From Zanthoxylum bungeanum (taxonomy: Eukaryota; Streptophyta; Magnoliopsida; Sapindales; Rutaceae): 64,000 nt of DNA. Positions within the stretch are counted from its first letter, which is position 1. The number at the start of each line of letters is the position of its first letter. The stretch is taken from contig SKCR01051206.1 of NCBI GenBank assembly GCA_019454045.1, forward strand, positions 62,001 through 126,000. Direction: 5' to 3'. The position numbers and the translations under genes were made by a program. The notes beneath the pieces were generated by a model, which was given only the letters and a program-made list of their open reading frames with translations, did no database searches and was not told the origin of the DNA. This document shows, one piece after another, positions 1-64,000 of this stretch.

Positions 1-112
1 AAGTGCGAATACACATCGAAGAAGTTGCGGAATACTCACATCGATCGGTTAAGCGACGCGGAGAAAACAAAACTTCAAAAACTGCTCACTGGTTTCACGG
101 CAACTGCAGTTT
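1..112 (-). mobile_element. Stub of copia-1 3' LTR
   Basis: These bases match 4999-5110, the inner end of the copia-1 LTR, almost base for base, so this is the start of the second (3') LTR of the same minus-strand Ty1/copia element. At 113 the sequence switches abruptly to the middle of a gypsy-type LTR. The rest of this LTR and the distal part of copia-1 have been lost, probably in one deletion that also removed the 5' half of the gypsy LTR. The outer LTR end lies outside the window. Confidence 0.75.
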
Positions 113-400
113 CGAACGGCGTCAGTGTTTCTGGTTTTACTGTTAGCCTCGCACCCCAGCCCAATTAGCCCCCCAAAGCCCATAAAACACATCCCAATTA
201 ATAAAACACATTTAAAACACATGGGAAATTAAATTAAATATTAAATAAAATAATTAGACTATTTACCAATTAAATTATTACATAAATCATTTCATTACAA
301 GTGGCATAAGTAAGGGACCATTCCGAACCCAACGGTTTGAGGTCTTCCCTTGCGAGGGGTGATTGCGGCCTTAAATCTCATTTTCCCGGTTCATACCGGG

Positions 401-411
401 TGGCGACTCCA
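401..411 (+). other. Internal 11-nt copy of the PBS core inside the LTR
   Basis: TGGCGACTCCA here equals the first 11 nt of the true PBS at 510-527, about 110 bp upstream in the LTR. It is also present on the minus strand of the other LTRs at 40759-40769 and 61665-61675, and with one change near 2376. Whether it can pair with the primer tRNA is not known. Confidence 0.6.
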
Positions 412-454
412 TTATTCTCCGGTTTAGTCCCCCGTGGCTACTCCGTACTCCCGA

Positions 455-471
455 CCGGGCCGCGAGCCCGG
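455..471 (+). other. GC-rich hairpin near LTR 3' end
   Basis: CCGGGC, a 5-nt loop and GCCCGG form a perfect 6-bp stem in otherwise AT-rich DNA. The same hairpin is kept in the minus-strand LTRs near 40692-40715 and 61598-61622. It lies about 40 bp from the PBS, where structure could affect reverse-transcription initiation or RNA packaging (inference). Confidence 0.5.
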
Positions 472-509
472 GACAGCATGTGTCGTCCAGTTCCTCTGTT
501 CCTGCAGTC

Positions 510-527
510 TGGCGACTCCACTGGGGA
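510..527 (+). other. Primer-binding site, tRNA-Arg type
   Basis: TGGCGACTCCACTGGGGA is complementary to the 3' end of plant tRNA-Arg(ACG) (...CCCCAGTGGAGTCG plus CCA), as I recall that tRNA. It starts 3 nt after the LTR end. Use of tRNA-Arg is a known feature of Ogre-type Tat elements and supports the lineage call. Confidence 0.75.
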
Positions 528-879
528 TAGAGAATCGGCCCCGAATATTGTCTTGTAATGTTTGGATTTATGTTTTAACTGACCGTGTCTATAGTGGATA
601 AAATGGGGGTTTAACCAAAGTCATTTTGAGGCTAGGTAATGGTTTGGTGTCTTCCTTCACTCACTACCTTTCTAGAAGGAAAAGCTGTGAAGGCACCTAT
701 ATAGCCATCTACCCGTAGCCTATTGTGATGGACTAATTTGGAGGACTCGTTGTTTATTCCTGACACCAAGCGATAAGAGCCTAAGAGGCTTGGGTATTTA
801 AGTGAGCCTCGCTCCACCTTCCCTCTGGGGAATCTACAACGGGAAATCCATTTGACAGTTAGTCACACACCATAGCTCA

Positions 880-1086
880 TTGGCACGTACCTTAGTGTAT
901 AAAAAAGGGTGCGCTCACTTGGTTGCTCGAACCCTTGATTGGGGAGACCTAGTTGTGGGCCATCCTTCGCTGATGAGAGCCTTTGTCTATACTCCTGCGA
1001 ATCCACCCATAGACCGGGATTGTATGGTTAAAGTAACAATTATTTCCATGAGTATGAGCTTGTGGACCATCCTCATTTGGATATAG
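880..1086 (+). CDS. Small leader ORF upstream of gag, conserved between copies
   Basis: A 68-codon ORF starting MARTLVYKKGCAHLV lies in the leader between PBS and gag. The same frame with the same start is open at 61014-61196 on the minus strand of the other copy (60 codons). The two proteins differ by scattered substitutions, including D/E, G/S, H/Y and L/P, and diverge at the C terminus. No domain is recognised. It could be an upstream ORF that influences gag translation, or just conserved leader sequence. Ogre elements carry an extra ORF before gag, but this one is much shorter, and I do not claim it is that ORF. Confidence 0.35.
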   Translation: MARTLVYKKGCAHLVARTLDWGDLVVGHPSLMRAFVYTPANPPIDRDCMVKVTIISMSMSLWTILIWI

Positions 1087-1525
1087 TTGGACCATTGTCA
1101 GAAATGCGGACTTGCTGGGCCATTTAAACTGAGGCGAGTTTGTACCTTATGACCATTGGGCCCAAAGCTTCTGAAATGTTGATGGGCCATTCTGTAGAAA
1201 TTATTGTTTTATGTTTGCATTATCTTTCTTTTATGCTTGTGTTTGGGAACATCACCGTTTGGATCCTTTTGGACCATTTGTCATGGGATATGGGCTTATT
1301 GGGCCATTTAAACTGGGACAATAACGTATTTTATGACGATTGGGCCAAAGGCTTCTAAGTGTTGATGGGCCACTTTGTGCTTGTGTTCGGAACATTACCA
1401 TTTGGATTTAGTTGGGCTCTTTGCCATGAGATGTGAACTCGTTGGGCCATTTAAACTGGGACGAGTTCACTCCTATGAGAGTTAGCCCAAAAGCTTCTAA
1501 AATGATAACGGGCCGATTTGTTTGA
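1085..1525 (+). repeat. Leader tandem repeat, three copies
   Basis: Three imperfect copies of a unit containing 'catttaaact' at 1121, 1305 and 1448 (spacings 184 and 143). Each has a 'ggaccat...gggccatttaaactg...cttctaaa' core. The same array exists in the minus-strand element at about 60570-61010. It is untranslated leader between PBS and gag. Confidence 0.75.
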
Positions 1526-1679
1526 AAATTTTAGTTGATTTAGTATGTTATATATGTTACATGCATCGCATGCACCCCATGCATACATACATCATGCTAA
1601 CCCTTGTGTTCTGAAAGTCATCATAATTCCCGTTGGGTTAGGGAAGAGGGAAGACTCACCAAAAGACCGGTAACAGATA

Positions 1680-2172
1680 TGAGTACATCTGATAATGAGG
1701 TATCCCGGATAGATCAGTTGGAAAATGGTTTCGCCAAGATTACCGAGAAATTGCAAGCCTTGACTACTGCCATGACAAATATGGCTGTGCCCCGTGCTGG
1801 GGGAAACTCTGAGAATGTAAGACGTGAGGAGCCTCCGAATGGGTTGGGGGATGATATCCCCACTTTTGATGATGACATGGCAGAGTATGCAACATGCAGA
1901 GTGATTGGGTCTCAGGCAGAATTTCAGAAACTTCAGGATCAGGTTGAGTCAGTTACCCGCAAGATGAGGGGTAAGAATGAGGATTTGCTGGATTATGACA
2001 CACTGACTTTCGAGGAACAGTTGCCGGCACAGTTCAAAATGCCTGATATGGCTAAGTTTAACGGGAATGGGGACCCAAGGGTGCATCTCCGACAGTTTGT
2101 AACAGTCATGAGTTCAGTTGGCCTGTCTCAGCGCCAAGTGCAGAAGATGTTTGGAATGTCGCTCGAGGGAGC
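1680..2172 (+). pseudogene. gag, 5' fragment (Tat/Ogre-like)
   Basis: The open frame begins at the ATG giving MSTSDNEVSRIDQLENG and continues for 164 codons, ending in QKMFGMSLEGA. An upstream ATG at 1604 is in frame, but 1680 matches the start of the homologous gag on the minus strand (MSESGNEVSRMDQLENS at 60395). The N-terminal part is predicted helical and heptad-like. It is followed by RKMRGKNEDLLDYD and by the start of the retrotransposon gag domain (FKMPDMAKFNGNGDPRVHL). The frame has no internal stop here, whereas the minus-strand copy has stops at two positions in the same stretch. It is cut at 2172 by a junction to LTR sequence, so most of the capsid region and the zinc knuckle are missing. 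Confidence 0.9.
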
Positions 2173-2481
2173 TTAATAAAACACATTTAAAACACATGGG
2201 AAATTAAATTAAATATTAAATAAAATAATTAAACCATTTACCAATTAAATTATTACATAAATCCTTTCATTACAAGTGGCATAAGTAAGGGACCATTCCG
2301 AACCCAACGGTTTGAGGTCTTCCCTTGCGAGGGGTGAGTGCGGCCTTAAATCTCATTTTCCCGGTTCATACCGGGTGGCGACCCCATTATTCTCCGATTT
2401 AGTCCCTCGTGGCTACTCCGTACTCCCGACCGGGCCGCGAGCCCGGGACTGCATGCGTCGTCCAGTTCCTGTGTTCCCACA
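2173..2481 (+). repeat. 3' LTR fragment, Tat/Ogre-like
   Basis: Near-identical to 198-506 and ending exactly at ...TTCCCACA. It joins the gag fragment directly, so everything from mid-gag to the middle of the 3' LTR was deleted. Like the other left-edge LTR copy, it lacks the 2.64-kb segment found at 40902-43543. Confidence 0.8.
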
Positions 2482-4939
2482 CTTAGGCTAAATATATTAC
2501 TTCATCAAATAAAATAACTTATTATTTTTCCAGGACCATCCTGAAAGTATTCCCAATTTGAAAATTAAACCATTTAAATACATTTTCCCTAGGATTATTT
2601 ATTAAACGTCAATCTTTCAATTTTTATCTTGATTCTAATAGTCCACATATTTAATCAACGATTTAGGTACTATATATTATAATGATTACAATAGTCTAAC
2701 TATTTAATCAACTATAATTTAATAGATTAAAATCAATTATATTGATTACTATAATCCAATTATAAAATCAACTGTAAATGAATAGTTTGAATATAGTCCA
2801 ACTATTTATAAAACAACATTTAATATTAGTCCAACTAACATTTAATTTATTTGACGAACTGATATTTGTTTGAGCGCGTATGGCGAGTAATTGAACGAGT
2901 ATTGCAAATTCAATTCTTGCCTCCCACTATTTTTCGGCGAGCCTCTAACCCTCTGTCGAGTACTCGGGAAACCGCGTTTCCTAGTGGGCTAGGATCCCGT
3001 TAAATATCATACAATCTTGACTTTGGCCAACAAATTATATGATAACTAACTAGGTAGATCTATAAGATCGATTGGATCCAATCTAATTCCTAGATCCGGT
3101 AGGGTGACATCCAAGTCCAAAACATATATCTTATATATGCCAATACATCCAATGTATTACCTAACCTTTTTCCTCTGAATCAACTAAGCCTTGGCTTTGG
3201 CACAACAAACTTAGTGAGCCCAGTCAAGCGCGACCCATTGACCATGGAAAGCTTCGTAATCAATGTCGATGGACAATAAGTGGTCTTGACTTTGGCCAAC
3301 AACCACAACTTGGACAAGACACTGACATGGAACAAAGCTCTCATGATTCAAACACATCCTCGACATACAAAGGCCTTGACTTTGGCCAACAAGCCAATGC
3401 CAGTCTCGGATCTTGAGTGAGAATCACTCAATGGAAGGAAAGACGCTTAATATTTTGCGAGGGTTTTTCGAGTGCAAATTGGCAACCAATTTATTATCTT
3501 TGTTAAGGTCACATCATCATACACCCTTAAACATGCATTCTAAACATATAATTAAGCGCATATGTAAAATAATAATGATATGCGGATGGATACTTTACAC
3601 ATTGATCCTAGATCAAATCTCTCTATTTCTCTCTCCCGCTAGCACATGTATTTACTTATACTCGTTACACTACACTTCTAAAGAAACCTCATTTACATTG
3701 ATGGGAATAGGTGAGAAGAGAATACAAAGAAATGAGAGGTAATAAGGCTGGACACGCAGGTCCAATTTAATAAATCAAATTTATTACAACAATTTCTAAA
3801 ATTGTCCCACCCATCTAATATCTATCCGATATACATTATTCATGCATCGCAACCATGTATTCACACAAGCATGTTATCAATCAATCTAATCAAATCAATT
3901 AATCTGATAATTAGTGATCATCCAATGTTCAAACAACGATTTGATTTTGCTCGAGTCAAACTCGTTTTGCGAATAAGTACTTAAAGTACGAATTCTCGAA
4001 TTAAATTAAACTACATAATTAAATCTAATTCAATTGTATTTAATTCTAATTCACTATTTAATTCCAAATTAAATACTACACTTTATTAATAAACCTTTAC
4101 GACTTAAATTCCAAATTTAATCGTTACGGGTCTCAAAGCCCGATTAACGTCCAACGTCAATTTAATTAAAGTCCAATGGGCTTTTAATTAATTTCTTGAG
4201 GCGTGGACTTTTGGTCAACTCGGGTCAAACCGAATAACCAAAATCCAATCCGGGAATAACCCCATAAGCCTAGAAATCAATCTTGGCCCATTAGGCCCAA
4301 TTAAACTTTAAAGGTCCGTTAAGTCGCATTTGGGATTTATGATGCGGTTTTGGGCCCAATTGGATCCAATCCAATTTGCCTTAATCCAACTTTGTAAAAC
4401 AAAGCCCAATAAGCCCATTAACAACTTTAAAGCCCAAATCCAAATTTAAGGCCCAAATAATTGGATTTTTGGAATTTAATTAACCTAAAGTGCATATCAT
4501 GATTAATCACCCAAATTAACATTTCTAAAACATCATTTATACAATTAATCATGCTCATTTTCATCATCACATGTCCAACACATTTTGATTAAAATCAAAC
4601 CTATAATTACATGCTCAAAGTCTCGGCCAAGGGAGGGGATTTGTGTCTGATTCGAATTCAATCCAATTCATTCCACAATCGACATTAAATCACATTCCCA
4701 AATGATTCTAACTCATCCAATGAATGAAAAAACAAAAAATCCAAGACATTAGGGCTATGTCACCATTCGGCCAACATCTAATTTTGGGGAAAATTATTCC
4801 AAATCATTTTCTTGAAATTGATCCAATCAAACTTCAATTCAAACACATTTAAGCATATTCATTCATCCAATTTCAAAAATTCATGCTCAAAATCAATTTA
4901 CCCAAATTTTAAACCAAAACTTTTTCATGCTCAAACCTT
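2482..4939 (-). other. copia-1 leader and gag-proximal region, non-coding
   Basis: AT-rich sequence homologous to 14100-16104, 34193-36720 and 50500-53404. It contains three copies of a motif reading TTGGCCAAAGTCAAGA on the minus strand (near 3015, 3285 and 3372) and many short 'gggcc/ggccc' words in the PBS-proximal part. The short open frames here (3413-3742 and 3802-3984, plus strand) are antisense and carry no recognisable domain. Confidence 0.65.
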
Positions 4940-4952
4940 GCTCTAGATGCCA
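4940..4952 (-). other. copia-1 primer-binding site
   Basis: The minus strand reads TGGCATCTAGAGC one base after the LTR end. It is a decayed form of the initiator-Met tRNA site TGGTATCAGAGC usual in plant copia elements. Confidence 0.65.
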
Positions 4953-4953
4953 T

Positions 4954-6999
4954 TGATGGTTTCTATTAAGGTCCCAAGATCAATAATAAGCATGAATCAA
5001 GTGCGAATACACATCGAAGAAGTTGCGGAATACTCACATCGATCGGTTGAGCGACGCGGAGGCAACAAAACTTCAAAAATTGCTCACTGGTTTCACGGCA
5101 ACTGCAGTTTTGTGCTCACTGGTTCGGCCTCGATTTTGGTCCTTCGTCAAGCTCCAAGCTTCATCGAATGGTTCCCGGCTCATGGGTGGACTTCCCTATC
5201 ACCTTCGCATGTCTCGTAAGTATGCTAGCATTTGAGATTTTGCCACAAAATCCCACTCTTGGCTTCCCTTCTTCTCAGCAGAACAGAAGAAAACAGCCCA
5301 CTGGTTTTGGCGTGAAGAGTAGAGAGAAAGAGAGAATGAGAGATGATGTGTTGTTGTGATTAATTGTTTAGTTTATGTATTTCCAAAAAACATATAACAA
5401 AAACCAAAGTCAAATTGGTAAAATTGTCATTCCAAATGACAAAAGTAAAATTGAGTGTTTAACACTCTTTGACCAACCAACCACTTCCATCACTTACAAT
5501 CAATCACATCAATCAATCAAGTGTCACATCACTCAAAGTGACATGTGATTTGACGCTTGATGTGACTAGCGATTTGACGCTTGATTTGACTTACGTGCCA
5601 CACTCAAATTCAAAATGCGAATGCGCTCGCAAACAATCCCGGGCTCGGGTTCGCTATTTCCAAATTAACGAATTTTCCGTTGCGTCGTAATTAAATGATT
5701 ACGCCTAGCGAAATCACTATTCACGTCGCTAACGAATTAATTCTAAATTAATTCGTTCGCCCGAATTAAAATCTAATTTTAATTCCGCGTCGAAATCCAA
5801 TTTCGTTTAATATATCAAATATATGAATTTATCAATTAATTCCAAATTAATCGTTATATCTCTTTAAATGATATTTTATCCCAGATAAAATATCTCCGCA
5901 ATTAATCCCAAATTAATTTTCTCTCTAATCTTATTAATCCCAGATTAATTTAGAGTGCGAGTCATACATCATCGGTGAATCTTTGGGAAGCTACCCATGA
6001 GATCCCCGGATATGTTGGCAGTAAATTCGGTCGTCGGACTATCCGAACACGTAAGTACCTCGTACTACGTTTATACTGATTTACAAGACAAGGTTGGCCT
6101 CTAGCAAAGCGCCATGCCTACCCAATTCTTCGAAAATATCCTTACAGGAATAAAGGATCTGTATCAGGCATACTATACGTAGTAATGCGTATTTCTGTCC
6201 AGTATCGAATGATCACGTGCTAGGCCTGGGGCTGGAATTGTGTCTGCCCCGTACGAAGCACATGTCAGATGTCCGGTGACTAGTCTCTATAATCGGATAT
6301 ACATGACCTAGTCATAATATCCCGATAGCTGCAGCATTTAAGAGAACCAGTCCCGTATCCTACGTGACCATCATCTCCATATGACTGGAGTGACACTTCC
6401 GTCTTGACATCACACCCAACACACTATGATTCTAAATATACTCAACATTGGCGTACACAGAACCTGTTAAAGCCCTGGACGACCTCAACCAAAGTACATT
6501 GATTGTCGCAAGTATTAGCGGTGCAAGTCTTAGGTTAAGACCAAATACACCTACCCTGATTTCGGACTTCCATAGACACATAGTCATACTACCAATGAAA
6601 TTCTGAGGGGGTCTATCCAGAGCGAAGCTGTTTCCCGTACCATCGGTAAAACACAACCTCCTATTACACTTGCATGAGTATCTTATACCCAAATATATGA
6701 GAACTATGCAGTTGTGCCCTCACAACGCGCACAAGTGTAATACTAGTCTTTTACGTATTTATCGATGTCCAATCTCGATAATACTCTGCTAGGGATATTT
6801 AATGATTTATCCTTCGTGGACTGATACTGTCTCATATCATTCTCCGTCCAAAAAAATCATAGGGACCTCTCATCATTTATATATCTAGGTGATCTAATCA
6901 TAAATGATAAGAGTGAAATCTCATTTGTCATATAGTTAATTTGTACAACAACACCATGATCTGTATAAATAGTGACGCTAGGGTCATAATTGTCCAACA
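4954..6999 (-). repeat. copia-1 5' LTR, 2046 bp
   Basis: The minus strand begins TGTTGGACAATTATGACCC at 6999. The same start is seen for copia-2, copia-3 and copia-4. It aligns over its whole length with the LTRs at 8736, 16120, 45573 and 53419. Confidence 0.85.
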
Positions 7000-8269
7000 G
7001 ATGGAAGTATCACTTCAGTCATATGGAGATGATGATCACACAGAGATACATAACTAGTACTCTCAAATACGCGCCAGCCATCGGGATAGTGTGACTAGGT
7101 CATGATTATCAGATTAATGAGACTAGTTGCTAGTGATCTGATATATGCTTCATAACAGACAGACAAAATTCCAGCCTCAGGCCTAACATCTGACATCTGA
7201 TACTGGATCGTAATACGCAATATATTATATATTATGTTTGATACAAATTATATATATTCCATGTTGAATATATTTCTGGAGAATTGGGTAGGCACGGTGC
7301 TTTGCTAGAAGCCAACCATGTCTTGTAAATCAGTAAGAATGTGGTACCGGGTACGCATGTGTTCAGATAGTCCGATGGCCGTATTTACTGCCAACATATC
7401 CATGGATCTCTTGGGTCACTTCCCAAAGATTCACCGATGACATTTGACTCAAACAGAATTAATCTGGGATTAATTATGAGAGAGAAAGAATTAATCTGGG
7501 ATTAATTACGATAAGAATTTATCTAGGATTAAATTCGTTTAGAAGAGATAACACGATTAATTTGGAATTAATCGGCAAAATAAATTTAATAGTTAAATTG
7601 GATTTTACTATTTAATTTATTTAATTGGGCTAAAATAATGTATCGGATATATTAATTGAAATTGGATTTCAATGCGGAATTGAAATTGGATTTTAATTCA
7701 AGCGAACGAATTAATTTGGAATTAATTCGCAAGCGACTTTCGTAATAATTTTGCTAGGCATCATTATTTAATTAAATTGGATTAAATTATGTCGCAACGG
7801 AAAATTCGTTTAATCGGATTAAACGAAACCGGGCATAAAGTCGTGTTGTGTGTGCCAACTAAATTTGGAATTTAAAAGTGGTGGGACCCACTTGACTTAC
7901 ATCAATTGTTTGACAAGTTTATGTGAGTAGTTGGCATCATTTAATGCCAAGCATTTAACAACACACTAACTAGTTTTTGAAAACCAACCAAGTCAATTTT
8001 AGAAGTTACTATTCACCATCTTCTCTCTTTCTCCCATTTTGGCCGTGAACTTCCTCTATTCCCTTTGAATTTGTGTAGCAAAAATTCAACATTGCTAGCA
8101 CATTAAGAGTCAAAGAAAGGTGATAGGGACACTGACCATTGAGTTTGGAATTCACTTTAAAGGCTTGGAGCTTCCATCTTCAAAGAAAAGTTTTGAACTT
8201 CACATCCAAATCAATGTAAGTCTTCCGCAAACTAGAATCATGTTTAGGATCCTTGGGCAAGTCTTATAG
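7000..8269 (+). repeat. Plus-strand copia LTR fragment (3' two thirds)
   Basis: It starts inside the LTR at a point equal to offset about 616 of the copia-4 LTR ('gatggaagtatcact') and follows it to within about 40 bp of the expected LTR end. Shared landmarks include 'gagaattgggtaggca' (7281) and 'actgccaacatatcc' (7389). It is in inverted orientation to the adjoining copia-1 LTR. The 5' part of this LTR should lie left of the window, beyond copia-1. Confidence 0.75.
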
Positions 8270-8351
8270 ACACTAACACATATTACATTATGCTCTTGGG
8301 CATATATCCCATAGACTCATGTGAAGATTTATGCATATAGCCTCAATGTAT
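8270..8351. other. Short unassigned stretch holding an inverted LTR-end fragment
   Basis: Bases 8276-8316 are the reverse complement of the first ~38 bp of the LTR candidate at 18990 (shared 'gggatatatgcc' and 'aagagcataatgtaatatg'). The remainder is unassigned and leads into the copia integrase remnant. Confidence 0.5.
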
Positions 8352-8735
8352 CTTAAAAAAAGGCTTCTGAAAATTTGTGGAACCAGAGACTCAGTCACAT
8401 ATGGGAGAGAAGTTGTTTACCCTGATCAAGAAAGAGATTACCAAGAATGTTGCACTAGGTCCTTGCAATCACTGTTTATTTTGTAGGAAACACAGAGTCT
8501 CGTTAAATTTCTCTTCAAAGAGAATATCAGAGTTGCTCAGTCTAGTGCACTCTGATTTACGTGGTCCCTATGAGGTTGATTCATTAGGCAGTAATAAATA
8601 TTTTTCGAATTTCATTGATGATGCTTCTCGGAAAGTATGGGTGTATTTCTTGAAGACAAAAGATCGGGCCCTAGATCAGTTCAAGCTATTCAATGCCAAA
8701 CAATGGAGGCGAGTACACTTCCAGAGAGTTTGATG
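8352..8735 (+). pseudogene. Copia pol remnant: GAG-pre-integrase and integrase core start
   Basis: The frame 8377-8733 encodes CNHCLFCRKHRVSLNF, the zinc-binding end of the pre-integrase domain (CxxC). It continues with LVHSDLRGPYEVDSLGSNKYF, FIDDASRKVWVYFLKTKD and FKLFNAK. This is the start of a Ty1/copia integrase core; the first catalytic Asp is in HSDLRGP and the conserved FIDD follows. It is interrupted at 8735 by copia-2 and resumes at 18101 with the integrase C-terminal half. No gag precedes it. It belongs to a copia element distinct from copia-1 to copia-4, whose likely 3' LTR is 20011-20492. Confidence 0.85.
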
Positions 8736-10734
8736 TGTTAGGTTTTCTAGGTCAAACCAAGATCAACTCAAGCATATAAACATGTGAATACATCAAAGTA
8801 AAGTTGCGGAAATACTCACTTTGATCGGCTTTGCGATGCGATGAAACATAAAAATTGCTTCAAGCTTTTCCTCCATTAGACTCTCGGCCAAGCTCCTCTT
8901 TTATGTGCTCCAAGCTCCAAGCTTTGTTTTGAGATTCCATGCTCATGAATGGGTTTCCCTATCACCTTTGTAAGACTCCTTTGGTATGCTAGCACTCTTG
9001 AAAAATTGCAACAATTTTTCTGCTTTGTTCCTTGCTAGTTTCGGCCAAGCTAAAACTATTTGGGAGAGAAAATGGCTCCAAGGCCGTGAGGGAGAGAGAG
9101 GGAGAGAAGAAGTTTTGTTGGTTTTGTGTATTTGGATTTCTAAAATCTAATACCAAAAATCAATTACCAAATTCAAAAAAGGTACAAGGCTTTAAAGCCT
9201 TCCAACTACTTCCATCATTCAAAAATTGACAAGTTGTCAATCACCAAAAAGGTGACAAGACACCTGTCACAAGAATGACTAATGATGTGACGCGTGATGT
9301 GACTTGTGGGCCCCACTTGATTCGAAATGCAAGTGGTTCCGCAAACACTCCCGGGCTCGGGTTCGCTAATTCCGAATTAACGAATTTTCCGTTGCAACGT
9401 AATTAAATCAAATTTAATTAAATAATTATGCCTAGAAAAATTACTATTCACGTCGCTAACGAATTAATTCTAAATTAACTCGTTTGCCCGAATTAAATCT
9501 AATTTTAATTCCGCGTCGAAATCTAATTTCGTTTAATATATCGAATATATTTATTTATCGATTAATTCCAAATTAATCGTTCTCTCTCTTTAAATAATAT
9601 TTTATCCCAGATAAAATATCTCCATAATTAATCCTAGATTAATTTTCTATCTCTAATAATTAATCTCAGATTAATTATGTTCGAGTCATACGTCATCGGT
9701 GAATCTTCGGGAATCGACCTATGAGATCCCCTGATATGTTGGCAGTAAATCCGGTCGTCGGACTATCCAAACACGTACGTACTTAGTACTATGTTTTTAC
9801 CAATTTACAAGACATGGTTGGCTTCTTGCAAAGCACCGTGCCTACCCAATTCTCCAGAAATATTCTTAAATGAATATATAATCTGTATCAAGCGTAGTAT
9901 ACGTAGTATTGCGTATTGTGATCTAGTATCGGATGTCACGTGCTAGGCCTGGGGCTGGAATTGTGTCTGCCCCGTACGAAGCACATATCAGATCTCTGGT
10001 AACTAGTCTCTATAATCAAATAAACATGACCTAGTCATAATATTCCGATAGCTGCAGCATATAAGAGCACCAGTTCCGTATCCTACGTGATCCTCATGTC
10101 CATATGACTGGAGTGATACTTCCATCTTGACATCACACCCAATACACTACGATTCTCAATATACCCAGAAGAGGCGTACACAGAACCAGTTAAAGTTCTA
10201 GATGACCAAAACCAAAGTATATTGATTGTCGCAAGTATTAGCAGTGCAAGTCTCAGGTTAAGACCAAATACACCTACCCTGATTCGAACTTCCATAGATA
10301 CATAGTCATACCACCAATGGAATTCTGAGGGTCTATCCAGAGTGAAGCTGTTTCCGTACCATCGGTAAACACAACCTCTTATTACACTTGCATAAGTATC
10401 CAATACTTAAATTATGTGAACTATGACATTACGCTTCCACAACCGTTATGCTCTCACAACGCGCACAAGTGCAATACTAGTCTATTCCGCATTATCGATG
10501 TCCAATCTCGATAATTCTACGACTAGGGATGTTTTAATGATTAAAACATTCATGGATTGATACTGTCTCATATCTTATCAATCCGGAACTAATCATATGG
10601 ACTTTTATCATTTATATATCCTGGTAATCCAATTACAAATGATAAAAGAGTAATTTCTTTGTCACATAGTTAATTTGTACAACAACACCATGTTCTGTAC
10701 AAATAGTGATGCTATGGGTCATAATTGTCCAACA
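8736..10734 (-). repeat. copia-2 3' LTR
   Basis: 1999 bp. On the plus strand it runs from TGTTAGG to TGTCCAACA. It is paired with 16120-18100 and differs by scattered substitutions and small indels. Confidence 0.85.
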
Positions 10735-10746
10735 ATCTCCCACTTG
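10735..10746 (-). other. copia-2 polypurine tract
   Basis: The minus strand reads CAAGTGGGAGAT immediately before the 3' LTR, a classic copia PPT. The same tract occurs for copia-3 (47665) and copia-4 (40077). Confidence 0.8.
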
Positions 10747-10979
10747 GCCTATAGCCAATCACTCAAGCTCACTACACCTGAACTATGTACGGTTCACTCA
10801 AACCTTCTGCTGAGAAACTGCTTTCGTTCTGGATTTACAAATTTATCATCTGATGCGATTTATTCGATCATCACATCGCCACGATGTATGATCCGAATGA
10901 ATCAGATGAACAGTTGAAGTATATACTCGGATCGTTGATGAGACCGTTAATTCTTTAGCCTATGCTGAAGCCTAGCTCA

Positions 10980-11440
10980 ACTGCTAACAGAACTACACTT
11001 AATCTAATTAGGATTATTATAGATCCAAATGGCTTCTATTGCTGCCTCAGCTGCAGCAATATTACGCTTTTATTGTTTTTTCGGCAACAGTATCTTGCTT
11101 GGAAGATTTCCAGCTCACTGTTCCGTTATTGAAACTATATATAGTACCTTTATTAAGACTTATAATCATTTTTATCGGTTAGGAAACTTGCAACGGTGAA
11201 CCCAGTCACTTCAAGTTCTCATTCTCCACAGCTCAAGAAAGCATCCTTCGATCATCTAAGATACGTAAGGATGCTCTTAACATCAATCCAGTGACTATCA
11301 CTAGGATTGGCCTGATTGTGACTCCATATGCTCAAAGTATATGAGACACCAGGTCGCGTACATTTCTTTCAATGTACGGGTTCTCGAAGAGTGATAACAA
11401 CTTTAAGATTTATCCCAGTAGATCCTTATTCATAGAATAA
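10980..11440 (-). pseudogene. copia-2 RNase H remnant
   Basis: The minus strand encodes SWKSSKQDTVAEKT, the hallmark end of the Ty1/copia RNase H, and in another frame AAAEAAIEAIW, the following conserved helix. The frame shift between the two shows decay. The corresponding plus-strand copy in copia-4 is at 39509-40060. Confidence 0.7.
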
Positions 11441-12340
11441 AGGTTGTTTCTCCCAAGAATTCTACGGAGAATTTTCATGAAAGCAAGCTTTCACCGATTG
11501 TATTATGGGAATGCCATTTCCAAGAAATGATATATCATCATTATTTAGGACAATCACTGTCAGTGAACTCCCACTAACCTCTTTATATACACAAGAATCA
11601 TTTTCATTTTGAATTAAATCATATACCATTATGATTACATCAAAATGATAATTCCAAGAACGCAATGCTTGCTTCAATCCATAAATGGATCGAATTAACT
11701 TGCAAACCTTGTTTGCTTGTTTTGGGTACGAAAAAACCATCAGGATGCTGTAAACATCCTCCAAAAGGTTTCCGTTTAAGGAAAGTGATTTTGACATTCA
11801 GCAGCCATATTTCAGAATGAAAAATACAGCATTAGCAAGCATTATCCAAATGGATTTAACCATGGCAACGAGTAAAAGGTTTCGTCGTAATCGACACAAT
11901 GTTGATAACGATACCTTTTCGCTACAAGCCTAGCTTTGTACGTTTGTTACGTTGCCATCCATGTGTGTCTTCCTTGAAGACGAATATAGTACCAATAGGC
12001 ACAATGCCTTCCGGTACAACAACTAGTGTCCAAACTTAGTTGGTATACATGGAATCCATTTCGGATATCATGGCACTTTTCCATAATAGGGAGTCGATAC
12101 CTTGTATCACTTCCTCATACGTAGTCAGTTCGTCTTCCTCGATAAGATTGACATATTCATGTGGTGAGATCAGAAACCCATACCTCCCGGGTTATTTTAA
12201 GACTCCTCCGACTTACGTGGTTCTTGTATATTTGAAGATTGTGGAATAGTTTCATCCCTGATGAACTGTTTGTGTTCCAATAATGAATCGGTGCCTTGAA
12301 TAGTATTACTCTGATTTTCATCGAGTTTTACTTTCCTCCC
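11441..12340 (-). pseudogene. copia-2 reverse transcriptase remnant
   Basis: The open stretch 11797-11462 encodes NGNLLEDVYSILMVF, then KVCKLIRSIYGLKQALRSWN, then SCVYKEVSGSS and DISFLGN. These are the central blocks of a Ty1/copia RT. The catalytic YVDD box has decayed to LNNDD. The upstream RT part (DSLLWEKCHDIRNG-type block near 12040-12130) is in other frames. Stops and frameshifts make the gene inactive. Confidence 0.8.
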
Positions 12341-12591
12341 ATTTACCACTGCATATAGGTATTCCTCTTAGGAAAACCGCATGGCGAGCAACAATTACAT
12401 TGTTCTCTTGTGAGTTATATAAGTACTATACTTTGGTTTCCCTAGGATAACCAAAAAATGAGACACTTATCCGATTTGGGTTCTAGTTTGGTATCATCCA
12501 AACATATGCCTAGCATTCCCAAATATTTAGGAATGAGAAAACCCAGTTTATTTCCTGTTCATATCTAATATAAATTCTGTCAAAAAGATTT

Positions 12592-13000
12592 TTATGGAAC
12601 CTTATTCAAAATAAGTATTGCACTGAATAATGCGTATCCCTTGAAGGAAAATGGTAGCTCTGAGCGACTCATGATTAACCTTATCATGTCTAACAAAATT
12701 TTGTTTCTCCGTTTGGACACACCATCAAAAAGTGGTGATCCGGGAGGGGTCCATTTTGAAAGAATACTATACTCTTTCAAGTAATCGAGGAACTTATTGC
12801 TTAAGTATTTTCATCACGGTCCAATCATGATGTTTTAATACTCTTACCGATCTGTTTGTCTACTTCGTGTCGAAACTCTTTGAATCTATCAAAAGTTTCC
12901 GATTCGTGTTTCAAAGGAAACACATAACCATAACGCGATGCGACATCCATAAAGGTTACGAAGTGTTCATATCCACCTCTAGCCTAGCTAGACATGGGCC
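12592..13000 (-). pseudogene. copia-2 integrase remnant
   Basis: The frame 12780-12592 encodes SKWTPPGSPLFDGVSKRRN, then KILLDMIRLIMSRSELPFSF and GYALFSAILILNKVP. This matches the third catalytic block of copia integrase (usual form WTPPGTPQ.NGVSERRNRTLLDMVR). The catalytic Glu position has become Lys (SKRRN). Further parts lie upstream in broken frames. Confidence 0.8.
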
Positions 13001-13556
13001 CACTTACGCCACTATGAACGAGGGCTAACAGATCGGTGGCACTTGCACTTTTACCAAGTAAAATGTGTTTTAGGCACTTTGCCTAATAAACTAGATTCGT
13101 AGGCATTATTTGAATAGAATCAAATATGTCCTTATATCCACTCTTCAAAAGTGTGGATATACGAGTCTTGTTTAGTGTTTCCCAGACAACAATGCCACTT
13201 ATAAGTCTCAACTGATTTATTCTGTTCGAGCTATTTGTTTGTCATGTCATACGCTTGAGATTCATTTATATTCAAAATATAAATATTGTTATTCACATCT
13301 AATGTGTTTATCTCAATATCATCTTTATAAAATAAAACACTTTAGTGTTCTAGAATATAAAGGTATACCCGCAATGGGTTAAACCCTGATATAGAGATAA
13401 TATTCCTAGTCAAACTAGGTATATTTAAACAGTTTCCTAATTTAAGTACATACCCTAAGGGTAGTTCTTAAACTTAGGTTTCTACGGTTAAAACAGCGAC
13501 TCTCGTCCCGTTTCCAATTCAGAGATTAATCTCAACTGAAGTCAATCTCCTACTTA

Positions 13557-13925
13557 TCAGCAGATTCTGGACATCAGTACATATCTATGTACCACATCTA
13601 GTATCAAAAATCCAATTTTGAAACTAATAGTGAACATGTTTATGACAAACATACTTGAAGCCGGAGCCTTGCCCGTCTTCACTTCCTTCATGTCTGCCTT
13701 GTCCATACGGCAGTCACTTATCCAGTGACCCCGTTTTCCATAATTTAGGCAGACATATTGGGATATGTCATTTGTCTTCCTAGAAGACTGTAATGATTTT
13801 ACCTTTGCCCTCTTTTTCCACACCCCAGAAGCTTTTGGCCAAGCCTTGGCCTTCTGGGATATCAAAGTAAGATGCGCCTTGCGCTTCTTGCCCTATTGCA
13901 AACTATGGCTTTGTCTCCTTGAGCA
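13557..13925 (-). pseudogene. copia-2 gag zinc-knuckle remnant
   Basis: The minus strand encodes CLNYGKRGHWISDC, a decayed CCHC knuckle (CX2CX4HX4C with the second Cys replaced by Tyr). It is preceded by a basic stretch (KKRAKVKSLQSSRKT) typical of copia gag. The corresponding plus-strand copy is at 36938-37159. Confidence 0.75.
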
Positions 13926-14099
13926 TAGCCATTAACTCTCCAAGAGTTTTCTATTGCAATTAGTACTTCTAAGATCTAAGTATAGATCTATGAAGATCTT
14001 TAATTTCATCATCATGGTACAAGGATCTAATCCTTAATTCTGACGACGAAATTAAAGTGTCATTGCGGTATGCATAATGGATTGAGCACTAAAGTTATC

Positions 14100-16104
14100 A
14101 TCACATGAATCTTCCAAAGATCATATTCTACTGTTTTCTCAACTCCGGGCTTAGGCCCCAAAATTTTGTTCTATCAAATAGAATAACTTCTTAGTTCCCA
14201 GGACTATCCTGAGGTTCTATTCCCAATCTGAAAATCAAAGTCGTTTAAAGACATTTTTAACCCAGGTTTATGTTTTAAACGCTAATCTTTCAGTTCTCTT
14301 GATTGCTATAGTCCAACTATCCAATCAACGATTTCAGGTACTATTGAATCAACTAAGCCTTGGCTTTGGCACAACAAACTTAATGATTCCAGATAAGCGA
14401 ACCCATTGACCTTGGAAAGCTTCGTAATCGATGTCGATGGACAAGAAGTGATCTTGACTTTGGCCAACAAATCACAACTTGGACAAGACATGCGATATGG
14501 AACAAAGCCTTAATGATTCAAACACATCCGCGATGGACAAAGGTCTTGACTTTGGCCAACAAACCAATGCCAATCTTGGATCTTGAGAATGAATCATTCA
14601 ATGGAAGAAAAAAAACGCTTAATATATTTTGAGGGTTTTTCGCGTAATTGGCAACCAATTAATTATCTTTGATTATGTCTCATCATTCACCCTTAAGCAT
14701 GCATTCTAAAAGCATAATAAGGCGTGATAAATAAATTTAATAATGATATGCGGATGGATATTTAAAACATATTGTTCCTAGAACAAATCTCTCCATTTCC
14801 TCTCTCCCGCTAGCACAATTCTTACTTCTACCCAATACATAACACTTCTAAAGAAACCCATTTACATTGAGGGGAATATGTGAGAAGAGAAATACAAAAA
14901 AACAAGAGGTAATAGGTTGGACACGCAGGTCCCAATTTAATAAATTCTAATTTATTACAATAATTTCCAAAATTGCCCTCACCCATCTAATATCCAACCG
15001 ATATACATTATCCATACATCACATCCATGTATTCACACAAAGCATGTTATCAATCAATCTAATCCAATTAATTAATCTGAAATTAATGACCATCCAATGT
15101 TCAAACAACGATTTGATTTGCGCGAGTCCGACTCGTTTTAAGAATAAGTACTCAAAGTACGAATTCTTGAACTATATTAAACTACAATATTAAATCCAAT
15201 TTAATTTGTATTCAATACTAATTCTTTATTTAATTCCAAATTATATATTACACTTATTAATGAGCCTTTACGACTTAGATTCTAAATCTAATCTGTATGG
15301 GTCTCAAAGCCCGATTAACATCCAATGTCAATTTAATTAAAGTCCAATGGGCTTTCAATTAATTTCTTAAGGCATAGACTTTGGTCAATATGGGTCAAAC
15401 CCAAAACCAAAGCCCAATTAAGGAATCACCCTTATTTGCCAAGAAACCAATTTAGGCCCAATTAAAATATTAAAGGTCCGTTAGTTATATTTGGACTTTA
15501 TGGATATGGTTTTGGGCCCAATTGGATCCAACCAATTAACCTAAACCAAACTTGGCCCAACCAAGCCCATTAAGCCCAAATACAACTTTCCAAGCCCAAT
15601 TCGAAATTAAGCCCAATTAATTTAATTACAATATTCCAACTATCACAATTAAATCAATTAAAGTGTGTAGCCATAATTAATTAGTCAAATTAATATTTCC
15701 AAAACACCAATTTACATAATTAATTATGGTAATCATCATCAACACATGTCCAATATTATTGAATCAAAAAATCAATTCATTTCCATGCTTTTGGTCACGA
15801 CAATTTGGGGTTTTATGTCCAATTCCGATTTCAATCCAATTGAATCCTAAATCAACATTTCCCAAGTCTTTCAACTCATCCAATGATCAAAAAAAAAATT
15901 ACCATGACATTAGGGCTTCTCAACTTTCGGCCAGGCCTACTAGTTTGGGGAAAATTAATCCAATTCAATTTTAATCAAATTGATCATGCATAACACTATG
16001 TTATCATCATTCAAGCATACTCAATCAATCAATTTCATCAAATCATGCACAAATCAATTTTACCCAAATTTTACCGTAATTCAATTTCATGCTTAATCAA
16101 GGCT
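14100..16104 (-). other. copia-2 leader, non-coding
   Basis: AT-rich, colinear with 2482-4939. Two clear copies of the TTGGCCAAAGTCAAGA motif lie near 14454 and 14543. No protein frame is supported. Confidence 0.6.
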
Positions 16105-16118
16105 GGCTATTGATACCA
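16105..16118 (-). other. copia-2 primer-binding site
   Basis: The minus strand reads TGGTATCAATAGCC one base after the LTR end, close to the initiator-Met site TGGTATCAGAGC. Confidence 0.7.
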
Positions 16119-16119
16119 T

Positions 16120-18100
16120 TGTTGGTTTTTCTAGGTCAAACCAAGATCAACTCAAACATATAAACATGTGAATATATCAAAGTAAAGTTGCGGAAATACT
16201 CACTTTGATCGGCTTTGCAATGCGATGAAACACACAAAGTGTTTCAAGCTTTTCCTCCATTAGACTCTCGGCCAAACTCCTCTTTGTGTGCTCAAGCTCC
16301 AAGCTTTGTTTGAGATTCCATGCTCATGAATGGGTTTCCCTATCACCTTTGTAGGACTCATTTTGTGTGCTAGCACTCTTGAAAAATTGCAACAATTTTT
16401 CTTCTTTGTTCATTTCTAGTTTCGGCCAAGCTAAAACTATTTGGGAGAGAAAATGTCTCCAAGGCCGTGAGGGAGAGAGAGAGAGAATAAGAAGTTGTGT
16501 TGGTTTTGTGTATTTGGATTTCTAAAATCTAATACCAAAAATCAATTACCAAATTCAAAAATGGTACAAGGCTTTAAAGCCTTCCAACTACTTCCATCAA
16601 TCAAAAATTGACAAGTTGTCAATCACCAAAAAGGTGACAAGACACCCATCACATGAATGACTAATGATGTGACGCGTGATGTGACTTGTGGGCCCCACTT
16701 GATTCGAAATGCGAGTGGGTCCGCAAGCACTCCTGGGCTCAAGTTCGCTAATTCTGAATTAACGAATTTTCCGTTGCGATGTAATTAAATCAAATTTCAT
16801 TAAATAATTATGCCTAGCAAAATTACTATTCACGTCGCTAACGAATTAATTCTAAATTAACTCATTTGCCCGAATTAAAATCTAATTTTAATTCCGCGTC
16901 GAAATCTAATTTCGTTTAATATATCGAATATATTAATTTATCGATTAATTCCAAATTAATCGTTCTCTCTCTTGAAATAATATTTTATCCCAGATAAAAT
17001 ATCTCCGTAATTAATCATAGATTAATTTTCTCTCTCTAATAATTAATCCCAGATTAATTATGTTCGAGTCATACGTCATCGGTGAATCTTCGGGAAGCGA
17101 CCCATGAGATCCCCGGATATGTTGGCAGTAAATCCAGTCGTCGGACTATCTGAACATGTACGTACCTAGTATTACATTTTTTCCGATTTACAAGAAATGG
17201 TTGGCTTCTAGCAAAGCATCGTGCCTACCCAGTTCTATAGAAATATTCTTAAAGGAATATATAATCTGTATCAGGCGTAGTATACGTAGTATTGCGTATT
17301 ACGATTCAGTATCGGATGTCACGTGCTAGGCCTGGGGCTGGAATTGTGTCTGCCCCGTACGAAGCACATATCGGATCTCTGGTAACTAGTCTCTACAATC
17401 GAATAAACATGACCTAGTCATATTATCCCGATAGCTGCAGCATATAAGGGCACCAGTTCCGTATCCTACGTGATCATCATCTCCATATGACTGGAGTGAT
17501 ACTTCCATCTTGACATCACACCCAATACACTACGATTCTAATATACCAGAAGAGGCGTACACAGAACTGGTTAAAGCCCTGGACGACCAAAACCAAAGTA
17601 TATTGATTTTCGCAAGTATTAGCGGTGCAAGTCTCAAGTTAAGACCAAATACACCTACCCTGATTCGGACTTCCATAGACACATAGCCATACTTCCAATG
17701 GAATTCCGAGGGGTCTATCCAGAGCGATGTTGTTTCTGTAACATCGGTAAACACAACCTCCTATTACACTTACATAAGTATCCAATACTTAAATATATGA
17801 GAACTATGCCGTTATGCTCCCACAACGCGCACAAGTGCAATACTAGTCTATTCCGCATTATCGATGTCCAATCTCGATAATACTATGACTAGGGATGTTT
17901 TAATGATTAAACCTTCATGGATTGATATTGTCTCATATCTTATCAATCCGGAACTAATCATATGGACTTTTATCATTTATATATCCCGGTAATCCAATTA
18001 CAAATGATAAAATAACAATTTACTTTGTCATATAGTTAATTTGTACAACAACATCATGTTCTGTACAAATAGTGATGCTATGGGTCATAATTGTCCAACA
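16120..18100 (-). repeat. copia-2 5' LTR
   Basis: 1981 bp with TGTTGG...CCAACA termini. It is followed by CGATG, the partner of the degenerate TSD. Confidence 0.85.
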
Positions 18101-18989
18101 CGATGCCTATTACAAGAGACACGACATTCGACATGAGAGAATTGGTGCACCTACCCTACAAAATAATAGTGTAGTTGAAAGAATAAACCACGCCATTATG
18201 GAGAAAGTCATAAGTATGATCAGTATGACTATGCTGCCAAAGCCATTCTGAGGAGAAGCTGTTCATACCGCCTACTACCTGATCAAAAAATCACCATATG
18301 TACCGTTGAATTTTGAGATTCCAGAGAAACTGTGGCCTGATAAGAATCCATCATACTATCACATTAGAGTATTCGGCTGTTTAGCCGTAGAACATGTATC
18401 CAAGGAGCTCAAGAAGAAACTCGATGCAAGGACTACTCTATGTATATTCCTAGGCCATGGAGATGTAGAATTTGGATACATACTATGGGATCCGAAGGAA
18501 AAGATTGTCATCTAAAGCAAAGATGTAGAGTTTCTTGAAGACCAGACCATGAAAGACATTGAAAAACCTAAAATGTATTCCAACTTCAGTACCGACAGAA
18601 ATCCAGACCCTGCACCAGCATAATTGGCCACAAATAGGGTGCATGATATTTCAGAAGCAGAACTAGAGGAGGCAAATGAAGATGTTGAGCAGGGGGAGAC
18701 ACAGTCCCCTCCATCGGAAACTACAGAAAAAAAAATGTTGAGTACGAGGAGCCGCAACTCGCGCCACTAGAAGCTACAGAATCATCCACATATTTGGATG
18801 ATGACAGACCTCCTGAAACTAGTGGAACTCTGAAAAAATACATCAACCAAATATCCAGGATCCAAATACATTCCGCTTACTGATATGGGGAGGTAGAGAT
18901 TTTCCTACAAGGTAAGAAGACTATGAGGAACAAATTGGTGAAGAAAAATGGCAGTAGAAGAGTACTATGCAGAGACACAATGAAGTGTG
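18101..18989 (+). pseudogene. Copia pol remnant: integrase C-terminal half and linker
   Basis: Continuation of the gene interrupted at 8735. Visible blocks are IRHERIGAPTPQNN-like sequence, then VVERINHAIMEKVISMI (catalytic Glu in VERIN). The open frame 18306-18515 has NFEIPEKLWPDKNPSYYHIRVFG, then CLAVEHVSKELKKKLDAR, CIFLGHG and FGYILWDPKEKIVI. This is the conserved copia integrase C-terminal domain that precedes the RT linker. Several stops interrupt it (for example after PKPF and after KIVI). The acidic linker (EAELEEANEDVEQGE) and a remnant of the RT approach (LTDMG near 18879) follow before the region ends at an LTR-like terminus. Confidence 0.85.
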
Positions 18990-19879
18990 TGTTGGGATAT
19001 ATGCCTAAGAGCATAATGTAATATGTAAACGGGATTATGTTTTAAGTAATAAACGATGTGGTTATTCTTTTTTTAAAATGTTGATTTTAAAGTTGCATAT
19101 TATAAATTATCATGTATGTCATTGGATACTAAATGTACTTTCAGATTTAGTGTATAAGTGTTATATACAAGAGGATTTAAATCTGAAATTAGTAATCTTA
19201 AATAGTCCATAGAGAGCAAACAAAGAAGGGCATTTTATTTGTGGTTTATTTACAGCTGCGGTCCATTCCATATTTATATGATGACTTTGATCCGGGTTTG
19301 TTTATGTGGTGACATGGGAATATAGGCACCATATATGATGCGATCATATAGGACTGGACCAAGACAGAAATGAATTTCTTTTAATATCCGTTAAACAAAG
19401 AAATTCGTATCAGTCTAATAGATGATCATATATTGGTTGATCTTAATTATGAGTGTACTACGAACTCCTACATGACAGGCTATGTCCTTTGATTTACAAA
19501 GGTGAGGTTGGTGAAGCAATCCCGACCAATAGCTACGTATTTTGGGGACATGGTTTGGTGCGTAGCTGTGAATGTTTTACATAGATATGGAATCAACTCC
19601 TTCTTGCGAGAAGTAGATGAGTATCTTCCTTAAGGGTTGATTCGGTACTTGAACGGTTAGAGCACTCAAGTCTTTCTATTACGAATAGAAAGATTAATAT
19701 TCATAATAGTTATGAATAAATCGTCCATGAGAGAATCAATGATACTTATGACACAAAATACGAGATCTGAATTGTTGAATGAAAAATTCTGGATTAAGAT
19801 GAGGAGTGTAGAAAAATTTTCAAGATCGATATTGGGTGCCTAAGCCGCTTCCGCTGCGCGAGGGAAAGCGTTCCCTACA
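18990..19879 (+). repeat. Candidate solo LTR, 890 bp
   Basis: It begins TGTTGGGATATATGCC and ends TTCCCTACA, near-perfect inverted termini (TGTTGGG/CCCTACA). It has no PPT upstream and no PBS downstream, so it looks like a solo LTR of a third copia family. The flanks are not a clean 5-bp TSD. Instead an imperfect 20-bp direct repeat (17/20) lies outside both ends, at 18961-18980 and 19881-19900. The first ~38 bp also occur in inverted orientation at 8276-8316. Confidence 0.5.
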
Positions 19880-20010
19880 GTGTACTGTGTAGAGACACAA
19901 CCATCATGTCAACAAAGGTGGTTATACGGGACAAGTTAGAGTTGTGTAGAGTTATAGTCGGAATAGCTATAAGATGAAAATCGTTTCAGATGCAGTTGGA
20001 GGGGGAGAAT
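19880..20010 (+). other. 3' tail of older copia with PPT
   Basis: Non-coding stretch ending in TTGGAGGGGGAGAAT (19996-20010), a strong polypurine tract directly before the LTR at 20011. Confidence 0.6.
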
Positions 20011-20492
20011 TGATGCATAATTAATATTTGGTACCATCACCATTAGTGAATTAATGATTTTGGAGTTAGTAACCACCCCTAACTGCTCAATTAGTGGATA
20101 AATATGACAACCACTTCACTAATTATGTTGAGTTGGAAGGCAAGTCATTGCCTATAAATTGAGCCCTCATTTGAGCATTTAAGCATCCTCAACAAGAACC
20201 TCCAAGTAAGAGAGCTTAAAGTTTAAACTCCAAGTAAAAGAGCTTAGAGAGTGAAGTGTGAGGTTTTTTGTAAAAAAAATTTATAATCTTTGTAAATTTT
20301 ATTCTAATAATAATACAAAGAATATTTTCCTCATAAACACTGTTCAGCGGCAGAAAATCACAACAAAAGAAGCTTCAGAAATGGAATCGACCAGGAAAAA
20401 GGATCGAAAGAGCCACAGGGTTCCACCCTTCAGATATGAATCTCTTATTCCGCGGGATTTGGTTGCGGATGGCTCGTTCTGGGTTTGCATCA
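20011..20492 (+). repeat. 3' LTR of older copia element, 482 bp
   Basis: It starts right after a PPT with TGATGCA and ends TGCATCA, a perfect 7-bp inverted terminal repeat. A TATA box (TATAAATT, 20153-20160) sits about a third of the way in, as expected for an LTR promoter. It most likely belongs to the plus-strand copia whose integrase is at 8352-8735 and 18101-18989. The matching 5' LTR is not in the window. Confidence 0.65.
20153..20160 (+). promoter_or_regulatory. TATA box of the 482-bp LTR
   Basis: TATAAATT in a C/T-rich context, followed about 30 bp downstream by the probable transcription start region of the LTR. Confidence 0.5.
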
Positions 20493-20902
20493 TTTATGAT
20501 AGTGGGAAGTTATTTTTTAGCTGTTGATTATCTTGTTTCTAGATGAATTATTTGTTAGCTGCTATTGTTTTGTATTGTTTTAATTTTTTTGTATTAATTT
20601 TTTTTACCCGGAATCAATTTCATTTTCAAGTACCATATCATCGACTGTTGTCTTTTTGTTATTTAAGCAAACCAAGTGGAAATAAATTCCTTCACACATA
20701 TATTTTGAAAGCAAGTGAATGAATCCTATTGATAAGATTGTGAGGTTGTCCTGTATGAAACAATCTATATTTATTATATTTCCAAGGAAAATAAAGCTCT
20801 TATAATCAGTTTTGGAGTCTTAGGGAGATCTCCTTAATCCTAGGAAAATCATTAATCACAATACTTTAAATAAATATAGCCATTCATTGTATTAAATTAA
20901 TG

Positions 20903-21110
20903 CTTCAGTTACTAAGCTGAAACAATTTTAATAATTTTTTTCAGTTACTAAGCTGAAATAAATTTAATAATTTCTTTCCCAATCGTGATAAAAGTAATGA
21001 ATTTGAATTACTAAGCTGAAACAATTTTAATAAATTTTTTCAGTTACTAATCTGAAACAACTTTAATAATTTCTTTCCCAATCGTTCCGATAAAAGCAAC
21101 GAATTTGAAT
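20903..21110 (+). repeat. Local tandem repeat, ~38-bp units in ~100-bp pairs
   Basis: Four copies of a unit centred on 'cagttactaagctgaaa' plus 'aattttaataa' start near 20906, 20941, 21003 and 21041. After the second and fourth copies comes 'tttctttcccaatcgt...gataaaagyaaygaatttgaat', so the larger period is about 100 bp. Confidence 0.7.
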
Positions 21111-21802
21111 TTGAAAGATTTGAATGAGCTGTTTTGAAGATCAAGAGTTGAATTTTACGCCAATTCAGGAGATGTTTGATTATGTTGGAAAGTCCAACTC
21201 TGATGAAAGTTTTAGGGTAAATATCATATATTCAATGAATAAATAATGAAATCTTGATGTCAAATTTTGCAAGTAAATTATCTAGACTAGACTGATGGAT
21301 GTTGAATAGGATGTAAAGTTAATTGCATGAGATTCTGAATATTTTGAAAGTTTTGCATTTCTTTGAGTTATATTTTTGGTACTCATCAGTAGAGTAATTA
21401 GATGAACATTGCAAGTGAGCTACAAGGTTATCCATTTGATTAATTTCAAAGAAGCTTAATTTTTAATATGAAATCTTTTTTTACCCTAATATGTACTGTC
21501 ATATGGATTATTTGTTTGTTTTACCAAACATTTGTTCATAATATGGTACTTTTCATTTTTTCATTATAAAATAATATTAACTGTTGACGGTTGTTTTTCG
21601 TTACAAGGGTAATTCGAGAAAAACTACTCCTCGAACAAACCTCCCCCAAGTAATGAATTTATTTAGTTAGTTGGGAACCAAAACAAAGTTGGCAAGCAAA
21701 TCAAAAACCACAGAAAAGACAAAGGATCTAACATGGTTCAGTGGAATGGATCCAATCTACGTCCACGGGAACAAAGGAAATTTTTTTTTATTACCACCTC
21801 TG

Positions 21803-21854
21803 GTCAGACCGACCTCCTTGTCTCTCTCGTCAGACCGATCTCCTTGTCTCTCTC
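21803..21854 (+). repeat. 26-bp direct repeat, two copies
   Basis: 'gtcagaccga' followed by 'yctccttgtctctctc' occurs twice in tandem at 21803 and 21829. Confidence 0.7.
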
Positions 21855-23726
21855 TTACACTGAGTTTTTCTTCTATTTTACAAGTTATGTAAATGCTAAA
21901 AATTGCTAGAAAATGATTAGGCCAACAAGAGAGTTCAAAAACCCTCAATATGAATCTTCAACCCCTTTATATAGTGCGTCTAAATCCACTATTACACCAA
22001 TTCGTGACGTCAGCCACGTTACCCTGTTATCATTGCCTAGGCTCATTTCCCCAATCAAACTACAAATAGTAGTTCTGCCGTCTGACACCCCAACTCCCTG
22101 CCATCTGAACCTCATTAATTCACCTTTTTTTGGTAGCTGCTACACGTTCTGCCCATGTGCCAACCCGTATTCCAACCACTCACGCGGTTTCGTGTGTCAG
22201 TGGATAAGCCTGATACCCTCTTCCATCCCATCATTCGTTGGCCTACTCCCATCTCATCATCTTTTAGGAGGCTCAAACTTCTGTTTGGGGCTTACGTCAT
22301 TCATACGTGAGCATAATGCTATAACCCCAACCAATATCCCCGAGTCGGTATACCAAAACGGAAGACGCTCTTCATTGCTCCTTTTACCAGGTCAGGTCGA
22401 CAGAGATGCCTTCACTTCCCTTACCTTCTCTTCGAAAAGGTCAAGCCAACATTAAACTCCTCGGCCGCATCTATTATGGGCATCTAGCTTGTATCTTCTA
22501 GTGATCACTTTTCTATGTTTCTTCTTTTCTAATAAAGCTTCCTAGGGTGTATGTGCTCGTGCCTCAGTTGGCTTAAAAAGATCTCATTCCCATTGTTACT
22601 AGCATTAAAAAGATCTCCTGAGTGCCTCGGGTTAGTCTTCATCTGCATAAATATTACCCAATCTTATACTTCTTATCGGATCGGTCTTCATATGCGCCTC
22701 GGGCTATGATACTTCTGACTTCTCATCCTCATGAAGATCATGGGTCTTCATCTGTTAAGCACCAAAAACCCATTCTACCCCATCTTCAGGCTTCGGAGTT
22801 TCTCGGGGCAAAAAATCACCATCAACATTTGTCCCATAGTTCTCGGTATCAACGAGTTGGTAAGTTGATGTCGGGAACTTCAATAATGATGTAGTGGCTC
22901 CTCCGTTTTCGGGTCTTTCTTCGTTATCATCCACAATGCCATGTCCTCGGGTCATGAAGGTACCTGTTACTGCCAAAAGATTTCTTTTGTGATGATTGCC
23001 ATCTCCACCGTCGGTTGGAGTTTCTAAGGTTCCTCAAGCCGCCCCTTGGAAGTTGTGTAATCAGCATGGCCTTCTTGAAATGCTTGTCACATCATTCAAG
23101 GGTTTCCACCTCTTCATCTCCCCGAGATGCCACGTGTCACGTACCCGAGGCTTGCGCTCCAAAACCGAAGATAATTGTAACCCAACCAAATAATGGCTCC
23201 AATCTCGTTATTCCATTCAAATTCAATGGGTGAGTCCCCCATCACACGTGTCACTGATCCTGCCATATTACCTCAATCGAACGGTCAAAATCAACCCTAG
23301 CTGCCTACTTAAAGGCTACAATACTTCATTTTCTTCTTTCAACACTTCATCTTCTTTAAAGAAACTTCAACACTCTCTTCATTCTCTACTATTCTGAGCC
23401 TTCAACTTCCTTTCAAGCTTCTCAACATCTTTATCCATTTGAACAAGTAAGTTTTCTACTGACTCTTTTTTCTTCGTGTATGTTTCCCTTTCTCAATAAT
23501 GGTTGTAGTTTGTATGTGCTGGGTGCTTGTATTTATGTTGTTTATTTTCTGTGATAATGGGAATACGAGGGTGGGATTACTAATGCGACTGTGTTTTTGT
23601 TATTTGTGTATATATGCAGGCATGCTTTTCTAGGTTTTTGTGTGTGTTTGGTTTCGTTTGCATTTTGAAGACTTACTTGTTCCGCAATTATTTAGGGCAC
23701 TTAGAGCTTTCTAGGGTTAGTCAATG

Positions 23727-24124
23727 TAACATCCAGGAATTCGGAAACTCTTTCGGAAGGATTTAATATTACAAATCGGGTCTCAAATAAGACTATATCG
23801 GAGAAAAAGAGTTGAAGTGTTGAAATATAGCTCGGGATATTTTAAAATAGATATTTGATGTATTGGAAATTGCGTGACATGAAAGAACCGCTTACGCGAT
23901 TTATGTATATTATTTTATACATAGAAAGTTTCTTATTTCGGCTATAAAGATAGCAAAACAATTCTGATTTAGTTGATTCTTGAATCGGTGGACTCGTTTT
24001 TCCGAGACAAACAACTTTCGTGTTGAACACTTTTCGAAAATCACATCAGAAGGGCTTCAAAATAGTTGATTTCTAAAAATACCCTTCTAAGTGGGGGCAA
24101 TTTAGTAATTTCTGGAGAAATGAC
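23727..24124 (+). repeat. Start of a gypsy-like LTR (TGTAACATCC), interrupted
   Basis: TGTAACATCC is a common start of chromovirus-type Ty3/gypsy LTRs. About 400 bp follow before copia-4 begins at 24125. The rest of this LTR would lie beyond the right edge of the window if the nesting model is right. Only the terminus supports the call. Confidence 0.35.
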
Positions 24125-24772
24125 TGTTGGACAGTTATGACCCATAGCGTCACTATTTGTACAGATCATGGTGTTGTTGTACAAATTAACTATGTGACAA
24201 AGGAAATTGCTCTTTTATCATTTATGATTAGATCACCAAGATGTATAAATGATGAAAGGTCCATATGATTAGTTCTTGGATTGAGATGATATGAGACAGT
24301 ATCAATCCACGAAGGTTTAATCATTAAATATCCCTTGTTAGAGTATTATCGAGATTGGACATCGATAATGCGGAAAAGACTAGTATTACACTTGTGCGCG
24401 TTGTGAGGGCATAACGACATAGTTCTTATATATTTGGGTATAGGATACTCATGCAAATGTAGTAGGAGGTCGTGTTTTACCGATGGTATGGAAAACAGCT
24501 TCGCTCTGGATAGACCCCTCAGAATTCCATTTGTAGTATGACTATGTGTCTATGGAAGTCCGAATCAGGGTAGGTGTATTGGGTCTTAACCTGAGACTTG
24601 CACCGCTAATACTTGCGACAATCAATGTACTTTGGTTTTGGTCGTCCAGGGCTTTAACAATTTCTTTGTACGCTTAACAGTTTCTGTGTACGCCTCTTCT
24701 GGGTATATTGAGAATCGTAGTGTATTGGGAGTGATGTCGAGATGGAAGTATCACTCCAGTAATAGTGGAGAT
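24125..24772 (+). repeat. copia-4 5' LTR, first part
   Basis: Begins TGTTGGACAGTTATGACCC and runs to the GAGAT target site of the inserted element. It aligns with 40088-40664. Confidence 0.85.
24768..24772 (+). other. Target-site duplication GAGAT (left)
   Basis: GAGAT flanks the element on the left and is repeated at 32798-32802. Confidence 0.9.
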
Positions 24773-24968
24773 TGATGAGTGGTAAATCTATCACTATTTC
24801 CCACTCATTTAACCTAATATTTTGTATAGTTTATTGAGTTTTGTGAATATTTTGATGTGTTTAGTGTTATTTTGTAGATAAATAAAGTTTCAGGACATTC
24901 TGGAGGTGATTTGGGCCAAAATAGTGAAAATTGGACGAAAATGGCATTTTGGTAAATTCCTACGTCGT

Positions 24969-25570
24969 GACGCCAAGGCCTTCAGCGTCGCGACGCCTAA
25001 CGTGCACCGAACAGTGCTAACGTGCACCGGGTCCATGTGTCAGAATCTGAGAAAAGTTTTACTTTGCCAACGTGCGCCGTGCCACTTGTCACCATCACAG
25101 CCGATCTGCTAACATGCGCCGTGACATGTGTCAGCATCCTACGGTGCCGACAGTCATCATCGCCACGTGTGCCACGTGTCACTCCACGTCATTGCCACGT
25201 CATCAGCCACATCACCAGGTTGACCAAGTCAAGCTGCCACCTCACCGTCACGTCATCATCAGCCAATCAGGAAGTGCCACGTGTCGCAATCCTACGGTGC
25301 CGACAGTCTCTTTCCCACGTGTCGCCACGTCACCGCCACATCACCGCCACGTCAGCATCAATCATTGAGTATCTAATCCTTATCTGACACTTGGCGGATA
25401 AGAATCTCATCGACCAATCAGAAGCCGCCACGTGTCACAATAATTGAAGCCCAACCACCTCGCCACGTGTCACCTTATCAGCTTATCCAGAATCTGCAAA
25501 CCAACGAACCAGAGCGTGCCACATCGACAGAATCTGGCGTAGCGACGCCAAAGGCCTTGGCGTCTCGACG
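24969..25570 (+). promoter_or_regulatory. LTR U3 array of G-box/ABRE (CACGTG) and CCACGTCA motifs
   Basis: From about 25070 to 25470 the LTR contains at least six CACGTG cores (for example 25164, 25174, 25278, 25316, 25428 and 25457) and about as many CCACGTCA or ACGTCA cores, mostly spaced by 8-40 bp. In plants CACGTG is the target of bZIP (ABF, HY5, GBF) and bHLH (PIF, MYC) factors, and TGACG of TGA-type bZIPs. The array lies 120-530 bp upstream of the TATA box, where enhancer elements of an LTR promoter would be. A 26-27-bp GC-rich sequence (GACGCCAAGGCCTT...) brackets it at 24969-24994 and 25544-25570. Function is inferred from motif density only. Confidence 0.7.
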
Positions 25571-25589
25571 ATGGAAGCCTAGCAGGGCC

Positions 25590-25597
25590 TATAAATA
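25590..25597 (+). promoter_or_regulatory. LTR TATA box
   Basis: TATAAATA within GGGCCTATAAATAGAGC, a textbook plant TATA box. The 3' LTR has the same at 31535-31542. Transcription would start about 30 bp downstream and run through the interior, including the LOG gene. Confidence 0.8.
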
Positions 25598-26866
25598 GAG
25601 CTTCAAATTTCAGTTTTAGTGGTACCACTCTCTCTCATCTCTTTGATGTAAAGAGAGAGTTTCTCTCTCTAGTTTCTTTTAGTTTTTAAATTTTTTTTAG
25701 TTTTTAGTTTTGTAAATAATTTTAATTACGTTTTGTTAATATATAGTAATTTACTTTTTTACTTTTTACAGTTTTTACTATTCACTATGAGGAGGTAACT
25801 CCCCCAGCTAGGGTGAAAGGTAATTCTTTTACTATTACTATTTAGATTAATCTCCCTTAAAAATAATATATTCACTATTTAAAATATTGACTTAAAAAGG
25901 ATACTGCTAGATTGGTCGGTTGGTAATTCATTTTAATCTGGTTTAAACCTGACTAATAAAGGATACCGCCAGATTGGTCGGTTGGTAATATTATCACAAG
26001 TTTATATATTATTTTATGGGAGATATCTAAAATAGTAAATAGTAAAAGTAATTCCTTTTACCTTAGCATTTTATTTTATTTTATTTTACTTTTCAGTATT
26101 TTTACTTTATGTCATTTACTTTTAAGTTTTTACTAGCCCTAGTTATGTGTTAGTTATCTGGGGTTGTGATGAATTCTAATATCACCGGTTTATAAGGGGT
26201 TATTTTATAGTTTGGGTAATTTAAAGGTTTACTTATTAAGTTTTAAGCTTAATGCTTCTTGTTGTCTGATCACCAATAAGATTGATGTGGTAAATCTAAA
26301 ATGAACTATACATAGGGATTTTAGGTTTCAGCCTTAGACTTAATAGCCCACGATCTTCCTTGAGGATAGATAACCCTTTAATAGATTTCCTTACAGGATA
26401 GACATATACCTGTCGGGCGGGGGTAGCTATAATTGGAACTTAAACTTAATGAATCCAGATAATTTGGTTGACATAGATATATGGTTCAATTGGGTTAAAC
26501 TGGGTATTTGCGTCTGACCATCGACAGAGGCTTTTGCATAATTTAGTGTCCAAGTTAGTAAACTGATTTATTACACAAACATAAAATAATCACTTCATCT
26601 TTTAAAAGATATTAGAATGATTCACAACCCTAGATCTTTGTGTCTTTTGTTATTTTCTTTAGTATTTTCTTTTGTCTTTTTATTTATTTATTTATTTTCC
26701 AAATCTACAATCAACCAAATCAATCAAGCAATCATCTTCTCCCTCAATTAGATATTTGTAAATAAATAGATTCAACAATTAAGTCCTCGTGGGATCGATA
26801 TTTTGATACTACTTGAACGATACGTGCGCTTGCGTTATACGTGTGTGTTTACGCCGGTCAAGTTTT

Positions 26867-26884
26867 TGGCGCCGCTGCCGGGGA
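26867..26884 (+). other. Primer-binding site, tRNA-Asp type
   Basis: TGGCGCCGCTGCCGGGGA differs at one base from TGGCGCCGTTGCCGGGGA, the complement of the tRNA-Asp 3' end used by Athila-type elements. It lies 6 bp after the LTR. Confidence 0.85.
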
Positions 26885-27385
26885 CTTATTTTCTTGAGTT
26901 ATTAATTTGAAGCTATCCAAGTTACTTGTATCTAATTTTCTTTCTTTTTATCTGTAATTTTTATTTCTTTCTTCTATTTCAGGTGGTTGAAAAATGGAAC
27001 ACTACTGGGAAATTGAAAGATTACGAACCTTACAAGAAGATACACCCCACATCTGGGAGCAACAGTCTGTTTTCTGAGGCCTGTTGTGCAACCCAATGAC
27101 TGTCACTGGATGCCAAAACCAAGCACTATTACATTTGCTCATCAGAACGAAATGGGGAGATGTGTGATTTTGATGGTAACCACCTGAGCGATCAATGCCT
27201 ATACTTTTCAGAGTGGCAGAATTATCAGAATCATTCAAGGTACGAAGAACCATCACATTTTCCATCTTATCCACCATCCACCTATGATTCCCATCAACAA
27301 TCAGAACCATCAGATGAAGATCAGATGATTGACATGCTCAAATATTGGGTCAAGAACAGGACGAAAAGTTGGATACAATGCTTGA
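26885..27385 (+). other. Leader and broken start of the internal ORF
   Basis: The first ATG (26994) opens MEHYWEIERLRTLQED and stops after 27 codons. Another frame from 27160 (MCDFDGNHLSDQCLYFSEW, then SHFPSYPPSTYDSHQQ) runs 81 codons. The two frames and the one at 27386 look like one ancient reading frame broken by indels, but I recognise no family. Confidence 0.4.
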
Positions 27386-27787
27386 ACATGCCAGAATCAA
27401 TTTGAAAGTATTCAGAGACAATCAGAATTCATTCAGAGACTGACAGATCAAAGGAGACAGTTACCTCAAGAAGAATTATCAGATGAAACTGACAAAGCCT
27501 TCGAGTACCCAGAGATCCATAATGACACTTCAACAGAGGAGGAGGCTGAGCAGTATCAACAACCAGAGGTATCAGTTCAGGAGCCCGAACCGGCAAAGTC
27601 TCAATTTGATTTTTATTATTCAGATTCTGACGAGGATGAAGCTGATCTATTTGTACCAACTGCACCAACAACGGAGGATCAAACTTTCAATCCTCAAAAT
27701 GAAGATCTTGGAGCATGCTTTACCTTGATGTTTGAAGAAGATCTATCTGAACCATCCATTCCAGCCAGATCAGAGATGAAGACCTAA
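27386..27787 (+). pseudogene. Acidic Q/E-rich open region, unknown product
   Basis: 133 codons without a stop and without a leading ATG, ending at TAA 27785-27787. The composition is rich in Glu, Gln, Asp and Pro, for example TSTEEEAEQYQQPEVSV and YYSDSDEDEADLFVP. The upstream part (LEHARINLKVFRDNQN) is in another frame, so a frameshift separates it from any start. It may be a gag-like or accessory relic of the parent retroelement; I see no zinc knuckle or capsid motif. The bias toward short acidic repeats suggests a real former coding region, not chance. Confidence 0.45.
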
Positions 27788-27869
27788 AATCTGCCATTCC
27801 TTACATCCTCAGGTTGATAATTTTGCAGCATGCATTTCACAGATTACAAATGAAGAGCTGAATACAAAA

Positions 27870-28240
27870 ATTTTACAATACATCGTGAAGAAAAGGTGGA
27901 ACAAGAAGCAGAGCAAATGGAGGAGCAAATGTCTGACCTTAATAAAGATCCAGAGCATTCAAGAGAAATATCGCTGTTTTGGGGAGTAACAATCAAAGAT
28001 ATCGCCCAGAAGCTTGACAGAATGGAACTCCCATTCCAAGTCAAGCACCATATGAGACCTCCTGATTTTCTTTCTTTCTTTGCAGGAATCACTGGAACAA
28101 CAAGGATCAAAAAGGTGGCACAAGCACTAAATAGGACAAATTTTTTTATGCTACCTTACCGTTGGAAGAGACCCTTCAAAAGCAACGCTCACGGGATTGT
28201 CTTTAATCAGACATCCAAAACGAAATTGAAACCTCCTTGA
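27870..28240 (+). pseudogene. Open frame upstream of LOG, unknown product
   Basis: Same frame as 27386-27787 after a few stops. The region from the first ATG (27896) reads MEQEAEQMEEQMSDLNKD, then ISLFWGVTIKDIAQKLDRM, then a basic C terminus (YRWKRPFKSN...KTKLKPP), with 114 codons to TGA at 28240. It starts acidic and coiled-coil-like and ends basic. It lies where the end of gag-pol would be in an Athila-like element, just before the GGGAGGCAACCC landmark. I do not recognise a domain. Confidence 0.4.
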
Positions 28241-28291
28241 CATATGGATTTCAGTCACGTCTGGCTGAAGACGAAAAACTTAGCGCTAGCA

Positions 28292-28306
28292 GGGAGGCAA
28301 CCCATG
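28292..28306 (+). other. Conserved post-pol landmark GGGAGGCAACCC
   Basis: GGGAGGCAACCCATG. A sequence of this type follows the coding region in many Athila-like and LARD elements, as I recall. It marks the boundary between the former coding region and the slot that here holds LOG. Confidence 0.55.
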
Positions 28307-28769
28307 CAATTTGTTGTAATTTTTGTTTTCATATTTTGTGTATACATGTTGTAGAGTTTTTAATTTTGTGTGTTATTTTTTTAGGGAAAGGCACAAACAG
28401 AGCATTTTAAGACAGAAGGAATGATGTTTGGCAATCACAAAGAAGAGAGACAATTCATTAGTAATGGATGAGTAAAGAATTAATTCTTGAGACGCAGCCT
28501 AATAAATTTATACTAAGCGAGTGGCGTATTGCGTACACAATTTCGTTGCCTTAATTATTGCTTTGATTCACTTTTCTGTTGTAATTATCTTTATTTTCGT
28601 AGACAGGATCCAGACTTTTTGACCTTTCACATTCATTTTGTTGTTTAGCAAACAAACGTCCTCTGGAAGATACTATTGCTATTATTACTCACCCTTTTTC
28701 AGGTACCATAAATTCAGCCCGTCATTGCACTTTTGAAGGCATCCAGAGTTGAGAAAGAATACATAAAAA

Positions 28770-29420
28770 ATGGAAGCCACTTCAAGAAGACGAGTTGAAA
28801 ACATCTGTGTGTTTTGCGGTAGTAGTGTTGGAGTTAAGCCACAATACGTAGAAGCGCACATGAATTGGGTCGAGTCTTAGCTGCAAGGAATATGCACTTA
28901 ATATATGGCGGAGGCAATCTCGGACTTATGGGGATCGTTTCAAAGGCTGTACAGGATGAGGCAGTCATGTTTTGGGAATCATCCCAAAACCCTTGGCAGA
29001 GGCAAATCTTATTGATCATCAAACGGAGAGGAACTGATCGTGCCAGGTATGTCTGAACGACTGGTAGAAATGATTAACCGTGCTGATGCTTTTATCGCTT
29101 TGCCAGGTGGCTTGGGTACATTGGAGGAAATTTTTATAGTTCTATCTTGGGCGAACCTGAACATACACCAGAAACCGCTTGGACTATTCAACGTTGATGG
29201 ATTCTATGATTTTCTTTGTGTGTTTCTTGATGATGCTCAGAGAAATGGGTTCATGTCAAAACCTATGAAAGAACTCCTCTTTACTGCCAGAACTGCTCCG
29301 GATCTAATAGACCAACTCATAGCCTATGAACCACAAGTTGACCCTATCCTTTCAAAGATAAATTGGTCCGAGGACGATCGTGGTAAGAGGCGTAGGATTA
29401 ATCTGGATCTTAACCTTTAA
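28770..29420 (+). pseudogene. LOG-like: Intronless LOG-family cytokinin-activating gene captured by a retroelement
   Basis: LOG enzymes cleave cytokinin riboside 5'-monophosphate to active free-base cytokinin plus ribose 5-phosphate in the cytosol. The frame starts at ATG 28770 (MEATSRRRVENICVFCGSS), has the glycine-rich [11 protein letters not shown] near 28905, the signature PGGLGTLEE near 29103 and the family C-terminal part (KPLGLFNVDGFYDFL), and ends at TAA 29418-29420. Total length, about 217 codons, is normal for the family. Plant LOG genes have several introns; none is present, so this is an mRNA-derived copy. Three apparent 1-base deletions (near 28865, 28956 and 29027) break the N-terminal half; the net loss of 3 restores the original frame, so the C-terminal 126 codons from 29040 are open. 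Each deletion shortens a homopolymer, so assembly error is possible. The usual MHxRK motif reads MSERLVEM. The C terminus is basic and ends LDLNL. Confidence 0.93.
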
Positions 29421-29480
29421 TTTCCTGTAGATTTTCAGCTAACCAGGTACGACCTTCTTAACTCTCATTTTACTGTTTAA

Positions 29481-29520
29481 GACATTGGGGACAATGTCTC
29501 ATTTAGGTTTGGGGGAGGGA
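29481..29520 (+). other. Athila-like landmark hairpin and internal purine tract
   Basis: GACATTGGGGACAATGTCTC contains a perfect 7-bp stem (GACATTG/CAATGTC) with a GGGA loop. It is followed by TTTAGGTTTGGGGGAGGGA. This pair is a known hallmark of Athila-like elements downstream of pol. Together with 28292 it brackets the LOG insert. Confidence 0.55.
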
Positions 29521-30711
29521 ATTAGTTGATCAGTACCTTATTTTTAGTTTGTGTGTTATTTTTATTTTTAGTCCAAAATTTTTCGAAAAATACAAAAAAA
29601 TTGGAAAATTTTCAAAAATTACAAAAATATTTTGCATTTTTAATTTGACTAAAAAGGTGAAATTGGTAAGAGATAGTTGAGTAAGAATTTCCACTCCTAA
29701 GACGTATCTCAAACCTATTTCGAAACAAGTTAATTTTTGTTTATTTCATTTTGAATTATTTAATTTGTGAATTCTCCTTAAAACGGACTAAAATGGATCT
29801 TCATATGCTCAGTTGACAGATATTATAAACATATATAGTAACATACGGACATGAGCTAAAATTGAAAAGTTTGTAATATTAGTGCTATAGTTTAATTGGA
29901 GGAAACATCTCAAAAGCAATGGAGTAAAAAAAAAAAACGTCTAAGATCCGAGTTATTAAGTCTGTAAGGGTGTTTTAACACCTAGTGCCCTAAAGAAAAC
30001 TGGTTTGGGAGTCACTGGCCCAAAGCTCGTTACATGGATCGAAGATGCTACAAAAATATATATATCTGAAGTCTGAGTAATTAAGTCCGTAGGGGTGTCT
30101 TAACCCTGGTGCCCTAAAGCCAACTAGTTTGGGAGTCACCGACCCAACACTCGCTACATAGACGGAAGGTATTGTATATAAATAAAAAATAGAGAAAAAT
30201 CAAAGAAAAAATCAGAAAAATGAGAAAAATTATTCCATTGCTACAAAAAGTTGTGAAATCTGATAGAACTTTAGGACAAAAATATTACTCTCCTATCAAT
30301 TACACTTATGACTGTTGTGGGCAAAAATAAGTTGTTTAATATTTTGTTGGCTATGTATATGAAGAATGGTAAAAATAATCGGAGAATTTATTTATTCAGT
30401 AATTTAGAAAAAAACAAAACAACTAGTAACTTGGGGTAGAAGTTTCACCTGATCAGTCACTAACATCTTTATTCTTTTTTCGCTTGTCTTTTTGCTTTTG
30501 TGTGCATTAGTTTTACTACCTTTTTACTTTTGTAAAATGTTTGTGGGTATCATTGATGTAAACCCTCACAAGACTACAACTCGTCCACTAGGGACACCTA
30601 GGGGTTTAAAGGCTTGTTGCATACGTTAAATGCAACAGTGATCCCTACGAAAGTGGTTTAGTTAATTTATTTATGTTATTTTATGTTTTGCTCGAGGACT
30701 AGCAAAATGTT
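29521..30711 (+). other. 3' non-coding region of the LOG-carrying element
   Basis: AT-rich, no gene seen. It contains the 125-bp tandem duplication listed separately and, near 30690, 'gctcgaggactagcaaaatg', a sequence common just before the PPT of such elements. Confidence 0.6.
29940..30178 (+). repeat. 125-bp tandem duplication
   Basis: 'attaagtctgtaagggtg...gccctaaag...ggtttgggagtcac' at 29955 recurs at 30080 with a period of 125 bp and scattered changes. Confidence 0.7.
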
Positions 30712-30725
30712 AAGGTTTGGGGGTG
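30712..30725 (+). other. Polypurine tract of the LOG-carrying element
   Basis: AAGGTTTGGGGGTG directly precedes the 3' LTR (TGATGAGTGG at 30726). Confidence 0.6.
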
Positions 30726-32797
30726 TGATGAGTGGTAAATCTATCACTATTTCCCACTCATTTAACCTAATATTTTGTATAGTTTCTTGAGTTTTGTGAA
30801 TATTTTGATGTGTTTTTGTGTTATTTTGTAGATAAATAAAGTTTCAGGACATTCTGGAGGTGATTTGGGCCAAAACAGTGAAAATTGGACGAACATGGCA
30901 TTTTGGTAAATTTCGGCGACGCGACGCCAAGAACTTCAGCGTCGCGATGCCTAACGTGCGCGCCGAACAGTGCTAACATGCACCGGGTCCATGTGTCAGA
31001 ATCTGAGAAAAGTTTGACTTTTCTAACGTGTGCCGCGCCACGTGTCACCATCACAACCGATCTGCTAACATGCGCCGTGACACGTGTCAGCATCCTACGG
31101 TGCCGATAGTCATCATCGCCACGTGTGCCACGTGTCACTCCACGTCATTGCCACATCATCATCCACATCACCAGGTTGACGAAGTTAAGCTGCCACCTCA
31201 CCGCCACGTCATCATCAGCCAATTAGGAAGTGCCATGTGTCGCAATCCTACGGTCTCGACAATCTCTTTCCCATGTGCCGCCATGTCACTGCCACGTCAT
31301 CATCAATCATTAAGTGTCTAATCCTTATCTGACACGTGGCGGATAAGAATCTCATCAACCAATCAGAAGCCGCCACGTGTCATAATAATTGAAGCCCAAC
31401 CACCTCGCCACGTGTCACCTTATCAGCTTATCCAGAATATGCAAACCAACGAACCAGAGCGTGCCACGTCAACAGAAGCTGGCGTAGCGACGCCAAAGGC
31501 CTTGGCGTCGTGACGCTGGAAGCCTACCAGGGCCTATAAATAGAGCTTCAAATTTCAGTTTTAGTGGTACCACTCTCTCTCATCTCTTTGATGTAAAGAG
31601 AGAGTTTCTCTCTCTAGTTTCATTTAGTTTTTAGTTTTGTAAATAATTTTAATTACGTTTTTTTAATATAGTAATTTACTTTTTTACAGTTTTTACTATT
31701 CACCATGAGGAGGTAACTTCCCCAGCTAAGGTGAAAGGCAATTCTTTTACTATTACTATTTAGATTAATCTCCCTTAAAAATAATATATTCACTTTTTAA
31801 AATATTGACTTAAAAAGGATACCGTCAGATTGGTCGGTTGGTAATTCATTTTAATCTGGTTTAAACCTGACTAATAAAGGACACCGCCAGATTGGTCGGT
31901 TAGTAATATTATCACAAGTTTATATATTATTTTATGGGAGATATCTAAAATAGTAAATAGTAAAAGTAATTCCTTTTACCTTAGCATTTTATTTTTTTAT
32001 TTTACTTTTCAGTATTTTTACTTTATGTCCTTTACTTTTAAGTTTTTACTAGCCCTAGTTATGTGTTAGTTATCTGGGGTTGTGATGAATTCTAATATCA
32101 CTGGTTTATAAGGGGTTATTTTTAGTTTGGGTAATTTAAAGGTTTACTTATTAAGTCTTAAGCTTAATGCTTCTTTTGTCTGATCCAAATAAGATTGATG
32201 TGGTAAATCTAAAATGAACTAGACATAGGGATTTTAGGTTTCAGCCTTAGACTTAATAGCTCACGATCTTCCTTGAGGATAGATAACCCTTTAATAGATT
32301 TTCTTACAGGATAGACATATACCTGTCGGGCGGGGGTAGCTATAATTGGAACTTAAACTTAATGAATCCAGATAATTTGGTTGACATAGATCATATGTTT
32401 CAATTGGGTTAAACTGGGTATTTGCGTCTGACCATCGACAGAGGCTTTTGCATAATTTAGTGTTCCAGGTTAGTAAACTGATTTATTACACAAAAATAAA
32501 ATAATCACTTCATCTTTCAAAAGATATTAGAATGATTCACAACCCTAGATCTTTGTGTCTTTTGTTATTTTCTTTAGTATTTTCTTTTGTCTTTTTATTT
32601 ATTTATTTATTTTGCAAATCTACAATCAACCAAATCAATCAAGCAATCATTCTCTTCTCCCTCAATTAGATATTTTTAAATAAATAGATTCAACAATTAA
32701 TAACAACAGTAGGAATTAAGTCCTCGTGGGATCGATATTTTGATACTACTTGAACGATACGTGCGCTTGCGTTATAAGTGTGTGTTTACGCCGATCA
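30726..32797 (+). repeat. 3' LTR of LOG-carrying element, 2072 bp
   Basis: Same structure as the 5' LTR. The CACGTG/CCACGTCA array is at about 31030-31470 and the TATA box at 31535-31542. It has been altered by several CG to TG/CA changes. It ends ...GATCA, followed by the TSD GAGAT (32798-32802). Confidence 0.9.
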
Positions 32798-32802
32798 GAG
32801 AT

Positions 32803-34179
32803 GATTGTCACGTAGGATACGGAACTGGTTCTCTTATGTAATGCAGTCATCGGGATAAAATGACTAGGTCATGTTTATCCGATATAGAGACTAGTTACCA
32901 GAGATCCGATATGTGCTTCGTACGGGGCAGACACATTTCCAGCCCCATGCCTAGCACGTGACATCCGATACTAGATTGAAATACGCAATACTATGTATAT
33001 TATGCCTGATATAGATCACATATTCCTGTAAGGATATTTCTGGAGAATTGGGTAGGCATGACGCTTTGCTAGAAGCCAACCTTGTCTTGTAAATCGGTAA
33101 AAATGTAGTACTAGGTACTTACATGTTCGGATAGTCCGACGACTGGATTTACTGCCAACATATCCGGGGATCTCATGGGTAGCTTCCAGAATATTCACTA
33201 ATGACGTATGACTCACACTTTATTATTCTGAGATTAATTATAAGAGAGAGAAAATTAATCTAGGATTAATTACGGAGATATTTTATCTGGGATAAAATAT
33301 TAATTAAAGAGAGAGAACGATTAATTTGGAATTAATCGATAAAATAATATATTTGATATATGAAACGAAATTGGATTTCGACGCGGAATTGAAATTAGAT
33401 TTTAATTTGGGCGAACGAGTTAATTTAGAATTAATTCGTTAGCGACGTGAATAGTAATTTTGCTATGCAAAGTTATTTAATTAAATTAGATTTAATTTCG
33501 TCGCAATAGAAAATTCATTAATTTGGAATTAGTGAACCCGAGCCCGGGAGTGTTTGCGGGCGCACTCGCATTTCGAATTCAAGTGCGGCCCACAAGTCAA
33601 ATCAAGCATCAAATCACTAGTCAATCGATTGATGTGATGTCTAGTCACTTTTAGTGATGTGACAACTTGTCATTGTGATTTATGGTGGTAGTTGGCAAAG
33701 CTTTAATGCTTTGACTTTAGGGAAATGAATTTTTGAAATTCAATATGTGTATTAGATACACATTTTTCCAAAAACCAACACACTCACTCTCTTCCTCCTC
33801 TCATCTCTCTCGGCCTCAAGGCCGTTTTCTTCTTTCTTTTCACTGCAATGTCGTGAGCCAAGGAGAAGCAATAGGAAATTTTACGGCAAAATTTCTGGAG
33901 TGCTAGCACGCTTTAGGAGTTTTGCGAAGGTTATAGGGAACCGCACCCGTGAGCATGGAATCATCAACCAAAGCTTGGAGCTTGATGGATCATCCATGGC
34001 CGAAAATTTGGAGGACAAAAACAGCCCACTGCCGTGAGCATCATGCAAGGGGAAAAGAGTTTTTTTTTGTTCGTCGCATCACTCAACCGATCATTGTAAG
34101 TATTTCGCAACTTCTTTTAGTATTCGCACATGATTTTCATTGCTTAAATCGATCCCGGTTAGACCGTAGAATCCCAACA
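32803..34179 (+). repeat. copia-4 5' LTR, second part
   Basis: It continues the LTR interrupted at 24772 and ends ATCCCAACA one base before the PBS. Confidence 0.85.
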
Positions 34180-34180
34180 A

Positions 34181-34192
34181 TGGTATTAGAGC
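34181..34192 (+). other. copia-4 primer-binding site
   Basis: TGGTATTAGAGC, one mismatch from the initiator-Met site TGGTATCAGAGC. Confidence 0.8.
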
Positions 34193-36900
34193 GAGGTTGA
34201 GCATGAAACTTGAACTTAGGGTTAAAATTGGATAAATTGTATTTGAGCATGATTTGATAAAATTACTTGATTGAGTATGCTTAAATGATGTTTAATTGAA
34301 GTTGTATTGGATCAATTTCATGAAAATTTGATTGGATCATTTTTTGCCAAAAAATGTAGGCTTGGCCGAAACTTTATGTACCATAATCTCATGGTAATTT
34401 TTGTTTTTTGATTCATTGGATGAGTTTGAAAGACTTTGGGAATATTAATTTAAATTCAATTGGATTGAAATTGGAATTGGACAAAAATCCCTACCATTGC
34501 CGTGAGTTAAGAAGCATGAAATGGGTTTGATTAAAATGTGTTGGACATGTTTTGATGTTAATGAGCATAAATAATTGTACAAATTGGTGTTTTGTAAATT
34601 TTAATTTGGGTAATTAATTATGACATACACTTTAGTTAATTAAGTTATAAAATTTGGAATTTGGTAATTTAATTAATTGGGCCTATTTTGGAAATTGGGC
34701 TTTAAAACTTGTAATTGGCCTTAATGGGCTTGGTTGTACCAAGATGGGTTTAGGCTAAATTTGTTGGATCCAATTGGGCCCAAAACCATATCCATAAAGT
34801 CCAATTATGACTAATGGACCTTTAATATTTAATTGGGCCTAATGGGCCTAAATTGGTTTCTTGGCATATAAGGGTGATTCCTTAAATGGGCTTTGATATT
34901 TGGGTTTGACCCATATTGACCAAAAGTCCATGCCTTAGAAATTAATTAAAAGCCCATTGGACTTCAAATTAAATTAACATTTGATGTTAATTGGGCTTTG
35001 AGACCCGTAACGATTAGATTTAGAATCTAAGTCGTAAGGTTTGTTAATAAAATGTAATATTTAATTTGGAATTAAATAGTGAATTAGTATTAAATGCAAA
35101 TTAAATTGGATTTAATGTTGTAGTTTAATTTAATTCAAGAATTCGTACTTTGAGTACTTATTCGCAAAACGAGTTTTACTCGAGCAAAATCAAATCGTGG
35201 TTTGAACATTGGATGGTCATTAATTATCAGATTAATTAATTGGATTATGTTGATTGATAACATGCTTGTGTGAATACATGGTTGCGATGCATGAATAATG
35301 TATATCGGATGGATATTAGATCGGTGGTGCAATTTTGGAAATTATTGTAATAAATTTAGAATTTATTAAATTGGACCTGCGTGTCCAGCCTATTATCTCC
35401 TTACTCTTTGTATTTCTCTTCTCACCTATTCCCCTAAATGTAAATGAGGTTTCTTTAGAAGTGTTATGTAACGGGTAGAAGCAATACTTGTGCTAGCTGG
35501 TGGGAGGAAAATGGAGAGATTTGTTCTAGGAACAATGTGTTAAGTATCCATCCGCATATCATTACTATTTTATTTATATGCGTCTTATTATGTGTTTAGA
35601 ATGCAAGTTTAAGGGTGTATGATGATGAGACCTTAACAAAGATAATTAATTGGTTGCCAATTGCACGCGAAAAACCCTCAACATCATATTAAGCGTTTTT
35701 CCTTCCATTGAGTGATTCTTACTCAAGATTCAAGACTGACATTGGTTTGTTGGCCAAAGTCAAGACCTTTGTCCATCGAGGATGTGTTTGAATCACGAAG
35801 GCTTTGTTCCATATCGGTGTCTTGTCCAAGTTGTGATTTGTTGGCCAAAGTCAAGATCACTTCTTGTCCATCGACATTGATTACGAAGCTTTCCATGGTC
35901 AATGGGTTCCGCTTAACTGGGATCACTAAGTTTGTTGTGCCAAAGCCAAGGCTTAGTTGATTCAGAGGAAAAAGGTTAGGCAATATATTGGATATATTGG
36001 CATATATAGGATATATGTTTCGGACTTGGATGTCCACCTACTGGATATAGGAATTGGATGGGATCCAATTGATCTTAGAGATCTACCTAGTTAATTATCA
36101 TACAATTTGTTGGCCAAAGTCAAGATTGTGTGTTATTTAATGGGATCCTAGCCCACTAGGAAACAAGGTTTCCCGAGTACTCCACAGAGGGTTAGAGGCT
36201 CGCCGAAAAATAGTGGGAGGCAAGTATTAAATTTGCAATATTCGTTTAGTTACTTGCCATACGCGCTCATTACAAATATTAATTCGTCAATAAATTAATA
36301 TATTAGTTGGACTAATAATTAATGTTGTTTTAATAAAACAGTTGGACTGTATTCAAACTATTTCATTTATAGTTGGTTATATAATTGGATTATAGTAATC
36401 AATGTATTCGAATTAACAAATTGAATTATAGTTGATTTTATAATTGGATTATAGTAATCAATATAATTGAATTTAACCAATTAAATTATAGTTGATTAAT
36501 AGTTGGACTATAGTAATCATTATAATAAATAGTACCTAAAATCGTTGATTAAATAGTTGGACTATTAGAATCAAGATAAATTGAAAGATTAGTGTTTAAA
36601 ACATAATCCTGGGAGAAAATATATTTGAACGACGTTAATTTTCAAATTGGGAATAAAATTTCAAGATGGTCCTGGAAACTAATAAGTTACTTTATTTGAT
36701 AAAATAACATATTAGGCCTAAGCCCGGAGTTAAGCAAATAGTAGAGCATGATATTTGGAATATTCATGTGATGATAACTTTAGTGCTTAATCCATTATAC
36801 TTGCCAAATAGACTCCTTAATTTCTTAGTCAGAACTAAGGATTAGATCCTTATAGTATGATAATGAAATTCAAGGATCTTCATATATCTATCCTTAGATC
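34193..36900 (+). other. copia-4 leader, non-coding
   Basis: AT-rich, with many 'gggcc' words between 34660 and 35010. Three copies of TTGTTGGCCAAAGTCAAG lie near 35750, 35847 and 36107. No supported protein. Confidence 0.6.
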
Positions 36901-36937
36901 TTAGAAGAACTAATTTCAATAATAAACTCTTGGAGAG

Positions 36938-37159
36938 TTAATGGCTATACTCAAGGAGACAAAACCAAACTTTGCAATAAGGCAAGAAGCGCAAGACGCA
37001 TCTTACTTCGACATCCCAGAAGGCCAAAGGCTTCTGGAATGTGAAAAGGGCAAACGCAAAATCATTATAATCTTCTGGGAAGATAAAGGACATATCCCAG
37101 AAAGTCTGCCTAAATTGTGGCAAACGGGGACACGGAAGCGTGGCTGCCGTATGGACTAG
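36938..37159 (+). pseudogene. copia-4 gag zinc-knuckle region, decayed
   Basis: The frame MAILKETKPNFAIRQEAQD, then SYFDIPEGQRLLEC, aligns with the minus-strand gag remnants of copia-2 (13557-13925) and copia-3 (50330-50480). The CCHC knuckle is reduced to CRMD-like scraps near 37137 ('cggggacacggaagcgtggctgcc' in the DNA). Further frames are closed. Confidence 0.55.
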
Positions 37160-37699
37160 GCATATATGAAGGAATTGAAGACGGGCATGGCTCCGACTTC
37201 AAATATATTTGTCATAAATATGTTCACTACTAGTATTAAAATTGGATTTTACATACTAAAAGGTGGTATATAAATATGTATTGATGTGCAGAATCTGCTG
37301 AGAGCAGGATACTGACTTCAGATGAGATTTATCTACGAATCAGAAACGGGACGAAAGTCGCTGTTTTAACCGTAGATACCTAAGTTTAGGAACTACCCTT
37401 CGGGTATGTACTTGAATTAGGAAATTGTTAGAATGTAACTAGTTTGACTAGAAACATTATCTCTATATCAGGGTTTAACTCGTTGCGGGTATACCTTTAT
37501 ATTCTAGAACACTAAAGTGTTTTATTTTATAAATATGATATTTAGATAAACACATTAGATGTGAATAACAGTATTTATATTTTGAATATAAATAAATCTC
37601 AAACGTATGACATGACAAACAAATAGCTTAAAATGAATAAATCAGTTGAGACTTAACTGTGGTATTGTTGTCTGGGACACAATTAAACAAGACTCGTAT

Positions 37700-38300
37700 A
37701 TCCACACTTTTGAAGAGTGGATACTAGGGCGGATTTGATTCTATTCAAATAATGTCTACGAATCTATTTTATTGGGCAAAGTGCCTAAAACACTTTTTAC
37801 TTGGTAAAAGTGCTAGTGCCATCGATCTGTTAGCCCTTATTCATAATGACATAGTGTGTGCCCATATCTAGCTAGGCTAGATGTGGATATGAATGTTTCG
37901 TGACCTTTACGGATGTGGCATCGCGTTATAGTTATGTGTTTCTTAAGAAACACGAATCAGAAACTTTTAGAGTTTCGACATGAAGTAGACAAACAGATCG
38001 GCTAAAGTATTAAACCATCACGGTTGGACCATGATGAAAATACTTAAGCAATAAGTTTCTCGTATAATTGAAAGAGTATAGTATTCTTTCAATGATGACT
38101 CCTCCCGGAACACGTCATTTTGACGGTGTGTCCGAACGGAGAAACCGAATTTTATTGGACATGATAAGGTAAATCATGAGTCTCTCTGAGCTACCATTTC
38201 CTTCAATGGATATGCATAGATAGTGCAGAACTTATTTAGAATAAGGTTCCATAAAAATATATTTGACAGACTTCATATTTGATATGAACATGAAAGAAAC
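37700..38300 (+). pseudogene. copia-4 integrase remnant
   Basis: The plus strand near 38098-38165 encodes TPPGTRHFDGVSERRNRILLD, then MIR and a stop. This is the third catalytic block of copia integrase, with Glu retained in SERRN, unlike copia-2. The preceding core is present only as broken frames homologous to the minus-strand region 12830-13250. Confidence 0.7.
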
Positions 38301-38679
38301 TGGATTTTCTCATTCCAAAAGATTTGGGAATGCTGGGCATATGTTTGGATGATACCAAACTAGAACTCAAATCGGATAAGTGTCTAAATTGTGGGTTATC
38401 CTAGGGAAACCTAAGTATAGTACTTATACAACTCATTAGAGAACAATGTAATTGTTGCTCGCCATGCGGTTTTCCTAAGAGGAATACCTATATGCAGTGG
38501 TAAGTGGGAGGAAAGTAAAACTCGATGAAAATTGGAGTAATACTGTTCCAGGCACCGATTTCTTAATGGAACACAAATAGTTCATCAAGGATGAAACTAT
38601 ACCAATAATCTTCGAATACACAAGAACCACGTAAGTCGGAGAGAGTCAGAAAACAACCTGGGAGGTATGGGTTTCTGAT

Positions 38680-39430
38680 CTCACCTGATAAAGATGTCAA
38701 TCTTATTGAGGAATACGAACTGACTACGTATGAGGAAGTGATACAAGGTATCGACTCCCTATTATGGCAAAATGTCATGATATCCGAAATGGATTCCATG
38801 TATACCAACTAAGTTTGGATACTAGTTGATGTACCACAAGGCATTGTGCCTATTGGTACTATATAAGTCTTCAAGGAAGACATGCATGGAAGGCAACATA
38901 CCGACGTACTAAGCTGGGCTTATAGCGAAAAGGTATTGTTATCAACATTGTGTCGATTATGACGAAACCTTTTACATATTGCCATTGTTAAATCCATTTG
39001 GACAATGCTTGCTAATGCTGCATGTTTCATTCATGAAATATGGCAGCTCGAATTCCAAAACCGCTTTCCTTAACGAAAACCTTTTGGAGGATGTTTACAA
39101 TATCCTGACGGTTTTGTCGTACCAAAACTAGCAAACAAGGTTTGCAAGTTATTCGATCCATGGATGGATTGAAGCAAGCATAGAGTTCTTGGAACTATCA
39201 TTTTGATGTAATCATAATGGTATATGATTTGAATCAAAACGGAAATGATTCTTGTGTATATAAGGAAGTTAGTGGGAGCGCACTAACAGTGAATGTACTG
39301 TATAATGACATATCATTTCTTGGAAATGATATTCCCATAAATACAATCGGTGAAAGCTTGGCTTTCATGAAAATTCTCCGTAGAATTATTGGGAGAAACA
39401 ACCTTTATTCTAGGAATAAAAATCTAATGG
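38680..39430 (+). pseudogene. copia-4 reverse transcriptase remnant
   Basis: Near 38710 it reads YELTTYEEVIQGIDSLLWQ, then MISEMDSMYTN, a stop, and VWILVDVPQGIVPIG, the N-terminal RT blocks. 39217-39435 encodes SCVYKEVSGSALTV, then DISFLGNDIPI. YVDD is lost (VLYNDISF). Multiple frameshifts. Confidence 0.75.
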
Positions 39431-39508
39431 GATAGATTTAAAGTTGTTAGCACTCTCCGAGAACTCGTACATTGAAATAAATATACGCGACCTGGTGTCT
39501 CATATGCT

Positions 39509-40070
39509 TTGAGCATATGGAGTCACAATCAGGCAAATCCAAGTGACAGTCATTGGATTGATGTTAATGACATCCTTGAGTATCTTAGAGGAACTAAGGA
39601 TGCTTTCTTATACTATCGAGAAAGAGAACTTGAAGTGACTGGGTTCACTGCTGCAAGTTTCCTAACCGATAAAAACGACTATAAGTCGTAAGAACGGTAC
39701 TATAAGTGAGCTGGAAATCTTCCAAGAAAGATACTGTTACCGAATAAACAACCAAAGTGGAATATTGCTGCAGCTGAGGCAGCAATAGAAGCCATTTGGG
39801 TCGATAATAATCGAATTAGATTAGATATAGTTCTGTTAGCAGCTGAGCTAGGCTTCAGCGTAGGCTAAAGAATTAATGGTCTCATCAACGATCCAGATAT
39901 ATACTCCGATATTCATCTGATTCGTTCGGATCATACATCGTGGCGAAGTGATGATCGAATAAATCGCATCAAATAATAATCATGCAAATCCGATGACGAA
40001 AGTATTATCTCAGTAGAATTTTGAGCGAACCGTATATAGTTCGAGTGTAGGACACTCGAGTGACTGGCTA
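39509..40070 (+). pseudogene. copia-4 RNase H remnant
   Basis: The open frame 39509-39691 encodes HWIDVNDILEYLRGTKDAFLYYRE, the connection to RNase H (shown here as separate blocks: HWIDVNDILEYL, RGTKDAFLYY), then ELEVTGFTAASFLTDKNDYKS, with the usual YTDAS changed to FTAAS. Near 39700 comes WKSSKKDTVT-like sequence, then AAAEAAIEAIW near 39770. Confidence 0.75.
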
Positions 40071-40076
40071 TAGGCC

Positions 40077-40087
40077 AAGTGGGAGAT
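40077..40087 (+). other. copia-4 polypurine tract
   Basis: AAGTGGGAGAT directly before the 3' LTR. Confidence 0.8.
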
Positions 40088-40664
40088 TATTGGACAGTTA
40101 TGACCCATAGCGTCACTATTTGTACAGATCATGGTGTTGTTGTACAAATTAACTATGTGACAAATGAAATTGCTTTTTTATCATTTGTGATTAGATCACC
40201 AAGATGTATAAATGATGAAAGGTCCATATGATTAGTTCCTGGATTGAGATGATATGAGACAGCATCAATCCACGAAGGTTTAATAATTAAATATCCCTAG
40301 TCAGAGTATTATCGAGATTAGACATCGATAATGCGGAAAAGACTAATATTACACGTGTGCGCGTTGTGAGGGTATAACGACATAGTTCTCATATATTTGG
40401 GTATAGAATACTCATACAAGTGTAGTAGGAGGTTGTGTTTTACCGATGGTACGGAAAACTGCTTCCCTCTGGATAGACACCTCGGAATTCCATTAGTATT
40501 ATGACTATGTGTTTATGGAAGTCCGAATAAGGGTAAGTGTATTTGGTCTTAACCTGAAACTTGCACCACTAATACTTGCGACAATAAATATACTTTGGTT
40601 TTGGTCGTCCAGGGCTTTAACAGGTTCTGTGTATGCCTCTTCTGGGTATATTGAGAATCGTAGT
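40088..40664 (+). repeat. copia-4 3' LTR, first 577 bp
   Basis: It aligns with 24125-24720. The terminal TG is mutated (TATTGGAC). It is cut at 40664 by the gypsy element. Confidence 0.85.
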
Positions 40665-41100
40665 TGTGGGACACAGGAACTGGACGACGCATGCTGTCCC
40701 GGGCTCGCGGCCCGGTCGGGAGTATGGAGTAGCCACGGGGGACTAAACCGGAGAATAATGGAGTCGCCAGCCGGTGTGAACCGGGAAAATGAGATTTAAG
40801 GCCGCACTCACCCCTCGTAAGGGAAGACCTCAAACCGTTGGGTTCGGAATGGTCCCTTACTCATGCCACTTGTAATGAAAGGATTTATGTAATAATTTAA
40901 TCAGGCTTAAGTAGCACTTATTTCCAAGAGTATCATACTTCTAAATTCACATGTACAAAATAAAACTTACACATATATTTCACATCTAAGATTGCATGCT
41001 TGGAAGTACATCAAAGGAGCGACAAACATACAACTTCATTGGCATATTATATTCAAGAAAACACAAGCACACACACTAACCGCACAAGCATATATGTGAG

Positions 41101-41220
41101 CACCTCCTCAAGTGGTACGTGGAATTGTATCCCAAGTACAGACCGTACTACCATCCATTCGGAATCGGCTACGGAATTTATGTCTGGGTTTCCATCCGAT
41201 ATACCGCAAGAAATAATACT
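41101..41220 (-). repeat. 115-bp dispersed repeat, copy A
   Basis: Contains 'gtacgtggaattgtatcc' and 'ggtttccatccgatatacc'. A second copy is at 42363-42480. The right LTR has the same pair at about 62005-62125 and 63080-63190. Confidence 0.75.
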
Positions 41221-41343
41221 CAAATGTTATCATGACATAGGTATATGAATTGTAATACATTAAACACATTGTATTCATACATGTGGGGATAGCTACTAGG
41301 AAAACTATGTATGAAATCTGATGAAAAGGACTCAGTTCAGTGG

Positions 41344-41580
41344 GTGCGCGTTCGCGTAGAGTTCGAAAACGCGTTCGAATGGTAAACAGAAGGTTCGCGT
41401 TCGTGTAGCGTTCGAGAACGCGTTTGAACGGAACCAGACCTGATGTATGATGAGACTAAGAAAGTGTGTGTGCGTTCGCGTAGCGTTCGAGAACGCGTTC
41501 GAATGGTAAACAGAAGGTTCGCGTTCGTGTAGCGTTCGAGAACGCGTTCGAACGGAACCAGACTTGATGCATGCAACACA
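41344..41580 (-). repeat. 124-bp tandem duplication rich in CGTTCGA palindromes
   Basis: Two copies start at 41348 and 41472. Each contains GAACGCGTTC, a perfect 10-bp palindrome, and AGCGTTCGA. The right LTR has only one copy (62250-62340), so the duplication arose after, or was lost since, LTR replication. Confidence 0.75.
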
Positions 41581-41584
41581 AAGA

Positions 41585-42295
41585 ATAAAGACAATAATGT
41601 CAAGCTCAATATGTCCGATTAAACGTATCTTGCATTCAATCAAACACACATCAACCGGCGTGGCAAAGCATCGTGGTAAAGGGCTTTAACCCCTCCCCAT
41701 ATGGGATCTTTCATTGCACTTACTAAGCCCATGCACTCGATTGAATCACGCATACAAAGAATTAAAAAAAATAATGTCAGACTTAGTATGCCCGATTGAA
41801 CGTATCTTGCATTCAACCGAACACACATCAGCTGGCACGACAAAGCATCGTGGTAAGGGGCTTTAACCCCTCCCCATAGGGGATATTTCATTGCACTTAC
41901 TAAGCCCATACGCTCGATTGAATCATGCATACAAAAAATTAAAAGCAATAATATCAAACTTAGTATGCCCGATTGAACGTATCTTCCATTCAATCGAACA
42001 CACATCAACCGGCGCGGTAAAGCATCGTGGTAAAGGGCTTTAACCCCTCCCCATAGGGGATCTTTCATTCCACTTACTAAGCCCATGCGCTCGATTGAAT
42101 CATGCATAAAAAGAATTAAAAAAACAATAATATCAGACTTAGTATGCCCGATTGAACGTATCTTGCATTCAACCGAACACACATCAACCGGCGCGGCAAA
42201 GCATCGTGGTAAGGGGCTTTAACCCCACCCCATTGGGGATCTTTCATTCCACTTACTAAGCCCATGCGCTCGATTGAATCATGCATAAATAAGCA
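41585..42295 (-). repeat. Tandem array in LTR, four copies of ~177 bp
   Basis: 'aaagcatcgtggtaa' recurs at 41665, 41842, 42019 and 42198. The right LTR has three full copies (62447, 62624 and 62799) and a deleted fourth. Units include 'gcccgattgaacgtatctt' and 'ggggctttaacccctcccca'. The period of 177 is 59 codons, which explains long in-frame antisense reading frames that I do not accept as genes. Confidence 0.9.
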
Positions 42296-43906
42296 ACATG
42301 CAGAATTCAAGTGATGAAAAAAATAAATAAACCAAAGTAACACAAAACAAAAGAGGGTGCCGTTTACTCAAGCGGTACGTGGAGTTGTATCCCGAGTACA
42401 GATCATACTACCGTCCATTCATAATCGGCTATGAAATTTACGTCCGGGTTTCCATCCGATATACCGTGAGAGTTGACACATCTCTCACTTTATTCCAAAG
42501 CCACAACATACGACATCTCATAATTCATGCATATTTATCTACTCAAGGGCCACAACATGCACTTCAACATGACAACCATGCAAGCAATACTCAATAGATA
42601 ATACAAATAAAAAAACAAAAAAACGAGTGTGAAAAATACCCTCAGGTCTAACCTTTTTGCCAACTTTCGGGCTTGCGTTTCACGGACGTCGGAAATGGTA
42701 CAGCTCCTCAACTTCTCTGGTTCACTGGTTTAGCGTCCTAGCTCAATGTTTTGCTGTTTTGCTTGCCGTTGGTCTCCGTTCTGCTGCTGTTCGGTCTCCA
42801 TTCTGCTGCTGTTCGGTCTCTGATTTGCTACTCACTGCTCAGGTCATCTGTTTTGACGTTTCAACGAACTGTTTTGAGTGATTTTCGTGGTTTTTTTAGT
42901 GTAGTTTTGTGTGGTTATTTCAAGGATTATAAGTGCAGTTTATGTTACTGTTTTAAGGGATTTTAGGGACTGTTTTAGGAGTGGTTTGGGCTGCTATCCA
43001 GACGTGTTTCAAAGGGTGTGTGGGGCGTGTTTGGGCTGCTGTTTGGAGTTATATTTTCGGTGATGGAGGGCTGCTGTATGGGAGAGATTTTTGGTGATGA
43101 GTAGAGGTTTAGGGGGGGTGCTGTTTTCGGTTATGGAGTGGAGGAGATGAAGGGAATTGTTTGTGTTCTTCTTGTTGCTATTGCCGTGAGTGGCTAAGGC
43201 TCTTTGTGTTGTGATTTTTGAGTGAGTTATCTGTATGAGCTAGATGATGCATCTCTTGGTTAGGGTTTGTTTATATAGAGAATGGCTAGGGCTCTACCTT
43301 GTCTCACAAGGAAGGGATTTTGGCATTAAAGAGAGATATGATTTGGTGTTAGACAAGGAAAACAAGGGATTTGATGGTGGACAAAATTTGTTTAGATTAG
43401 GAAGTCAATATCTTTAATTTGTTATGATTGATTTTAATTAGGAATGACATCTTTTTAATTTAGTATGTGATTTGTTTGGTTAGGAAGTTAATATATTTGA
43501 TTTATCTTTATTAGGTATGATTATATTTTATGTTTTATTTAATTGGTAAATGATTTAAATATTTTATTTAATTCAATGTTTAATTTAATTAAATTGGGAT
43601 GTGTTTTATGGGCTTTGGGGGGCTAATTGGGCTAGGGTGCGAGGCTAGCAGCAAAACCAGAAACACCGACGCCGTTCGAACGCCCATTCGAACGCTACAC
43701 AAACCTCCGCAATCTGCCTGACGTTCGAACGAAGTAACGAACGCAGCACTAACGAAGACAGTGAACTTGTGAAATGAACTTGATGACGTACTTATTCTGA
43801 ATTTCCCCTTCCGACCTCCGTTTCCCGCAATATCCTTAGCTAAAAAGGTAGTGCCTCCAACTGAGACTCATCATCGGGTTTCACATGCGAAAATGCAATG
43901 CCTACA

Positions 43907-43920
43907 GTCACCCCCACTTT
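43907..43920 (-). other. Polypurine tract of Tat/Ogre-like element
   Basis: The minus strand reads AAAGTGGGGGTGAC directly before the LTR start TGTAGGC. Confidence 0.7.
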
Positions 43921-44029
43921 GATGGGACTTGTGCAGTATGTGACTTTGAACAATCCTATCAAAGTTATGCAATGCATTTTCACTTACATGGCTCGGCTGC
44001 TGCCTCGAGCCGAGTTGGTGCTGCAGCAG

Positions 44030-44340
44030 ACCTCGATCCTGGGACGCATCCCAATAACTGCAACCGATAACGGGGGCACCTCGACCCAATACCGCTGACC
44101 ATAGGGTCCTCGCCCTCGAACTGATGATGTAGTGGGTACCTCGACCCTGGGCACCTCGACCCGAAACTACAACCGACAACGGGGGCACCTCGACCCTGGG
44201 CACCTCGACCCAACACCGCTGACCATATGGACCTCGCCCTCGAACTGATGATATGTCTCCATACCCGGAGTTGACATGATATGGGCCTCGCCCCCAAGCT
44301 GATATGGGCCTCGCCCCTTGGGACTCATCCCAAAAACTGA
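44030..44340 (-). repeat. 3' UTR tandem repeats, 124-bp period
   Basis: 'accgctgaccata' at 44091 and 44215; 'cacctcgaccc' occurs at least five times; 'gggcctcgccc' twice. Tat-lineage elements are known to carry variable tandem repeats between pol and the 3' LTR. Confidence 0.75.
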
Positions 44341-44520
44341 AATTGCGTTGACGCTGCTTGGCTCATTTCTACTGCTTTCTCCTTTCTTCGAACCTGCGAA
44401 CACAAAACAGAAACAAACACGAAGAGAATGCAATGTTACGTGTATGCATGAATGATTTTCTTATTCCGCTGGGTTAGGTCTTCTGCTAATTCCCGTGGTG
44501 ACTGCTCGGTCTTCTCTTCC

Positions 44521-45567
44521 TCAGGTAAAGTATTGCTTCAATCTGTCTACGTTGATCGGCTCGGTGAACTCGTTCCCCTCCAAGTCTGATAGCTTCACTG
44601 CTCTATTTCCCATTACCTTCTGCACTATGTAAGGTCCTTCCCAGTTTGGTCTGAATTTTCCTCTCGGATCTGTCGTCGACGGCCTCGACTGCTTAAGTAC
44701 CAAATCACCTTTTCTGATCTTGGTGGGACGTACTTTTTTGTTGAATGCTCGGGCTAGTCTCTTCTGATACAACTGCATGTGATACAAAGACTTCTTTCTC
44801 TTCTCATCCAATAGTGCTAACTGATCAAACCTCTGTGCGGCCCAATCCTGTTCCGGTAATTCTGCCTCTGTTAATACCCTCATAGACTGTATTTCCACTT
44901 CTACCGGCAATACTGCTTCCATTCCATAGACCAAAGAGTAAGGTGTGGCCCCTATTGATGTTCTTACTGATGTTCTGTACCCCCACAAAGCATACGGTAA
45001 TTTCTCGGCCCAATCTCTGCAATTTTCTGTCATCTTGGCTAAAATTGTCTTTATAGTCATGTTAGCTGCCTCATTTGCCCCATTTGCCTGCGGCCTGTAC
45101 GGTGACGACTATGGTGGCCTATCCCATACCTCTGTAACATTGCCTTCGTCTCTCCTTGAAATTGGACCCCGTTGTCTGTCACTACATGATGCGGCATACC
45201 ATACCGACAAATGAGGTTCCGAGCTATAAACTTTGCCATCTGCTTTGCTGTAACATTACAGAATGATTCGGCTTCCACCCACTTCGAGAAGTAATCTACT
45301 GCCACTACTATGAAGTGATGCCCATTTGATGCATTCGGTCGAATTTCCCCAATCATATCAATCCCCCATGCTGAGAAAGGCCACGGCTCTGACAACCCGT
45401 GCAATTCTATGTGCGGTAAGTGATTCAAATTACCATGTGCTTGACAGTCATGACAGTGCTTCACCATCTTCGCGCAATCTGTTTCCATGGTTGACCAATA
45501 AAAACCTTGTCTCACTATCTTGCGGACAGATTCAACCCGTTCATATGTGGACCACATACCCCGGTGT
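44521..45567 (-). pseudogene. Integrase, core and C-terminal domain (Tat/Ogre-like)
   Basis: From 45557 the minus strand encodes MWSTYERVESVRKIVRQGFY, the second half of the zinc-binding domain (CHDCQAHGN), then WGIDMIGEIRPNASNGHHF with the first catalytic Asp, YFSKWVEAE, and VTDNGVQF with the second Asp. A frameshift near 45110 moves the frame into ANEAANMTIKTILAKM, with the catalytic Glu in ANEAAN. The C-terminal part (44521-45060) has LPYALWGYRTSVRTSIGATP, GDLVLKQSRP, FRPNWEGPYIV and ends INVDRLKQYFT. There is no chromodomain, as expected for Tat elements. Copia-3 split the gene inside the zinc-binding domain at 45572; the remainder continues at 55505. Confidence 0.92.
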
Positions 45568-45572
45568 GTATT
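45568..45572 (+). other. Target-site duplication GTATT (left)
   Basis: GTATT at 45568-45572 and 55505-55509 flanks copia-3. Confidence 0.92.
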
Positions 45573-47664
45573 TGTTGAGTTCTAATATATGTCCCAAGAT
45601 CATGAAATCAAGCAAGAAATTCGTATGAACACATCAAAGGAGTAAGGAGGAAACATAACTCACATTGAACGGTTTTGGATGCGAAGAACAAGATGCATTT
45701 TTGCCTCCCTCAAAGTCACGGCAACAGCTCTCCAAGGCAGTGGGCTGCTCGGTTTTGATGGTGGTGGTCTCCTCCATGATCGGCCATTGATGACCTCCAT
45801 TGAAGCTCCAAGCTTCAAGCTCCAAAAATGATTCCAAGCTCATAAATTCGTTTCCCTATCACCATAGTATAACCCAAGGTGTGTGCTAGCACTCTTCATC
45901 TTCCTTTATTCTCGGTCAAACCAGAAATTTGAGGAAGAAATCGGCAGTGAGCCGTGAGAGGGAGAAGAGAAAATGGAGGGAAGAAAGGTTTCCTAGAAAC
46001 CGTGAAAGTGGAGAGAGAAGTAAGAAAAGAAAAATGTATTTTGGTTTATATATTTTTTCAAAAATAAAATAAACCATATACAACTTTTCAATTTTCAAAA
46101 ACCAAAAAGCTAAAACCAAAAAGCAAAAAGCATCTAAAGCTTTTCAACTACCACATCAATCACTCAAATCAAGTGACAACTTGTCACATCACTCAAAGTG
46201 ACATTTGATTTGACGCTTGATGTAACTTGCGATTTGACGCTCGATTTGACTTGCGTGCCGCACTCGAATTCGAAATGCGAATGCGCTCGCAAATAATCCC
46301 GGGCTCGGGTTCGCTAATTCCAAATTAACGAATTTTCCGTCGCGTCGTAATTAAATGATTACGCCTAGCGAAATCACTATTCACGTCGCTAACGAATTAA
46401 TTCTAAATTAATTCATTCGCCCGAATTAAAATCCAATTTTAATTCCGCGTCGAAATCCAATTTCTAATAATATATCAAATATATTATTTTATCGATTAAT
46501 TCCAAATTAATCGTTCTTTCTCTTTAGTTAATATTTTATCCCAGATAAAATATCTCCGTGATTAATCCCAGATTAATTTTCTCTCTCTTCTAATTAATCC
46601 CAGATTAATTAAGTGCGAGTTATACGTCATCGGTGAATCTTCGGGAAGCGACCCATGAGATCTCCGGATATGTTGGCAGAAAATACGGTCGTCGGACTAT
46701 CCGAACACGTAAGTACCTCGTACTACGTTTATACCGATTTACAAGACAAGGTTGGCTTCTAGCAAAGCGCCATGCCTACCCAATTCTCCAGAAATATTCT
46801 TACAGGAATATATAGATCTGTATCAAGCGTAGTATACCGTAGTATTGTGTATATCAGCCCAGTATCGGATAGTCACGTGCTAGGGCTGGGGCTGGATAAG
46901 TGTCTGCCCCGTCCGAAGCACATATCGGATGTCTGGTAACTAGTCTCTATAATCGGATATACATGACCTTGTCATAATATCCCGATGGCCGGCCAGCATT
47001 TAAGAGCACTAATACCATATCCTGCGTGACATCATCTCCACTATGACTGGAGTGATACTTCCGTCTTGACATCACACCCAATACACTACGACTCTCTGAT
47101 AAACCCAGAAGTGGTGTACGCAGAATCGGTTAAAGCCCTGTACCACCAAGACCAAAGTCTATCGATTATCGTAAGTATTAGCGATGCAAGTCTCAGGTTA
47201 AGACTATACACACCTACCTTGATTTCGGCCTCCCATAGACACATAGTCATAATACCAATGAGATTCCGAGGGGTCTATCCAGAGCGAAGCTGTTTCCCGT
47301 ACCATCGGTGAAACACGACCTCCTATCACACTTGCATAAGTATCCAATACTTATCTATATGAGAACTATGCCGTTGTGCCCTCACAATGCGCACAAGTGC
47401 AATACTAGCCTATTCCGCATTATCGATGTCTAGTCTCGACAATACTCCGGCTAGGGATATTTAATGATTAAACCTTTGGGACTGATACTGTCTCATATCA
47501 TTCTCAGTCCAGGAACTAATCATAGGGACCTCTCTTCATTTATATATCTAAGGTGATCTAATCACAAATGATGAGAGTAGAATCTCCTTTGTCACATAGT
47601 TAATTTGTACAACAACACCGTGACCTGTACAAATAGTGACGCTATGGGTCATAATTGTCCAACA
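45573..47664 (-). repeat. copia-3 3' LTR, 2092 bp
   Basis: On the plus strand it starts TGTTGAGTTCTAATAT and ends TGTCCAACA, followed by the PPT. Confidence 0.9.
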
Positions 47665-47676
47665 ATCTCCCACTTG
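47665..47676 (-). other. copia-3 polypurine tract
   Basis: The minus strand reads CAAGTGGGAGAT before the LTR. Confidence 0.8.
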
Positions 47677-50495
47677 GCCTATAGCCAGTCACTCGAGTGT
47701 CTAACACCCGAACTATGTACGGTTGGTTCAAACTGCTGAGAAAATGTTTTCGTCAGCGGATTTGTATGATTATCATCTTGATGCGATTTATTCGATCATC
47801 ACATCGCCACGATGTATGATCCGAATGAATCAGATGAATATCTAAGTATGTATCTGGATCGTTGATGAGACCATTAATTCTTTAGCCTGTGTTGACGCCT
47901 AGCTCAGCTGCTAACAGAACTATATCTAATCTAATTAGATTTGTATCGACCCAAATGACTTCTATTGCTGCTTCAGCTGCAACAACAACCTGCATTTGTT
48001 GTTTATTCGGTAACAGTATCTTGCATGGAAGATTTCCAGCTCACTGTATCGTTATTCAAACTGTATAGTACCGTTTGCGACTTTTAGTCGTCTTTATCGG
48101 TTATAGGAAACTTGCTACAGTGACCCCAGTCACTTTAAGTTCTCCTTCTCCATAGACTAAGAAGCATCCTTAGTTCTATAAGATACTAACGGATGTTCTT
48201 AATATTAATCCAGTGACTATCACTCGGATTGGCCTGTTTGTGAATCCATATGCTCAAAGCGTATGATACACCAGGTCTTGTACATTTTTCAATGTACGGT
48301 TTCTATAAGAGTATTTCGAAAGCCAGCTTTCACCGATATTTATTTTATGGGAATATCATTTCCAAGAAATGACGTATTATTATTTTATAGGACAGCCACT
48401 GTCAGTGCGCTCCCACTATCCTCCTTATATACACTAGAATTATTTTCGTTTTGAATTAAATCATACACCATTATGATTATATCAAAACGATAATTTAAGA
48501 ACCTAATGCTTGTTATAATCCAATCATGGATCGAATAACTTGCATTATCCAATGGATTTACCGTGGCAACAGGTAAAAAGTTGAATCGTAATCAACACAA
48601 TGTTGATAACGATACCTTTCCGTTAAAGCCTAGCTTTATACGTTGGTATGTTGCCATCCATGTATGTCTTCCTAGAAGACTTTTAAGTACCATTAGGCAC
48701 AATGCCTTGTGGTACATCAACTAGTATCCAAAGTGGTTGAGATACATGGAGTCCATTTCGGATTATATGGCACTTTGCCATAATTAGGGAGTTGATATCT
48801 TGTATCACTTCCTCATACGTAGTCAGTTGGTATTCCTCAATAAGATTCACATCTTTATGAGGTTAGATCAGAAACCCATACCCCAGGTTGTTTTCTGACT
48901 CTGTCCGACCTACGCGGTTCTTGTGTATTCGAAGATTAATGGTAATAGTCTCATCCTCGATGATCTATTCATGTTCCATTAAGATTCAGTGCCTTGAACA
49001 GTTACTCCGATTTCCATCGAGTTATACTATCCTCCCACTTACCACTGCATATCGGTATTCCTCTCAGGAAAACCGTATGGTGAGTAACAATCTAATTGTT
49101 CTCTTGTGAGATGTATAAGTACAATACTTATGGTATCCCTAGGATAACCTACATTTGGCACTTATCCTATTTGGTTTTAGTTTGGTATCATCCAAACATA
49201 TGCCTAGCATACCCAAATTATCAGGAATGAGAAACCCGGTTCTTTCCCGTTAATATCTAATATGATATCTGTCAAACAGATTATTATGGAACCTTATTCA
49301 AAATAAGTTCTTGCACTGTTTTAAAGCTTATCCGTTGAAGGAAATGGTAGCTCAGAGCGACTCGTGATTAACCTTATCATGTCTAACAAAATTCGGTTAA
49401 TCCGTTCGGACACACCGTCAAACTGACGTATTCCGGGAGGAGTCCTAATTTGAAAGAATACTATACTCTTTCATAAAAACTAGAAATTTATTGCTTAAGT
49501 ATTTTCTATTACAGTCTAACCATGACGGTTTAATACTTTAGCCGATCTGTTTATCTATTTCGTGTCGAAACTGTAAAAGTTTCCGATTTGTGTCTTCAAA
49601 AAAAAACACATAACCATACGCGATGCCACATCCGTAAAGGTCACGAAATATTCATATCCATATCTAGCCTAGCTAGACATGGGCCCACTTGCTTCACTAT
49701 GTAGTAGGGCTAACAGATCGGTGGCATTTACACTTTTACCAAGTAAATAGTGTTTTAGGCACTTTGCCCAATAGACTAGATTCGTAGACTTTATTTGAAT
49801 GGAATCAAATCAGTCCTGGTATCCGCTCTTCAAAAGTGCGGATATACGATTCTTGTTTATCAGTGTCCCTGACAACTATGCCACAATTAAGTTTCTTAAC
49901 TGATCAAATCAGTTTGAGCTATTTATTTGTCATGTTATATATTTGAGATATTATTTATATTCAAAATATAAATCCTGTTATTCACATCTAATGTGTTTAT
50001 CTCAATATCATCTTTATATAATGAAACACTTTAGTGTTCTAGAATATAAAGGTACACCCGCAGCGAGTTATACGCGCTATAGAGATAATATTTCTAGTCA
50101 AACTAGCTACATTATAACAGTTTCTAAATTTAAGTACTAACCCGAAGGTAGTTCCTAAATTCAGGTATCTACGGTTAAAACAGCGACTTTCGTCCTGTTT
50201 CCAATTCGCAGATAAATCTCTATTGAAGTCAGTATCCTGTTCAAAACAGATTCTGAACATCAATATATTTTATGTACCACACTAAGTATTTAAAATCCAA
50301 TTTCAATACTAGGTGAACATAATTATGACAATCATATTTGAAGTCAGAGCCTTGCTCGTCTTCTATTCCTTCTTAGGATATGTCCTTTATCTTCCCAGAA
50401 GATTATAATGATTTTGCCTTTGCCTGTTTCAACATTCCAGAAGCCTTTGGCCAAGCCTCGTGTTTCTGGAATATCGAATTAAGGTGCGCCTTGCG
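47677..50495 (-). pseudogene. copia-3 gag-pol remnants, heavily decayed
   Basis: Colinear with copia-2 internal sequence. An RNase H trace (WKSSMQDTVTE-like) lies near 48000-48040, RT traces near 48300-48560 and 48720-48850, the integrase third block near 49375-49445 (PPGIRQFDGVSERIN-like) and the gag knuckle region near 50340-50480. No frame longer than about 70 codons carries the domain sequence. The order on the minus strand (gag, integrase, RT, RNase H) is the Ty1/copia order. Confidence 0.75.
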
Positions 50496-53404
50496 CTACA
50501 AGCTTAATATATTATTTTATCAAATAAAATAACCTATTAATTTCCAGGACCATCTTGAAATTTTTTATTCCAATTGAAAATTAAAACATTTAAACACATT
50601 TTCCCCAGGATTATGTTTTAAATGTCAATCTTTCAATTATATCTTGATTCTAATAGTCCAACTATTTAATCAACATTTGTGGTACTATTTATTATAATGA
50701 TTATAATAGTCCAACTATATAATCAAATATAATTTAAATTAATTAACCTCAATTACATTGATTACTATAGTCCAACTATAAAATCAACTGTAAACTGAAA
50801 TAATTAATTCAAATATATTGATTAATTAATAATCCACATTAAACAACAACAGTCCAACTGTTATATAGCAACATTTAATATAACAACAATAATTTAATGA
50901 CGAAATATTTGAATGAGCGGCGTATGGCGAGTAATTGAACGAGATTGCAAATTCAATTCTTGCCTCCCACTATTTTTCGGCGAGCCTCTAACCCTCTGTC
51001 GAGTACTCGGGAAACCGTATTTCCTAGTGGGCTAGGATCCTCCTAGGATTAAATATCACACAATCTTGACTTTGGCCAACAAATTGTATGATAATTAACT
51101 AGGTAGATCTCGAAGATCAATTAGATCCATCCAATTCCTAGATCCAGTAGGCGGATATCCAAATCCTAAACATATATCTTATATATGCCAATACATCCAA
51201 TGTATTACCTAACCTTTTTCCTCTAAATCAACTAAGCCTTGGCTTTGGCACAACAAACCTAGTGATCCCAGTTCAAGCGCGACCCATGACCATGGAAGCT
51301 TCGTAATCAATGTCGATGGACAAGAAGTGGTCTTGACTTTGGCCAACAAACCACAACTTGGACAAGACACCGATATGGAACAAAACTCTCGTGATTCAAA
51401 CACATATTCGACGGACAAAGGGCTTGACTTTGGCCAACAACCCAATGCCAATCTCGGATCTTGAGTAAGAATCACTCAATGGAAGGAAAAACACTTGATA
51501 TTGAGCGAGGGTTTTTCGCGTGCAATTGGCAACCAATTTATTATCTTTGTTAAGGTCTCATCATCATACACCCTTAAACATGCTAACTAAACACATAATA
51601 AAGCGTATATGAAATAAAATAATAATGATATGCGGATGAATACTTTACATTGATCCTAGATCAAATCTCTCATTTTCTCTCTCCAAAGCTAGCACATGTA
51701 TTTACTTCTACTGTTACACTACACTTCTAAAGAAACCTCATTTACATTGAGGGGAATAGGTGAGAAGAGGATACAAAGAGATAGAGGTGATAAGGCTGGA
51801 CACGCAGGTCCAATTAATAAATCAAATTTATTACAATATCCAAAATTGTCCCACCCGACTAATATCCATCCGATATACATTATTCATGCATCGCAACCAT
51901 GTATTCACACTAGCATGTTATCAATCAATCTAATCCAATTAATTAATCTGATAATTAGTGATCATCCAATGTTCAAACAACGATTTGATTTTTGCGTGAG
52001 TCAAACTCGTTTTGCGAATAAGTACTCAAAGTACGAATTCTTGAATTAAATTAAACTACATTATTAAATCCAATTTAATACGCATTTAATTCTAATTCAC
52101 TATTTAATTCCAATTAAATATTACACTTTTATTAACGAACCTTTACAACTTAAATTCCAAATTTAATCGCAACGGGTCTCAAAGCCCGATTAACATCTAA
52201 TGTTTATTTAATTAAAGTCCAATGGGCTTTTAATTATTTCTATAGGCGTGGACTTTTGGTCAACACGGGTCAAACGATAACCAAAATCCAATCCGGGAGT
52301 TACCCCAAGCCTTTAAATTATTTTGGCCCATTAGGCCCAATTAAATAATTAAGGTCCATTAAGTCATAATTGGACTTATGGATGCGGTTTTGGGCCCAAT
52401 TGGATCCAACCAAATTTGCCTAAACTCAACTTTGTACAACAAAGCCCAAAAGCCCAATTACAACCTTAAGGCCCAATTTCCAAAAATAAGCCCAATTAAT
52501 TAACTTATAAAATTCTAAATTCCATAATTAATTAACCTAAGTGTAATACACAATTAATTATCCAATTAACATTTCTAAAACATCAATTAGCCTAATTAAT
52601 CATGCACTTTATCAACAAATAGTGTCCAACACAATTTAACAAAATCAAACCATTACAAGCTACTTTATTCTCGGCAATTAGGGGTTTTTCCAATCCGATT
52701 CGGTTCAATCCAATTGAATCCACAATCATCATTTCCCAAATCAATTAAATCATCCAATGAATCAAAATACAAAAAACACAATGAATTTCATATTCAATTG
52801 AATTCGGCCAAGCCACTTTAAAAGGGAAAAATTGTTCCAAATCAAAATTCAATCAAATGAACTTCAAAACAACATTACCCAATTGTTTTAAGTCATCCAA
52901 TGATCAAACAAACAAAATCACCAATAAATTTAGGGTTCTTTAATTTCGGCCAACATAAGCAATTTGGGGAAATTGTTCCAAACACAATTTCAACAAATTG
53001 ATCCAATCAATCTTAAATTAACATACTTTAAGCATTCTCATTCATCCAATTTCACAAAATATGCTCAAAATCAAGTTTACCCAAATTTGTCACTTTATGC
53101 CAACATAAAAAATTGGGGAAATTTGTTCCAAACATAATTTCTTCAAATTGATCTAATCAATCATTAATTCCAACTCATTTAAGCATACTATAAAAACAAT
53201 TTCATCAAAACATGCCCAAATTCGTTTTACCCAATTTGTCATGCCCAAAATTTGGGGAAAATTGAATCCAATCCAATTTCATGAAATTGATCATGCACAA
53301 CTTCAATTCATCAACATACAAGCATACTTAATCATCCAATTTAACCAAATCATGCTTCAATTGATTATCCCCAATTTTAACCCTAACTTTCTCATGCTTG
53401 ATAA
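50496..53404 (-). other. copia-3 leader, non-coding
   Basis: Homologous to the other copia leaders. Three copies of the TTGGCCAAAGTCAAGA motif (near 51064, 51333 and 51424, minus-strand sense) and a degenerate repeat block at 52640-53400. Confidence 0.6.
52640..53400 (-). repeat. Degenerate tandem repeats in copia-3 leader, ~120-150 bp
   Basis: Four or five imperfect copies of a unit with 'tttggggaaattgttccaaa', then 'caaattgatccaatcaat' and 'tttaagcatactc'. The other copia leaders have one or two copies, so this leader is expanded. Confidence 0.6.
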
Positions 53405-53417
53405 GCTCAAGATACCA
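53405..53417 (-). other. copia-3 primer-binding site
   Basis: The minus strand reads TGGTATCTTGAGC, a variant of the initiator-Met site. Confidence 0.75.
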
Positions 53418-53418
53418 T

Positions 53419-55504
53419 TGCTGAGTTCTAATATAGGTCCCAAGATCATGAAATCAAGCAAGAAATTCGTATGAACACATCAAAGGAGTAAGGCGGAAAC
53501 ATAACTCACATTGAACGGTTTTGGATGCGAAGAACAAGATGCGTTTTTGCCTCCCTCAAAGTCACGGCAGCAGCTCTCCAAGGCAGTGGGCTGCTCGGTT
53601 TTGATGGTGGTGGTCTCCTCCATGATCGGCCATTGATGACCTCATTGAAGCTCAAGCTCCAAGCTCCAAAAATGATTCCAAGCTCATAAATTCGTTTCCC
53701 TATCACCATAGTATAACCCAGGTGTGTGCTAGCACTCTTCATCTTCCTTTATTTCTCGGTCAAAAACCAGAAATTGAGAGGAAGAAATCGGTAGTGAGCC
53801 GCGAGAGGGAGAAGAGAAAAATGGAGGGAGAGGAAGAAGGTTTCCTAGAACCCGTGAATGTGAAAGGGAGAGAGAAGTAGAAAAAGAAAAATGTATTTTG
53901 GTTAATATTTTTTAAAACAAAAATAAACCATATACAACTTTTCAATTTTCAAAAACCAAAAGCAAAAACCAAAAGCAAAAAGCATTTAAAGCTTTTCAAC
54001 TACCACATCAATCACTCAAATCAAGTGACAACTTGTCACATCACTCAAAGTGACATTTGATTTGACGCTGGATGTGATCGCACTCGATTTGACTTGCGTG
54101 CCGCACTCGAATTCGAAATGCGAATGCGCTCGCAAATAATCCCGGGCTCGGGTTCGCTAATTCCAATTAATGAATTTTCCGTCGCGTCGTAATTAAATGA
54201 TTACGCCTAGCGAAATCACTATTCACGTCGCTAACGAATTAATTCTAAATTAATTCATTCGCCCGAATTAAAATCCAATTTTAATTCCGCGTCGAAATCC
54301 AATTTCTAATAAATATTAAATATATTATTTTATCGATTAATTCCAAATTAATCGTTCTCTCTCTTTAATTAATATTTTATCCAGATAAAATATCTCCGTG
54401 ATTAATCCCAGATTAATTTTCTCTCTCTTCTAATTAATCCCAGATTAATTAAGTGCGAGTTATACGTCATCGGTGAATCTTCGGGAAGCGACCCATGAGA
54501 TCTCTGGATATGTTGGCAGTAAATGCGGTCGTCGGACTATCCGAACACGTAAGTACCTCGTACTACGTTTATACCGATTTACAAGACAAGGTTGGCTTCT
54601 AGCAAAGCGCCATGCCTACCCAATTCTCCAGAAATATTCTTACAGGAATATATAGATCTGTATCAAGCGTAGTATACCGTAGTATTGTGTATATCAGCCC
54701 AGTATCGGATAGTAACGTGCTAGGGCTGGGGCTGGATAAGTGTCTGCCCCGTCCGAAGCACATGTCGGATGTCTGGTAACTAGTCTCTATAATCGGATAT
54801 ACATGACCTTGTCATAATATCCCGATGGCCGGCCAGCACTTAAGAGCACTAATACCGTATCCTGCGTGACATCATCTCCTCTATGACTGGAGTGATACTT
54901 CCGTCTTGACATCACACCCAATACACTACGACTCTCTGATAAACCCAGAAGTGGTGTATGCAGAACCGGTTAAAGCCCTGTACCACCAAGACCAAAGTAT
55001 ACGATTATCGTAAGTATTAGCGATGCAAGTCTCAGGTTAAGACTATACACACCTACCTTGATTTCGGCCTCCCATAGACACATAGTCATAATACCAATGG
55101 GATTCCGAGGGGTCTATCCAGAGCGAAGCTGTTTCCCGTACCATCGGTGAAACACGACCTCCTATCGCACTTGAATAAGTATCCAATACTTATATATATG
55201 AGAACTATGTCGTTGTGCCCTCACAATGCGCACAAGTGCAATACTAGCCTATTCCGCGTTATCGATGTCCAGTCTCGATAATACTCCGGCTAGGGATATT
55301 TAATGATTAAACCTTTGGGGACTGATACTGTCTCATATCATTCTCAGTCCAGAAACTAATCATAGGGACCTCTCTTCATTTATATATCTAAGGTGATATA
55401 ATCACAAATGATGAGAGTACAATCTCCTTTGTCACATAGTTAATTTGTACAACAACACCGTGATCTGTACAAATAGTGACGCTATGGGTCATAATTGTCC
55501 AACA
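53419..55504 (-). repeat. copia-3 5' LTR, 2086 bp
   Basis: Paired with 45573-47664. It ends CCAACA and is followed by GTATT. Confidence 0.9.
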
Positions 55505-55800
55505 GTATTTCTTCCATTACATGCTGAGCTTCTTCTTTTCTCAAACACTTCAACTGAATACCGTTTGCTTGCCTCTTGTACAGTTCCCCTTTCAAAGTCA
55601 CATACTGGGAAGCTAACTTCTGGATGGCTATTCTTTCTTTTCTGCCTGCCCCTTCCGGGAGTTCACCATGTTCCAGATACCTCTGAATGTCATAATACCA
55701 AGGTTTACCATCGTCGACCTCAACTTCCAGAATTCTTTCTATCTCATAAACAAGGTTGCTTGCTGTTGTCAGTATCAACGGTCTCATCACTAACTTTTCT
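55505..55800 (-). pseudogene. RNase H to integrase linker and integrase N-terminus
   Basis: The minus strand encodes EKLVMRPLILTTASNLVYEI, then VDDGKPWYYDIQRYLEHGEL, GAGRKERIAIQKLASQY, LYKRQANGIQLKCLRKEEA and QHVMEEI. This is the typical stretch between the second RNase H and the integrase zinc-binding domain of Tat elements. The frame runs into copia-3 at 55504 and resumes at 45572. Confidence 0.88.
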
Positions 55801-56179
55801 GGATTTCCCAAGTCGCTGCAAGTGTAGCCAATGCATCTGCCATCTGATTCTCTTCTCTGTAAGTGCTGAAACTTACACTGGGGATAACCTGTGCCAACTT
55901 TCTGAGGTGAAAAAGGTAAGGCTTCAACCGTTCTTCTTTCAATTCCCATTCTCCTCGCATCTGCTGGACTACCAACATAGAATCTCCGTAGACTTCCACA
56001 CTCCCGGCCTTCAAGGCTATCAATGCTGTCAAACCAAAAGCACATGCTTCATACTCGGCCATGTTATTAGTCACTCTGAATGTCAACCTCTTGGCTAAAG
56101 GCAAAGTCTCTCCCTCGGGGGTCACTATCACGATCCTAATTTCGGCTCCCTTGTAATTCACTGCTCCGTCAAAAAACAT
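55790..56179 (-). pseudogene. Second (archaeal-type) RNase H, Tat lineage
   Basis: 130 codons open: MFFDGAVNYKGAEIRIVIVT, PEGETLPLAKRLTF, TNNMAEYEACAFGLTALIAL, VYGDSMLVVQQMRGEW and REENQMADALATLA. The four acidic catalytic positions (Asp in FDGA, Glu in AEYEA, Asp in YGDS, Asp in ADAL) are all present. An additional archaeal-type RNase H after the normal one is a known hallmark of Tat elements. It may assist RNA primer or polypurine-tract processing. It is one of the best preserved domains in the element, but it is not linked in frame to RT. Confidence 0.88.
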
Positions 56180-56212
56180 CTTCCATCTCTGAACTGTTAT
56201 CGCTTGGATCTC

Positions 56213-56750
56213 TTAATCTGGAAATTCAAACTTATACTGATCCCCCTCAACAGGTTGCAATGCTAGAAACACTGCTACTGCTCGCCCTTTGATCACTTTG
56301 GAGGTGAGATACTCAATGTCAAACTCTGTCAGCAATACCAACCATCTGCCCAATTTTCCCACTAGTGAAGGCACCGAATGAAGATACTTCAGAGGATTCT
56401 CCTTTGCCACTACCTGGATCTTGTATGACTGGAAGTAATACCGCAACTTTCTAGAAGCTCATACCACTGCAAGACAGATCTTCTCAACCTCCTGATATCG
56501 AGCCTCATACGGGAGCATCTTCTTACTCAGATAGTAAACGGCATGTTCTACCCCTGTCTCATCTGCCTGTACCATCATTGCCCCCAGTGCTTCTGATTCT
56601 ATAGCCAAATACAATATCAAAGGTCTGCCCGGTCTCGGAGGTTTCAATACAGGTGGCTTTACCAAGTACTCTATGATTCTGTCGAAGGCTGTCTGACACT
56701 GTTCATTCCATCTCACTGGCTGATCTTTTCTCAACAGTTTGAAGATAGGC
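56213..56750 (-). pseudogene. RNase H (first) and connection, Tat/Ogre-like
   Basis: From 56750 down: LKPPRPGRPLILYLAIESEA, GAMMVQADETGVEHAVYYLS, YEARYQEVEKICLAVV, a stop near 56459, then MRYYFQSYKIQVVAKENPLKY and LVGKLGRWLVLLTEFDIEYL. This is the Ty3/gypsy RNase H following the RT thumb. The first catalytic Asp region reads YLAIES. One stop splits it. Confidence 0.85.
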
Positions 56751-57485
56751 TCACATACCGATGTCAACTTGGCAATGAACCGACTGATGTACTGAATCTT
56801 CCCCAAGAATGCTCTGACTTCTTTTTCTGTCTTCGGTGCAGGCATTTCTGTGATTGCCTTGATCTTTTCGGAGTCTACCTCTATTCTCCATTCCCAGTGT
56901 ATGACCAAGCAATTTCCCTGATGTCACCCCAAATACATATTTCTTAGGGTTTAGCCGCAGGTTGTATCTGTCAACTCTCTGAAGAAACCTTTCCAGTGCT
57001 TCAATATGCCCAACCCTTGTCTCTGATTTCACCATCATGTCATCTACATACAACTCAATCTCTTTGTGCATCAAGTCATGGAAAAGTGTAGTGGCCATCC
57101 GCTGATAATTAGCTCCCGCATTCTTAAGCCCAAATGACATTACCTTGAAACAATAAGTACCCCACTCGGTAACAAATGTTGTCTTGTGTTTATCTTCCTC
57201 AGCCATGAGAACCTGATTTTAACCTGAAAACCCATCTGCAAATGAATACATAGCAGATAAAGCCGCACTATCAAACAAAACATCTATATGCGGCAGAGGA
57301 AAATCATCCTTCGGACAAACCTTGTTGAGATCTCTGTAGTCTACACAAATTCTGACCTTCCCATCTTTCTTCGGCACCGGTACTATATTAGCCAACCACT
57401 CAGGATATTTTACTACTTCCAAGAACCCCACATCTATCTGTTTCTTAACTTCTTCTCTGACTTTCTCAGCCCATTCTGGTCTCAT
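56750..57485 (-). pseudogene. Reverse transcriptase, Ty3/gypsy Tat/Ogre-like
   Basis: 57485-57219 encodes MRPEWAEKVREEVKKQID, VPKKDGKVRICVDYRDLN, KDDFPLPHIDVLFD and YSFADGFSG, then a stop. 57206-56751 encodes KTTFVTEWGTYCFKVMSFGL, KNAGANYQRMATTLF, the catalytic YVDDMMVKS and LRLNPKKYVFGV. The next frame continues to RAFLGKIQYISRFIAKL and FKLLRKDQPVRWNEQC. All key RT motifs, including the three Asp residues, are present. At least one stop and one frameshift (near 56900) inactivate it. Confidence 0.92.
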
Positions 57486-57619
57486 CCGTCGGAGTTTCTA
57501 TTTTACTGGCCTCATATTCGGATAAGTTGGTATTGTGTGTTGGGAAATGTTTCTGTCTACCCCAGACATGTCCTCATAGGACCAAGCAAACACTTTGGCA
57601 TATCTGACCAACACTTCTT

Positions 57620-57860
57620 CTAGTTTCTCCATCTCTTCAGAGGTACTTCACTTGCAATCAGAATTTCCTTGGGGTTCTCAAGCGTACCCAAGTTAAATGT
57701 AGTAGTTCTGGCCGAATTGATATCAAATATGCTAGATTTGAGCAGAGTAAATGGAAATGACTCAGGCAAGTAAGCAAAAGAAATGTCTTTATTATTGGAT
57801 AATGCGGAAGTACATTCAAACAAATCAGGAAGGTAAATGTCTTCATCATCTATAGACACT
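57620..57860 (-). pseudogene. Protease to RT linker, partial open frame
   Basis: The minus strand encodes MSIDDEDIYLPDLFE, then SFPFTLLKSSIFDINSAR and NLGTLENPKEILIASEVPL. Such linker sequences with a conserved 'NLG..E.PKEI.I' precede RT in Tat elements. There is no enzymatic motif. Confidence 0.7.
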
Positions 57861-58004
57861 TATTCCTCTGCAATCAGGTCTTCCTCAGGCTTTTCGTTCT
57901 CTCCCAGAGTCAGGCTCTCCAACTTCATCAATTCTTCTTCCCAATTCTCTGCTTCCCCAGCTTCTTTAGTCAGCGGTTTCTCACCCAAAAAATCCTGGAA
58001 GATC

Positions 58005-59015
58005 TCAAATCCAGGCACCACAATCCATTAACTTCCACAGGTTCAGGCTCCCTTGATATCCTGAAGCTTTCACAAAACATTCCATCAGTTTCAGGCCCTT
58101 TTTCTTGACTTTCGGCTTTTCTTCATCAGATCTGTTCCCCAAACCTTTCCGAGTGGTATTTCCTCTGAAATCTGGCAATTTCGAACCTTTACCCGGCTCA
58201 AACTTCATTTTCTCCATAATCCTAGCCACCCTAGGATCCACCCACTCCTCAAAAGTAGCTGACACCTGAAACCTCGTGAAAGGTTGTATCTCCAAGGCAG
58301 CCACGACATTATCTAACTCAGCCCGGATGGTGACAACTTCTCCCTCATACGGGAACTTGATCATCTGATGCAAAGTGGAAGGCACGCCCTCAAGTTTGTG
58401 AAACCAAGGTCTTCCCAACAATAAGGAGAAAGTAGCCGGGATGTCCAGTACTGTGAACTCGACCTCATCTTCAATCGGTCCTACCTTGACCATAGCCACA
58501 AAGGTACCCTCAACTCCCCTTTTACTGTCATCATAAGCCTTAATAGTCATACTGGAGGGGTCCAAGTCTGTTGCTTTCATACCCAATCTCGCTAGAATTT
58601 TCAGCGGGCAAACATTGATGGATGAACCGTCATCCACCATTACACATGAAGTTCTCTTGCCCATCACCTCGGCCCTGATAAATAGAGGCCTGTTATGATT
58701 TCTCCCTTCTGTCGGGAGTTCATCCTCAGAAAAAGATATCTGCAAAGCTTCCTTCTGAACTGACCCAACAAACATTGCAGGGTTGGCGTCTTCCGGTACC
58801 ACAATCTTGCTCAAGGCCTCAACCATAGCCTGCCTATGCTCCCGAGATGCACATAACAGTTCCCAGATACTCAATTTTGCTCTAGTCTTCCTCAATTGCC
58901 TCAGCACTATATCCCCCTCAGTATTTTCTGCAGTCTCAACCACTTCTCTACCATCTGTCAAAACTTCCTTACCCTTTTCCGCCATATCATTGTAGAAACG
59001 ACCACTGCGCGTCAT
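58005..59015 (-). pseudogene. Aspartic protease region, Tat/Ogre-like
   Basis: A 336-codon open frame, the longest coding piece in the window. It starts MTRSGRFYNDMAEKGKEV; the middle part includes RKTRAKLSIWELLCASREH. The protease core has RAEVMGKRTSCVMVDDGSSINV (seen as separate blocks, with the active-site DSGS-type triad reading DDGS), LARLGMKATDL, FTVLDIPATFSLLLGRPWF and HQMIKFPYEG. The Asp-Ser-Gly to Asp-Asp-Gly form is common in Tat elements, as I recall. It ends at a stop near 58005, before the linker to RT. Confidence 0.88.
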
Positions 59016-59099
59016 TCCCCTTACTTCTTCCTCATCACTGCTAGAGAAATCAAGCCAAAAGTTTTTCCCCTGCTCAAACTCATCTTCACTAGTACTATC

Positions 59100-60395
59100 C
59101 CAGATTCCAAGGCAAAAGGCTTGAGGGTGAAAGGATTTCAGGACAAGGTCTTATGGGAGGCCCGAATTGATCATATAGGCTGGTGGTGGTACAACACGGT
59201 AGTTGGGTAAGGGGTTTCTGTGTGTCAGGCTGTTCTGTTTCTGGGTCATATATTTTCTTGGAGTCTATCAGTTCTTGGATTTCATGGCGGAGTCTGGCGC
59301 AGTTGTCGGTGTCATGGCCCTTTTATTGGTGAAAGTGACAGTAAAGGCTTAGGTTATAATGTGATGGTAGGGGATTGGGTAATGGTTTGGCTTCCAAGGG
59401 TTTTAAGAGCCCTTGCCTCTTCAATTTCTCTAGCACCTTGGACAGGGGCCTTCCCAAGTTAGAAAACTGCCGGTTCCGGATAGCGGTAATCTCAGCAGAA
59501 ACGGGCTTTGTTCCCCCAATGGGCCTCCTATTCAGACCATAGAATTTTCTGTTTTCCGCCTCTTCGTCTTCAATGTCCATGATAGTCTCCCTCAACTGCC
59601 GAAAGTCTGTAATCATGGAGGTCATCCTCCTCAACTTGCTGTAAATGGAGGGCCTGGTGCCCTTGATAATCATTTTAATCTGGTCCTTCTCCGAGGGCCT
59701 AGTCTGCATCTTCAATAACTGACCCTCCACCGGTCCACATACTCCTTAAAACTCTCCTCCGCTTTCTGCTTAACATTCTCCAGATCACGGAGTGACAGAT
59801 CGATCTCTAGGTCAGTGACATACTGCTTCAGGAAAGCATCGGCCAACTCCCTCCAATCTTCCTTCACTTTCTTCTCCAAACTATGGTACCATACCACGGG
59901 AGCTCATTCAAGCGACATTCCAAACATTTTCTGCACTTGGCGCTGAGATAAGCCAACTGAACTCATGACTGATACAAACTGTCAGAGATGCACCCTTGGA
60001 TCCCCATTCCCGTTAAACTTAGCCATATCAGACATCTTGAACTGTGCCGACAACTGTTCCTCAAAAGTCAGTGTGTCATAATCCAGCAAATCCTCATTCT
60101 TACCCCTCATCTTACGGGTAACCGACTCAACCTGATCCCGAAGTTTCTGTAACTCTGCCTGAGACCCAGATACTCTGCCTGCTGCATACTCTGCCATATC
60201 ATCATCAAAAGTGGGGATATCATCCCCCAACACATTCGGAGGCTCCTCACGCCTCACATTCTCAGAAATTCCCCCAGCACGGGGCACAGCCATACCAGCC
60301 ACAGCAGTAGTCAAAGCTTGCAACTGTTCAATGACCTTGGCGAGACTGTTCTCTAACTGATCCATTCGGGATACCTCATTACCAGATTCACTCAT
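59100..60395 (-). pseudogene. gag polyprotein, Tat/Ogre-like
   Basis: The start ATG at 60395 gives MSESGNEVSRMDQLENS, homologous to the plus-strand gag at 1680. 60395-59982 is open to GDPRVHL, then a stop where the other copy has Arg (CGA to TGA, a CG transition). A second stop follows at SLE. 59897-59712 encodes WYHSLEKKVKEDWRELADAF, the retrotransposon gag capsid motif, with LRDLENVKQKAEESFKEY. 59730-59323 has KDQIKMIIKGTRPSIYSKLR, then the zinc knuckle near 59330 (LYCHFHQ, a stop, KGHDTDNCARLRHEI; pattern CX2HX...GHX4C). Confidence 0.9.
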
Positions 60396-60569
60396 GACTG
60401 TTACTGTTCTTTTAATGAGCCTTGTCCCTTCTCTAACCCAAACGGTATCTATGATGTCTTTTTGAGATATAGAGGGTGTTAACATGATATATGTATGCAT
60501 GAGGTGCATGAGATGCAGGTAACATATATAACATACTAAATTAAAATTAAAATTTTCAAACAAATCGGA

Positions 60570-61010
60570 CCGTTATCATTTTAGAAGCCTTCGGGCTAAT
60601 TGTTATAGGAGTGAACTCATCCCAGTTTAATGGCCCAACGAGTCCACATCTCATGACAAAGAGCCCGACTAAATCCAAATGGTAACGTTCCGAACACAAG
60701 CACAAAGTGGCCCATCAACACTTAGAAGCCTTTGGCCCAACCGTCATAAAATACGTTCTTGTCCCAGTTTAAATGGCCCAACAAGCCCATATCTCATGAA
60801 AAATGGTCCAAATGGATCCAAACGACGATGTTCTCACACACAAGCATAAAATAAAATGCAAACATAAAGTAATAATTTCTACGGAATAGCCCATCAACAT
60901 TTTAGAAGCTTTGGGCCCAATGGTCATAAGGTACGAACTCGCCCCAGTTTAAATGGCCCAGCAAGTCCGCATTTCTGACAATGGTCCAACTACATCCAAA
61001 TGAGGATGGT
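60570..61010 (-). repeat. Leader tandem repeat, three copies
   Basis: Counterpart of 1085-1525: 'cagtttaa(a)tggccca' near 60624, 60775 and 60947, with 'catcaacattttagaagc' units between. Conserved between the two Tat/Ogre-like copies, although they are in opposite orientation and differ in LTR type. Confidence 0.75.
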
Positions 61011-61013
61011 CCA

Positions 61014-61196
61014 CTAGCACATACTCAAGGAAATAATTGTTACTTTAACCATGCAAACTCGGTCTATGGGTGGGTTCGCAGGAGTATAGCCAAAGGCTCT
61101 CACCGGCGAAGGATAGCTCACAACTAAGTCTCCCCATTCAAGGGTTCGAGCGACCAAGTGAGCGCACCCTTTTTTATACACTAAGGTACGTGCCAA
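61014..61196 (-). CDS. Small leader ORF, second copy
   Basis: 60 codons starting MARTLVYKKGCAHLVARTLE, homologous in frame and start to 880-1086. It is shorter at the C terminus. On the opposite strand nearby, a 61-codon frame (61259-61444, MERGSLKYPSLLGSYRLVSG) is also conserved with 632-817, so frame conservation alone does not prove translation of either. Confidence 0.3.
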   Translation of the reverse strand: MARTLVYKKGCAHLVARTLEWGDLVVSYPSPVRAFGYTPANPPIDRVCMVKVTIISLSMC

Positions 61197-61549
61197 TGAG
61201 CTATGGTGTGTGACGGACTGTCAAATGGATTTCCCGTTGTAGATTCCCCAGAGGGAAGGTGGAGCGAGGCTCCCTTAAATACCCAAGCCTCTTAGGCTCT
61301 TATCGCTTGGTGTCAGGAATAAACAACGAGTCCTCCAAATTAGTCCATCACAATAGGCTACGAGTAGATGGCTATATAGGTGCCTTCACAGCTTTTCCTT
61401 CTAGAAAGGTAGTGAATGAAGGAAGACACCAAACCATTACCTAGCCTCGAAAATGCCTTTGATTAAACCCCCATTTCATCCACTATAGACACGGTAAATT
61501 AAAACATAAATCCAAACATTACAAGACAATATTCGGGGCCGATTCTCTA

Positions 61550-61567
61550 TCCCTAGTGGAGTCGCCA
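61550..61567 (-). other. Primer-binding site, tRNA-Arg type
   Basis: The minus strand reads TGGCGACTCCACTAGGGA, one mismatch from the site at 510-527, three bases after the LTR end at 61571. Confidence 0.8.
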
Positions 61568-61570
61568 GAC

Positions 61571-64000
61571 TGTGGGACACATGAACTGGACGACGCATGC
61601 TGTCCCGGGCTCGCGGCCCGGTCGGGAGTACGGAGTAGCCACGGGGGACTAAACCGGAGAATAATGGAGTCGCCACCCGGTGTGAACCGGGAAAATGAGA
61701 TTTAAGGCCGCACTCACCCCTCGCATGGGAAGACCTCAAACCGTTGGGTTCGGAATGGTCCCTTACTAATGCCACTTGTAATGAAAGGATTTATGTAATA
61801 ATTTAATCAGGCTTAAGTAGCACTTATTTCCAAGAGTATCATGCTTCTAAATTCACATGTACAAAATAAAACTTACAAATATATTTCACATCTAAGATTG
61901 CATGCTTGGAAGTACATCAAAGGAGCGACAAACATACAACTTCATTGGCATATTATATTCAAGAAAACACAAGCACACATACTAACCACACAAGCATATA
62001 TGTGAGCACCTCCTCAAGTGGTACGTGGAATTATATCCCAAGTACAGACCGTACTACCGTCCATTCAGAATCGGCTACGGAATTTATATCTGGGTTTCCA
62101 TCCGATATACCACAAGAAATAATACTCAAATGTTATCATGACATAGGTATATGAATTGTAATACATTAAAAACATTGTATTCATACATGTGGGGATAGCT
62201 ACTAGGAAAACTATGTATGAAATCTGATGAAAAGGACTCAGTTCAGTGGGTGCGCATTCGCGTAGCGTTTGAAAACGCGTTCGAATGGTAAACAGAAGGT
62301 TCGTATTCGTGTAGCGTTCGAGAACGCGTTCGAACAGAACCAGACTTGATGCATGCAACACAAAGAATAAAGACAACAATGTCAAGCTCAGTATGTCCGA
62401 TTAAACGTATCTTGCATTCAATCGAACACACATCAACCGGCGCGGCAAAGCATCGTGGTAAAGGGCTTTAACCCCTCCCCATAGGGGATCTTTCATTGCA
62501 CTACTAAGCCCATACGCTCGATTGAATCACGCATACAAAGAATTAAAAAACAATAATGTCAGACTTAGTATGCCCGATTGAACGTATCTTGCATTCAACC
62601 GAACACACATCAACCGGCGCGACAAAGCATCATGGTAAGGGCTTTAACCCCTCCCCATAGGGGATCTTTCATTGCACTTACTAAGCCCATGCGCTCGATT
62701 GAATCATGCATACAAAGAATTAAAAGCAATAATATCAAACTTAGTATGCCCGATTGAACATATCTTGCACTCAACCGAACACACATCAACCGGCGCAGAA
62801 AAGCATCGTGGTAAAGGGCTTTAACCCCTCCCCATAGGGGATCTTTCATTCCACTTACTAAGCCCATACGCTCGATTAAATCATGCATAAAAAGAATTAA
62901 AAAAATAATAATATCAGACTTAGTATGTCCGATTGAACGTAATTTGCATTCAACCGAACACACATCAACCGAACACACTCGATTGAATCATTCATAAATA
63001 AGCAACATGCAGAATTCAAGTGACGAAAAAAATAAATAAACCAAAGCAACACAAAACAAAAGAGGGTGCCGTTTACTCAAGCGGTACGTGGAGTTGTATC
63101 CCGAGTATAGATCATACTACCGTCCATTCGGAATCGGCTATGAAATTTATGTCCGGGTTTCCATCCGATATACCGCGAGAGTTGACACATCTCTCATTTT
63201 ATTCCAAAGCCACAACATACAACATCTCATAATTCATGCATATTTATCTACTCAAGGGCCACAACATGCACTTCAACATGACAACCATGCAAGCAATACT
63301 CAATAGATAATACAAATAAAAAAACGAGTGTGAAAAATACCCTTAAGTCTAACCTTTTTTCCAACTTTTGGGCTTGCGTTTCACGGACGTCGGAAAGGGT
63401 ACAGCTCCTCAACTTCTCCGGTTCACTGGTTTAGCATCCTAGCTCACTGTTTTGCTATTTTTCTTACCGTTCGGCCTCCGTTCTGCTGCTTTTCGGTCTC
63501 CGTTCTGCTGCTGTTCGGTCTCTGCTTTGCTACTCACTGCTCAGGTCATCTGTTTTGACGTTTCAATGAACTGTTTCGAGTGTTTTTTGTGGTTTTTTTA
63601 GTGTAGTTTTGTGTGGTTATTTAAAGGATTATAACTGCAGTTTATGTTACTGTTTTAAGGGATTTTAGAGACTGTTTTGGGAGTGGTTTGGGCTGTTGTC
63701 CAGGCGTTTTTCAAATGGTGTTTGGGGTGTGTTTGGGCTGCTGTTTGGAGGTATATTTTCGGTGATGGAGGGCTGCTGTATGGGGAAGATTTTCGGTGAT
63801 GGGTAGAGGTTTAAGGGGGTGCTGTTTTCGGTTATGGAGTGGAGGAGATTAATGGAATTGTTTGTGTTCTTCTTGTTGCTATTGCCGTGAGTGGCTAAGG
63901 CTATTTGTGTTGTGATTTTTGTGTGAGTTATCTATATGAGCTAGATGATGCATGTCTTGGTTAGGGGTTGTTTATATAGAGAATGGCTAGGGCTCTACCT
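61571..64000 (-). repeat. 5' LTR of Tat/Ogre-like element, first 2430 bp
   Basis: Aligned with 40665-43302. It carries the same 2.64-kb segment (from 61808) with fewer tandem copies (three 177-bp units plus a deleted one, one 124-bp unit). By comparison with the left LTR about 600 bp more would lie beyond the window edge. Confidence 0.85.

Follow-up and report, generated by a model that had tools for sequence, protein, structure and literature searches.

The 64,000-nt stretch of the Zanthoxylum bungeanum genome analysed here (the window; contig SKCR01051206.1, positions 62,001 to 126,000) was found to carry an LTR retrotransposon at 24773-32797, with an LTR pair, a target-site duplication (TSD), a primer-binding site and a polypurine tract (Table 1). 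The preliminary description of this DNA as containing a complete element with a GAGAT TSD is thus borne out. The two LTRs share 96.1% identity over 2,045 ungapped sites (K2P 0.040), and the primer-binding site is presumably of the tRNA-Asp type.

Table 1 Features of the LTR retrotransposon in the window. Positions are those of the window; a dot denotes no strand.
Feature	Position	Strand	Remark
5' copy of target-site duplication GAGAT	24768..24772	.	from sequence
5' LTR, 2,088 bp, TG...CA ends	24773..26860	+	
Putative promoter-like (TATA) box TATAAATA inside 5' LTR	25590..25597	+	
Primer-binding site TGGCGCCGCTGCCGGGGA, just inside 5' LTR	26867..26884	+	
ORF1, degenerate, gag-like	26994..28240	+	start judged by eye
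Candidate splice acceptor (pyrimidine tract + CAG) ahead of LOG	28688..28702	+	splicing presumed
LOG-family copy, full-length, intronless, frame-broken	28770..29420	+	pseudogene in window copy
Post-LOG motif GGACAATGTC...GGGGGAGGG, just 3' of LOG	29489..29519	+	
Polypurine-tract-like AAGGTTTGGGGGTG, G-rich, just ahead of 3' LTR	30712..30725	+	
3' LTR, 2,072 bp	30726..32797	+	
3' copy of target-site duplication GAGAT	32798..32802	.	

When the gag, RT, RNase H and integrase sequences of a relative were compared with the element by blastn, none gave a match, in agreement with the earlier statement that RT and integrase are lacking; two scanned ORFs other than LOG had no Pfam match. The counterpart of ORF1 in the relative L030 is a 419-aa frame (L030:993-2249, minus strand), which in a single comparison was 25% identical to the gag of L037 over 126 aa (E = 9e-8). 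A gag-like ORF together with no match to RT, RNase H or integrase corresponds to the LARD/TR-GAG type, and the window element is a non-autonomous, pol-less type, because relatives without RT still keep LOG and one relative has gag-pol together with LOG. TR-GAG and LARD elements are non-autonomous LTR elements that lack pol or have a gag-like ORF, and they are moved in trans; the window element resembles them in its LTRs and lack of pol, but a captured enzyme ORF is not known to be part of their definition.

The homology to LOG in the window spans the entire coding length on the sense strand and is free of introns. Identity to an intact copy from elsewhere in the genome (L059) is 94.0% at the DNA level (651 sites, 3 gap positions). 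Chance is ruled out by the E value of 3e-99 against an intact copy and by the number of LOG places in the genome given below. In extent, orientation and lack of introns the copy is as previously described, but an intact LOG frame in the window is ruled out, as the frame is lost near 28857, is followed by stops and is regained only near 29016. The longest open stretch consists of the C-terminal 134 codons. LOG does lie downstream of the LTR TATA box, as had been reported, but about 3.2 kb away, after the degenerate gag-like ORF, and is not LTR-proximal. An acceptor-like site ahead of LOG recurs in 18 of 20 relatives.

The host assembly (3.956 Gb, 51,709 contigs) contains a 29-mer of LOG at 20,574 places, the post-LOG motif, with up to 2 mismatches, at 28,538 places and the LTR start at 39,113 places; the reversed control gave 0 in each case. 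Among 20 places picked by exact match to the DNA beside LOG, LOG itself was found in 19 and an intact 217-aa frame in 4. The gene is broken or truncated in 15 of the 19 copies, likewise in the window.

Ten 20-kb regions selected for the presence of LOG were surveyed for modules. One of them, the only one with RT, has the arrangement gag-RT-RH-IN-aORF-LOG, with LOG as the last ORF; five have gag, the end of IN, aORF and LOG but no RT; two have a window-type ORF1 and LOG, and two have LOG without any of these modules. Perfect 5-bp TSDs were found for 7 of 9 elements checked, the window element among them. In L025, PF00078, PF17919/PF17917, PF17921 and PF00665 occur in this order, which is the RT-RNase H-integrase order of Ty3/gypsy, and one RNase H was seen in the pieces scanned (Pfam), a second one being typical of Tat. 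The family probably belongs to the Athila lineage of Ty3/gypsy. The reading frames of the gag-pol relative C21229 are interrupted, and no relatives were confirmed in viral contigs.

Statistically, purifying selection acted on the LOG frame during the spread of the family. In the 19 copies chosen by exact flanking match, omega was 0.37 for variants common to several copies versus 0.69 for private variants (Fisher p = 3.8e-4). In an enlarged set of 43 copies, for which the window copy and 23 intact copies ranked by HMM were added to these 19, the values were 0.40 and 0.79, respectively (p = 2.2e-5). A first dN/dS of 0.23 was obtained from 20 non-redundant copies (40 HMM-ranked, 23 of them intact, 3 near-identical ones dropped) and is biased towards well-conserved copies; because of this bias of the HMM-ranked set, the main weight is placed on the flank-chosen sample. 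Copies with an intact LOG frame, for which the preliminary description had suggested a search of the host genome, do occur (4 in 20 places), and the frame was under selection. The omega of private variants (0.69) is itself below 1, pointing to constraint or bias in the private class too.

The protein encoded by the intact copies belongs to the LOG/TIGR00730 family, with scores above both curated cut-offs: L014 reached 127.1 bits with PF03641 (cut-off 27) and 170.9 bits with TIGR00730 (cut-off 96.35), L059 169.8 bits with the latter. The PGGxGTxxE loop is retained, bar a few private changes. With residues numbered as in CgLOG and site roles taken from PMC4979012, the equivalents of the catalytic Arg99 and Glu122 are each present in 20 of 20 copies, and in 43 of 43 in the enlarged set, and that of Thr119 in 18 of 20. 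His97, Lys100 and Glu125 line the adenine/prenyl pocket in CgLOG, AtLOG3 and CpLOG (PMC4979012), but none of the 20 element copies has this pocket: the His97 equivalent is Ser or Phe, that of the adenine-site Lys100 is Leu, and that of Glu125 is Ile or Thr, in all 20. Of 25 places with host LOG exons, three were read, and these have splice-like borders where the element LOG runs continuous; the places were found with a pattern requiring the Lys, which means that canonical LOGs exist in the host, while other host LOGs may differ. With the bacterial cytokinin equivalog NF058542 (cut-off 300) element copies scored 117.1 and 120.1 bits; this argument against cytokinin activity was dropped, since the Arabidopsis LOG3 control, at only 133.4 bits, is also below the cut-off. 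A structure of the element LOG predicted from a six-row alignment had a pLDDT of 32.5 and was unusable.

It appears unlikely that the element LOG is still cytokinin-activating and that local cytokinin aids the element, for instance by favouring dividing or meristematic cells in which insertions are inherited. The existence of full-length intact frames, the purifying selection on them, the TIGR00730 score and the retained Arg/Glu pair and loop would all suit such a role, and the M. marinum protein, which PMC4979012 treats as a LOG, also deviates at the His, Glu and Trp prenyl positions. Therefore, among the replacements in the pocket, the change of Lys100 alone is strong evidence; in the same source, alanine at the AMP-binding and catalytic residues, Lys100 being listed and Ser19 excepted, led to almost complete loss of activity. 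On residue comparison, an element-selected protein with changed or lost cytokinin activity seems likelier than hormone dosing by a mobile LOG; the latter, raised in the preliminary description, is unsupported, with a broken LOG in the window and the Lys, His and Glu of the pocket replaced in all 20 sampled copies.

Somewhat less probable still is that LOG is a functionless passenger, which the source elements happened to carry, its low omega arising from few sources and from sampling. The prevalence of broken or truncated copies fits this explanation, as does the private omega, which shows some bias in the method or the sample; it accords poorly with the smaller share of amino-acid changes among shared than among private variants, with the catalytic Arg and Glu invariant in 43 copies, and with the retention of LOG in RT-less derivatives, albeit in regions chosen for LOG. 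That LOG exists as a single copy, or entered one already integrated element and never replicated with it, as the preliminary description had set against a mobile LOG, can be dismissed: no evidence in favour of a later insertion was found, and LOG occupies the same position between LTRs of the window element's family in 8 of 10 regions, occurs at 20,574 places and in a gag-pol relative, and its elements are flanked by 5-bp TSDs. Because of the LTR-flanked copies, their number, the gag-pol relative and the purifying selection, the proposed capture of a host LOG and the mobility of the family are supported.

The reading that we favour, with a probability of roughly 65%, is that a gypsy family captured a spliced host LOG and amplified it, and that the selected protein, with its altered pocket, is not a standard cytokinin enzyme, because the adenine/prenyl pocket has changed while the Arg/Glu pair was kept. 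In the simplest case, a Ty3/gypsy family would have captured the spliced mRNA of a host LOG a single time, with LOG becoming the last ORF, after pol and before the 3' LTR; amplification would then have raised its copy number to tens of thousands. On this view, the window element would be a decayed, pol-less derivative with the gag-like ORF1 and LOG, presumably mobilised in trans by gag-pol-LOG relatives, whose LTR ends, primer-binding site and polypurine tract seem to resemble its own. LOG would probably be expressed from a spliced subgenomic RNA via the acceptor-like site before the ATG. On the statistics, purifying selection maintained the protein during the spread. This protein would most likely have another nucleotide monophosphate as its substrate, or serve the element as a nucleotide-binding accessory.

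Bs1 of maize is a pol-less element. It is, like the element described here, an LTR element with transduced host gene sequence, but the sequence comes from different host genes (PMC7264820), whereas here one full-length gene occurs at thousands of places and with an RT-bearing relative. It is regarded as a rare event for additional protein domains to become fixed in LTR elements of plants (PMC9289625, abstract). LOG-family (YgdH) domains are on record in Ty3/gypsy elements of two Citrus species, C. sinensis and C. clementina, and of Populus trichocarpa (PMC9289625, citing Steinbauerova 2011), those of Citrus passing a filter of at least 5 consensus sequences and those of Populus only unfiltered; the case that had been called notable is hence not the first in print. 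The available part of that account gives a domain match only, whereas copy number, selection, active site and pol-less forms come from the element described here; no published account of the scale, selection, pol-less forms or altered pocket of LOG elements was found. Ty3/gypsy elements of orchids that carry an ORF for an AlkB-type m6A demethylase are similar in that a host-type enzyme ORF is fixed in a large gypsy element, but the enzyme is another one, its activity was demonstrated in vitro and its cofactor-binding residues are all kept (PMC9289625), whereas the element LOG is known from sequence alone and has its pocket residues replaced.

A single genome thus carries a hormone-pathway enzyme at no fewer than 20,574 places, with 4 of 20 flank-sampled copies intact and the frame selected. 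As a tentative proposal, held with less confidence than the capture scenario itself, a captured cytokinin enzyme may have become the retrotransposon's own selected accessory, with the catalytic pair kept, the base/prenyl pocket changed and thousands of intact copies, possibly acting on another nucleotide monophosphate or a modified nucleotide in reverse transcription or silencing. The number of places, the intact frames and the selection raise the testable question of what a retrotransposon gains from a LOG-fold nucleotide hydrolase. For annotation, thousands of intronless LOG-like ORFs would inflate counts of the LOG gene family.

The element in the window is complete as an LTR retrotransposon, as the preliminary description had it: GAGAT flanks both ends, a PBS-like TGGCGCCGCTGCCGGGGA adjoins the 5' LTR on its inner side, and a G-rich tract precedes the 3' LTR. 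The LTR pair has 96.1% identity and a K2P distance of 0.040 (2,045 ungapped sites), corresponding to 1.5 My at an LTR clock rate of 1.3e-8 per site per year. At 3.92e-9, the rate applied to Zanthoxylum in the portion of PMC8417289 consulted, the age becomes 5.1 My. The claimed absence of RT, integrase and protease stands for RT and integrase, since a blastn search of the element with a relative's gag, RT, RNase H and integrase gave no match. The LOG homology is full-length and intronless as described, but the copy leaves the frame near 28857 and re-enters near 29016 with stops in between, and so cannot encode a whole LOG. The LOG-bearing retrotransposon family is real and very abundant, and the window copy is one of its decayed, non-autonomous members.

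Table Coordinates of features in the window and in one relative
Feature	Position	Strand	Remarks
5' LTR	24773-26860		TG...CA ends
LOG homology	28770-29420		no introns
Post-LOG motif	29489-29519		just 3' of LOG
3' LTR	30726-32797		TG...CA ends
Second element	within 40665-64000	minus	about 20.7 kb
177-bp tandem arrays	41570-42287, 62352-62971		in long direct repeats of second element
Inner direct repeats	45572-47664, 53418-55504		about 7.84 kb apart, 96-99% identity
aORF (C21229)	L025:8620-8943		between integrase and LOG

The second element has long direct repeats 20.7-20.9 kb apart with, by eye, gag/pol-like ORFs between them; the inner repeats are perhaps LTRs of another element nested in the about 20-kb one.

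Patterns were counted in the host assembly (3,956,113,105 bases), where every reversed-pattern control gave 0. The LOG 29-mer was found at 20,574 places and the post-LOG motif at 28,538 (up to 2 mismatches); with up to 3 mismatches, the LTR start was found at 39,113, the window-type ORF1 (a gag-like ORF ahead of LOG, degenerate in the window) at 7,487, and the RT pattern of the gag-pol relative at 6,560, which may include LOG-less relatives. A PF03641 search gave at least 150 matches, all over the cut-off (150 of 47,331 first-look candidates scored). Among the matches listed (the first 100 places per pattern and the PF03641 match table), inspection by hand showed that RT shares a strand with LOG or the post-LOG motif, at a distance of 3.2-3.8 kb, in C55, C89, C160, C659 and C9149, an arrangement like that of C21229; those in C157 comprise LTR starts at 276271, 282220 and 288181 and LOG at 280615 and 286571.

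Ten regions of 20 kb, each surrounding a high-scoring LOG copy, were annotated; because all were chosen for LOG, its presence in 10/10 is no evidence. An LTR pair encloses LOG in eight, the exceptions being C45283, with tandem pieces, and C20105, with no clear 5' LTR; together with the 29-mer count, this bears out the proposed mobile LOG family. C21229 has the order LTR, gag, RT, RNase H, integrase, aORF, LOG, LTR and the TSD GATAT, with gag and pol frames interrupted in that copy. C29888, C18558, C21286, C27586 and C32781 retain gag, the integrase end, aORF and LOG, with no RT seen in these regions, C24657 and C22822 carry window-type ORF1 and LOG, and C45283 and C20105 have LOG with none of these other modules. 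A perfect 5-bp TSD was present in seven of the nine elements with ends checked (window, C21286, C21229, C24657, C18558, C27586, C22822) and absent at C29888 and C32781; that of C21286 encloses additional nested LTR pieces. ORF1 of C24657 had no Pfam match and shows 25% identity over 126 residues with a gag segment of C27586 (E=9e-8, single comparison). The aORF, conserved in 6/10 regions, had no Pfam match either. In C45283 (L039/L040), an LTR piece and LOG form tandem units with a period of about 3.5 kb and a 5.9-kb self-match at 98.5%.

In the part of PMC9289625 available, the YgdH domain, known from LONELY GUY proteins, is reported from two Citrus species in consensus sequences of gypsy elements, and from Populus only without that study's filter, in agreement with Steinbauerova 2011 as cited there. 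Neither 'YgdH' nor 'lysine decarboxylase' occurs in the main text of PMC7264820, PMC6317226 or PMC11963269, and titles and abstract openings, covering few subscription papers, disclosed no report on copy number, selection or active-site changes of LOG-bearing elements.

As for the origin of the gene, canonical MH(E/Q/D/H)(R/S)KAEMA occurs as DNA at 25 places in the genome, a pattern that demands Lys and would miss host LOGs lacking it. In the three places read (host exons L081-L083), the LOG frame stops at GT right after the ALPG codons, and in L083 it begins after a pyrimidine tract and CAG. As element LOG runs through both host exon borders, it probably derives from a spliced mRNA. By hand count, L081 shares 21/32 residues with the intact element copy L059, L083 15 and L082 14. 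A pyrimidine tract and CAG also lie 54-81 nt upstream of the LOG ATG in 18/20 copies examined (absent in L015 and L020) and in the window; by eye, ORF1 of the window, C24657 and C22822 has a similar candidate site ahead of it, as does gag of C21229. A spliced LOG mRNA is probably produced with the candidate acceptor ahead of LOG.

To avoid the bias of HMM-ranked copies, a sample was taken from the first 20 usable exact post-LOG motif places, skipping one near a contig start; LOG was present at 19. The exception, L069, has the motif but no LOG ahead of it, and thus points to a related element that lacks LOG or carries a different insert. In these 19 copies plus the window (CgLOG numbering), Arg99, Glu122 and Met96 are kept in 20/20, Glu121 in 19/20, Thr119 in 18/20 and Trp129 in 17/20. 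Lys100 is Leu in all 20, His97 is Ser in 17 and Phe in three, and Glu125 is Ile in 14 and Thr in six. According to the portion of PMC4979012 consulted, alanine at AMP-binding and catalytic residues, except Ser19, nearly abolishes activity, and at three prenyl positions, those of His, Glu and Trp, M. marinum LOG differs too, so Lys100 carries most weight for an altered pocket. That element LOG is still a cytokinin-activating enzyme is accordingly doubtful, even though it passes TIGR00730 (170.9, cut-off 96.35); its score under the cytokinin equivalog NF058542 cut-off (117 vs 300) says nothing on activity, because Arabidopsis LOG3 is also under it (133). The suggested hormone dosing by a mobile LOG is not supported, given these replacements and the broken window frame. 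A changed reaction within the LOG family would have precedent, since plant LOGs are reported to fall into two groups according to whether they yield iP or iPR (PMC11593424). At the C-terminus (window about 29388-29417), most of the HMM-ranked copies listed have a basic stretch followed by NLDLNL. The two resemble a nuclear signal and an EAR-type LxLxL motif.

LOG is intact in 23 of 40 HMM-ranked copies, and 20 non-redundant intact ones give mean dN 0.045 and dS 0.193, in a biased sample. At the flank-chosen places, where exact motif matching favours younger copies, it is intact at 4/20 (L062, L071, L074, L080); if this holds, the genome would contain thousands of intact LOG frames. Variants shared by at least two of the 19 copies comprise 76 synonymous, 70 nonsynonymous and 4 stop changes, where neutrality predicts 41.0, 101.6 and 7.4 (omega 0.37); private variants number 62, 127 and 8, where it predicts 47.6, 139.2 and 10.1 (omega 0.69, itself below 1). 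The classes differ (Fisher p=3.8e-4), a test in which recurrent mutation could mimic sharing. Adding the window LOG gave 0.37 and 0.69 (p=6.1e-4), and adding the 23 intact copies and the window (n=43) gave 0.40 and 0.79 (p=2.2e-5). Since private changes are mostly post-insertion and shared ones come from replicating lineages, these values support selection on the LOG frame while the family spread, and the intact copies sought as its sign were found. That LOG is a functionless passenger, broken in most flank-chosen copies, is quite unlikely given the shared-variant omega.

Capture, spread and selection of LOG are supported by these comparisons. It is possible, and put forward tentatively, that the captured enzyme was turned into the element's own selected accessory protein, with the catalytic pair kept and the base/prenyl pocket changed. 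The broader reading, to which we give a probability of about 0.65, is that a captured LOG was amplified and selected with its adenine/prenyl pocket altered, and likely serves a role other than cytokinin activation.
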